This document shows, in pieces, positions 1 through 64,000 of a stretch of DNA of 64,000 nt; within the stretch, counting starts at the first letter, position 1, and every line of letters begins with the position of its first letter. Source of the DNA: Acorus gramineus (Eukaryota > Streptophyta > Magnoliopsida > Acorales > Acoraceae); contig CM060851.1 of NCBI GenBank assembly GCA_030737835.1, forward strand, positions 6,809,635 to 6,873,634, read 5' to 3'. A program made the translations under genes and the position numbers. The notes below the pieces were generated by a model. The model made no database searches, had not been told where the DNA came from, and was given only the letters and a program-made list of their open reading frames with translations.

Positions 1-708
1 GACCACGTTCTGCCACCAAAAATAGATTCAATACTTCATCGACTCAGAGGTTTCAAACGGATGTCATTTGTACAGCGGAGTTAATATATAACACACTTTA
101 AAAAAAAAAAAAACACTAATGATTAAACTAGTGCGCCTACACGATACTGCCCCTGCTACAGCCAGTCCATTCAATCACCATTGATTCCTCCCCTGTAGTC
201 TCACTTTTATGCCAAAAAGAAAAAGAAAGAGCAGGTCGGCCCCTGTAGTGCACCTCCTCATCTCCTATAAATATATCTCAATTAAAATCTCAAAAATAGA
301 TTGCAATACATAGCCCATGTTACACATTCTTCTTATTTGAAATAATGCATATATGCAACTACTGCATAAAATGTGCACATATTAATTTTTTTAAATCACA
401 AAATCTTGTTTCTTATAAATGTCAAATAATATCTGGAGGGTAAATATGTCCATATGAAATATTATAACCCACCAACCACACTTTATCCACATCTTATTCT
501 ACCTCAACCAAACACTCCAACCTTTATTATTACGTTTCCCAACGAGAATAACTGAAAACACATCCAAACAGAAAATCACTTATTCCATTAAAAAAATTAT
601 CTATTTCTGGAATAGACATAAATATCAGAATAGCTTATGTTTCTATCCAAACGGCCCCTACACGTATAACTCAGTCCTTCACATATAGTTATTATATCTC
701 AAATCAAT
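1..708. other. AT-rich spacer, no gene seen
   Basis: No credible coding region on either strand. Around 640-660 the sequence reads like the right end of a 'CCAAACGGCCCC' type MITE, but I could not find a matching left end, so it is not called as an element. Confidence 0.5.
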
Positions 709-711
709 TAA

Positions 712-883
712 GGGTGCGTTTGGATATGAGGTTGAAACTATGAGATTCTTAAAATCTTATGTTTCAAACTCAGCTTTTAAAAAGCTATGTTTTATTACGT
801 TGAAAAATGTGTTTGGATTTAAGTTTCAAAATTTTTAGCTTTTCAAATGCAGAATCTACCTAAACTTATATCCAAATGGACCA
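712..883. mobile_element. MITE with TAA target duplication (PIF/Harbinger-like)
   Basis: A 172-bp element. The left end reads GGGTGCGTTTGGATATGAG. The reverse complement of the right end reads TGGTCCATTTGGATATAAG, an imperfect terminal inverted repeat. It is flanked by TAA at 709-711 and TAA at 884-886. Short length, AT-rich non-coding interior and a TAA duplication are the known signature of Tourist/PIF-Harbinger MITEs. Confidence 0.7.
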
Positions 884-1029
884 TAAGAAAAACACAATAA
901 GATTTTTCTTCCAACTGTATGCTGCATCAGCCAGGCATGTATATTACTTTAAAAAAAATTGAAATATGTTGAGACTACGAAAATAACTCCATGAATTACT
1001 GTCATAACATTTTTTTCTACGTAATATCG

Positions 1030-1090
1030 ATTCATGGTTCTCATCCCACACCGCAGAAGCTCCTGACTTCTTCGAGAACTTGCTCTTCAT
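1030..1090 (-). pseudogene. Fragment of the last exon of the split-barrel protein gene
   Basis: About 60 bp match the 3' end of the final exon of the gene at 14479-20855 (compare 14470-14530). Read on the minus strand it gives EEQVLEEVRSFCGVG followed by the same TGA stop, against EEQVLEEVRSFSGVG in the intact gene. Nothing recognisable extends beyond this block. It is a relic of a duplicated copy or a transposed gene piece, separated from its parent by MULE-1 and the HSP70 pseudogene. Confidence 0.7.
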
Positions 1091-3400
1091 GGACTTCAAA
1101 AATAATTCAGAGATTCTTTAGAGGACCCATAATTAAGTTCCCTAAAATGTATTTTGAAAAGTAAAGCTACAGAACTTTCCGATTTAACTTTAATTCAAGC
1201 TTTAAAAAAGTAAGCTGCTCCCTCGTCCGGTAAGAATAAAAAATAAATGAAAGCACATTATAGTTTCATTGTTTCCTCCTTCCTAAGAATCTCCTGACCT
1301 TAATTCAGATCTACGAATCAATGGCTTGGAAGTTAGCAGGACCGGCGATCAGGATCGATCTTGGGACGACCTACTTATGTACACTCTCCAAATGAAGTGC
1401 ATGATGTTATATAAAATTAAATATATATTTAAATACATTAATATATTTTTTTTCAAGTGAAAAAAATAAATAAAAAATTTGCACCATATATAATGATAGA
1501 AACCTATACACTATGATCACGTAGTATATACTACGTCATCATAGCGTATGAGACTGTAAAACAGACTGTAAAATAGACTGCGTGTATCAGCGCTCATCAC
1601 TATAGATATGTGGTTTCTGCTTCTGGTTTTGTGTTGTCTGAGTGTTTTATTATCGAGCTTTGATACACCCAGTTCTAAAAATCACCTGAATAATTATCAT
1701 CAAGTAGCTTATGCCGAGGCAAATCTAACTATGGTCAATTAGTTAGCACCTCCCCTCTCCCTAAATGAGGTCATGGTATCATATACAAGGAGCATCATTT
1801 TTTTTTTGGAAAAAGTAGCTTATGTGGAGGGCATATATACACGAACGAAAATCCATGAAAGGGAATATGAGCTCAAAGAAAAAGTTAATGATATTAAAGA
1901 AAACAATACCCGAGTGCCAAAACAGACCAATAAAAATAGCCTCACTTTTAATTGATATTTTATATAAATAAAAATTTTTTTATTTATAACATAAATAAAT
2001 TTGTATCGCCTACATGGAATAACTCTATTGGATCTCACTTTTTGGGGAGATGCCATAGAGGGGTACAATTTAGACTGGTTAAATTTGACCCAATCTAACA
2101 TTGGGATGAGTTTAGGTTGGAGTTTTTGTGTTTGGATTCAACTTGAACCTTAACCTGGGCAAATCCAAATCTAATTGGATTTGATTTGGTAACCGAATTA
2201 ATATGAACTCAAAATAAGATATAATAAATTTAGATGTTCTAAGTCAGATTTTATTTTATTTTTTTAATTTGTGAGATAAAATTTAAAGTTTTCAAATTCT
2301 TTTTTTAAAAAATTATCACTCTATAGTTTCATCTCTTTGTTCTATAAATAAAAATATTTCACATTTTCATCTTTCTTATTTTTTTTTAATGTGGAGTATT
2401 TACTCATGTAAAATTCTAAAATAACACAATTTTAAGTTAAATTTAAACTCAATCTAACACAAATCAAACTTGAACCCAAACCACACAAGCGGGTTGGATT
2501 CTGGTTGAGCTTCTCAGGTTTAAATGTCATGTTGGTTTGGTTTCCTTCAACTTCGAGTTGGGTTCAAAATGAGCTTTTCTGGTTAAGTATCCTATTGGGT
2601 TGAGCTTGGATTGACTTCCTTCAACAACTTTGAGTTGGATTCGGGTTGAGTTCTAAACAGACCAAATCCACTCAAATTACAACCAAAATGCCATGGTATG
2701 TGTGTTTAATAGAGGTCTTTGTGCACACCAATTATAAAATGCTACGTAGGGAGTGCAAGGTTGTTTTAGTTGTGTATATGCGGGTTTTTTTTTATAAATA
2801 TATAAAATAAATAGGTGCTATTTGTGGAAAATGGTTTTGGATCTATGCCATGATTTTCTTATATTAATTAAGTCTCTGATAATATCTTCTTCTTCTTCTT
2901 CTTTAAATCATCTGGCTTTTCTTTTGTTCGGTTTTATGTTGTTTTATTAGAGGGACATCTATTCCATCTTTTGGTATTAATCTATGTTGGAGGCGATAAC
3001 AATTATAGTTTCATAGAGGACGCCACTATTATCTAGTTTATTGCAAGAGCGACGTTAGAAATAGTTTATGTATCAATATTATTTTTGCATAATGGGAAGT
3101 GGTGGCAGTGAATCATCTGGTTGATTTACGATTTGCTGAAAATTGAGCTACACATCTATTTGGATTGGATAAAACCTTATAACTTCATTTAGTTTTTGTA
3201 CTATATATTAATTCCTGCTCATTTTATTATTTTCTTCTCTCAGTATGTTATATATATGTTGCTTTGCTTCTTCTTTTCTTAAATTATTAACTATTTCATG
3301 CATGTCTAAAAATTCTCTCTTTTTATTTCCTCAGCTGTCTATGTGATCTTCTCATATGCATATCATAAGTTAGAATTAAAAATGCCTGATTGTTCACATC
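1091..3400. other. Intergenic, repeat-rich, no gene supported
   Basis: No gene supported. From about 2040 to 2690 there are imperfect repeats of phrases such as GGGTTGGATT, GTTGAGCTT and CCTTCAAC on an AT-rich background, which looks like a decayed non-autonomous transposon of unknown class. A (CTT)n microsatellite lies near 2887-2902. The short open frames at 1773-2101 have no family signature. Confidence 0.45.
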
Positions 3401-4320
3401 ATTCTAGAGAAAGCACAAAAAAGACATCAGCGGCGACCCAAGGGCTCTTAGGAGGCTCAGGACATGCATCACGTGAGAGGGCGAAGAGGACCCACCCTCT
3501 CTTCCACTGCCCAAACCATGATCGAGATTGATTCCCCGTACAAAGGCATTGATTTCTGCACCACCATCACCCGTGCGAGGTTCGAGGAGCTGAACATGGA
3601 CCTCTTCAGGAAGTGCATGGAACCAGTGGACAAGTGTTTGAGTTGTGCGAAGAGGATGGACAAGAGCAGCATATCCATACATGCATGATGTCGTCCTCGT
3701 CGGTGGATCCAGCAGCTCCTACAAGAGTTCTTCAATGGGAAGAAGGAACTCTGCAAGAGCATGCATCATGACCGTGTTGATCCCCAAAAACACCGTCACC
3801 CCCTTCAGGAAGGAGCATGTCTTCTCCACCACCTCCGATGATAAACCTCACCATCCAGGTCTACGAGGGTGAGAGGGGCCGAGCCCAGGACAACAACCCG
3901 TTGGGCAAGTTCGAGCTCTCCGGCATCTCTCCCGCTCCCCGTGGTACTGTTGTTCCCCAGATTATTATTGTCTGCTTTGACACGGACAGGGACGGGTATC
4001 TTGGCCGTCTCAGCAGCCAAGAACAAGACATCCGGGGAGAAGATCACCATCACCAGCGACAAAGGGAGGCTGAGCGAGGAGGAGATGGAGAGGATGGTTG
4101 AGAAGGCGGAGAAGTACAAGTTGGAGGATGAGAGGAACAAGAAGAAGGTGGAGGCGAAAGAGCGCGCTTGAAGAATACGCGTACAAGATGATGAATAATA
4201 CGATCGACCAGCTGATGCAGTGGCTGGAGAGCAATCAGATGGCGGAGGTGGAGGAATGTGAGGAGAAGATGAAGGAGTTGGAGAGCATCTGCAGCCCCAT
4301 TCGACGCCCCCCGACATTGA
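3400..4320 (+). pseudogene. HSP70 pseudogene (C-terminal half, many breaks)
   Basis: Three frames read in turn give unmistakable cytosolic HSP70 blocks in the right order. They are the KKDISG-P-ALRRLR region, the [21 protein letters not shown] block, DVVLVGGS, the VLIPKNT segment, [30 protein letters not shown], then [30 protein letters not shown], and finally AMQWL-like and [14 protein letters not shown]. The N-terminal half is missing. Internal pieces are lost, including the end of the ATPase domain after VGGSS and part of the C-terminal helical lid after NTID, and frameshifts occur near 3640, 3820, 4000 and 4165. No EEVD tail is seen; a run of T follows at 4351-4371. It cannot make a chaperone. 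MULE-1 inserted about 140 bp downstream. Confidence 0.93.
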
Positions 4321-4458
4321 TGAAGCAGTCGGAAAACTCGAATTTGCGTGTTTTTTTTTTTTTTTTTTTTTTGAATGCGGTTTTCATGTATATTTGGTTT
4401 TTGAATATTGATTTAATGGAAAATCTATGGATTTTATGATATATACTACAGGGTTCGG

Positions 4459-5480
4459 AGACTCTGTGGAGTATCCACAGAGAAACCCTGTGTAACTCGG
4501 GTGGATGGGCGACGCGTGTAAAATGGATCACGTGATCTCATGTGAACGACTTGTCAAAACAGTGACGCCGTTAGCACCTAATTCGAATTCATTTTCCCCA
4601 TCTCTCTGTGGTTTCCCCTCTCCCATCGTCACAGAGTCTCCCTCGCCGATCTCCGCCACCTCGTGTCGTGTCTCCCTCACCGAAGCCCCGCCGCACCCTC
4701 GCCGATCTCCGCCACCTCGTGTCGTGTCTCCCTCACCGAAGCCCCGCCGCACCCTCGCCGATCTCCCGTGGTCCTACAGCCACCTCGTGAGTTTCTCATT
4801 TTTTTTATTTTTTGTAATTTGAATGTAGTTCTGTCTTGATTGTTTAGGTTCTGATATGGATTTCTGTGGTTTTCATTTGATTATTTGAATGGGTTTGTTT
4901 CATATATGGATTTGAGTAGATTTGATTTGTTATTTGAATGGGTTTGTTTCAGATATGGGGTTTGAGTGGATTTGATTATGTTATCTGAATGGGTTAGTTT
5001 CAGATATGGGTTTGAGTGGATTTCATTTCCAACACTTCAAAATCCTACTGTTTTTTTTTTTTTTTTGTGGATAAAGCCCCTGTATGACCTTTTCTTTCTT
5101 TCTTTCTTTGGGGTTTTTTTTTTTTTTTTTTTTTTGCATCAAACCCATATTTGAAGTCCTGGTAGTTCAATGAGAATGTATATATAATGTATAAAAAAAA
5201 GTTGTGACTTCTACCTTTAACTCAACACAATAATGAAATTAAGCTCCTAAGTATCTAGCAACTCAGAAATTTTTTTAAATCCCATACTGACCGACTACAA
5301 ACTCTACTACGGTGTGGGGAGTGATATAATGGATTGTATATATTCAGAATGAAATATACTGCTTCTGTGGGAAATTTTTAAGGGAAATATGCATATGTGC
5401 ACAAATTTTTAAAACCATGATAAGTTGCTTGTGATCCATACATATTTAGTCATCTTGTGTTGTTGTCTTGTAAATCCTTT
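4459..5480 (+). repeat. MULE-1 left terminal inverted repeat
   Basis: Matches the reverse complement of 11732-12747 up to about AAATCCTTT at 5480. Inside, near 4640-4790, a GC-rich ~56-bp unit containing CTCACCGAAGCCCCGCCGCA is tandemly repeated. The right TIR has the same block but with a longer unit that includes GTGGTCCTACAGCCACCTCG. The region also contains the presumed promoter, 5'UTR and intron of the transposase: an acceptor-like TATAG lies just upstream of its ATG at 5547. Confidence 0.9.
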
Positions 5481-7004
5481 CCTTCCAGTTGTCTTGTTAA
5501 ATGTTCTAAATTATGTTTTCTTCTTATAGGTGAACACTGAGTTGTTATGGAAGGAGACAATGAGATTGTGGGTGAATGTAGCTATAATGGTATACCTGAA
5601 GTTGGTATGGCATTTGATTCTGAAGATAGTGCCCATCAATTCTACAACACATATGCAAGGTCAATTGGATTTAGTATCCGAAAAAGTGATGCATTCAAGT
5701 CCAATGGCATAGTGAGAAAGAGAAAATTTTGTTGTTCTAAAGAAGGGAGGAAAGGGGTTGATAAGCGAAAAGTCTTGCACCCACAACCCGATACAAGAAC
5801 AGGATGTGAGGCACATATGATTATCTCTTATCAGTCTTCTGGTGCTTATCATGTCACTAAATTTGAACAAAACCATAATCATGATCTTGTATCAACCCCC
5901 TTGCGCCATAATTTGAGATCACATAGAAAAATAGAAAAGGCTCAAGCTGCTCAGGTTGATATCATAGATGGTTCAGGATTAGCACCAAAAGCAGTTATGG
6001 ATTTGATGAGTGGACAAGTTGGAGGTAAACAGAATCTTGGTTTTATTTTGAATGATGTAAAATCTTACCTGCGCACCAAAAGGGAAACAAGAATGGAGAA
6101 TGGAATTGCGGGTGCTCTTATTCAGTATTTCAAGAATAAGCAAAAGCAAAATCCGTCTTTCTTTCACTCAATGCAACTTGATGCCAATGAACAAATAACA
6201 AATGTGTTTTGGGCCGATGCTAGGTCTATCGTCGATTATGCACATTATGGTGATGTAATTTGCTTCGACACGACCTATCGTACAAATAATCATGGAAGAC
6301 CATTTGCACCATTCGTTGGGGTGAATAATCATCGGCAAACAATTATTTTTGGTGGTGCATTACTTTATGATGAGACAGCTGACTCATTTATTTGGTTGTT
6401 TGAAACTTTTCTTCAAGCAATGTCTGGGAGACATCCAAAGATTATTCTAACAGATCAATTAGGGGCGATGACCAAAGCTATTTCAGTGATTCTACCAAAT
6501 ACTTGTCATCGGTTATGTGTGTGGCACTTGACCCAAAATGCAACAAAGCATATTGGACATCTTTATGCCATTGAAGGTTTCAGAAGTTCCTTCTATGCTT
6601 GTATATTTGGGTACGAGACGGAGGAGGAGTTCCTAGCTGCTTGGAATAACATGCTTCAAAATTACAATCTTCAGGACAATAAATGGCTACAACAAACTTT
6701 TGCTGAGAAGGAGAAATGAGCTTTAGTGTATGGGAGAGACATATTTTGCGTAGACATGAAGAGTACACAACGAAGTGAAAGCTTCAATGCTCTTTTGAGA
6801 CGCTACTTGAACTCAAAGCATGATCCGCTACGTTTCTTTCAGCATTTTGATAGGGTTATGGATGACCGGCGTGAAAGTGAATTGAGTGCTGATTTCAAGA
6901 TGACGAATACTGTACCGGTAATTCCATATCACACTTTGATGGTGTCATGTGTTGCAAATGTTTATACACCAGAGATCCTTGAATTGTTTCAAGCAGAATA
7001 TGAC

Positions 7005-8590
7005 ACTACAACAAATTTGATTATTAGCTACGAACTTTTAGCTGCGAAATTAAGTTTCGTCGCTAAATGAAATTTTTACTTGCAAAAAAATATTTCGTAG
7101 CAAATGGTTTTACCTTTCTCCTACGAGCTACGATTTCGTAGCAAAATGTATATCTTTTCCTGCGAAATACCTATTTCGTAGTTAAAAAAGATAATTTTTA
7201 GCTACGAAATTACATTTTGTAGCAATAGATGGGCCTTTTAGCTACGACATAGATTTTCGTAGCGAAAGAAATGACTTTTAGCTGCGAAGTGCTTTTTTGT
7301 AGCAAAACAGTTGACTTTTAGCTGCGAAATTAAATTTCATAGCTAAATTTTTAGGGATTTTCAAAAGATTTTATTTGTTACAAAATCAAATTATGATCTA
7401 CATTGTATCACTATCAGACTGAGATCCTTTTGATTATAAATTCTTTTTATAATTTGATACCAAACATGAATAATAAAATTTGAACATTATTTATTATACT
7501 GGACAAAAAGCGATCAAGGTCCTTTTTTCATATATATATTTCTTTATTCAGATATGTATAAATGGAAAAAATGGATAAAGATAAAAATTAGTATATTTGA
7601 TATAGATATATACTTTATTTTTCACACTAGTCCATCATCGAATTAGTTGATTTGTTATATTAATTATGTTTGTAATTAAATATTTGGAAGGACATTTTAA
7701 TTTGGATTATGCATGTGCTTGACGAACTCTTTTCCAGATGACATTATGTAATTGATTGAAGTGTGTTGATATTAAAGTTGAGTATATTCATTTTGACATC
7801 ACGTACAATTCGTTTATTCTTGTATTTAATAAGCCCAATGTCTAATTAGATTTTTAGTTAACACTTATATATATAAAATGTATCTTTTTGGACATGAAAG
7901 TTATGATCCAGACTTTTCATTAGAATCTTAATTGCAGTACTATCACAACAATGTCAACAATACATCTCAGAAAAAAATTCATTCGCAACTATTAGACAAA
8001 AAAACATAATTAATTTACTAAAAAAGACTATAGAAAACCATACAACTTTAATAATATAAGAAAGTCATGTTTCGACAATTTCAATATTGGATATGTGGGG
8101 GTCCATGAATCATAGAGTGACAGAGAGGTCGTATTATAACATATGCTCATGTTAATAAAATATATGTTGCGATATAAGTTTTTTATATTTTTTATAAATG
8201 CATCCATAGAATTCATTTTTTTTATAAATATATCTCATTAGATTATGTATATTATTTTTAAAAAATTTAAAACACATATAAAATAAAATTAGGACTGAAA
8301 ATGAGGTTCTACAAAACAATAAAAATACCCAACCCGACTCGACTCGTTAGTGACCCAACCCGACTTGTTGATCGACCATTCTGAAGTAAAAAACCAATTT
8401 CATATTAGGGTTTGAAAACCCAAATTCACCTCACGTTCTCTCTCTACCTCTCCAAAATCGGTGGAGTCACGGACTCATGGCGATCACCATCGCCTCAGCC
8501 TCGCCGCCTCCTCAGTCAATCCGCCTTGCCGCCTCCATTCCTCTGCCTCGCCACCTTCGCCGAATCACCTTGCTGCGGGGATTGTGAAAG
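7005..8590. mobile_element. Insertion inside MULE-1 transposase, CACTA-like left end
   Basis: About 1.6 kb separates two parts of the transposase that are adjacent in relatives. The left edge reads CACTACAACAAATTTG, a typical En/Spm (CACTA) terminus, followed by the TAGCTACGAAAT palindrome array usual for CACTA subterminal regions. I could not find the expected matching right end (GTTGTAGTG), so the right border is approximate and the element may be truncated. The first bases could also be host codons (the frame reads Y-D-T-T-T-N). Positions 8410-8590 are GC-rich with a pyrimidine-rich leader and look like a piece of an unrelated 5'UTR or exon. Confidence 0.55.
7022..7345. repeat. Array of imperfect hairpin repeats
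   Basis: Five to six units of about 55-65 bp. Each pairs a TAGCTACGAAAT-like half with an ATTTCGTAGCTA-like half, so each can fold on itself. It lies just inside the CACTA-like end and is probably a transposase-binding subterminal array. Confidence 0.7.
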
Positions 8591-9534
8591 GTCTCATGGG
8601 GAGATGGGGAATGTGATAGAGTACAAAGTTCACAGAGACCGTGGCAATGAAAGAACCATTTTGTTTGATTCAGCTACTGAAATGGTTACCTGTAGCTGCA
8701 ACTAATTTGAATTTATGGGTATCCAATGTTGCCATGTTCTAAAAGTTCTTGATCACAGAAACATCAAATTTCTTCCACCACAATATAGCTTGAAGAGGTT
8801 GACAAGAGATGCAAAATCTGGTGTGGTGCATGATATTTGTTCTTCTTCAATACAGGTTGATATGTGTTTATTATATTGATTGAAAAATGTTATGAGTTGA
8901 TTGTATGATTTTATTGTAAAGTTATGTATTCTTCTTCATTACAGGTTGACTCTATTTCTGAATTGGGAAGGCGTTTTCAAGAATTAAGTCACGGTCTCAT
9001 TCAAGTGGCATCCAAGGGAGCTGAAACACACCATTCAACATACCTACTTAAACGCCGCACAAATGATTTAATGAAGGAGGTTGAGGAAGATTTGAGAAAA
9101 TCATCTCAAAATTGTCAAGATGATAATGTGCAAGATGAGGTGGATAGCATTTCGAATGTCGAGGCTGCTAAAGGCTTCAAAAGAAGAGGAAAGAAGACTG
9201 TGGGAGGGAAGCCTCAAAAAAGATGGATCGGTGTGTTGGAGAAGAGATCACGAGGTCAAAGCTCTCAAACTCAACATGCGTCCCACAATGCCATTGAGAG
9301 CCCTCAACCCTTTGCGCCAACGGTTGGGAACTACAATAGTAGTCAAGGAATGACTTCAATGACTCAATTGCTTCAGGTATATTCGTATGTAAAATACATT
9401 TTAAATATTTTTTTACTTTTCCAAATGGTCATTAATATATACATAAATATATGTAGGCACAAGAATCCCTTTTTTATCCTACTCAAATGAGTCAAGCGTC
9501 AAATTTTTCTGAAGAATGGAGGAGCACAGATTAA

Positions 9535-11039
9535 TATTACTGGTACTCAGGGTAGTAAAAACTCAAGCAAATGTAAGTAGAGTAGAGTAGAGTTAGTGTT
9601 GTGGAGTTTTTAATCAAACATTATATTGTGTGTGTTGAATACTTTGAAGTTCTACTTGATATTTAAGTGTTCAAAACTGAATGATGCACTTGTTGTGTTA
9701 TGTTTGAAAAAATGCATTTCTACTAGTAGTTTGGTATTTGAAATGTGCATTTCTATTGATATTTTTATGCCAGGTCATATGGATTGCATTCTATTCATTG
9801 AGGAAGACAGTTATGGTCTGATGGTGGAGACTATTCATTTAATATCTAGCATAGATGATGGTGGAGACTATTGTATTGGGTTTTATTTATGGAATTTTAA
9901 TGTGCTGATATATGTTAGTTAGTCTTGTGACACTCAATATCATTTTTTTATCACTGTTTTATGATTTTATCATGTTGTTTTTCCAAGGTTCATTGGTCTG
10001 TGTTCTTTAAAGATTTTGGAATTTAAAGTGTGTTTGCTACTATACTGGTTATATGCAATTTATTCATTTTCAGCGTATTCGGACACCTCAGTCATTTGTG
10101 AGTACATGATAAGTTATAATTTATTTGTCAGACATTGTTCAGGAAGAATTATTGATATTTAACTAAAAGACAGTATTTCATGTAGGATCTCAGTTGAGCA
10201 CCATGAGCTGGATACATAGATGGCACTATTCTATTCCACTTTCTTTGATGCCAGAGAAACAGCAACTACTCAATTTAGCATTACCAAATTTGAAGAATTG
10301 CTATTTGGTCTAAATTTGGACTCCTTACAGTTAACAAAAATTACATTTGGTTCCATGTTTGCTGTTTGTTACACAGTTATGGTCTGTGAGAATGTTGTAT
10401 ATGCTTTTTCTTCCAAAGGTGTCTCCTTTATATTTGATGATGTGCACATTAAAGCATGGGGAAGCCTTGTAACAAGGATGGGGAATACTCTATTTTATAA
10501 CAATGACAAGGCTTATGGGATCACAAGTATGCTCCAAGACATGAATCATATAAGGTTGGAGTCATTTTTTAAGTGGAAAAACAGTCCAGTCTCCCCAGTC
10601 CAGTCCAGTCCAGTCTATTTTATGACAATGAGAAGGCTCCCCAGTCCAATCTAATCCAGTCCAGTCCAAGCAATTCAAACCAAGCAACCAAGATCCACTT
10701 CTTCAAGCTACCCAGTCCAATCTAGGCATTCCAAACCAATGCAGTGTAGTCCCAATCCAGGTCTGACAATGAACCAAGTTTAGTCTGCCATTCCCAAACC
10801 AATAAGCTTAGTAACACATTCACCACAACTAATACCCAGTCCCTGTCACCAATTCACCAAATAACAATAATTTCCATTCGTCTCAAAATTTTCATTGGTT
10901 AAACATAGCTAATTGAACATCCAACAAAAATTTTCACCAAATAACAACAATTCACCAAATAACGACAATTTTCATTGATTGAACATAGCTATTTGAACAT
11001 CCAACAACAACATAAACATCATTGAAGATGCATTCGTCT
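9535..11039. other. Non-coding part of MULE-1 between its two genes
   Basis: 3' sequence of the transposase followed by spacer. Between about 10575 and 10765 the pentamer CCAGT/CAGTC is repeated irregularly. A 144-codon open frame at 10220-10654 runs into this repeat and has no family signature, so I do not call it a gene. Copies of AATTTTCACCAAATAACAAC-like phrases occur near 10860-10960. Confidence 0.55.
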
Positions 11040-11570
11040 CTAACATATTGCTTTGATACATTGAATAACCAAGAGACCAATTAAGCACCACATAATCACT
11101 ATCAGCCTATTGTTCATCATCTTCAAATACTTTTTCATGGTCTCTTCATGGTTTTCTAGTTGAAACTTCAATTCAACAATTGGATCATCCGTGTCATCGA
11201 TCCATTCAAAAAATCGACAGTCTTGAGGAGTCTACATAGGAAAAAATGACAAACAAAAAAAGAATGTTTATTAGATCTCACTCATTAGTAATGAAAAACT
11301 TGAAAATCATTGAAATCAATTAACTCACCCTGTTAAAAGGACAACAATAAAATCTCCGACCTTTACTATGTTCTTGACGAGAAGTATAAATCGGACATTC
11401 GCCTTTCTTACAACGACATTCACGTGGCCGAATATGCGCGGGAAGTGGCCTAACATTTGAATTACGTAGGCTATTGACCTGTTGTGAAAAATTAGCTAAG
11501 AAAATTCATTCATTCATACATTCCATCAAAACTTGGTATACAAAAGGTAAACACTTACACTTTCTGACAT
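11040..11570 (-). CDS. MULE-1 accessory gene: GRF zinc finger protein with C-terminal hydrophobic anchor
   Basis: Three exons rebuilt from GT/AG borders: 11559-11570, 11329-11478 and 11040-11231, giving 117 aa (4+50+63) with no stop. A tiny first exon encodes MSES. Exon 2 carries PRECRCKKGECPIYTSRQEH then GRRFYCCPFNR. Exon 3 opens TPQDCRFFEWID. The C-x-C, R-F-Y-x-C and C-x-F-F-x-W pattern is that of GRF-type zinc fingers, a nucleic-acid-binding fold known in NEIL3, TOP3A and APE2-type proteins. A charged helix-prone stretch (ELKFQLENHEETMKKYLKM) and a hydrophobic tail (LIVIMWCLIGLLVIQCI) follow. The gene is convergent to the transposase and ends ~1.5 kb from it, like mudrB in MuDR. The tiny first exon is the least certain part. 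Function is unknown; a role in transposition or anti-silencing is inference. Confidence 0.8.
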
Positions 11571-11731
11571 AGTTGCTTGGAAGCCTCAAAAGAGAAAATG
11601 GAAGTCTTTGATTGCAAGTGATAGAGCACAATGCTTTCAATTTAGCTTGGAACAGTAGGATTATAACATGAAGCAGAAGATGGTGCTGTTAGAAAAAAAA
11701 AAAACCTATGTGATGAAGATTGAAAATACTG

Positions 11732-12074
11732 AAAGGATTCACAAGACAACAACACAAGATGACTAAATATGTATGGATCACAAGCAACTTATCATGGTTT
11801 TAAAAATTTGTGCACATATGCATATTTCCCTTAAAAATTTCCCACAGAAGCAGTATATTTCATTCTGAATATATACAATCCATTATATCACTCCCCCCAC
11901 CGCAGTAGAGTTTGTAGTAGGTCAGTATGGGATTTAAAAAAATTTCTGAGTTGCTAGATACTTAGGAGCTTAATTTCATTATTGTGTTGAGTTAAAGGTA
12001 GAAGTCACAACTTTTTTTTATACATTATATATACATTCTCATTGAACTACCAGGACTTCAAATATGGGTTTGAT

Positions 12075-12111
<37 letters not shown>

Positions 12112-12747
12112 CCAAAGAAAGAAAGAAAGAAAAGGTCATACAGGGGCTTTATCCACAAAAAAAAAAAAAAAACAGTAGGATTTTGAAGTGTTGGAAATGA
12201 AATCCACTCAAACCCATATCTGAAACTAACCCATTCAGATAACATAATCAAATCCACTCAAACCCCATATCTGAAACAAACCCATTCAAATAACAAATCA
12301 AATCTACTCAAATCCATATATGAAACAAACCCATTCAAATAATCAAATGAAAACCACAGAAATCCATATCAGAACCTAAACAATCAAGACAGAACTACAT
12401 TCAAATTACAAAAAAAAAAATTAAATGAGAAACTCACGAGGTGGCTGTAGGACCACGGGAGATCGGCGAGGGTGCGGCGGGGCTTCGGTGAGGGAGACAC
12501 GAGGTGGCTGTAGGACCACGGGAGATCGGCGAGGGTGCGGCGGGGCTTCGGTGAGGGAGACTCTGTGACGATGGGAGAGGGGAACCACAGAGAGATGGGG
12601 AAAATGAATTCGAATTAGGTGCTAACGGCGTCAACAATGGTCACTGTTTTGGCAAGTCGTTCACGTGAGATCACGTGATCCATTTTACACGCGTCGCCCA
12701 TCCACCCGAGTTACACAGGGTTTCTCTGTGGATACTCCACAGAGTCT
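11732..12747 (-). repeat. MULE-1 right terminal inverted repeat
   Basis: Reverse complement of 4459-5480 with small indels in homopolymers and in the GC-rich minisatellite (12430-12570, two ~62-bp units). The poly-A tracts at 12077-12109 and 12158-12172 correspond to poly-T tracts in the left arm. It lies just upstream of the GRF gene start and so may act as its promoter. Confidence 0.9.
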
Positions 12748-12758
12748 ACAGTGTTATG

Positions 12759-14478
12759 TTTTCAATGTATCGAAATACCCCCAGAACGATATATCAGTCC
12801 GTACATTGACTTATGATCGATATATCGATATGTATATTTTTTCGTCGAAAAATGTGTAAAATTGAAAAAATAACAGATAAAATATAAAAAAATGTGAAGA
12901 ATTATAATGTCATACTAATTTTTTTTTGGGGGATTCGGGAGTTTTTTTTAGAAGATTTTGTTTGTTAAATGTAAGTAGCAGAGTGTGAAAGGGATTGATG
13001 GTGTGTTTGGTAATTCGATTGGGGTTGCTTTAGAAGCTAAAAGCCTTAATCATGTTATCAAACAAGTTCACTTAATTAAAAAAATTATCATCATCATTAT
13101 ATAAAAAAAAATGTCTCAAAAACTATATTTATTTTAACAAAAGTAACATTTGTCATAAACAACAAATATAATTAATTGATTAATTAAAAAACAGCTTTTA
13201 TCATTACATCTGAAAAAAACGTGTATATAATATAAAATTGCTTTTCAATTTATGCTTTCAAACACACCCTTAGTAGTAGAAAAAAAAGATTGTTGGGGGC
13301 ATTAAAGTCACTCATCTTCAACCAACCTCATTAAATAATAATTAAAAACTGTTTTTTATATCTTTGTGAGTGATAAGAATCCCACCCTTTTATTTCCCAA
13401 CCCACATATCCCATCTAAACTAATACCCTGAAATCAAACCCCAAATCTCCCCACGTTTGTTTGTGTTCTCTTTTCCGCCGTTGGCGACACCCTTATCCGG
13501 TGGCTTCTCTTCCGACGTCCCTTCCATTCATCACCACGCGAAGAACAGTGCACGGGTCGAACAAAAAGCAATATGGCAAGTATCATTCGACACATGAACT
13601 ATGGGATCGGCACCATTCCATCGAATGAGAATTCAATCCTCTATTAAATCATTTGACACATGAACTGCATTTAAAAACGCGTTAAAAAAAGTATGATTTT
13701 AAATAAAATAACTTAAATAATTTCGATTCTTAAAAAGATAACTTTCTGTTTTTTTAAAAAAACTTGTTTTTTGTTCTAAAAAATATAAAACTTTTTATTT
13801 AAGTTTGCTTTTACAAGATGTGTATCAAAACACATTTACGTTTTTCATTTTTTAAGGACTAAAAACACATACAAACTCCTTTTTAAACGTCAAAATTGGA
13901 CCAAAATTTTTTTATGTACTAGGACACACAGAGAAATGATAATATAAGATTCGTGTAAATCACGTATATATGCCCGATGTGTATACACGATTCACGATTC
14001 GCATTGTATTACTACCATATCACTACAATATGTGTGTGCGTTGTGCTGCACATATTATCACATTTTTAAGAGCAATTTACAACAATAATAAAAAATACCC
14101 TAGACTGATCAATGCTACCACGTCAATGCTGAACAAGTTTTTTTTGTTTTTATTTTAAAATCTCAGTTTTTTTTTATATAGGTGTGATTTATAAATCACC
14201 ATCTTTGCTACATGGTTAGATTTTATAATAAAATAAAATCAAGATTGAAACAAAATTAAATCATATATCAATATTAGTGTGGATAAAACTATTTTGAGTT
14301 TTATCTCAATCTCAACAGATAAGATTAAAATTTTAAATTTTATCTCAATCTTATCTGTTACGATATTATCTGAATTTTAAAATCTCACGTAATTAAAAAT
14401 TTAAACTAAGAACCCCAATCCAGCAAAGAATCCTCCAGCAATTGCTTTCATGGTGGTGTGGAAGTGCTTTCATGGTTC
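12759..14478. other. Spacer downstream of the split-barrel gene
   Basis: AT-rich spacer with no gene. It holds a MITE-like element (13000-13270). A short GC-richer stretch at about 13440-13580, with a leader-like CTCTTTTCCGCCGTTGG, resembles an isolated 5'UTR fragment without a downstream open frame. Repeats of TTTGACACATGAACT occur near 13590 and 13650. Confidence 0.45.
13000..13270. mobile_element. MITE-like element with GGTGTGTTTGG ends
   Basis: The left end reads GGTGTGTTTGGTAATTC; the right end reversed reads GGGTGTGTTTGAAAGC. About 270 bp, AT-rich and non-coding. I could not confirm a target duplication. Confidence 0.45.
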
Positions 14479-17400
14479 TCATCCCACGCCACTGAAGCTC
14501 CTGACTTCCTCAAGAACTTGCTCTTCCATCTCCACCAATTGGTGGCAAAACGCTTCAGCATCACTGGCTTCTTCCCTGAAACTGAACCTGAAATCTTTCC
14601 ACTGGTACTGATCAGATCCCTCCGTGGCGACAACGCTTGGGACTTTCGCAAAAACGTTGAAACCCATTCGATTGACTGAGAGCATCAACGCGTCCTTTAT
14701 GTCACAAGATGGTTAGTGAATTTAAGGAAAGATCAGGCCGGAAAATTTAAGCTTGTCACAACTAAGAAATTTCATTAATGGACATGCAACTATTGATGCA
14801 TGGGGAATCTCAGCTACAGCACATAGTCCAGAAATTAGAGCTAAACAGAGAAAACTATTACAAGAGATGAGTTGGAGATGTAAAACCATAAGGTGGAGTA
14901 GCATGAACATGCTGACATTAAAATTATTAAACATACAACATTTGCTTTTTCAATGATGCTTTAATTTCCAAAGTTTTGCATCTACTTATTTGCTTGTGAC
15001 AGCACAAATGTCATCGAACTAGTAAGTAAACAGGAGAGGCCCTGTGATTAGCAGTAATCAAACTGAATTGGAAAAATGAGCACGCAAGTACAAACTGAGA
15101 GCATGAACATCACTACTCTGAGCCCCCGTTTGGATAGCGACATTAGTCATTTTCTTTTTTGTTGTGTATTTAGTTATTCTCATTGAAAACCGTAATAATG
15201 AAGTTTTTTGTTGTTTGGATAATTATGGATAAGTTTTGAATAAAATGTGAATTAAGATTTTATAAAAGATTAAAAAAATGTTTTGACTTGTGAGCCCCCT
15301 GATTTATAAGAGGTGATAAAAACAAATTTGGTGGAATATATTGAGTGGTATAAAAAAAATTCTAGAGAAGACCTATTCTGTCATATACATATAGTAACTT
15401 ATTTCTTGCAAACAAACATGTCTTTTGGGCTCATTCACCCCTATTCCACCTTATTCCATATATGTTCTACCCAAACAGGGTTTGAGGGATTATACACATC
15501 TATGAATATAATGCCGAATTTGAGCCCTTGGTTTTCTATCCTTGGTGTCATGTATAGTAAGCTATTCCTGAAATGGGATCTATAAATTGCATTGCGCATG
15601 AAGTATTGTATAGTAAGATGAAGTCTTAGCAAACATCATCCTGATGTGAAATAAATGTCATTTACATCCTCACATAAAAGGGACTTCACTTGAATAACCT
15701 TTGCAGTTGTTAATCTGATAAAGGAATTAATACATAAGAAATGGATGATGGTGTGAAACTATGTACCCTAATTTTAATCAAGCAACCTATAATTGTTTGG
15801 TCAGGTGCTGTGTTTTCTAGACATGCATAGAACATTGTTCATGAAACATTAAAAAGTTTTCCGACTTACCCGTGCAATTTTATCAAAGTGAACAAAACAG
15901 AACAACATTAACGCTCTTCGCCTTGCTTCACTTTGATTGATCCCATCAACAAGCTTTTCAGCATATGGTGCTACACCCAAGACATGAAGCAGTTCAATCA
16001 CACAATTAAAAGTCAGAACAGAGGTATAAATCCTTCCAAAAGAACTTGATGAAAGTCTTACATAACGCATCTGTTTTAGATGCTACAACGTCCTCAAACT
16101 TCAATTCAGATGTGCCTCCATTCCCATCAACAAATATGCATGATCTGTGCAGAAAATTCTCATATTAACTCTTACATAAACCAAAATGCTTGTATAGCAT
16201 TCTTGCCACTTAATTTCTTTTTTAAGACCTAAAATTGTGAATTCCCAGTAGGGTCTGAATGTCACTCCTAGTCGTGTACATCCAGAAAAACCAATAAATC
16301 ATAATTTCTCAGAGACTATTATGCACATGGTTTGTCTGATCTCCTGAATATAAAAAGATTATTAAACCTAGGGTATCATTAATTCCATATTTTTTATGAT
16401 GAGAGTTTTCCGTGCCAAAATATCAACAAATGAGATATACAGTAATGGAGAAACAACAGCTGGTGTTGTTGTTCTTACATCTACAGTTTGGAATGGAGAA
16501 AATAACTGAAACAAGAAACTAGGGCATAAAATAATTGGACTGTACTGTGTACAAGAAAGTATAGTATGATTTGATTTTAGGGAGTATATGAGAATACAAC
16601 TGGCCAGTCTGGATGTATAAGAGTTTAGCAGTAGAATATTAGCTCAAACGATATATGCCACCATTGATTTGAATTTACTCTAAGCTCATATAACAATATT
16701 GGTTATCATTTTTATATCAGGATGCATTCTCCATCACGAAAAGACGAAAGAAAAACTGGAAATTTGTAATATGATTCCATAATTTCCATACGTGGATGTG
16801 CTATATATGGGAAAACAATCAAGCTTGTGCTAGACATGATGATACTAAGGACATTGCAGGATATAACTAAAATGAGACAAAAGGACGGAAACATGTCTTC
16901 CTTACCCGATTTTAAATTTATAAGGCACATAGTTGTCCATCCCATTTAGTATATCCTGGAGGTTTCCACTTCGAGAAATACTGCTGATGCGAGAAGAATT
17001 TAATATACTGGACAATGAATAACTAGCTTGAGACACTATTTCGCGTTCGGACAATATTGTATCTCTTAGGGTTTCACCAATGGACTTTAGCTGTCAAGGG
17101 ACCAAAAAAAGAATGCATCAGCATCACCTTCAAATAAACAAAAGCAAATATTAATCAGGTATAATAACTGGGGATAACTAGGTTGAGTGCTGCTAACTAG
17201 AAACCCAAAATCAGTCCATTAGACTAAGTCTAGACACCTCAGAATAATATAACAACCTTATAGGTACATCAATTATACATTAAAATTATAGTTATAAATT
17301 ATACTGACGTGTATGATTATTACAATTATAAAATATGGGTTTGGATACATAGCTCAGTGGTCTACATGGATGTCAGGAGATCTTTGTTCAAGTCCAGGTT

Positions 17401-20400
17401 TACTCTTAGAATATATAAAATTGATAAATTCAATGGATTCCAGAAATTATGCGTATAGGATCACACTAACAGAACAATAACTCAAAAAAATAGGGTATAT
17501 TATCTGGGAAGGAAAAAACAACCTTTTCATCCTTGAGAGGCCAAAGTTCACCGGTCAAAGCAACCCGAGCAGGTAACTGCAGCACGGAAGTTGGCTTCAG
17601 TAATTTGAGATTTATGAAGAAAGCAATACACATGTGCAAAATATATAAAAAAATCTAATGATTAATAAAGCAATTCAAAGATGATAGTAGGACCTTTAAA
17701 TTTGCAGGCTGTCCTTACAAGCCAACCTACTGTATAAAGAATGTTGAATGTCAGGTCAAAAGATAATGTGACCTTTTAGCACACTCTTCAGCCACTCCAT
17801 TAATATGGTTAGATCAATGGAATGTGTAACTGGGTTTCACTGATCACACACCTAATCAATATAATTTGCAAAATTTCAAGTCCCAATGACACTTTTTGCG
17901 AATCCAAGACCTCTGGAGTTGAAAGGCTTTTCTAAAATAGATTTCATCTTCCACTGCCTTCAAAATATTTTCTGCTTAGAACCTAAAGCTTACTCCTCTA
18001 TCAACAATATTTTATGGACATATCAATGATTTCAGCCCTCTGACTTCTTTTCAGTCATTCTCTGAATATTTTTCATCATCTGAAACCCCATGGCATTGGT
18101 TCTATCTCAACAGTTTTTGTAACCTCCTTCAGCAAGGTAAGTCTATGAATTATCTCATTACAAATAGCACAACTGTGCTGTTGGCAGCTTTTGGCTTTCT
18201 GTCTCCAATTCAAGCATTATTGATTGATACAGCAGGATTGTTATTCTTATTTGCAATTTATAAATGATAATAAAGAGTTGACTGAGTTCCAAAACACAAA
18301 AGTCTGAGCCAACTCTATGTTAAAAAGGAAAAGTACTTGATTTTAAACACTATGAAATCCGACAAAATATGAATATGAATTAAATCACTTTGTAATATGA
18401 GATTCCTGAACTTGTATTAAATATAAGCAGCAATCATTAAGCTCTTACAGAAAATATCAAGATGGTTTCAACAAAAAAAAGACCGTCATATATTCCCTCA
18501 TGAAGTTTCTGTTTTGAATAAAACCATGAATCCAGAGCTAAGAACTACCTTATTAATCGATCTCAGCAAACTTCCAACTGCACCTGGACAAGTGCTACTC
18601 ACGGCAATAGAAGCACGCCCATCAATAATTGTATTCTGCAGAATTCACATTGATGCTCTATCAAACAAGACGTAAAACATTTGACTACTGGCGCCAACCA
18701 TAACTAATCAGCACCATGATTGCTACTTTGTAAAACTAATTTATTAACATAACAGATAGGAACAATATGAACAAGTTGTGAAGCAAGCTTGGAATTCGCC
18801 GGTAAGCATCACCAACCTCGAAATAAGAGATTTGGGTTTAAATCCCACCCTTGACGGTTTGTGCACAAAAGTGGGGGACAATAGGAAACTGAATCCACTT
18901 CAGAAATTGGATTAAATAAAGAACTAGACATGTAAATGAAAATTTCTCCTGTATACACATGATGTTTGCATTTTGTTAATCAAATATTCATGTCAGATTT
19001 TGGATAAAGATATTTGAGCAACACACTAGAAAAAGGAGGATGATGTTTACGCCATACAATATGTTAGAGAATATCATATGAGAAAAATAGTCATTCCACA
19101 AATCATCAACCATCATACAGGTGACGACGGATACTTGGCCAAAAGACTTGAGCAGATAATAACATAACAACAATACCACTTATCCAAAACCTGAAATAAG
19201 AAAAACAATGATCACTTCAACATCATCCAAAAAAATGGATAGCACCACCACAATAAAAACAACCCAGTGCAACTAGCTCTACAAGTGAGAATTTCGGGCC
19301 TTGGGTGCTTCATGTCTATGATTCATTGATTAAATCATCCAATAGGAAGAAAAATGAACTTAGTATATCTCTAAACAAATTTTGGTGAACCATCCCTTTT
19401 AGCTCTGAATTCGAATGTAAACTGAATTTCAAACTTGTCTCTAATTATCTCTTAAAATTTAAAAACAGTATAAGTCATGCTTTTCAATTTCTTGAGAATC
19501 TATCCGTCCATCCCTTTCCACTATCCAAATTGTGCCCATAAATGACCAAACTGCCTAAAATGATCAAAATGCCTCTGTCTGGCATCCCTTTCATCCATTC
19601 AGAGTTTCAGACGATCTAGTTTTATACGTGAGTCCAAGATTTATCACATTTTTTTTTTATTGGACTGGGGCACATAATGGACCACGGACAACAGTTGTCG
19701 TCAATTTGGGTTCATCGTGTACTTCAACAAAAGAAATTGTTTAATATTATTTTTGCATGTGTTTTTTTAGTAATGCAAAATTTTAATTATTGAAAGCAGA
19801 TAGGTCCTTCTGATCCAGTTAACTACACAAGGGTTGCTTATGTGATAGTAGTATAGTCCCAAAAAGAATGGTTACCATTGGCACAAAATATCTACTTCAT
19901 TTATCAGGCAAGTCAATGTTCAACAATTTTGAGCACATTAACCTCATTTTCTAATCAACATAATAGCATGAAAAGTTATTAACAAATTTATACCCAGGAG
20001 TCAAATATGAAAAGACCATTGATGCTCAAAATAGAGTTAGCCAAAAGATGTCCAACTCCAATAATGGAGGCATGATGAAACCCATCCAAGTGAATCCAAG
20101 AAGTATTATGCACCCGAATGTTATAGCATTTCAAATGTATAACAATAAATATCTGTCTTAGCTCAACTGTTGCGGTTACAACTAAGCCATATTACTTAAC
20201 CACCTCTTAACAGGTTGGTAGACATACCCTTTTCACCAAGGGATCCTGGGTGGTTCGAGTGTTACTCTTGCTCATAAGAGAAGATTTAACAAGGAAAAAA
20301 AAAAAAAAAACTTACCTACCCAAAAAATTAGGGCCCATAATTATAAAACAATAACATAAAATCAAAACAAATAAACATGTAACCCAACACCAACAGCACA

Positions 20401-20855
20401 AATGTTTCTCAGAAACCGCAATCAAAACATCGGTATCGCCCAATCATTCTTCGAATCTTGAAAAGAAAAAGAAGATAAAATCCATACCACATTGTGCTTG
20501 TCATCTTTTCGCACCCAAATGTACGGCCTCCCCTTCCGGAACAGATACTTGACCTTGGAACTATACACTTCATTTTTACTAAAGAAAATCCCAACAAACG
20601 ATTAACCAATACAAATATTGCAAAACCCATCAAAGAATAACTTCGACCAAAGCTCAAATATTTATTCTTTTACCTTCCTTTGGCGTCGGCGCTGACTGTA
20701 TTCAGTCGGGCTTGCCAGTTCGAAGTCAATATATTCTACAATTTCAAGAACTCCCCAATTCAATGAATCTGGAATTCAAAGAGACGTTGAAATAAAAACT
20801 TTACCTTGCATTTCTCAGGGAGTGTTAAAACCATGGACTTGTTTGGGTTCTTCAT
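14479..20855 (-). CDS. Conserved plant protein, FMN split-barrel/DUF2470-like
   Basis: Nine exons with closing phases: 20805-20855, 20674-20735, 20488-20578, 18549-18635, 17523-17576, 16906-17090, 16062-16144, 15870-15970 and 14479-14694; 309 aa. It starts MKNPNKSMVLTLPEKCK and ends EEVRSFSGVG. The segments YIWVRKDDKHNVNTIIDGR, LPARVALTGELWPLKDEK and YKFKIGSCIFVDGNGGTSEL read like a pyridoxamine-phosphate-oxidase-like split barrel. The C-terminal half (INQSEARRRALMLFC, then DALMLSVNRMGFNVFAKVP) resembles the DUF2470/HugZ tail found in plastid haem and GluTR-binding proteins. This assignment is from remembered motif shape and is moderate; the gene model is firm. I see no clear transit peptide. 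Introns 3 (1.85 kb) and 8 (1.2 kb) hold SINE- and MITE-like repeats. A relic of the last exon lies at ~1030-1090. Confidence 0.85.
15124..15480. mobile_element. MITE-like insertion in intron 8
   Basis: The left end CCCCGTTTGGATAG is mirrored at the right by CTACCCAAACAGGG. About 357 bp, non-coding. No target duplication was found, so the class is unassigned. Confidence 0.4.
17330..17430 (+). repeat. SINE-like head with tRNA-type A and B boxes
   Basis: TAGCTCAGTGGT (box A-like) is followed about 35 bp later by GTTCAAGTCC (box B-like). No cloverleaf can be drawn, so this is a tRNA-derived SINE remnant in an intron, not a tRNA gene. Confidence 0.45.
20159..20312 (+). repeat. SINE-like element with poly-A tail in intron 3
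   Basis: TTAGCTCAACTGTTGCGG (box A-like) and GGTTCGAGTGTTAC (box B-like) are followed by an A16-17 tract at about 20295-20310. A similar box-B-like GGGTTTAAATCCCACCC without a tail lies in the same intron at about 18834-18850. Boundaries are approximate. Confidence 0.45.
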
Positions 20856-21923
20856 CTTTCGTTTCTATGTAATTTTTTTTTTTTTTTGGAATAATCTTTG
20901 CTTGTCTTCGAAGTGTTTGTATCAATGTTGACACCAACGCCTTCTGCTCGTGGTTTCGTTTGTCAGGGTCCACAATTTGAGAAGAAATACATCAATCGGA
21001 CGGTTATTTATCGTACATGTGTCCAAAAATGTTAAATCGATGGTTCTGATTGGATCCGAATCAACCATTACTACACGGTTACTTCCAATTTGAACGGCTT
21101 GGATTGGAGATTTGAAATTCTAGAAAAAAATTATGGGAATTTATAAAAAGTTCGAAAATCAACCAATATATATTGATCTGTATATAATTAGAAAATATAT
21201 GAGAATAGCTTTTAAACAGTTAAATTTGCTTTGAAAACTTATTTTGAAAAATAAATTTCAAATGCAATACTTTTTTACAAAAGTCTTTTAACCCCGTTTA
21301 AAAACGGGTTGAACAACTTTTAAATTTACAGAAAACTATAAAGACAGACATAGCTTTCTATAAAATCAATTTTAAACTCAGCTTTTAACTAAAATCAATT
21401 TTACAATCGTACAATCAAATCCAACATTTATGGATCACATTTATATTTATATTATATGGTGTAAATAAAGCAAAAATGATTTTTTAAGATTAAAGCTTGC
21501 TTATAAATACCAAAATTTTCATGATACTCTTGCCATCCTCTAAAATATCCAAAACATTCACAAAATTCATAATAAGTTTACGAATTAATCACCAAACCTT
21601 GCTGTAATAGATTATAATGAAACAAAACTTATCCATTCACAAGAACATAATTAAAATTAAAAATGTACAACCAAAGTTACTATAAATACTATGTTTAAAA
21701 TTTAGTCCCCATTCGGTCCAGTGAAATAATTCCATTTCTCAACCATACGTATTCCAATCAATCCCACTATTTTTTTTAGAACTTAACATAGTGACTGCTG
21801 TTCTTGACATTTGATTGAACAGCAAAGCAATAACAATCAAATGCACCAAAAACCCAGGTTGTGTTTTGTCGACGGATATTCATTCTCAGGTCTGATTTCC
21901 GCAACTACTGATTACGAAATAAT
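20856..21923. other. Intergenic: promoter of the split-barrel gene and 3' flank of TFIIB
   Basis: The first ~200 bp upstream of the ATG at 20855 are the likely 5'UTR and core promoter of the split-barrel gene. The rest is AT-rich with no open frame of interest. An imperfect pair of TTTTAAAC / GTTTAAAA phrases occurs around 21210-21310. No element could be delimited. Confidence 0.5.
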
Positions 21924-24900
21924 TTACAGTCTGCAGAGATTTCTGAGGTCCTCTTCTTTGGCATAGGAAGTCGGTATCAGCTTCGCTGCGTGCGGGTATA
22001 GATCTTTGTAGGCATTTCGAATGGTGCCTTCAGCCACACCTGTAGCAAGAGAGATATCTGAAAGGACATGCATGTTAACACAGGGCATGGACAATTCATT
22101 ACATATATGACGATGATTACATAACGATCAAGCGAATATTACCTCTAAGAAGTTTCTTATCATCCGAAAGCTGAGTTATCATGTAAATGATGGCTGCTGC
22201 CACCGACACAGGAATCCTCCTGCAAGCAAAGAACATGATGCACATGAGTAGAATTCACTGACGGACTTTTTATAGGGAAGATGTGAAATGTCCAAAGCAA
22301 CTCCTCCACAGTCTCTATCAGACTTTTGCGTCACATGCCATAGTAGATAAAGAAATGACATAACAACACGCTGATCGAAGAACAAAGTAATGGATAACCT
22401 AATATGATGCAAGAAACTAAAGCGATTGACCAATCTGCGATAACCAACTGATTACGTGTCATAAGTCTTAAGATTAATTTGCGAAAATTTTTAAATTATG
22501 CAACTACAATACTGCTTTTGTTAGTTATATTTATCTTTTTAAAATTAAGATAAGAACAATTGCACTAGAAGAAGTTGCCCCTCGAACAAACTTGAGACGA
22601 GGGATCTCCAAAAACCTTTTTTTTAAAAATGACCACGAAATCATCATATAAGAAGTGTCTAGAGCATAACATAAAAGCACCCTAGAGCATCTTTCTTGCT
22701 TAAAGCCAATCTAAAGTTAGCCCTTTTCCACTCCCCTGATAAGTTTGAAGTAGGTTGATCTATACATAACCACCGACTCTATACATAACCACCGACTTCA
22801 CGTCATTCCCATATAGAAAGGAGTACTCAACAATGCAATTACCATCCTAGCTTCATTTTTGGTTGTCAGGATGCACTTCCTTTTTAGCATGACCCTTGTG
22901 AATAAAGGAGAGGTGGCATATTTCCTCTCACTCTATCATATACCAAAAGGGAATGAAAAGGGACCACCTTGGAAATGGGGAAAAAGGAATAATAATAGGC
23001 TATTCTCCTATGGGGTCCATTCCCCTCCCACTCAATTTACAAAATGCACGAGCTCCTTAAGCGAACTTTTATAAAATACACACTGCACCTGATGCTCCTT
23101 GCATCTCCTCAAGCATTCTTTTGTTTCTCCCACGCCAAAAACCTGAACACACATTAAACAGGCAATTGTACTTCCTATACCTCTTCTCCCCTAACTGAAG
23201 CACCATATCCATACCCACAGCCTAGCTTAATATTTCGCTAATTCTATTAATTTGACCACAAATTATGCTCTCAAGTCTAAACAAAGACAAAAACTGACTT
23301 CAGGATATAAAATTAATTCATTTAAATGTAACAGTTTATTTTACAAACCATAACAGGTATGTATACCAAGTTAAATAGACTTTTAAAACCAGCAAGAGCA
23401 ACTAATGCTACTTCTAAAGAATGGAACAGAACATGTATAAACATAAAACTTAAATCACATGAATAGCTCAAGGAATCCCACAAAAATTGTCAATGCAAGG
23501 AATAAGGACTCTGGCTTCATCAGTTGGCTTCATCAGTAACTATAATATGATAAAAAATAAACATATTAGAGGAGCATTCAAGATTACAGTTTTACAAACA
23601 ATTTAGAGCTTAAATCTAACTTTTTCAGTTGATCTTAATAATCATAAATCTTCTTTAGCTGAGAACTTCAGTAGAACACAGGAAACAGATCATTGTTAAA
23701 GTTAAATTATGTCATGAATTGTGCAAAAGTTCACATTCAAATGTTTCTGGTATTTTTATCATAAACAAATATTTAAGAATTTCATTTTGACATGATCCAT
23801 TTGAGTGGAATATCTAGGATAAGGAAAAGATTTCTTTGGACAATTCAACCAGTTTCCTCCATAAAATGTGTGAACTTTTGCAGGAGCATCAAGGTATAGA
23901 ACAAAATTTAGACTCAAGCAATATAGTCAAAATATATACAACCACTAATAACCTTATACCTTATATCAAGTTCCTCTGACTTCTGCACTGCCTCTTGAGC
24001 AGCTTTAACTTCTTTGTTGTTCATGCCAAGATGGGAACAGAAACGCCTCTGTAAATGCATGCCGAAAACAGCTCAGAAGCTATGGAAAATCAATAGCCAG
24101 TATCTACGTCCAGAACATGGAAAAAAAAATGCTTGTCCAACGGAACACATAAGAATGCAAACAAATCCAACTCACCAGGAAGTCCCCTGCATGTATAGCC
24201 CCCATCTCCAATGACTTACCCATCTCTATTTTCAGTTGTTTCTCAATGAAATTTTTTGCCTGACCAAATTCCTTCATCGTCACTCCATGGGCAACGGAAC
24301 AAATTTCTAGTCGAATAACAAATTCAAAAAATTTCAACTCATAGTCTCTGAAGAATAAACCAAGAAATACAGATCTTAGGGTCCATCTGTACCCTTAAAA
24401 GTGCAAGGCCTGTCCTCCTGTCGGCAAGCAATGTACAAGCAAGCAGCGAAAACTGCAGTCTGATTTTTCCCTTTGCTCGACTTGCGATCTTCCACTCTCT
24501 TAAATATCTCACATGCCCGATCCTTCAAAACACATTTTCAAACAGTCAGCAATAGAACAAGCAAAACCAGTAGGAGGGAGTGACAACTGACAAGAAAACT
24601 TCCAAAGAAAGAACAACTTGAAATATCCACCGTGCACCAGACCATACATGCTAATTCATGCATATAGATATATAACCAACTGTGTAGTACTTGAAAAACA
24701 AAGTATTAACTGTGTAGTACTTGAAAGAACAACTTGAAATATCCACCGTGCACCAGACCATACATGCTAATTCATGCATATAGATATATAACCAACTGTG
24801 TAGTACTTGAAAAACAAAGTATTAACCAACCAAATTAGTAAAATTTGTGCCTTAAGCATGCAAGATAGCTTAGCATGCTATGACAGCCACAATTAAAGTG

Positions 24901-26037
24901 AACATCCGTATCACAAACCAATATACTCCTCTAGCACAAGTCACCCTTATCCAATCCCACAAAAATGAAAAGACGAGTTTGTAAAATAATCCATAACACT
25001 GCCCGGCGAATTAGATAATACATATATCAACATAAAAATGAGAGAGGGAGCTATGCATCATGAAAAGAAAGAATAAAAAAAAACACAAGTCACCTGGCAA
25101 ATTAACTACCGGGGAAAATACATGAAATATAAAATATGATATAGACATACAGTGAGGCAATAGCTTAGGAAAGAAAAGGCTAAAAGCGGTAAAACTAGAA
25201 CTATTTCCCACACAATAATACTAATGATTAACTAGTGCTTATTCAACAAAAGATCATGACACAAAAAAGTGACATCTTGTTCAAAAAGATGATAAATGTA
25301 GTACCTTGATAGTCCCCACAAGTCCCAACCTGAAACAAAAGGAGAAAGAAGCAGATCAGTACACATTCAATGAAGATCAATTCCATATCTTTGTTGAAAA
25401 AAATATTGATCAACACCAAATCAATAATTTCCCTTTCATCCAAACAATCACGAAACCCCGCCCACACAGTATTAGATAATACAATTCTCCTAAATTAAGA
25501 TAGATTCAACATCTAATAACGATTTTTTTAAAAGTTCATTCATTTATAGTTTACTATATAAAGTTGTGCCTTTTCCATCAAAGAACAAATTCAAACCCTA
25601 AAACCTCCGCCAACAAAACCACGAAAAAAAAAAAAAAAAAAGACAATTAAGAGCCAAATCAGCAGAGACCGTTCGGCCATATCGGCGATCGACCCGAAAG
25701 CGGCGACCAAATTCCGATTAGGGTCGTGACCGTTCCTCCACCGTCCGAGGGCGGAAGACACCAGGTCCCCGTCGTCCCCGCCCTTGCCACCCTTGCCGGG
25801 CCTCCTGGAGATGGAGGTGGTGAGGGGGGCGTCGGCGAGGAGGGGGTTGGTCCTGGCTCCGACACGGTTGGGGTCGTGGTCGCCGGAGTCGTCGGCGAAG
25901 GTCCTCCACTCGGACTTCTCGTCGATGGTGTGGGCTTCCAGGACGAGCCCGCACTCGAGGCAGACGGTGTCCCCCGACGCGTGGTCCATCACCACCTCCG
26001 TCTGTCTCTTGCAGTCCGTACAGTACGGCTCCGCCAT
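21924..26037 (-). CDS. TFIIB: Transcription initiation factor IIB
   Basis: Seven exons: 25670-26037, 25305-25329 (25 nt), 24393-24522, 24176-24306, 23960-24048, 22143-22219 and 21924-22057; 317 aa, close to the ~312 aa of plant TFIIB. It bridges TBP on promoter DNA and RNA polymerase II in the nucleus. Residues 1-35 form the zinc ribbon (C6, C9, C26, C29), and the B-reader/linker follows with [17 protein letters not shown]. Two cyclin-like repeats follow: [16 protein letters not shown] to [16 protein letters not shown], and [14 protein letters not shown] helices through [20 protein letters not shown] to [21 protein letters not shown] few normally conserved positions differ (NQTA for NQDA, RPCT for RPRT), so it may be a diverged paralogue. 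Exon 1 is GC-rich, later exons AT-rich. The next gene downstream on the same strand is the split-barrel gene. Confidence 0.96.
24607..24827. repeat. 116-bp tandem duplication in TFIIB intron 3
   Basis: The block starting GAAAGAACAACTTGAAATAT at 24607 recurs at 24723 and is nearly identical through AAACAAAGTATTAAC. It lies within an intron, between the exons at 24393-24522 and 25305-25329. Confidence 0.85.
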
Positions 26038-26259
26038 TGATGGGCTCCCCTTCTTCTCTGTCTATCGATATCTGTTGAGGATTCCCCCGTGTTGTTCGTT
26101 TAATCGTTTTTACTTTACCTTCTTTTGTGTTTATTTGGTGCGAAAGAGAGAGAAAACCAAATAATTGAAAATATTGGGGGCATTTATATGGAGGTCGGTG
26201 GGGGTGTTTGTAGTGGCACGAGTGGCATAAACGAACCTGGTTCCATAATTCAGAAAATA

Positions 26260-26860
26260 TCTGAATATAATAATAATAATATTATTATTATAATAATCTA
26301 ATAGTAATAAAAATAATATAATAATAATAATCTATCTTCAATATTTTAGAAAATATCTGAATCTAAAAGATCTATATTCGTATTTGAAAATTTTTAGTTC
26401 GGATACAGATATATATGTATCTGATTAAAAAAATATTTGTATTTGAAAATATTATTATTATTATTATTATTATTATTTATTTAATTTTATATTTATGTTA
26501 TTACGATTAATATGAGTTTTTATCTTTTTTTTTTTCTAAAGCATGTAATATTTTATGCACATACTTATAATTTTATGTTTTATATGAGGTAATTATTAGC
26601 TTTTTTTACATATTTTAACTATTAGATATATGATTTTTATTTTTAGATAATTGATCTTTGGATATTTTAATCATTCTATATTCATTTTGTATTTTTGGAT
26701 ATTTTTGATAATTATCCTTATCCGAGTCTGGATTTTGGATCAGATACAGATACTTACTTTTAATATCCGTCAGATATCAGATACGAATATTTTTTCGGAT
26801 ATTCAGTTCGGATGCGGATATGGGTCTCTCCGATCCATATCCGTCCGATTGACAGGCGTA
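26260..26860 (-). mobile_element. Truncated hAT-like element, same family as 34326-40045
   Basis: Read on minus, the end at 26860 gives TACGCCTGTCAATCGGACGG, closely matching the TAGGACTGTCAATCGGACGG end at 34326. The interior is made of degenerate CGGATATCCG/ATCCGAAT phrases plus an ATT/TAA microsatellite near 26260-26480. No matching second terminus was found, so the 5' side is lost or unrecognisable. Confidence 0.6.
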
Positions 26861-26943
26861 GAAAGAAATTAGGAGAATGTTTACACAGCTCTAATTAGAG
26901 GAACATATTAGGTTATGGATATGCCAGATTCAGTCAGGTAATG

Positions 26944-27016
26944 AGTATCATCAGTACCATTATTATCGATTCATAGGCTGTATAGTTCGATATTGATGGT
27001 ACTGATGATACCAGAC
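26944..27016. repeat. Hairpin with ~25-bp arms
   Basis: Left arm AGTATCATCAGTACCATTAT and right arm ATTGATGGTACTGATGATAC are near-perfect reverse complements around a loop of ~25 bp. Likely a small foldback relic. Confidence 0.65.
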
Positions 27017-28694
27017 TTGACTAAATTTAGACTTATAAGTAATGTCTCTAACCAAACAACAATGTTTTGATCATTTTTTTTAAACATAAATATATATTTA
27101 ATTAATGAAAGATTTTTTTAAATAAAAATATAGTACAACTCGAATGAATTAGATGTGTATTGTATGTTTTTTTTGTAATATAGTATATCTTAAGATTACA
27201 TCAGTGACATGGCGATTGCTGATGTGTCTGTAAAATTGCCTAAAACAATAAATTTGGTGATTCAAGTTGATATAATTTTGTAAAAAACATTACATTTTGA
27301 TTTTTTTTTTCTCGAGTTAATATTTAGTTAATCAAATATATTCTTTATAAAAAATGGTTATGTACAAACCCATACAAATTAAATGTAAATTTCATCATTT
27401 TTTATGATGAAGTATACATTAAAATGAATGAAACATGTATTTCAAGTATCATTTTTTTCAACTATGAAAATATTTTCAAGTTAGCCGTTATATTTGTTCT
27501 CATGTCATTATGTCCAAATATTGTTTGTATGTGCATATTATGTAATAATGTACGTATATGTATGAAATTTAACAACATGCATAAATTCATAACAATATAC
27601 ATGATTGATATAATAAAATACAAGGATTAATAACAGTATTCAAGTTACTATCATACCCAGTGCATAATAATATACAAAAAGAGAGTAGACAATGAAAAGG
27701 AAATGAAAGGAATGTAATAACTAATTTGATTATGTTTTCATATGTTCAAAAAACTATGTACCTAACAAAAATTGGTAAATAATATACTTTGTAAGATGAA
27801 AAAAAGAATCGAGGAAATCCGAGAAAGAGGCACGAGATCGGACTGTGGGGAGACGGAGATGTTGTTCTGTGATGGTCCGGCGATTAGGGGGTGGCGAGAA
27901 CAGAGAGGATCAAAGAGAGGTTAACGATCTTCGATTAGGGTTTGCAATTTGATGGTGTTTAGCGTTGAGAGACGGACGATGTCTTCCGAATGAGCGATTA
28001 GGAACCCCTTTTTTGTTTCTTCGAAGATGTCAACGGAAAAAGAGGGGTGAGGAGAGAGAGAGAGAGCTGATCGAAAATGGCCTTAAATACCACTCATAAT
28101 TTGGGATAAGTAGCATGGGTACTAAAGTCATTTCACATTGACGTAAAAAGGCGATTGACAGACTGGAAACAAAAATGATCGGGATTCAGCTTAAAAAAAG
28201 GGGGGTTTTATATGAATAAGGAAATATAAGCTCTTATACTGAGCTGTCAACCAAACACTATTATACTCAATAAGGTATGATATTCAGCTTTAAGTGAAAT
28301 AAGCTCTTATATTCAAAAGAACCAAACAACCCCATACTTGTTTCTGGGATGATGGTGGTTGTTTTTATTGTTATTGTGTGGTTGTGGACTTGTGGTTGGA
28401 ATGTTTTTTGGTGTTTTTATATTGAGTAGGAGAGCTGATTGTGTGGATAAGCCACGTCAACGAAGAAGGGCTCTTTATTTGTGTTATCTGGAATCTTATT
28501 TGGAATTATTAGTCATTGTTTAGGCAAGTCATGACTTTTGAGCTGTAGGGGGCATTCCTGAATGCTCCAATGTATAAAGTGAGTTTTTCCAACACAAATA
28601 ACCAAATAATGTGGGACTAAATAGAAATCTCTTCTATTTGGCATTCTTTGGGAGTTTTTATGTTTTTTCTTTCGTCTTAGTGTGAATGTTGTAA

Positions 28695-28760
28695 CCTCTT
28701 TTTTATATATGAAATCAGGGTAGCAATTGTCTACCAATTCCATATATATAAAAAAAGAGG
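28695..28760. repeat. Hairpin with ~23-bp arms
   Basis: CCTCTTTTTTATATATGAAAT is mirrored by the segment ending TATAAAAAAAGAGG, with a loop of about 20 bp. It is a transcribable stem-loop, but there is no evidence for a microRNA precursor. Confidence 0.6.
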
Positions 28761-29281
28761 TGCAAGGGACAACAAAAAAAAATGAGCTGTTACATTTAAT
28801 TTTTCACAAAGTTAAAAAAACAGTCTTATATACCTTGTTAGAAATTCAATGAAACATATACATCTTTAGACTATGTATGTACCTCATTAATTTTTTTCTT
28901 ATACTTACTAAAAATAAGTTCATTCAAATCGAAATGGAGTAATATATATTTTTTTATCAATACATATACTTCATTAAATGATGTTTACTATTTAAAAAAA
29001 TAAATACATATGTGGTTTAAGTTTTCAACGGTAAAAATAAGTAAGTCTAACCTTTTTCCAAAAACAATAGGTGAAGGATGCACTTATTGGTCACTCTTTG
29101 AAGCCTATATAGCCCACAAGGCTAGGTATGCACTGGGCTAAGAAAAATGAAAAAGGTACAAAGCCGGACATTCAATTCTTTTTAAGATATACTTCTTTTT
29201 TACAAATATATATATATATTTTAATAAACAAATATATATCAAAAAATTCTAAACATGCTGGAGTTGCAATGGTTAATGAAA

Positions 29282-29751
29282 GGGTAAAATGCATTTGAAC
29301 CCCCTGAGGTTTTTGAAACCTGCAAAAACACCATTTAAAATTTAAAAACATACATTTCTACCACCTGCCATTATATTTTTTCATTAAGATATGATAAAAG
29401 TAATTTAAAATTACTGTTTACCATTAACCATCTAAATATTAATAGAAAAATCAATCAATTAATTATATATATGCTTTACGAATATTAACTTATACAATAA
29501 TTAATTCTTCAAATACATCTGAATGCATTTTTGTGAGAATTAAGTCACATAATAATAATTAATTAAAAGGTAAAAATAACCCAACAAAAAAAACGAAAAC
29601 ATGATAAAGATTTAATTAAAAAGATAAAATCGTTATTTAATCTCATTTTAATAAAAAATCAAATTACAGGGAGTGTAATTGCATATTTTTGAACTATAGA
29701 GGTTGTTTTTGCAAGTTTAGAAAACTTCACGAGTCCACATACATTTTATCC
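29282..29751. mobile_element. MULE-derived MITE with 9-bp target duplication
   Basis: 470 bp, non-coding. The left end starts GGGTAAAATGCATTTGAACC and the reversed right end starts GGATAAAATGTATGTGGACT; both continue to a shared TGCAAAAACAMC. Flanks are TTAATGAAA (29273-29281) and TTGATGAAA (29752-29760), 8 of 9 identical. The terminal design resembles that of MULE-2 (GGAAAAMATGCATATAACTC). Confidence 0.8.
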
Positions 29752-30090
29752 TTGATGAAATATTCCCAAATATTTACAAGAGAACCTACTAAATGTATAG
29801 AATTTGTGAGTGGTTCTATGCAGCCTTTGCCAACTACCACTACTAAAAGAAGCTTCACCTGAACATACATGAACTGTGGCTTTAAAAAAAAAAAATTCCA
29901 CAATTTCTCATCATCGCGCAACCAGAGTGAGTAATCCAACATATTGAGATTGAATCAGTCCCCATTCCTGAAGACATGTTATGAAAAGTCAGGCTTGTTT
30001 GACTGCTGCATCAACACAGATTACAATTCAGGAACCCGAAAGAGTACATTATGTTATTGACCTTCACTGGAACCAATTATAGACTGGGCT

Positions 30091-31545
30091 CTACTTGATT
30101 CCTTTGCTAAGCCGCTGTAGATGGTAATTGAGGGTCTTGTAAGGGCTCTTCTTCGCCTGTGTTTTCTGCAAGAGTAAAAGAGTTTTCTAAGTGCATCGTC
30201 GCCACTTTGAAAGAAAATGGGAAATTAAATTCAAGCATTATTTTAATCCCTTATTTTTTGAGGCCCTCAATACTTTTAGAATATGAAAGCTTAAACACCC
30301 AAGTTAACTGTTATATTTTTCTAGGACCTTCTGTCCACATACTGTACGTATATGCAGTTTTCATAAGAATATATGGATTACATCATACATAGGTGCATAT
30401 CAAAGTACATAATTAACAAACAATATTCAGGAAATGGATAGTGATGTACGAATCAACAGAGTACAGAGTGCATACTGCATGACAATGTACAATATGGGAT
30501 AAGCAACAAAAAGAGACAGAAGGACCTAGAATAAATGTAACCGCTAACTTGGGTGTTTCACATGCTAAAAAACCCAAAAACCTAAAAAATTAAGGGGTTG
30601 AAAATAATTACTTTGCATTAATTTCCCCAAGAAAAATAAGGTAATTGATAGAAACTGATATAGCTTATAATATCTGGCATAAATGCATCAGTATAAGCAA
30701 TACATTCAATGGAGCATGGATATAGACAAGAGACATGATGAGATAAAGACACGAGACACGGGCAAAGTCATGTTACTAAATAAATAAATAATTGCTATAT
30801 ATGATTATTTGATATAAAAATGAGTGCAAAACCAAAAACTAGAAGTTGATATAACTGTAGTGGTGTGCCTCCATTAAAATTTTACCCTTCTTTAGCCTCA
30901 TATAAACATAGACATCACAATAGCCATTTAGAAGGGAAAAAATTACAATGTTGTATCTCATAAGTCCTGTATTTTCATGCAGCATGTACATCGCACGTCC
31001 AATATGTGTCCATGTGTTTGACAATTGTCCAATGCGTGTTCTGTCCATGCTTTCTAGAGTGATACAAGTTGCTTTGATCAAAATTATATGGACAACAGAC
31101 AGAAATCATGATAATAATCCCACTAAGGACAATAGCCAGACATGACAAGTAAACTCAAGAACACTCCGAAACTGCTCTGCAATATCCCAACAGCGTGGTT
31201 TTCACCTAATCCCCTGCATTAGGTGGGTTTATAGAAGGAAAGGGAAGATAATGCTTACAAGAAGTTTTCTTTCTTTCTCTCTTTCTTTCTTTTTAAATTT
31301 TTTTTTTTTCAGCAGAGATGGATTAGACCTTTTCCTTCAGATGGAAACAAGTGTTGTAGGGCGATAAAAATTACCTGAGCTTCTATGCAAGCATACATGA
31401 CATCCCTCAGCTGCACACATTTTTCATCATTGTTGTGATTGCGAGCCAGACAGTTAAGAAATGACACCAATTCCTTCGAGCAGGGTTTTCCAGCAGGAGC
31501 AAACTTCTTTGGGTTTATGCGAATTAACCCAGCCTTCCGACCCAT
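30091..31545 (-). CDS. Small mitoribosomal protein mS37/MRP10-like (twin CX9C)
   Basis: Two coding exons, 31375-31545 and 30091-30165; 81 aa. It starts MGRKAGLIRINPKKFAPAGK and has two CX9C motifs (C22-C32 and C43-C53), the hallmark of CHCH proteins imported into the mitochondrial intermembrane space by Mia40. Residues PCSKELVSFLNCLARNHNND and the tail KSPYKTLNYHLQRLSKGIK match the plant form of small-subunit ribosomal protein mS37 (yeast MRP10) as I remember it. A 5'UTR exon is inferred at about 34073-34130, with a 2.5-kb leader intron (31560-34072; acceptor ATTAG, donor CAG/GTATAA). Family call good; exact orthology not tested. Confidence 0.88.
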
Positions 31546-32795
31546 GCTGCTTGTTAAACCTAATCACCAAATTTTAATATCATTAACCATCACAAGTTCC
31601 ACAATCAGAAGGACGAATGCCCCCAACAATTGGAAACTATCGTCTCAAAAATATTACTTTTCATACACCAACCAAAACAGGCAACATCATAATAAATAAG
31701 ATGAAACTTGAGGAAGGATTTGGTAGCGTTGCTAGACAATTCGCTCCTCAGTACTCATGATTAAAACGGTTTTAATGAGAAAATAATGTTTGATAATCTA
31801 TATATGCCCATGAAGGAAAATAAGTGCAGGCATGGTATGGAAGAAAGTGATTACCCAACGACGATGGTAGAGCATTAAACATAACACCATAAAACAAATT
31901 GGGAATGTAGGGGACAGAAAATAAACATCGGGCAACAAGTGCAATCCAAAGTAATTAAGAAGTCAAAGAAATACAACTAAACAAGTTTCTAAGCACGGAT
32001 TTTACATGCCATTCTATGTTCTTTTAACCACAATACAAGGAGAATATTGAATTGTCCATATGTGTATTTCTGATACAGTACACTATTAAAAGAATCAAGA
32101 CAATTTTAGCATGATATCCCTCAGTTAACCTGTTGACACATTGCAAAAACATATGCAGACCACCAAGAGAACCTGAACAAGATAGTATGAACCACCGTCA
32201 CCTCAAGTACCAGTGGACCCTTCTTTCAGTTCTCAGCATAGTTGCAGAATTAAGTGAATTAACAAAACAGTAGGTTTTATTTCACAACTATTTACAAGGG
32301 AGTGGGAGACACTTGAATTGTAATTAGAATGCGCAAAAAATGGAAACATTTTTTCTATGGTTTCAACATATTTCACATATTTTTTTTGCATGCCTTGGAA
32401 GATGAACTAACAAATATGCCCTTTTAATAAAAAGAAGTTGAACTTAATATATGCTTATTTAATCTATTGATTGGAAATTTGTCTCATCGTGACTTATTAT
32501 ATATCTCAATCTTATTGTGTGCCAAAGTACCGCCTGATTTAAAAAATACTGGTTCATTTATCATAATGAAATAATAAAATGTATATCAAATATTCCAAAG
32601 TCACACAATCCTTTATGCAACCCCTGTTTTAAAATTCTAAATCCTGAAAAGGTTCTACAAAGTCAACTTTTATTTTATTTTCATATTAAACTATTCAAAT
32701 TCAACTTTTCTTTTCTCTCATAAATCCTGCTAGGAGAATATCTTGGTAATATCTCCAAGCTGTAACAGTATTGTATTTAATAAATTGACATTCAC

Positions 32796-33375
32796 CCATA
32801 ACCCAGTGCTGTTTCTGGGGGTGACACTGTATGTGGAAAACGTTTGGGAAACGGTGATTAGTGCAGTGAAAAACTGGAGGTTTTTTTTTTGTGCAGGGGC
32901 GTCAAGGGTGGAGTTTGTTAACAACAAGTTTTTTATGGGAACTTGTTTTTTTAGTCGTCTCAAGTAGGATCCTCTCCTACTTCATCCTACTAGTTTTGTA
33001 TTTCCCAATTGAGCTGAAGGCCCTTACTCAAACTCATACCCAAATTTTACTAAAAATTTGAGTAAAAGCTTTATTTGATATGGTATGTCTCCAACTAATT
33101 TGTGTTTTACTCAAATCTTTTAAAAATGTGGAGGTAAGGAAAAAAAAAAATAGCCATTGAAAATTTGGATAAATGTTTGAATCTCCCTTGATTTGGGTAA
33201 AAATTTAAGTAAAAGTTTGATTTGGTAAGAGTATGAGTAATTGATTGGAGTCTGGAGAGGTTTTTGGGTGACTTTCACTTAAATTTAAGTTTGGGTACAC
33301 ATTTAGGTATAAGATTAGAGATGCTCTTAATATATTAAGTAGATGCCTACCATTATTTCAAAAAAAAAAAAAAAA
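32796..33375 (+). mobile_element. Poly-A retroelement inserted in the mS37 leader intron
   Basis: AAATTGACATTCAC occurs at 32782-32795 and again at 33376-33389, directly after an A-tract of about 18-20, so ~580 bp are bounded by a 13-14-bp target duplication and a poly-A tail. This is the signature of target-primed reverse transcription. The tail is preceded by GCCTACCATTATTTC, almost the same as the tail of the SINE at 53313-53570. No reverse transcriptase is encoded. Confidence 0.8.
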
Positions 33376-34072
33376 AAATTGACATTCACTCAATTTTTTT
33401 TTTCTGGTCTCTTCTTTTTCACACAACTCTCTTCTTGTTCCCATTAGATAAATTTCAAACCATTTCGACACTTTTAATTATTATTATAGTTTTATTACAA
33501 GTTTACAACTTTCATTTCTCACCATCTCAGCCCCAATAGTATAATTGCTCCATGCTCTCAGATTTCCAAACAATCTTTCTCGTGTATTTTCCACATATCA
33601 TCGTATTTTCAACACAACTTTCCTCATCTTTTAACACATTTTTCCCGAAATCTATGCCATTTTGTGTTGACTATGATTTTTAGCACATCAAAATATAAAT
33701 AAAACTTTGACGAAGCTATGGAAACAGGTGAAACCAAACATGGCTGTGAAAAAGAGAATGGATTTAAGATTGGAGAAATCTCTGGAAATTCAAACAACAA
33801 ACGAGCAGAGATCAAAGTGCATAACCATATAAGAGTGAAAATCATATGAAGAAGATGAACAATCAAGAAAGCGTTCACTGAAATATATACAAATCAATTA
33901 CATCCAAAAGCAACCAAAACAAACCTTCCGTTCAATCACAAAATATGAGATCAATCATCATCAGCGTAAACACAAACCCAACAATTCATTCCCGCAAAAT
34001 AACACGTCTTTCAAAACGCCCTAAAATCTTCACCTGTTCAATCCAAACCTAAAATTATAAGAAAAATTATAC

Positions 34073-34130
34073 CTGAAATCCAACCTTTCCACAAAAACGA
34101 ACACAAATTGAGGGGTCTCAAATGTGTAGA
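34073..34130 (-). promoter_or_regulatory. Inferred 5'UTR exon of the mS37-like gene
   Basis: On minus, the sequence GGTTGGATTTCAG precedes a good donor GTATAATTTTTC, and a matching acceptor lies 13 nt upstream of the ATG at 31545. The transcription start would be near or above 34130; no clear TATA box is assigned. Inference only. Confidence 0.45.
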
Positions 34131-35328
34131 AGAAGTTTGTGCGGAGAGTTCTCCAGAGACATCTTCGATGGTCCCTTACGAAAATGGACGGTTATCATCG
34201 ATGGACTTCCTAATTGATGATTCACTGTTTAATCAATGCTCTCGGCGTGACTTTGGGTTCGGATGCACTCGTGACTGGTTTCGATCTGTATATAATTGTA
34301 CGGATTATAAATTAAACTACACAACTAGGACTGTCAATCGGACGGATATGGATTGAATAAGTTCATATCCATATCCGTATCTAAATTAGATAAAAAAAAA
34401 TTCGTATCTGATATTTGATGGATATTCCAAGACACATATTCGTATCCGATCTGAAAATCCGGATACGGATTCAGATAATAAACGAAATATCCGAACCAGA
34501 TTAAAATATAAGAATTTATAAAATTTTAAGTCCTAATATGATTAAATAGGTATCCACTAAAGACATAAAAACACAAATCATTATATAGTTAAATAAGTAT
34601 CCAACATAGTTAAATAGGTTTGTGTTTTGCCCTAGTCATGAGCCATTGGATTTTCATCTAAGGGTTGAAACTAATTCTAACATATATAAATAAAATAGGA
34701 AAACATGCATATAACTCCCTGTAAACTTGCTTATATCCGTATTAGTCCCTATTTTTTTACTAAATCCAAATAACTCCTTACAAACTTAATGTAAATCCAT
34801 TATGGTCCTTCTGTCAGTTTAGAGAACCCAATGGTTGGTTAAATTAACCAGTCTTGGTCAATTGCTATTATGCCCTTAATACATAGTAGAAGAGGTTTCT
34901 CCAAGCCTAGCTTCATTTTTTCTCTTCATCATTCTTCACCTCTATGTAGAGGGTGAACCCTAGCTTCATTTCCTCCAAGCCCAACCTATTGAAGATCATC
35001 GGCGATCCGAATCAAAAGTGCAACCACTAGTCGCAGGTGAGCTTCAAATCGATTTTAGGGTTATTAGGTTTTGAGTTTGTCATTGAGGTTGTCATTTAGG
35101 TTTTTTTCATTTTGATTTTAGGTTTCAAATGTCCTTCATTTCTTGGGTTTTCTGATAGATTGTGGTTTTTAGGGTTTTCAATATGTGATTCCTTGGGTTT
35201 TCAGATTGTGATATCTAGGATTTTCATTAATTTGATTTGTTAGGTTTTCCATATCTTTGATTTAGGGATTTTTGATTTTCCATTGAATGTTATTGCTCTC
35301 GTTTTTTGTTCTTCTTGGATACAGAATC

Positions 35329-38210
35329 ATGGATGACACCATATATAAGGTGACTTTTGTGTATGATGGATATTGGAAGCAAGTAAATTCTACTAACGGT
35401 CAAAAATATGTTGAAGGCAGATAAGATCGCTCTGATTGATCTGTGGGAAGATATCGATCCTTGGTCCAAGACAAGTAACCCCCGACAAGTCACCTTCACG
35501 TATATGTTGCCTAACATCATTCCAAGACAGTTTGTGGATGGAACTACTGATGCAAGGCTTCTAGACAATTTCAAAGAAAATGACAGAACCAAAAAGTTCA
35601 TTTTGTATGTAGTTGAAAAAGAGGATGTTGTAGCTCCCGTCCCAACAGATGTTGTGTCATGCCAAATAGATGAAAATGAGAATTTGAATGTAGATGCAGA
35701 TGGTGGAATTGAAGAGCTTGCGGTTCGTGATGAGTTGTATGGTGAACAAGAAGAACAACATTTGGATAACAAGGAAGATGATTCTGAGTTAGAGGATGGG
35801 AATTGTGATGGGGTTTCTGATGAACATACTGTTGAAGAAAATGAGGATCAACAAAAGCAGAATCCATAAGAAGAAGTGGGAGAACAACATTGTGGCTCCT
35901 ACAGTGACTGTGAGGTGTCGTCAGATGCTTGTGAAGGTGAATTCATTGAAATTGACAATGAAAAATCCAAGATAATAGTGGGTTCTAGATTTCTCAGTGT
36001 GTTTCATTTTAGAGACGCACTTAAACAATACTGTGTAATCAATGAATTCGCTGTGAAGTATATTAAGAATGATCTACTTCAGGTGACAGCTAAATGTAGA
36101 GTTGAAAAATGTACATGGCGCATCCACGGTTCTGTTTTACAAGATGGGGTCACTTTTGAGGTGAAGACTTTGAACAAAAATCACATGTGCACAAGTACAA
36201 ACAAGGTTGGGAATGAAATGGCCACATCTAGTTGGATTGGAAAGAAAATTGTACCAATCCTTCACAAAACCCCTTAATTGGGTCCATCAAAATTGAGGAT
36301 TGAAATCCAGAACAAGTACAACATCAAGTTGCCTTATTCCAGAGTGTTGAGAGCAAGAGGAAAGGCTATGGAGTTGATCCATGGGAAGCCTGCAGAGTCC
36401 TATAAACTTATCCCTGAATTGAGGCAGGAGCTGTTGAAGGCCAATCCTGATAGTGTTGTTGAATACCAGTTAGATGTGGATAATACATTCATGCGATTCT
36501 TTGTTTGCCTTGGGGCTTGTAGGATGGGATTCTTGCAGGGATGTAGACCCTTCATTGGATTGGATTGGATGTCATCTGAAGGGGGTGTACAAGGGCATCA
36601 TGCTCAGTGCCACTGCTGTAGATGCAGATAGTTGTTTATTTCCACTTGCATTCGTCGTAGTTGAGTCAGAAAGTGGAGATACTTGGAGATGGTTCTTGGA
36701 GATGCTTTATGAAGCAATAGGTTCTTTACAAGGTTTGACTTTCATGTCTGATAAAGGCAAGGGCTTGCGATCTGCTGTTCATATTGTATTCCCAGGAGTA
36801 GAACATTGTACTTGTGTAAGACATTTATATTTCAATTTTAAGAAGAAGTTCCCGGGGGAGTTCTTTGAAAGGTTAGTTTGTGCACAAGTTCATATAGTAT
36901 AACAACATTTAAGCATAATTTGAGAGAGATCAGGATGGCTTCCTCTTCAGCAGCAACATATTTAGATGATGTCACTGATCATTCATGGAGCCGGTCACAG
37001 TTTGGCATTGGAGCGAAGTGTAATTACTTGACAAATAACATTTCAGAATCTTTCAATGCTTGGATTAATAAAGCTAGGGGGCTACTAATTGTCGAGTTGG
37101 TGGGCACAATCAGACACAAGATTATGCAGAGAATAAATCATCGTCGAAGCTTAGGAAAAGAATGGAGAGGGAAGCTGGCTCCAAAGGCATTCAAATATGT
37201 TCAAAATCTTGTTAAGGGTATTGGTAACTACATTGTGAGAAGGAGTGATGACCAGAGAGCTGAGGTTGTTGGACCAGAGATTATTTGTGTTATCAGACTG
37301 GATGAGAAAACCTGCACTTGTAGAGTTTGGCAGGTTTCAGGTTTTCCATGTGTACACACTGTTGCTTTTATTACAACAGTGAGAGGATTAGATGTATGTG
37401 ATTTTGTGCATGAATATTTTACATTGGAGAAGTTTAGATTGACATATGCTTATGCAGTGGGACCTATGCCTATCAGAGAGGAATGGGAGAAGGTTGACCT
37501 GCCATTTATTGTCCAAAAACAGTGAGACCAAGAGGAAGACCAAAAAGGAATAGAATTTGTGATCCCAATGAGAAAAACAAGCGTAGGCATATGTGTACAA
37601 GATGTAGAGAATACGGCCATCATATATCCACTTGTAAAAATCCAATTTCAAATGATTCCCAAGGCAGTGGAACTGTTGCAAGAGGACGTGGAAGAGGACA
37701 CGGGAGGTATGTTGTCTATAGTTTTTTTTTTCAATGAAAAATTATCTCTTCTATTTTCCTGTTTTGATTTTTTTTCCATGTTTATATAAAGGGCTGCACA
37801 ATTCATACAAAGAGAGTATGGGAGAAGGAAGCAGTATGGGGGGTACTCCAAGAAGCATGTGGGGTACTCAGACTCCTGGAATAAATATGAGTGTGGGAGA
37901 GATTCAAAGTCAAGCTAGCATTGGTGGATTCCAAGCCCAATCTACTATGGGAAATGCCACAATCAATATTTATGGAGCAAGGTAAAAATTATTTAAATTC
38001 AATCAATTAACATTTGTCTATTGAAAGCTAATATCATTTATTAAACCTAGTAGTTTAAGTGTTGGAGCTACAAGTAGGAGAGGGAGATCTTTAGGAGTGA
38101 GGCCATCTAGGAGGGATATTTGTAAAGCAACAAGGGAGAGACCAAAAATTCCAACCAAGAGAGGTGGCAAGGCTATACAAGGTCCAAGGGATATTTCTGA
38201 AACAGAGTAG
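35329..38210 (+). pseudogene. MULE-2 transposase, MuDR type with zinc knuckle, disabled
   Basis: Starts MDDTIYKVTFVYDGYWKQVN just after a leader intron. An acidic linker follows, then the Mutator DNA-binding region (FRDALKQYCVINEFAVKYIK, CTWRIHGSV) and the MULE DDE core: FIGLD (first Asp), TFMSDKGKGL (second Asp), HCTCVRHLYFNFKKKF and SESFNAWI. The SWIM finger CTCRVWQVSGFPCVH and the C2HC knuckle CTRCREYGHHISTC come next. Likely 3' introns at ~37706-37792 and 37982-38050 lead to a basic tail ending DISETE at 38210. It is broken by stops at 35422-35424, 35867-35869 and 36275-36277, and by frame changes near 35.42, 36.57, 36.88 and 37.52 kb. One break is an extra T at ~36566, directly after the first catalytic Asp codon. 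Confidence 0.9.
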
Positions 38211-38920
38211 TCTCCTGTCAGCACAAGTCATGTTTGATTTAAAGTGAAAAACAATGTTATGTGAAGCATGTTTGACTAAAACACATAGTGTTTCTGAAAG
38301 TGAAACACATTGTCAAATTTTTTTTTTTTTGTGTGTGTTGTTAGATGTATTATGTGATGCATGTTTGATGTAAACATTTTAAATGAGCTATGTTATTTAT
38401 TTCAGCCTATGATGTTTACAATTTTGTGCTATTTTGTGGCATTTATTTAGTTAGTGATGAAAATAAGTATATAGATATGTGATGTTCTGCTCATATTGAT
38501 GTATATAGGCTTGAATGAATATATACAGGTGTTGATGTTAAGACTTGAATGAATATATATACAAGCTTCAAAATATATATAGGTTTTGATGTGTTTGTTG
38601 TTTAGTACAGTTCAGGCTTGAATGAATATATACATGCTTGAATTAATGTGTTTTAGTTCAGGCAAAAATACATTCATGTGCTCCAAACTTGATTCTGGGC
38701 ATGCATTCACACAACTAATATAGGCATTGATTTACTCAAGAGCAGCCACTTGGTCTCAACACCATGATCAAGAGCAAGCAGCAGTTCATAATGTTCAAAA
38801 GAACAAGCAGCAACTCATAATGTTGAATAGAAATTGGTCTCATCACTATGTATAATAAATAGATTAACATCTAACATCAATTTATCATTTATACATCAAC
38901 ATTGGACAAATAAACCCATC

Positions 38921-39416
38921 TCAATACATAGATTTACAAATGATAACAACTAGTAACACTAATATAATTTTCAGCATGTTCTTCAATAAATTGAACTTCT
39001 TCTCCATTGCAGCCTCAATGTCCATTAGCTGAAATTCGAGATCAATTGTGGAGTGACTAGGCTCGTCAATCCATTCAAAAAATCTACAATCCTGAGGTGA
39101 CTGTAATACAAAATAAAGCAGTTAAAGATTTAATAGTTTTAAATGGAAATTAATCTAATTAAAATGAATAAATAAGAACACACTCTATTGAATTGACAAC
39201 AATAAAACCTCCATCCTTTGCTATGTTCTTGGCGAGATATGAGAACTATGCATTCACCCTTCTTACATCGACATTCCCGTGGGAGGACATACGTGTGATA
39301 GGGTCTAACAGTGGCGCTATGCGAGCTAGATGATTGGAAAACATAAATTAGTTTCATTTAGGCATTTTGTCAAACACCATCAAAGCAAGAAAAAAAAAAC
39401 CTTCCATTTCAGACAT
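38921..39416 (-). CDS. MULE-2 accessory gene: GRF zinc finger protein, second copy
   Basis: Same architecture as 11040-11570. The central exon (5' border unresolved, about 39184-39315) encodes PRECRCKKGEC, ISRQEHSKGWRFYCCQFNR; its donor follows the same Arg codon as in MULE-1. The last exon (38921-39100) encodes SPQDCRFFEWIDEPSHSTID, a helix-prone stretch (EAAMEKKFNLLKNM) and a hydrophobic end (LKIILVLLVVIICKSMY). A start exon equivalent to MSES is likely at 39416 (ATG TCT GAA ATG GAA), but I could not join it to the central exon in frame, so the 5' end may be damaged or use another splice site. The gene is convergent to the transposase. Confidence 0.7.
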
Positions 39417-40053
39417 CATATACTTGTTGGTGTACTAAAGAATGAAGATGAAGATGTAGAGAGGGAGAGATTGAATGAGAGAGAGGGGATGATTAAAATC
39501 AGAGGAAGAAGAAATGGTTAGGGAGAGGGGAGAGGAGAGGGAATATATGAGCGATGGGGGTGTGGGGGAGCAACAGACATATCTGTAACGGTCGGGAGGG
39601 GCAAAAATGTAATTGTCAGGGATCTATGTGAATTTTAAATTATTTTCAGGGACTTATTTGCACATCTACTATTATTCTACGGTTAACTAGACGGAATATA
39701 CTGGGAATATTCCAATTCTGTTAGCTGAATTTTACCCCAGGGATTTTTATGGATTTACATTAAGTTCGTAGGGAGTTATTTGGATTTAGTAAAAACACAG
39801 GGACTAATATGGATATAAGCAAGTTTACAGGGAGTTATATGCATTTTTTCCGATAAAATAACAGCTCGGATACAGATATTGTTCGGATCGGATATAGGCT
39901 ATATCCAATCTGATCCAAAAATTTTCAGATATGGATAATTTGGTTCGGATATGGATACAGATTTTCGGATATCAGATATTTTCTACATTTTTTGATACGG
40001 ATTCGGATCGGATACAGATATTTTTTCGGATAATTGACAGGCTTATACACAAC

Positions 40054-42275
40054 TTATGAATTGAAATTTACAATTATTTGTTAGATATAAGTGTCAGTCT
40101 GTTATTGGATCTTGTCAAGCTTGTGTTTAGTCAATACTATCAGCATACAATAGAAGAGTGACACATGTACCTAATAATTAACTGTGTAATTTGTAGTTCG
40201 ATTCATAAGTTGTGCAGTTTGATACAGATGGACTCTAACCGAAGCCAGACTTAACATGATCCGGACTCCATAACTCTCCTTCTATTTACCATGTTATGAA
40301 AAAATTGTGGTACTGTCTTTTTACGGTATTAAATTTAATCTCATATATCTCGTGACCCCTCTCAATCATTGTAACAAATTATATGTTTGATTGAATTCTA
40401 TAAATCATATCATTTAATTCATTAGAACATATTTTTTTTTATAAAAGTATATATCTCATCAGATGAAGTATATGATTTTTTTTTAAAATAAAAATTTAGG
40501 TGAACTGTGTTTTGGATGGTAAGATTGAGTGTAATATTTTGTACAAAAAATATAAAATTATATGTATTCAATTGATACGAGCATGTATTTTTTTATGAAT
40601 CATTATTTAATGTGTGGGGACTTACTATAAAATAATTGAGTATAACATTTTTAAAAACTAATACATACTACAAAAAATACAAAAATACATGTATTCCTCT
40701 GACCCGATCCTGCTGAATTGGGATAGGGTGAATATGTTCCAAGAAGTAAAAGATGTTAGGGTTACTCTATTTGCATCCCCCATATCATTTTACACACACA
40801 TTTATTTTGCGCATGTTGTATATTTTTTAGATCCATTTTATACATCCATTATAGTTAAAAAATGTATTTCATTGCACCCCTGAAAAGAAGATGAGTGCGA
40901 CGAGACGAGGGAACCCACAAGGGAAAACATGTATAGATGTTTCACTAGAATTTTTTTCTATAGATGCATTCATGCAATTCATTGGAGTATTTGCTTCATT
41001 TTTATAAAAGCATATAGATTATTAGATGATGTATACTATTTTAAAAAATTCAAAACACGTGTGTACTAGAACTAGGACCGGAAAAATGACTGTACTTAAC
41101 ATTATCTAAATTAGAATATGTCAAACCCATTTAAGTAATAACTTATGTTACATATTTAACATAAAAAAAAAAAATGGGGAATGTTAATTCGAAGCTTCAT
41201 GAAATTCAAATCAAATCTGACTTTTTATTTAATGCACCCTGTTGAAGATCATTTTGATTATCTCAATAGTCAGTATACAAAAAATTATAAAGGTTTAGAT
41301 TATTCTATAATTGTAAATTCATGTAATATGGATGATTAAATTTTCTACTTTTCCGAATCACCTAAAATCGTAGAATCATATCATCAATGTGAATTTTTAT
41401 AGTTTTAACTGTTGGATTTGAATACTGAATGACATTTCTCACTGACAATATTTTCAGGAGTGGCAAAATCAAAGTATTTTTTTACCAAAAAAAAAAAAAC
41501 GTCTTGATATACATGTCAATCATCCTACAGAAATATGCATCTAATAGAGATGAAAATTTATATGAAATATTCAAATCCGGAATTTGATTATCGAAATATA
41601 TCATATTTTGTATCAGGATGGATTTGAATATGGATTCAAATATTAGGGTTTTCACTTTGAAAACATTATATGTATTTATATAAATGATTTTGTTATATGA
41701 TAGTATCTAAATATATAATTTTATAAAAAAATATTATAATAGTAACAATATAAAAAAAATCATGTTGGTAATTTTACGAAGTAAAATAGATCATGTGCTA
41801 ACCATCCGTCAGATAAAGATACATATAAAGATATTATAATAAATTCGAATACCAATACATATTTAGACATATTCATTCTATATTATATTCTAACCATTGG
41901 CATACTATGCTCTGAATATAAACCTGTCAATTCAAATGTTCATACATTATTACTTAATTACTAGTCATACAAAATATCAAAACATAAAATGGGTTTTTAT
42001 TGTACAACAAGTCCAACCCTTTATTCTATTAAAATGACAACAATCAAGCCATCAAGAAAGCAAGTGGTGAAAGTAAAACATAAAACAATAACGTCTATTT
42101 CATCTAACTCGGTATCACCAATTGTATTTTTATGTTTTAAATACTATACCAGTAACCATGTATTGCTTATTCCAGTCCCAAAATCACAATGGAATACTAG
42201 AATTCTCTTATTCATTGTTGAGTAGAAGTAGTGACAACAGGTTTTGATTTCAACTCGGAGAGATTTTCAAATCTG
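40054..42275. other. Intergenic 3' of the DP gene, AT-rich
   Basis: No gene supported. Dispersed repeats include the pair around 40425-40500 and 40970-41060 (phrases ATATCTCATCAGATGA and ATAGATTATTAGATGATG; a relative lies near 8220-8290). No element boundaries are clear. The 78-codon frame at 41989-42225 lacks family features. Confidence 0.45.
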
Positions 42276-45223
42276 TCAAACTGACACAGAATTCATCTCC
42301 TGAAGTACATGAACTTCATCATGCAATGAAAATGACGTCCTGAAAAATGGAAGAACCATATATGTATTATAAAAAATGTACGTTGTATTAGTTTGAGAGA
42401 CGAGATATAGTCAGTGCTGGATTTCTTAATTCTGAATTCCTAACGGAGGACTGACATATGTCACCTCACATGTTTAGCATGTGAATTCTCTAACAATTTT
42501 AGACACATGTCAGTTCCTCATTAGTTATTAGCGAACACATATGAAATCTAATGTACAAATATTAAAACAGATAACAAGAGGGTATAGTATGCATATTTAT
42601 TAACTAACATATATGTTTTTGTAGAAGGTTTACCCATCGAAATCAAAATGAATCAATTTCATATCTTCTGAAATTTCAACCTCAACAGTCGCATCACGAT
42701 CCGTCTTCACATAAAGGGAAAACAAATATAGGCCAATGTTAGTTCCTTGAAGGACATTAAATCATGCATGCAGAAGTGCATTGTTTTGAAAACCTAATAT
42801 ATATTGTTCACTATTTGAGATGTTTCAACACAATTCAACAACAGTAGAGATTGATCATAGAGAAGAGAAATTATTTTGTAACACAAAGGAAATGAGATTC
42901 AGATCACGGTTTTTGAACTGTGATCTAACACTTTTGATCACGGTTTTTGAACCGTGATCTTTGACATTTTTTGTAGTCAAACTTACATAAAATATGTTCC
43001 TATTTTATACCAAAAAAATATATATATGTTCCTACTTAGACACGATTGTAACTAATAATCAAAGAATTTTGCTTTTGCAAATCCATATTTAGATAATCGA
43101 AAATAAACGCGTAATTTAAACTTAAATTTTTTATTTTAAATTTTTATTTTTGCGTCATAGTAAACTAAAACAACTTTTATGAAAAATTGATTGATAGCAC
43201 ATTTCTTATAATTGATTTTTTTAATCAATCTAAAGCATAAGTTGTCTTTGAAAATTGGTTCCAAAGGAGACCTTAAAAGAAAATATGATTGAAAAAGATA
43301 TTTTGAGTGACATGATTTAAAGGACCTATATATAATAGGTATCTAGCTTATTCAATAAATATGTATATAAAAAGACCGAGATACAAAAACATACTTGAAC
43401 TAGAAGGAATGGCAAGGCAATTCCTTTGGAGGTATTTTCACCAGACTCTTGTAGTTTCTGATTATGCAATACCAGATTATGGAGGCCTACAACCTTTTAA
43501 GAAAAAATGTTATAATAAAGCACAAAAAAGCAAGAATTAAAAGACTAGTAGTTGAATTTCAAATCTAAAATCCTTGTCCAAAACAAATATAACATGATAA
43601 ATATCACATGAAAAAGTGTTGTTTACATGATGAAAGGTCATTAATCTATTTTTACTATAATGTAATGATCACAATCTAAAGTAAAAGCATAAGAAAAATA
43701 CTTGGTCTTGTAATTCCTGCAGATAAGCTGTCTTAGTTTGAACCCTGCTCATCAGTGTCATGCGTTCTTCCTTCAAAGAGATGACATCCCATCAATTGTC
43801 AAGATACAACTAGCTAGTTTAATAAACATATATTGCCCGAGTTCAGATCCAATCACGTTTAAGTTTGATTAGTATCATTGAATACTGATGGCACTGAATC
43901 AAATCCAGACATGACTGAATCCAAACTCATATAATTAAGCAAATGAAAATGAAAACATACCTCGAGCTCGGTTATATCATCAATAATAGTTCTGGGATGT
44001 CCCAACCATTGTATCTCTTTCTTGTCCTTAGCAATCATTTCAGTTGCAATGAGAACATTTATTGCATCATACACCCTTCGTCTTATATTTTTCTCATCAG
44101 ACTGAAGCATGGAAACAATACAAAATTTTCATTAAATACTTCACAAACCCATCCACCATGCATTTGCATGATGTAGAAGATAATAATGTGATAATATTGT
44201 CAATTTTTTTTTGAAGTAATTTAGATTTCACAGTTACCGCTCCAAGAGATGAACCATCACCATCTAAGGATCCATACTCAGCAACAATCTCATCTGCTAC
44301 CTGAATAAGATCCATATAACATAATCTCATGAAAATCATGTAGGAATAATGTATAAGATGAGATATAGTGTGACGCCTGACCATTGAGGGGTTAAGGTGA
44401 GGGTGAGGTGATGTCAGACCCATGGTTTGTATATGATTTATATATATATGAGCGCAACCCTTACTCATGAATACAATTCAAAAGAGATTTATCATATTAT
44501 ACCTCATTATATGTTGTTCTTCCTTTTGACGCAATCTTCTGAACTACTGAACATGGGAAAAAAGAATGTACAACAAAAGATAAGTACACATAGAACGCTC
44601 AATGGCATGCACAAGCGCAAAGCAGTATCTCTCAAATTTTGCTAAAATAAATAAATAAATATGAATCATTATCACCTTTGATTTTTCTCACCTTTGAAAC
44701 TGAGTTGACGAAGACCCCCACCAATAAATTTTGATTCTCTTCTCTTGTTTGATGCACTAAAACTCAATAAGAAAAGAATTATATAACCATAATTTGCAAG
44801 AGTTAAAAATGCTAGATGTTAGCATTATTCCTTGATTTATATTATCATTAATTTGCAAAGATACATTTGTTTGGCATTTATATAGACAACAAAAACATAT
44901 GCAAATGATTTGTGATTTATCATTCATTGGTTCACATTTGTCTAGAAGATGGTGGATCTGTTTTTGAATCAATTAAAAATTTCATGACAAATATAAATTC
45001 ATTTTACTTTCTTTTCCTACAATACTATATCTATCAACAGTAATTAGTTTTCCTCACTAATTTTGCATATTAATTACCATTCAGGAGACAAGATCTGGAC
45101 ATCTTCTTCTGTCATTCGGGCCTTGAAATAATTTGAAGAAGTTGCTTGTTCAGTATTACTACTTGGACATATGGGTGCTTCCTTGAAGACACTTGGGATA
45201 TTGTCCCCCTCCATACTGCTCAT
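42276..45223 (-). CDS. E2F dimerisation partner (DP) transcription factor
   Basis: Nine exons in closing frame: 45078-45223, 44692-44756, 44503-44546, 44238-44300, 43961-44101, 43702-43770, 43395-43493, 42634-42704 and 42276-42339; 253 aa. DP proteins pair with E2F to control S-phase genes. The winged helix spans GGGLRQLSFKVVQKIASKGR, TTYNEVADEIVAEYG and SDEKNIRRRVYDAINVL, including the RRRVYD DNA-contact motif, then DKKEIQWLGHP. The dimerisation region follows (EERMTLMSRVQTKTAYLQEL, QDQVVGLHNLVLHNQKLQES, then IALPFLLVQ and ATVEVEISEDMKLIHFDFDG). It is shorter than Arabidopsis DPA (292 aa) and DPB (385 aa), mainly at the N-terminus. The first of two close ATGs (45223; the other is at 45214) was taken. 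DPA-type versus DPB-type is not resolved. Confidence 0.93.
42890..42985 (-). repeat. Paired palindromes, possible CACTA terminal remnant (DP intron)
   Basis: Two adjacent 24-26-bp palindromes of the form GATCACGG-TTTTTGAA-CCGTGATC lie in the intron between 42705 and 43394. On minus they follow GACTACAAAAAATG, which resembles a CACTA terminus (CACTACAAAAAA). Probably a transposon end; no partner end identified. Confidence 0.5.
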
Positions 45224-45897
45224 TAATCTGACAGCAGGCACCCTAGGTGAATTACACTATTGATTCTGTGACCTTATTCCTGTGTTCAAGTGCAAAAAAA
45301 TATGGATTATTATGAAATTAAACAAAAATTGTATGTACGTAGAAATCGATATGTAATTGACACAGTATAGTAGAAATTGATTCAATGGGTTGGAGATCAA
45401 GAAAGATAGGTGGAGGATGGAGAGCAAAGTTGGGTCTGGAGGGGACTGTGATGAATTGTTATTTGGTGGTTTGGAGATGTATAATGTAAAACTTTAGCAT
45501 TTATTTATTGGATGAGATGAAAATGATAAAAATCACCAAGAAAAGAGACTTTCTAGTACAAGCAGGTTAATCATGTGTAGAAAATAAATAGACACATGTA
45601 TTTAATATAAAAATAATCATAATTATTGCTGTAGTATTATAAAAAGAAAAAAAAATTAATTTCCTATAATTTAAAACTTTAATAAATCGAGCAACAACCG
45701 TTAAAATGATGTCCATGATATTCAATGCATCCCAAATATTAGTAGAGCAACTATCTAAAAAAAATATATGGATGACATAAGAATTAAAAGTTGGGACTGA
45801 GATACAACCATTTTAAGGAACCTAAAGAGGCTTGAATATGATAAAAAAAAAATGCAAGTAAGAATATACTATATCGGTTTCTAAGATATCCTACTTA

Positions 45898-46124
45898 GGG
45901 TGCGTTTGGTTGCGCGATTGCGCTGCGATTGTAATTGCAGGAAGCTACGTTTACAATCGTGCAACCAAATAGTTTTACTGTAGCAGCTTCCTGCACACAG
46001 ATTCCAGGCAAATAGTGCCCAAAAGCTGCGATTTCAGAAAGCTGAGAAAGTGAGCTTCCTGCAGAATCAGTTTTGCAATCGCAGATTCCTGAAGAATCAG
46101 TTTTACAATCGCGCAACCAAATGC
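45898..46124. mobile_element. MITE with GGTGCGTTTGGTTGCGCGATTG ends
   Basis: The left end from 45898 contains GTTTGGTTGCGCGATTG; the right end to 46124, reversed, reads GCATTTGGTTGCGCGATTG. GC-rich internal repeats CAGGAAGC / GCTTCCTG give further hairpins. It is preceded by TTA; the following TAA is not a clean direct repeat. Confidence 0.65.
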
Positions 46125-47561
46125 TAATAGAGAATGTTATCGCTAACCATGCAAACGAGGTGTCTTAATTTTATGCATAATAAGTATTATCTATATTTTT
46201 TCAATTAAGTTATATCTGCCAACAATTTGAAATATTGACACTTTCTAATGCATTAAATTTTATGACTTCAAGGTAAAATTATTTAGTAGACTATAATTAG
46301 AATTTTTGGTGAGACATTGGGTCCAATTACACTAAATAGTGATACTTCGATTTATCTCCATTATTCATTTTAATCCTACAATTAATAAAAAGAATCACTA
46401 AAATGAATGCCAGGACATGTAAAAGGTAAATTAAATGTAGAAATACATCGACCCACCTAATCTAAAAATAACAATTTGTTATACTAGTACTTTACAGAAA
46501 AACAATTCAATTATCTCTTAAAATATAAAATAAAACTTAATATCAATGATGGATAGATTATTAGTCATTTTAAAATTATAGAAATCCATGATCCCAGAAT
46601 CGATTACTCACATATAAAAGTCTCAATAACAATCACCATTTCATGCAAAAAAGAGGAAATTATGAAATCCAAAACATATGTATCTTTGCAATAAGAAAGC
46701 ACACAGTTAATCTCTTCAACTAATGTTACAATTCCTTGTCACCAAAAAAATATTCAAGATACAAACATGATGAACACAATCTAAATAATAGTAAGAAAAT
46801 GTTGTAATGACTACACATATTAAAACAATAGAAATTTATAATCCCAAAATCGAAAGGTAATGAAATTTCAAACATCATAATGTAGGTTAAATCTAAATAT
46901 TACCATCACATACAAAAAAAAAAATTGAAATCTTCAATTTTTTCAATTAAAAACAAATACTCTATAGAATAACTGAATTAACTTACTGTATGACTCGGAT
47001 CATAAAAAAAGAAAACCAAAATCAACAAATCCACTGATGAGATGGAATATAGGGTTTTTAAACAGAATCACTAGTGTTCCTCCATCAAGAACAAAAAGGA
47101 AGAACAAAGAACATTATATATACCGGTGGTGTTGCATGCTAATAATCCTGGATTATGAGGGTAATATAGGAATACAAAAAAATCACTTGAAACTTAATGA
47201 AGATTCTTAGATTAACATTTGAGATTCCCAAAAATCCCTACAAAATTTAAAAGGGGAAATCATATCATGAAAAATAAACTAATGCATTTCCCTGTCGTAG
47301 ATCTGATCTATATATACATATATATATTGAATGACAAAACTAGCCTTGTATTGAAGGGTTATTTACGTTGGTGAGTTTCAATGTGATTTCACACTCAGAC
47401 ATGATCCGTGTCCCTTCTATTTATTTCCCTCCCTCCCAATTCCTATCAGTGTTTGTAATTCGATTATCAGCAATGAAATCAGATAGCAAATATTTACATT
47501 TTCTTTCAAAAAAAAATCCGTGGCCATTGATTTGATGTCTGAAATTTACTATCAGTGTCAA

Positions 47562-48030
47562 GTGTCAATGCAGTTTCACACAATTAAGAAAAAAAAATGT
47601 AAAATAAAAGTATATAATACATGGAATACCTTTTTTTAATAGAAATACTAAATTCATGGTCAATCATCAATGACTATGTCATAACTAATAATCTATATTT
47701 ATATTGGTGCCACTTTAATCACTATTCTATTATAATTTTCTATGATATGAAATAAAAAAAGAAATTTTTTTAAGTTGATGGATAATTATGATTAGTTATG
47801 AGTGTTATGTATTAATGCAGTAGTCATACGATTAAGGAATAAATATGTAAAATGAAAGTATGTAAATAAAATGCTTTTTAATAAAAATATCAATTCATGG
47901 TTAACCATTAATGAGAATATCATAACTAATAATCTATATTTATATTGATGCCACTTTAATCATTATTCTATTTAATTTTTTGTGATATGAAATAAAAAGT
48001 AAACTTTTAAAGTTGATGGATAATTATGAT
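47562..48030. repeat. Two-copy tandem repeat, ~240 bp
   Basis: The block containing CATAACTAATAATCTATATT, then TGGATAATTATGATTAGTTA, occurs twice (copies about 47562-47800 and 47801-48030) with moderate divergence and no coding potential. Confidence 0.7.
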
Positions 48031-48168
48031 TAGTTATGATTTTTAAACCTTGGGCATATATGCAAGGAAGTACGGCTGCCAACACCTACAGAGTGCCCAT
48101 AGATATCAAAAAATTAATTTATTCTCCATTATTGAATTTTTTTTTGTTATTTATTAAGAACTTATCCA

Positions 48169-48203
<35 letters not shown>

Positions 48204-49430
48204 AATTATTTTGTATCTATTTTATTGAAATTTTATTTTATTTTATTTTACAAATAAGATTTTATTTTTGGACTATAGTTTTCAATTATTTTTTTAATTC
48301 TTTGCCAAAGTTTCTTAACTTCTACCTCCGCCCTTTGCTAAAAGTAGCCCAAAGGGGATTTGCTATTTTTATACACTTTTTATTTGGTTTTCTTTGTTCA
48401 TATTTCATTGAGATTTATTTATGTTAAGTCCAATTAAGTAAAAATTTAATTTAATTTAAAAATTATTTTTTTATTTTTGTGTTAGTAATCACAGATAAAA
48501 TTATACAAAGGGCATTGATACACTGAGTCCATTTTGTATCCCCCTTTTGCAATCGGCACATCACTGATATAATATATGAAATAGCCTAACGCAATATATA
48601 ATATTTAGTTAGTTGTTTTTCTCTGTTATTGGGCACTAATTTTGTTTTATTACTAAAATCTAATGCTAGTGCCTACCATTTCTTAAAAGAAAAATATATA
48701 ATTCAAAACTCTATAAAAAAAACTATAAAAAATATGCATTCAATTCATATTAATATGTATTGAATATTTTAAATAGAATGTGCTTCATTAATTAAATACA
48801 TGCTTAAAAAAATTAGGCCGTGTATAGGCTGCAAACGGGGTCACAAGTCAAAGGCCCATCCAAATGGACTTCTCTCAAGGCCAAGGCCCATCTAAATCGA
48901 CTTCTTTAAAGGCCGATTGAGTTTATTACATCACATTTAATTCTCATCTACAATCAGTAAAAATTGTTATATTAAAAGATCATATAAACATGTATTTCTG
49001 AAATATATCTATTTTCAAGTAGATATGGATATGATAATACATGGTTTAAAAATATTTTAATGATATTAAAAAATTTGAACATGGATATGATGAATCAGTG
49101 CCTCATTTTTTGTGGAAGAATTCTAATCAGATGTTTATTGCATAAATCCTTACACCTAATATGTGATATTTGGCCGCACCAAACTTATAGCATGACACCC
49201 ATCCAATAATCATCACATTTTTATCATCTTCTTCTAATAAACATTCTTGATTATATGAACAATCGTGATTATATCAATTAAATGAACAATCGTGATTATA
49301 TCACATCAAGTAAGTAACCCAAAATTCGTGTAAAATGATGGGTCATGATACAAGACCATTTCATGAAAACAAAATTTTTATAAATACAAGACAAAAAAAA
49401 AAAAAAAAATAGAACCACCCCACTTTAAAA

Positions 49431-52400
49431 CTATTTACACTGTCTAGACCTGAAATTCTCAACATCCAGAACCTCCAACATTAAACTCTCAAGCTTCCTT
49501 GACCTCAAACTAGGCTTCAAGATTGCCGGATTCCCGAAAACCGAGCACGGGTCACCTCCAAAAACTGATCTCTGCACACACCACCCTCCCGGCGTCAACT
49601 GTCCGTCGGATCGTCTCAGAAGGTCCCGATCGATGAGGTCCAAAACTGGGTCATCTTTGTCAAACAGACGGGCGAATGGGGCTCCGCTCGCTGCCATCCC
49701 CTCGAAATGCTTGGATGTCAGAGTGATGGGTTGTTGGCCGGGCGGATTGTCCCACACGACGTAGTGCAAATCGTGGTTGATCGTCGTATTCTGGAATTCC
49801 TGAGAGTTGCATAGCACGGTGTGGAAGTAGCTCTCGGAGGATGACAAGAAGTTTGTGTAGTACATGAGGAGGGTGCGAGGGAGGTTGTCCCAGCCCCAGA
49901 TGCAGAACTCGAGGAATGATCGGGACAGGACCACACATGCAGACCCTGCATGACATAAAAAGAATGACTCATTCAATTCAAAACTCTCCATAAATGTCCA
50001 ATAACCCGATGATCTTGTTTAGTAGTCTCTTCATGTCATCAATCAACACTACAATGTCCAAGATCATTTAAACATGTCAAACTAAAGCCATTACATTATA
50101 ATTTGATGTGCTTCATAGAGAGAAAAAAATGGAAAGATTTGAACTATGAAGGAAGTCGACTGTGTTCAATTTATTAAGCTTTTTGTCCTTTTTTTTGGAT
50201 TGTCATGTTCCAAATGTTTAAAATTAAAATGAACAACAGAACTTTCATGTTTGTTTCGTGAGGAGGAAAACTCAACTATTGCATTGTTTACACTTTGCAA
50301 GTGATATAAAACTACCAGTGACCGACTCCCCAGTCCTTCAACATATAAGAATAGACTTCCGAAAGGAAAGAGTAGCTTAAGACAGCATTTAAAAAATCAT
50401 ATCCATATAGTGTGATGGTTAAAGGGTCTAGTTGTCACACTTGTAAATCTGACTTATTCAGCAAAGTTATCAGAGTTTGGTCCACCAAACAAAAAATCAC
50501 AGTTTTAAGCATGAGGCCAATTTGTACCCCATTCTGAAGAGTACTTATCATTATGATCAATTACATCTCTTCCTAAATATATCAGATTCCATTTCTGTTT
50601 ATGAATCATGGGCCGGTTCTACTTTCTACTGGAAGAAAAATAAAAAAATCAGAAAAACCAGTGAACAAGGATAATACCGAAAACATGTAAAGATGTTAGA
50701 AAAAAAAAAGAGGAAGATAAACAGGACAACACAAATTATTCATACCTCAAAAATAAAACATCCAGGCTCAAATACATCATTCTTAAACAGAAACTCACAG
50801 AAGATATTCAGCAGCATTATAGGGCAATCCTCCATATAAATAGTAAAATGAAACCCAGAGGAGTTCATTTGAGAAGTCTCCTTTTTTTTCTCAATGCTAA
50901 TACACTGGGTGGCAAGAATAAATTTTCCTATTTCAGGAAAAAAAAACATGAACAGCTGTGGTCTACCTCTAGAAATAGCATTAAATGAACCAAATTAACA
51001 AAAAAGACAATTTTTCACAAGTATATAGACATGAGATAAGTTTTTTCATTTCATTTTATATATCTTCCTAGAAATCTTCTCTAAAAATCTCAAATCTCAA
51101 TTAAAGATTCTGCTCACGCCAATACCTGTCACAAATGTTTCATGATTAAATATTAGTAAATTTGTGATAACCCTCATGAACATTTAAATTCAATATTCCA
51201 AGATTCAGCAGTTCCAAACAACCACATAGAACAAATTATGCCAAACACATAGATTCATATTCAAGATATACAAAGGTGAGAAAAGAGAACAGAAAACTAA
51301 ATCAAACTTCCCATTGTTACCTATATATACTTTGAAAGAAGAAGGAATTGTCCTTTTTTCCTTGGCCCAAAATAGATCAACCTTTTTTGGATTGTAGAAT
51401 CCTGGGTCTACAATGATAGGCCTCACCCTTTGATACCTGCAATCACAAAACTGAAAACGAGGTAACAAATATTGTTATGCATCTAGAGAAACAGAAAGCT
51501 GGAATCCATAATCCACCGTTTTAAGCAATTTAGCAACAAAAACCTTAAACAAGGCCTGCTTACTCTTTCCACCCAATATTACTTGTGTGCTCTATGAAGT
51601 TCAGATCCCTAGGCAAGTATGAGAAAACATGAAGAATGTCTGCAGTGAAAAGAGAGAAGCAGGGTACACAAATTGTAGGTCAGCAAATTAACCAACAAAC
51701 ATAGAATTAGAATATTGTGGCTTAGATTTTTTTTCCCCTTCATTTATCTTCTTTACCCAAAAGTTTTTGAAAAAAGGTATGCATCCTACCCCAAATTTTA
51801 TAAAATTGTAGAGAATGCTAATTACAGAAACACTGAAACACAAAAACAAAAGCACAATGAACCCCTCCACCAACCACCCGGCCGGAGTGGGATGTTTTTT
51901 TTACCCAAAGTTAAAAGACAAGCCACAGTCATTCATCATAATGGTAGGAAAAGCTCTTAAAATGACTGCCACAGTCAAGGCAACCATAAATAGGAATTCA
52001 TGACACCAAAGATTAAGTCAGTGATGACTGATGAACTACAAGCCACTGGAGCCTGAGGTGAAAACAAATAACATAAAATTGAGAAATGACAAAATATGAA
52101 TAGTCGGAAACGGACCTGTGATGTGGTTCTGTGTGAAAAAGGTAATGTTAATTAGAAAAGGATATTTAGGTAATCATATAATTATCCACCCAAAGTAAGG
52201 GAATGCAAATTATCCGGTTGTGGTTTGCCAGAGGAACCCTCTGTTTCATGACTCAAGAGTTCAGAAACCTCCTGTCTAAGTTTCAATAGAGCATCAACAA
52301 GCATACAAGCACCATTATTTTGTAGAAACCCACCTGTAGTCTTGATTCCATTAAATAAAGATCTTACACCAAATGTACCATCTAGTACATCTAAAATGAG

Positions 52401-54770
52401 GGAAAAAAACTTGATCTTGATGTTTCAAAAAATATAAGGTTACTAGTGTCTTGAGCCAATCTCCTTGAATCATGAATGCTCCCCTCCTTACATGTGCTCA
52501 ACAGATGCCAAAAATGTTTCACCTTCCTATTTGGTAGTTTCATCCCCTTTTGTTGTCCTTTCATTGCAATGCACTCAACATCTATAAAGAATCTCAAATG
52601 CAAGTTCACTCTTCAAATATACGCCAAACAGCCTGAGAAAATGCCAGTTCTTAATATTGAGGATCTATAGTGAAAGTTTTTAACTATCTCTTCAAGGACA
52701 TTCATGGTATGCATTCATCCCAAATCAAAATAAAACCTTCCATGCCCTGCAGCGAAAGATCATTAAATCTTTGTGTTTATAGACGCAATAGTCAGATAAT
52801 TGTGTTTAAAAAGGCAAATCCCAGGGCCAATTTATTAAGTGGGGGGGGGGGGGGGGGCACTTACAAAATTTAAAACCTTAGTTCCTCCTGAACATGCATT
52901 CATTGGGAAATGTCATCAATGCCATGCAAAGAAAGCAAAATAATCCTCTGTACCTAATTTTCTAAAGCTAAAGCAGGCAAAAGAGGTGCAGGATTCAGAT
53001 GTGTGTGAATATATTGGGTAAAGTCAACAAAATTCCCAAGAAGCATGAGTCTAAGCTACAAAGTATATTCTTGTCAATGCTCCTAGTAAGTTCCCTTCTG
53101 GCAGGTTTCCTACTTTCCAACCAACAGTCGATATCATATTTCATTGCAACCTCTAGGCTAACTGTCATTGCTCCAATATAATGATAAAAAAAAAATATTT
53201 TTTCAAGAAAAATATAGCACGAGTCTCTGAGCCCAAGTACGAACCGATAATGATAAAATATGTTGTTCAATCAAGACAATCTTTCACAAACTAAAATAAA
53301 ATAAAATGTTGTGTGGGGGCTCGGTGGTTCACTTTGTACTGGATTGGGGAAGAGGTTGCGTGGGGGCGGCCTCCTTGGGCTTTTTGGGTGGTAATTTTGT
53401 AATGAATTCTACTTAGAAGTGTTGGGGATGACATGTTAGCTTGAGACCTCCTCTGCTTAAAATGTATGTGTGTGACATCCTATGTGGGGCCTTATTTGTA
53501 ATTACTTTGGGTTTTCTCCCTCCTATTAATACGAGTGCGGAAACCTACCATCATTTCAAAAAAAAAAAAAAAATGTTGTTCACTAATTTTATGTCACTAG
53601 AACATGGAATATATATCATAAAACAATATAAGAATTAGATAAGTGTAATCCAATCACATTAAACATTAGTCATATCCTACTTAACTCTGCACACATCCAT
53701 TCCAACATCCTCACTCCATCCCTATCCTATTTATATTTCTTTGTGATTCCAGACTAGGATCCACATCATAGTAGGCTTTAGTGTTTTATGATTCACTGAT
53801 ATAGGCATAGCTAGTAATTGACAACCACAATAATCTCAAGCCTCTTCACAACCATGTTCTCAACCAACTTGAACCTCATTAGGACCATCTTTATTTATAA
53901 CGCATCTTGATGAATTCATCCAGTCCACACCCAAACCTACAAGGCATGCATAAAAAAACTAACAATCTCTGCAATTTCCACCTCGACGATTTCCAAACAT
54001 GATAAATAAACATGAATTGGAATCCATTTCTAGGCTACATGTTTATAATGTATTCTTGATTGAAGAAAACAATCCTAGCAAGCATTATAACCAGCATATC
54101 ATATTCAGATGGCCAAATGCTTCATATCTTCACATACATCACATTAAGGTAAGCATTCTCACAAAGTAAAAAACTGCATAACCCACTCCGTTCGAACATG
54201 CATAAATAACCCAAAACAAAAACGAAGTTTTCATGGAAATCCCTCACCGTCTTGCGACATGAGAGGATAATCCGATGCATTGAGATTAACGAACCAATCC
54301 CACCCCTCCGTCTCCTTCAGCAGCACCGCCACTCCATGAAGCGTCGCCGCCACCACCGTCGGCCCCTTATAAGTGACCACGTCCGGCTCCCCAACCACCC
54401 TAACATTATCAAACTCAATGAACGCCGGCACCGATCCGACGTACCTCACCAGATCGGCCCGCTCTCCGGCCGACGCCGAGAGGTCGAGCTGGAGGAGGTA
54501 CCGGTTCAGCGGGTGGTACGAGGCCTGGAGGATCCGCCGGAGCCTCGGCCCGTCGCCGCTGGAGCCGGAGATCAGGTAGGCGAGCCTGGGAGGGTTGGGG
54601 AGGTCTGATTGGACGGCGGAGACCGTCCGATCGGGGTCTGAAGGGTTTCGGTGGGGTTTGAGGGATTGGAGGGTCAAGATGAGGAGGAGAGAGAGGGCGA
54701 GGAGCGAGGATGCGAGGAGGCATCTGTTGTTCTTGAAGGGGAATCGGAGGAGGCGATAAGGTCTCTTCAT
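49431..54770 (-). CDS. GT14 family glucuronosyltransferase-like (core-2/I-branching type)
   Basis: Four exons in closing frame: 54248-54770, 51564-51639, 51321-51436 and 49431-49945; 409 aa, near the ~420 aa of GlcAT14 enzymes. Plant GT14 members add glucuronic acid to type II arabinogalactan chains of AGPs in the Golgi. Residues 1-16 are basic, and 18-34 (LLASSLLALSLLLILTL) form the single type II membrane anchor. The lumenal catalytic part has RLAYLISGSSGDGPRLRRIL, GPTVVAATLHGVAVLL, WDWFVNLNASDYPLMSQDD, DILHVFSYLPRDLNFIEHTS, VRPIIVDPGFYNPKKVDLFW, SACVVLSRSFLEFCIWGWDN and LPRTLLMYYTNFLSS. It ends LDVENFRSRQCK. Exon 1 is strongly GC-rich. Intron 1 (2.6 kb) hosts a SINE and a G17 tract. The region just upstream of its ATG has been copied to 62532-62705. 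Confidence 0.94.
52841..52857 (+). repeat. Homopolymer G17 in GT14 intron 1
   Basis: Seventeen G residues in a row. Similar G runs appear at 62416-62437 and 62711-62721, the latter two inside the rearranged hAT gene. On the gene strand this is poly-C. Confidence 0.85.
53313..53570 (+). mobile_element. SINE in GT14 intron 1
   Basis: 258 bp, starting GTGGGGGCTCGGTGGTTCAC (weak A-box-like GGCTCGGTGG) and ending CCTACCATCATTTC plus about 16 A. It is flanked by AAATGTTGT at about 53304-53312 and 53571-53579. Its 3' tail matches the retroelement at 32796-33375. It lies antisense to the gene. Confidence 0.75.
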
Positions 54771-57179
54771 GGATTGGATCGATTAGGGTTAGGGTTTCAG
54801 GAAGAGAGAGAGAGGGAGAGAGAAGGGAAGTGGCAGTTATGGAATGGACGGCTGAGATCCGATTATGAGGGAAAAAGCAATTGATTTGAACGGCTCCGTT
54901 CGTTGAGGTTTCCCTTTCTCGCAGACCTTGTCGGAGGAGATGAGGTTCTTTGGAAATCGCGGTTTTATGAAATCGGAATTTTTTAAAATCACGAAAATCT
55001 GAGTGAGATTTTTTTTTTTTCTCTCCAAAAATACATGTATATGTATAATTAGTTACATTGTATCCATTATTTTATATAAAAAATATGTTTTTCATGAAAT
55101 ATATATAATTAAAAAATTTAAAGCCGGGCGAATTAAAGGGTTATAGTCCGGTCCAGATTTTTTCAAATAAACCCTATTAGCCTCTCAAATTTACTAGTAG
55201 GGCTGGTAAACGAGTCGAGCATGTGCTCGGCTCGATTAAAGCTCGTTCAAATTTGTTCGATAAGACAAACGAGTTGAGTTTGAACAAATTTTAAAGCTCG
55301 GTTTGTATCGGAACCGAGCCCGAGCAGAAGCGAGCTCGTTTACCAGCCCATTAAACTCATTTAGCCCAGTCTGAGTACCCGACTGCCCAGCCCGAGTCCG
55401 ATGGCCCATTAGTTGTGTACGTTGATTTTCTGACTTTTTTTTTCTCTCTCGACGACCTAAACGCCTCTCTGCAATGAAAAGGGGAAACAATAATGATTCC
55501 TAGACCCCAACTTTCTAGGCTCCATCACAGGCCCCATGATGTGGCAATAGGACATTACCTATTATACCCTCTAATTGATAATCACCTCTAAACAAGAAAA
55601 ACGGTTTGATTTATTCCTAAGATTGTGGAGATTTCATTAATTACTGTATTTTCCTTGCATCGTGTAAAATCATTAATCCCTATAATTGTTATAATTGTTA
55701 ATGAGTGCTTTTATTAGTCCACGTCTCGTCTTGTTGTTAATTTCGTTCTTGCCTCGTAGTTTATTTTATGGGCCGTTGTAGATGTATGTATTCAGTTTCG
55801 CCTTCCCCGTCGTTTCATACCACAACCAGGCTCGCGATTCACTAAACAAATTTACAAGACAAAACCATCCTCGTGGTCTATGTATTTACGGCTTTTCTTA
55901 GTTGGTAAATACCAAAAGACTTTTTTGGATCAAATGGATGTAGAAAAAGCACAAAGTTTTGAATGTAGCAGTCCCGAAATTGATCTCTCTTTCGGATCAG
56001 GTTTGTCAATTGTTTTTTTTATTTTTTATTTATCTTATTGAATGAAAGTCACATTGAATTTGAAATTAAATTTTTGATGATCAAATATTCAATCTATGTT
56101 ACATGTTTCAATTCGAAAAATGAATTTTTTTAATATGTTTTGATCACTATTTCACACTTTTTTTTATATTTTGTTTCGTTATAATTTCATAAATGTAATT
56201 TTGATATTGTTACATTTAATTATTACTGGTTCGTGTGATGTTTATATTAGACTCCCGAACTCGGATATTCATTTACACAATTTTGTTACATTCATAAATG
56301 TAACACTCTGAAATGTAACATTATCTCATGTTATGCATTTCTTTTAACAATGCAAATAGAAATGACGTATAAATGTAACAGTGAAGTACATACTTTTACA
56401 GAGAATTCTGATACATTTTCTTTGGAAGGCAGTGCACTAGAAATTGAAATAGATAATTTTAAATAGTAAATGTAACTGTTTGACATTTAGGTAAATATAA
56501 TTGTTTGTTCCATCTATATAAATGTAACAATTTTTATATAAATGTAACAAATCGTTGTGAGAGATGTAAACATTTAAGAAATGTATTTGTAACTACCAAT
56601 ATAAAATGTAACAGTTTCATATGTTAACTATATGTGTTTTTTATTTAAATTTGAATACAATAACTACCTAGAGAAAATGATTTGAAGGATTTTAATGAAA
56701 ACAATTTTGGTAATTTTTGGTGTAATCTAGGTTCAATTATAATTTAAGTAATAATTTCAAAATTTGGGTAATGATCGAACGGTAATAACAACCGTCCGAT
56801 CTTTTTCTTTTTTTGGTGAAACAGAATATCCAAACGTCCAAATCATTTTAAATTGTTTGATAAACATTCAGAAAACACTAAGTCTTAAAATCAATAAGAT
56901 AAGATTGAATATAAATGTAAACAAACTAAATAATTTTAAGATTTTAAGGATTTTAAGATTAGGTAAGGATTTTAAGATTTATATGGAAGAGTCATAACCA
57001 ATTAGAGAAAATGGGGGAATTTGGGTTAATAAAACAAATTTCTAATGAAGGGTAAATTTGTATTTTGTCATTTTACCATTTTTTGAAAAAGTTAACAAAC
57101 CAAAAAATCAACCAATGAAATGATGACACCTCATGGGGCTTGTGAGTGAGGCTTATATTATGGGCCTGGGTATCATGAC
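54771..57179. other. Upstream of GT14 and intergenic, with MITE and ATGTAAC cluster
   Basis: 54771-54970 is the GT14 leader and promoter, including a (GA)n tract and ATTAGGGTT-type plant leader phrases; 54790-54957 is the source of the copy at 62532. A hAT-type MITE lies at 55198-55350. From about 56200 to 56620 the heptamer ATGTAAC or its complement recurs roughly ten times. No gene is supported. Confidence 0.55.
55198..55350. mobile_element. Short foldback MITE, hAT-type ends
   Basis: The left end GGGCTGGTAAACGAGTCGAG and the right end, reversed, TGGGCTGGTAAACGAGCTCG are near-perfect inverted repeats over a 153-bp element. Internal CTCGGCTCG/CGAGCCCGAG phrases extend the fold. The 8-bp duplication could not be verified. 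Confidence 0.7.
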
Positions 57180-57543
57180 TCAAAGGGGGAAAACCCTAGC
57201 CGTCAGTCACTCAGTCCGTCGATCCCTCTCGGCAATCTCTCAGCGTCGTCGGTGCTCCTCGGCGATCCCCTGTTTTCTATCGGCTCGGCGAGTTGGCGAT
57301 CCCTCCCTCTCGATAATCTCTCGGCGTTCCTCGGCGAATCGGCGATCCCTCTTGTTCCTCTGTGTTCTATCGGCTCGTTGATCCCTCTCGGCGATCTCTC
57401 TCTCTCAGAAGCTTCTCTGTCTTGGTCTCGGGTATGATTTTTTTCCTTAAATAGTTATTTGGGTGTAAGTTTTTAATGTTTTTTTTGGATATAAGTTTTT
57501 TGTGGAGTGGGTATGTGAATGTGATTTAAGATCGAAGGGTTTG

Positions 57544-58173
57544 TTTAATGTCTCTGTATTTTTTTGTCCTATATATATTTATTTTAAATATATAATAAAA
57601 ATTTTAATTAAAATTTAATTATTTCATTTTTTCAGATTTGGTGGTGGGTCCAAATAGGTTCAATTTGATTTATAATTATAATAATTATAAATTGATGTTG
57701 AAATGTTTATTTTATATTTTTATGGAGATCTTTATAGTCTCTAGATACTTTGGTTGAAAATTAGTGAGATTCGGAGTTTGAGAAATTAGTTTTTAGGATT
57801 TTGTGTTAAGTTATTGGGCTTAGGGATCTGGTTGCGAATCCAGAAAACATTTTTATAGCCTTCAGGGACCTGTCTGTAAATCAGAAAGGGATCTTTTTGT
57901 AAATCAGATAAGAACCTAGTTGTAAACCTGGAATACTTGAGGGGTCGTTTTGTAATTTGGTAAAAACCCATTTTATATGGCACGTTTTGGGTTAGGCTTT
58001 GCATCAGATTTCTCATGAGAAATATTTTTCTATTGATTTTTATTGTTTAGTGTTTCAATTTATTTTTTGTTAATTAGAAGATGATTGTGTCAATCGATTA
58101 TGTGAGGAAGAATTAAGGTAACGCAATCGGATTTAACGCTTCAAAACGGAGTCATGGATTCGGGGGCATTACA
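57544..58173 (+). repeat. 5' LTR
   Basis: Aligns with 60726-61398 along its length. The first dinucleotide TG has become TT. AT-rich with one 9-bp inverted phrase TATAATTATAATAATTATAA. Confidence 0.9.
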
Positions 58174-58370
58174 GAGTGGTATCAGAGCCTAGGTTCAACC
58201 CTCGGACTGTAGGTTATGGATATATTAGTTGGCTTAGTGCTTAGGTTTACGATTCCTTGTAAGTTTAGGCTTAATTATCCTCTGGAGTTATGGAGTAGAT
58301 GTATTTTTATCTAACTCTGATACAGAATGATATCAGAGCGTATGTTCAACTCTCAGACTGTATGTTATGA
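58174..58370 (+). repeat. Primer-binding site and its degenerate duplicate
   Basis: AGAGTGGTATCAGAGCCTAG followed by GTTCAACCCTCGGACTGTAG at 58174-58215 is repeated about 150 bp later as GAATGATATCAGAGCGTATG followed by GTTCAACTCTCAGACTGTAT. The first copy adjoins the LTR and is the functional site; the second shows the leader was duplicated. Confidence 0.75.
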
Positions 58371-58544
58371 CCATCTTAGTTGACCTGTTGAGTTTAGGGT
58401 CTAAGCTCGAATAACCTAAAGAGATTAAGTTTTGCTATCTTATAGAAAAAATCTGGTTGGACTATTTTGGTTACCTTAGAATTTTGGTTGTGGAGCTTAG
58501 GTTAATCTTTTATGTTTAGTTATTCTATTGGAGCTTAATAAGAC

Positions 58545-59706
58545 GAGCCCGTCTATCACCACCAACCTAAATGCTCTCCCCCCAACCCAATAAAAATTTA
58601 AAACATCTTGTATTAGACACTCATCCTACCAATTTCAGTTGACACAAACCCAGTCATACTGGGGTGTCTAATATGACACAAAGTGTGTCACCCAAAATTT
58701 TTCAATTGCAATATTTTGACGCGACACACCTTGGGTCAAAGTAAGTTGTACAGTTTGACATACTCTGAGTCAAACCATAGTGTCTACTATGACCCAAGGT
58801 GTGTCGTCCAACACTATTCAATTAACAATAATTTAATTTTTTTATCTATCATAAATATCATAAATACATAACAAATAATATCATAAATAAACAAAATTCA
58901 CGTACATAATCACATAAGTTAATTCACGTACATATTATGCACATACTATTGACATAACAGTCTTCATTGTTCAACATTCACACATCCAAATTCAACCAAC
59001 GAACACATCCATATTATATTATGACTTTTGAACAATGTATTAAGTAAAAAAATGTATTAACGTGGATGTGTTAATTAATTGAATTTGGATGTATACATTT
59101 TCAACAGGGAAGACTGTTATGTTAATAGTAGGTTTTCATTTGTGAAAAAAATAATGTATTGGATTTGTGAATGTGTAGGTTGGATATGTGAATGTTGAAT
59201 TAACTTATATGACCATGTATACGAATGTTGTTTATTTATGATATTTTATTTGTTGTGTATTTATGATATTTATGATAGATAAAAAAAATTAACTTATTGT
59301 TAATTGGATAGTATTTGGCGACACACATTGGGTCATAGTGGACATTCTAGTTTGACTCGGAGTATGTCAAATCAAATAACTTATAGTGACTCAAGGTGTG
59401 TCACATTACTTTTAAAATATCGTAATTGAAAAATTCTATGTGACACACTTAAGTCATAGTAAGCATCTTAGTTTGACTCGAGTATGTCAAATCGAACAAC
59501 TTATGGTGACTCAAGGTGTGTCGCGCAACTTTTAAAATATTGTAGTTGAAAAATTTTGGGTGACACACCTTGGGTCACATTAGACGTCCCAGTATGACAA
59601 AGTTTGTGTCAAGTGAGGTTGGTGTGATGAGTGTCTAAAATAAAATGTTTTAACTTTTGATTGGGTTGGGGGGAGAGCAATAGGTTTGGTGGGATTAGAC
59701 CAGCTC
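58545..59706. mobile_element. Foldback MULE nested in the LTR element
   Basis: 1162 bp with inverted-repeat arms of several hundred bp. Ends GAGCCCGTCTATCACCACC and, reversed, GAGCTGGTCTAATCCCACC; both run into GCTCTCCCCCCAACCC. The target duplication TAATAAGAC at 58536-58544 and 59707-59715 is perfect. Each arm holds repeats of GTGACACACCTTGGGTCA-like units, more on the right arm. No open reading frame, so non-autonomous. Confidence 0.9.
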
Positions 59707-60038
59707 TAATAAGACCTATAGGAGAATTCCCTTTGAAGCCAATGATAGGCTTAGAGTGTGTTAGGATGCATTGCATATAGGGTTTTGCATTCTAACCATT
59801 TGTTTGTTTTGTTATTGTGAAATTTTGGTGGAACTAGCTCACCAAAGAAGTTGAGATTTGTTCTCAATGTTCTACATGGCTAAGCGTTTGCAACATTCGA
59901 AAATGTTATTTATGTTTAATGGCGATGTGAAAGGCACATCAAATTCGTGAATGTGCATTGTGGTAAATTAATTTTTATTCCTAATGTTAGGAATGTCTTT
60001 AGTCTTGTTGTTGTTGTCATAATTGCCTCTTTTATGTT

Positions 60039-60510
60039 GTATAAGTTGGACCATTTATGGTATGGGACATAAATGGACCTGACTTATACAATTTGGATGA
60101 ATATTGTTTTTCTTAATTTGTTTTCTTGTCATTGCTTGTATGGTATAAGTTCGATTACCTGTGGAATGGGACATAGGTAAGCTTGACTTATACAAGTGAT
60201 TGTCTGCAATTTATGTGTATTATTGCTCTTGTTTATATTGTATAAGTTAAAACACCTATAGTGTGGGGCGTAGGTGGGTTTGATCTATACAGTAATTGTT
60301 GTGATTTGTGAATGTCTTATTGTTTTTCATCTATGTTGTATAAATTAATCCACTTGTCGTTTGGGTCACTGTATATCAGAGTGGTGCAACGGAAGCATTA
60401 TGGACCAAGCTTATATAATTGTTTTGTTATGTTGTCATTGTATGCTGTTTGTTTTAGTACAAGTTGAAATTTCAATGTGAAGCATTGGTGGTTTTACTTA
60501 TACACATGTT
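60039..60510 (+). repeat. Array of five GTATAAGT...ACTTATAC hairpin units
   Basis: Units at about 60039-60089, 60143-60194, 60239-60290, 60338-60420 and 60455-60510. Each starts GTATAAGTT (or variant) and ends CTTATAC, with a shared core GGTATGGGACATA-like phrase in the first three. Each can form a stem-loop in the retroelement RNA. Confidence 0.75.
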
Positions 60511-60725
60511 TGTTTGATCATTTTTGGCGTATAAGATGGATTCTTATACCATTGTCTGTATTTATTGTGATTGCCAGGTATGTGTCAGATTCATTAACTA
60601 ACTCATACATTTATTGTTTGAATTTATGATAAATGATTGTTTTGTTATTATTGGATGTTGTATGTCTTCTATTTTGTGTTTCTCCCTTGAATTTAGAGGA
60701 CTAAATTCCTTTAAGGGGGGGAGAA

Positions 60726-61398
60726 TGTAACGTCTCTATATTTTTAGTCCTATATATATTTATTTTAAATATATAATGAAAATTTTAATTGAAATTTAAT
60801 TATTTCATTTTTAGATTTGGCGGTGGGCCCAAATGGGTCCAATTTGATTTATAATTATAATAATTATAAATTGATGTTGAAATATTTATTTTATATTTTT
60901 CTGGAGATCTTTGTAGTCTCAAGATACTTTGGCTGAAAATTGGTGAGATTCGGAGTTTAAGAAATTAGTTTTTAGGATTTTGTGTCAAGTTATTGGGCCC
61001 AGGGATCTGGTTGCGAATCCAGAAAACCTTTTTATAGCCTTTAGGGACCTGTCTGTAAATTCGAAAGAGATCTGTTTACAAATTGGATAAGGACCTGGTT
61101 GTAAACCCGGAATACTTGAGGGGTCGTTTTGTAATTTGATAAAAACCCCTTTTATATGACACGTTTTGGGTTAGGCTTTGCATCAGATTTCTCATAAGGC
61201 ATGAAGGGTGGTAATGACCTAACCCTACCTGTCCAGTACCAAAATGAGAAATCGTTCTCTATTGATTTTTATTGTTTAGTGTTTCAATTTATTTTTTGTT
61301 AGAAGATGATTGTGTCAATCGATTATTTGATAAAGAATTAAGGTAACGCAATTGGATTTCACGCTTTAAAACGGAGTCGTAGATTCGAGGGCGTTACA
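60726..61398 (+). repeat. 3' LTR
   Basis: Starts TGTAACGTCTC and ends GGGCGTTACA; see the parent element for alignment and purine tract. Confidence 0.9.
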
Positions 61399-62531
61399 GT
61401 TTGTGTGGGTTTTGGTTTTTGTTTCTCTTCCTTTTATGCATGCTAGAATGGTGTGAAGTTTTTTGCATTACAGCCCAGAAGTGGAAATTTATGTATTTGC
61501 TTCTATGGAGTTTCATTGATAAGTTTCTGATTAGTTATATATTCGGATTTTATGCCATCATCTCTCATTTAGTTCTGTCTATAGTTCTGATTCATTATTG
61601 ATCATTTTATGGACTCTTTCTGACTATCATATTGCTTTAATCCCACCTGTGAAATTTGTCTTGTATGTGCTTGCACCCTCTGGAATTGAAATGAGTTGTC
61701 TTGGTTTGTCTTCCCAGGAATTTGTCAATGCTTATCAAATGTTGTGCAATCTTGTTTAGCAAAACCACTGCCTCTTTTAAAAATGGATTGCTCTAGTTAC
61801 AAGTTTCACCTCTTTTGAGCACACACACAAATTAGTATCTCTGAGCACACACTGCTCTATTAGGTGCTTTTTTTCTTTGATCATGGTATATGTGAATTAT
61901 AGTGTTCCATGTTAGACAAACACTATCTAGATAAGAGCTTTCTTAGTGTCTACACAACTTTTAAAAAGTGATGATTACTTCATTTCAGCCTTTTACCCAT
62001 TCTTGTTATGCAGAATCAACCTTCTCTTGTTGATCTATATCTCTTACATCAGAGAATACGTGCTCAGACTTACAGATTTAGATAACTCTTTCAGCCCCAT
62101 TTTTTTTTTTTTTCTTTGTGGAGATTAACAATGTTACTTCTTTTGTATAGGTTTATGCCGACCACTACCAGTCCACAAGATATGGCTTCCATTACTCAAC
62201 CTAGAGAGGCTCAAACTGGTGAGGTTGCTACAGTTGATAGTACCCCAAATGAAGGAGCATCTCAACCATCTCAAAAGGTATCTGAAATATCTGAAAAGAA
62301 AACCACAAGAAAGAGGACATCAAAAGTCTGGGAAGATTTTTCAGTATTAACTTATGAAAGTGGAAGCCAAAAGGCGAAGTGCAAATACTGCAACCAGCCA
62401 TTTTATATGACTCCGGGGGGGGGGGGTGGGGGGGGGGCGCTCACTAGCCATGTGTTAAGACACTTGAAGGTTTGCACAATTCGTCTAGCTAGTATCTATA
62501 GTCAAGGCAATAGAAGCACAATTCGTCTAGC

Positions 62532-62705
62532 TAGGGTTTCAGGAAGAGAGAGAGAGAGAGGGAGAGAGAGAAGGGAAGTGGCAGTTATGGAATGGACGGC
62601 TGAGATCCGATTATGAGGGAAAAATCAATTGATTTGAACCGCTCCGTTCGTTGAGGTTTCCCTTTCTCGCAGACCTTGTCGGAGGAGATGAGATTCTTTG
62701 GAAAT
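62532..62705 (+). repeat. Copy of the GT14 upstream region inserted in the hAT gene
   Basis: Matches 54790-54957 in the same orientation, from TAGGGTTTCAGG to TTCTTTGGAAAT, with a longer (GA)n tract and at least three substitutions. It is flanked by a direct duplication of transposase sequence (62443-~62520 and 62724-~62800, both ACTAGCCATGTGTTAAGACA onward), and a short segment CACAATTCGTCTAGCTAG is duplicated at the left junction. The layout fits break repair with template switching. Confidence 0.9.
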
Positions 62706-64000
62706 AGCTGGGGGGGGGGGGTCACTAGCCATGTGTTAAGACACTTGAAGGTTTGCACAATTCGTCTAGCTAGTATCTCGGGTCAAGGCAGCAAGAAGCA
62801 GAAATTGTTGGCTTGGGAAGGGTTGACTGTAGATGCAATTCATGGCGGAGGGGGGTTAACAAACTATAAGTATGATAAGGACAAGGTAAGTGATATTCTT
62901 ACTAAGATGATTATTGTGCATGAATATCCATTTAGAATGGTTGAACATGAGCTTTTTGTACTGCTTCTTAAAACACTTAACCCAAGATATGAGCCATTGA
63001 AGCATCAATCTGTGAAAAATGATGTAATGAAAGTTTTTGCAATTGAAAAAGAGAAGTTGAAAGTTGCTTTTTCTAGCATTGACAGATTTAGTTTAACTGC
63101 TGATTTATGGACATCAAATCAAACCATTGGATACATGTGCTTGACTGGACATTATTTAGATTTAGAGTGGATGTTGCTGAAAAGAATTTTAAGTTTTTAT
63201 TGTTTACCACCTCTACACACTGGTGTAGCCATTGCTGATAGTATCTTTAAGTGTCTAATTGATTGGGGGATTGATAACAAGGCCTCCACTATCAGTTTAG
63301 ATAATGCATCTGCAAATGATGTGGCTGTTAGAAACTTGAAAGATTATTTTTCAGTGAAAGGAAGCCTTTTCTTTGGTGGAAAAATTTTTCATGTCCGTTG
63401 TTGTGCACATGTTTTAAATCTAATGGTGCAAGATGGGTTGAGTGAAATACGGGACGTAGTAGAAAATGTGCGTGAGAGTGTCAAGTATATAAAAATGTCC
63501 CCATCATGGCTTCACAAGTTTATGGAAATTGTGAAACAATTGCAATTGCCTACTTATAAGCGCTTAATCCTAGATGTACCTACTAGGTGGAACTCAACAT
63601 ATGCAATGTTAGAGTCTGCCATTGCATTCAAGCAGGTGTTTCCAAGGTACAAAGAAAGGGCTCCTAACTACAAATTGTTGCCATCTGATGAGGATTGGTC
63701 ACACGCTGAGGAGGTGTGCAAGTTTTTAAAGATTTTTAATGAAGCAACAAATGCTTTTTCAGGATGTTCTTATCCTACTTCAAATTTGTTTCTTGTTGAG
63801 ATTTGGAAAATAAAGGAAATATTTAATGCAGTGTATTTGGATACTAAAGATTACATGATTCGAATGACTGAGAAGATGAATGAAAAATTTGACAAGTATT
63901 GGGGGGAGTGCAATCTATTGATGACAATTGCTGCAGTGTTAGACCCTCGATATAAAATGATGCTCATTGGGTTTGTTTCCCCAAAATATATTCTACATCT

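Follow-up and report, generated by a model that had tools for sequence, protein, structure and literature searches.

A GRF zinc-ribbon gene with a hydrophobic C-terminal tail in the mudrB position of Mutator-group transposons of Acorus gramineus

Mutator-group transposons (MULEs) of Acorus gramineus carry, in the position that mudrB takes in maize MuDR, a small gene for a protein with a GRF-type zinc ribbon and a hydrophobic C-terminal tail. The gene recurs convergent to the transposase gene in both FAR1-type and MuDR-type elements, and in some elements related to the one first examined the same slot is taken by a gene with an unrelated head, the N-terminal domain of RNase H1 (HBD). Transposons that are close relatives of one another differ in the version of the small gene that they have, which points to an undescribed helper function in this group of transposons.

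The GRF gene and its elements in the window

The gene was found in a window of 64,000 nucleotides from A. gramineus contig CM060851.1 (Table 1), where it lies on the minus strand at 11040-11570 and comprises three exons, separated by GT-AG introns, with an open reading frame for a product of 117 residues. The earlier note on this DNA had described a spliced gene of this size with a GRF finger and a hydrophobic C-terminus, and the description was borne out: the test set beforehand, a match to PF06839 (Zn_ribbon_GRF), gave 35.9 bits (E 8.1e-9) against a curated cut-off of 25.9 bits, and the tail reaches a KD19 of 2.46, one residue before the C-terminus. GRF was the only domain seen in the Pfam scan of the protein, from which PF10536 (PMD) was absent. 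The join of exons 1 and 2, between MSES and VNSLRN, is common to the gene model and to the A. calamus proteins P0006 and P0007, and the A. gramineus protein P0001 most likely comes from an existing model of the same gene that was spliced in another way.

Table 1. Coordinates of the features of the two MULEs, given as positions in the window.
Feature	Positions	Strand	Evidence or remark
Left TIR, element 1	4451..5481	+	Terminus GGGTTCGGAG; arm aligned over 4459-5481
FAR1 + MULE transposase, 5' part	5547..6719	+	PF03101 83.5 bits, PF10551 96.6 bits; ended by in-frame TGA
Foreign insertion in transposase gene	7003..8593		Absent from homologous copies; L020/L031 align as far as 7002 and again from 8594
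Transposase 3' part (SWIM-region exon and C-terminal exon)	8594..9533	+	L034/L039 homology ends near 9533
GRF-TM gene exon 3: DCRFFEW, helix, hydrophobic C-terminal tail	11040..11231	-	Hydropathy
GRF-TM gene exon 2: first half of finger (ECRCKKGEC...FYCCPFNR)	11329..11478	-	Pfam scan
GRF-TM gene exon 1 (MSES)	11559..11570	-	Exon 1-2 join also in annotated A. calamus proteins P0006, P0007
Right TIR, element 1	11731..12747	-	Inverted-repeat alignment; without the outermost ~8 bp present on the left
Element 2, MuDR-type MULE	34698..39851	+	106-nt TIRs (93%); 9-bp TSD with 1 mismatch (weak)
DBD_Tnp_Mut (PF03108), element 2 transposase	35969..36163	+	Profile match C5:6845603-6845797
Element 2 GRF-TM gene, exons 2 and 3	38942..39327	-	Convergent to its own transposase

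Within element 1 the GRF gene faces a FAR1-type MULE transposase in convergent orientation and is enclosed by TIRs of about 1 kb, the arms of which are 92% identical over 1057 columns, gaps included; the mudrB-like position claimed for it in the earlier note therefore holds. This copy has a broken transposase, with a TGA at 6717-6719 and an insertion of foreign sequence between 7002 and 8594. A search with 40 nt of slack and one mismatch allowed gave no TSD for the element; L018, a locus of the window family, has the same terminus as the left TIR of element 1 together with a perfect 9-bp TSD. Element 2, about 22 kb away, encodes a GRF protein whose tail has a KD19 of 2.28 and lies five residues before the C-terminus.

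Several structural features of element 1 were observed in addition. The insertion in its transposase gene opens with tandem units of about 40 bp, of the form TTTTAGCTACGAAAT...TTCGTAGC, and a similar stretch is present in L025. A hairpin-forming palindrome, CTCTGTGGA GTA TCCACAGAG, adjoins the TIR terminus at 4451-4492, with a single-strand folding z-score of -2.05 over 156 nt, and tandem repeats of about 56-63 bp occur within the TIRs (4640-4751 and 12426-12551), with units that differ between the arms.

In a profile search against solved structures the finger matched those of NEIL3 (5.6e-10), ZCCHC4 (1.3e-4) and, weakly, APE2 (0.13). Eight aligned GRF proteins all have C25, C27, C59 and the FFEW motif, and C50 is replaced in that of L019; the PF06839 scores of the L037 and L038 proteins are just under the cut-off, at 22.2 and 22.6 bits, respectively. 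At a threshold of KD19 >= 1.6, the strongest 19-residue hydrophobic stretch lies 0-10 residues from the C-terminus in 12 of 13 GRF proteins (KD19 1.83-3.57; two of the 13, L030 and L034, are copies of one family), the exception being the broken copy L024, in which it lies 23 residues from the stop; the tail of the L044 protein reaches a KD19 of 3.0. As a background, 16 of 110 ORFs of 100-200 residues from the fetched loci, which may include some of these GRF genes, reach a KD of 1.6 near their end. In the AlphaFold model of P0005, a related protein, a moderate-confidence finger leads into a single long helix (mean pLDDT 77, pTM 0.42). C-terminal membrane anchoring is the established behaviour of proteins with such a layout, and the succession of zinc ribbon, linker or helix and C-terminal hydrophobic tail makes the product most likely a tail-anchored membrane protein.

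Between lineages the dN/dS of the GRF gene is 0.18 (window/L024), 0.26 (window/L028) and 0.38 (L032/L033), with higher values in younger pairs (0.64 for L026/L001 and 0.52 for L024/L028), which at least partly reflect decay; the L029/L032 pair is saturated. This pattern fits, without proving, purifying selection followed by decay of single copies. Relatives outside Acorus recovered by protein search are few and distant: Phlomoides, Vigna 'At1g43920' and two from Tanacetum.

Association of GRF genes with MULE transposases across the genome

The association was quantified in one genome, that of A. gramineus, for matches of the window transposase (clade A, n = 108), matches of the L026 transposase (clade B, n = 64), PF03108 matches (n = 150) and PF10551 matches (n = 150, of which 106 lie outside clades A and B). 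The GRF matches listed by several searches were merged into at least 271 clusters, a neighbour was defined as lying within 12 kb, and the chance rate was taken from randomised coordinates. A GRF cluster adjoins 40 of the 108 clade A matches (37 convergent, 3 tandem), 13 of the 64 clade B matches (12 convergent, 1 divergent) and 59 of the 150 PF03108 matches (57 convergent, 2 tandem), with 34 of the best 50 PF03108 matches having one, compared with 1.8% of random positions and a single, divergent case among the 106 other PF10551 matches. Over the three lists together, 106 of 112 GRF-transposase pairs are convergent, 5 tandem and 1 divergent, and the spacing is 2-4 kb in 76 of the 112. The enrichment of homologues beside MULE transposases that the earlier note had proposed to test is present, at 20-39% against 1.8%, although 159 of the 271 clusters have no transposase within 12 kb among the transposase matches listed. 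In these counts one element can figure twice through separate pieces of its transposase, as with C9:18532927 and C9:18533434; one or more overlapping second pieces of GRF matches, C4:15819140 among them, were left out, and L036, in which a GRF gene stands in tandem beside a different MULE transposase, was kept.

Among 117 sampled PMD matches, from which second (C-terminal) pieces were left out, only 4 have a listed MULE transposase within 12 kb, and PMD as an accessory in the A. gramineus genome is unsupported by this sample.

No GRF neighbour was detected for 51 of the 64 clade B and 91 of the 150 PF03108 matches, and 36 of the 108 clade A matches have neither a GRF nor an HBD neighbour. The GRF counts are probably too low, because only the best candidates were scored and because the diverged GRF gene of L044, a MuDR-type element first counted as GRF-less, was missed until its DNA was read. 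In the fetched stretch of L043 (clade B, 62% group; C68:1434600-1439100), no ORF longer than 73 residues was seen 3' of the transposase; together with the matches lacking a GRF neighbour, this indicates that the accessory gene is not universal.

A sample of loci, the first 20 of 141 GRF clusters in contig-name order with 5 kb fetched on each side, was read at sequence level. A MULE transposase is present within 5 kb in 13 of the 20, convergent in 12 and tandem in L036; it is FAR1-type in L020, L026, L030, L031 and L034, MuDR-type or SWIM-bearing in L017, L019, L021, L023, L024, L032 and L033, and of a further type in L036. Two more loci, L018 and L025, are remnants of the window family, and in L028 and L035 perfect 9-bp repeats flank a pair of inverted repeats, which brings the loci with MULE evidence to 17 of 20, L029 being doubtful; within 5 kb on either side of the GRF gene, none was found at L022 and L027. 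TSDs were sought with 25 nt of slack and one mismatch tolerated, with no estimate of how often such repeats arise by chance, so that the A/T-rich TSDs of L017, L028, L029 and window element 2 are weak; L030 has a perfect 9-bp TSD. Eight further loci were chosen rather than sampled: L037 and L038 with GRF, L039, L043 and L044 as GRF-less, and L040-L042 for HBD. Long open transposase frames stand beside the GRF gene in L026, L030 and L037, and the copies in L024 and L028 are broken. The assignment of the gene to a FAR1-type MULE in the earlier note is accordingly right for window element 1, but the gene is not special to this type: its confinement to FAR1-type MULEs is ruled out by the MuDR-type elements that also carry it, and the slot also takes HBD.

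Two of these loci have unusual arrangements. L036 holds an 875-aa MULE transposase ORF (6688-9312) with a GRF fragment adjoining in tandem orientation; the C-terminal part of this transposase resembles an OTU protease by eye, and the Pfam scan gave no such match. In L038 the GRF protein (5983-6549) has a duplicated segment near its C-terminus, and an inverted repeat of about 500 nt (5282-5780 / 6902-7401) encloses the GRF gene alone.

An alternative head and the exchange of modules

The slot is not restricted to GRF genes. L039 (C5:7760000-7768999), a clade A element chosen for its long frame, has an open transposase frame of 809 residues, TIRs of at least ~770 nt (the left arm reaches the edge of the stretch) and no GRF gene; its convergent slot holds a gene that matches PF01693 (Cauli_VI, RNase H1 N-terminal) at 66 bits, with no other RNase H domain in the Pfam scan. 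Simple loss as the explanation for GRF-less clade A elements is ruled out in this copy, the one tested. The HBD frame of L039 has 136 residues and a different end, without a hydrophobic tail; that of L040-L042 has 149 residues and a hydrophobic C-terminal tail with a KD19 of 3.08, three residues from the end.

An HBD gene lies within 12 kb of 32 of the 108 clade A matches, convergent in every case, compared with 1 of 64 clade B and 1 of 150 PF03108 matches (both tandem), none of the 106 other PF10551 matches and 0.64% of random positions; 14 of the 134 rows of the HBD list, all second pieces of kept loci, were left out. No clade A match in the lists has both genes (40 GRF, 32 HBD, 36 neither). 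Before GRF type III was added, the contents of clade A stood at 14 GRF type I, 25 GRF type II and 32 HBD, and they vary with the identity of the transposase to that of the window: at 95% or above, 10 of 11 matches have GRF type I; at 76-88% (81 matches), there are 31 HBD, 22 GRF type II, 3 type I and 25 without either; and below 76% (16 matches), 3 GRF type II, 1 HBD, 1 type I and 11 without either. With type III, which these bins predate, one further clade A match (79% identity) gains a GRF neighbour. Unrelated heads on like tails, mutually exclusive in one slot, provide the strongest hint at function.

The exchange of accessory genes is also illustrated by comparison of the window family (A1) with a second family, A2 (L030, L034). 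The transposases of A1 and A2 are 87% identical (dS 0.27, dN 0.069) and group together in the transposase tree (support 90/88), and the homology starts at the transposase ATG and stops near its stop codon, the 5' flanks aligning no better than shuffled sequence. Homology of the window element to L039 extends into the 46 nt before the ATG, and a further match of 42 nt is found 3' of the gene; among the clade A elements compared, homology is essentially limited to the transposase gene. A1 has TIRs of ~1 kb and a three-exon GRF gene (type I), whereas A2 has TIRs of 34 nt (L030) and a single-exon GRF gene (type II), and their GRF proteins are only 17% identical despite the 87% identity of the transposases. 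Conversely, L024 combines a GRF protein that has 76% identity to the window's with a MuDR-type transposase that has 16%, and the GRF protein tree places A1 with L024 (support 100/99). Constraining the A1 and A2 GRF proteins to group together was rejected (AU p 2e-51), and constraining all FAR1-type GRFs together gave p 0.0086, with constraint groups that follow the transposases but were chosen when the identity table was already known. At the level of sequence, then, either the transposase gene or the chassis around it has been transferred between elements, and the GRF gene behaves as a swappable cassette. One GRF lineage is common to FAR1-type and MuDR-type MULEs, with transposase genes and TIR/accessory modules recombining.

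Proposed function and comparison with known systems

The reading that we favour, with modest confidence, is that the GRF gene is a MULE helper in the mudrB position, the tail-anchored product of which tethers transposon nucleic acid to a membrane. The helper gene would sit between the 3' end of the transposase gene and the far TIR, convergent to the transposase; its product would be anchored by the C-terminal tail, with the head facing the cytosol or nucleoplasm; and the head, of the NEIL3/APE2/ZCCHC4 type, would bind single-stranded ends, R-loops or the transcript. The protein would in this way hold a transcript or an intermediate of transposition at the inner nuclear membrane or ER, and the tether might either aid transposition or integration or shield the element from silencing. 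Relatives of the GRF and HBD heads bind ssDNA, RNA or hybrids. We infer the membrane topology, nucleic-acid binding and helper role; binding of ssDNA or RNA and placement at the nuclear envelope or ER are suggested by homology to the NEIL3 and ZCCHC4 fingers together with hydropathy. A broader proposal, which we hold more tentatively, is that MULEs have a dedicated slot for interchangeable cassettes, with at least three diverged GRF types or an RNase H1 HBD on a membrane tail, and that the transposase gene recombines with a TIR-plus-cassette chassis; the common role, possibly that of MURB and of Abermu ORFR too, would be the tethering of a nucleic-acid intermediate to the nuclear membrane.

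A different role for the protein, as an anti-silencing factor like VANC of VANDAL that would act on element DNA or transcripts and not in transposition, is credible but unlikely. The heads would suit it, the GRF of ZCCHC4 and the N-terminal domain of RNase H1 being fitted to RNA or RNA:DNA hybrids, but a membrane tail is not expected of such a factor. MULE accessory genes with roles of this kind do exist, vanC among them (PMC6446971).

Distinctly less probable is the capture of host GRF genes by MULEs as functionless, Pack-MULE-like passengers. MULEs are known to capture genes (PMC6446971), the L024 and L028 copies are broken and 159 of the 271 clusters have no listed transposase; such passengers would, however, hardly account for recurrence with three groups of transposase in a single convergent arrangement (106/112), for the long open transposase frames adjoining the gene in L026, L030 and L037, for a between-lineage dN/dS of 0.18-0.38 with a recurring tail, or for MULE evidence in 17 of 20 sampled loci. 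Chance co-location or an annotation artefact, to be considered where both partners are numerous (271 GRF clusters, 1162 first-look MULE candidates), has a negligible probability and is ruled out by the coordinate counts (20-39% seen against 1.8% expected, 106/112 convergent, 1/106 for other MULEs) and the PMD comparator (4/117).

If the GRF gene is indeed a tethering helper of MULEs, many 'hypothetical GRF-type' plant proteins would be transposon helpers, and the present data suggest that many of the annotated plant 'hypothetical proteins' of GRF type are of transposon origin. A literature search that reached few subscription journals, and whose silence is therefore no proof of novelty, yielded no paper that connects GRF or HBD proteins with MULEs; among the matches listed for broader queries, judged by title, none concerned a GRF accessory gene of MULEs.

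The layout of the GRF gene is that of mudrB in maize MuDR, likewise a small second gene convergent to the transposase and inside the TIRs. To our knowledge MURB has no known fold, unlike the GRF and HBD domains found here, a distinction drawn from descriptions. Published accounts give opposite transcription of mudrB and the transposase (PMC9168764) and an apparent requirement of mudrB for integration (PMC6446971). A similar convergent layout is described for ORFR of Abermu MULEs, an opposite-strand ORF of unknown function, placed in type II elements after the transposase ORF and before the 3' TIR, which evolves far more rapidly in sequence than the transposase and shows no similarity between distant plants (PMC9168764); the terms 'GRF' and 'transmembrane' are absent from the main text of that source, and the comparison is by description only. 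Extra MULE ORFs listed elsewhere comprise mudrB, vanB/vanC, mutB and PMD, again without 'GRF' in the main text (PMC6446971), and the PMD accessory genes of plant MULEs are described there as extra genes that are often antisense to the transposase, as the GRF gene is, but they encode a different domain.

By profile, the GRF gene has its finger family in common with the zinc ribbons of NEIL3, ZCCHC4 and, with a weak match, APE2; those fingers are domains of cellular enzymes, whereas here a lone finger on a hydrophobic tail is encoded in a transposon. The HBD cassette similarly has its head in common with the N-terminal domain of RNase H1, as a short protein encoded beside a MULE transposase, with a tail in L040-L042. 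The question of what the second gene does in Mutator elements dates back to mudrB, and with recognisable nucleic-acid-binding domains on hydrophobic tails now found in the mudrB slot, it becomes testable.
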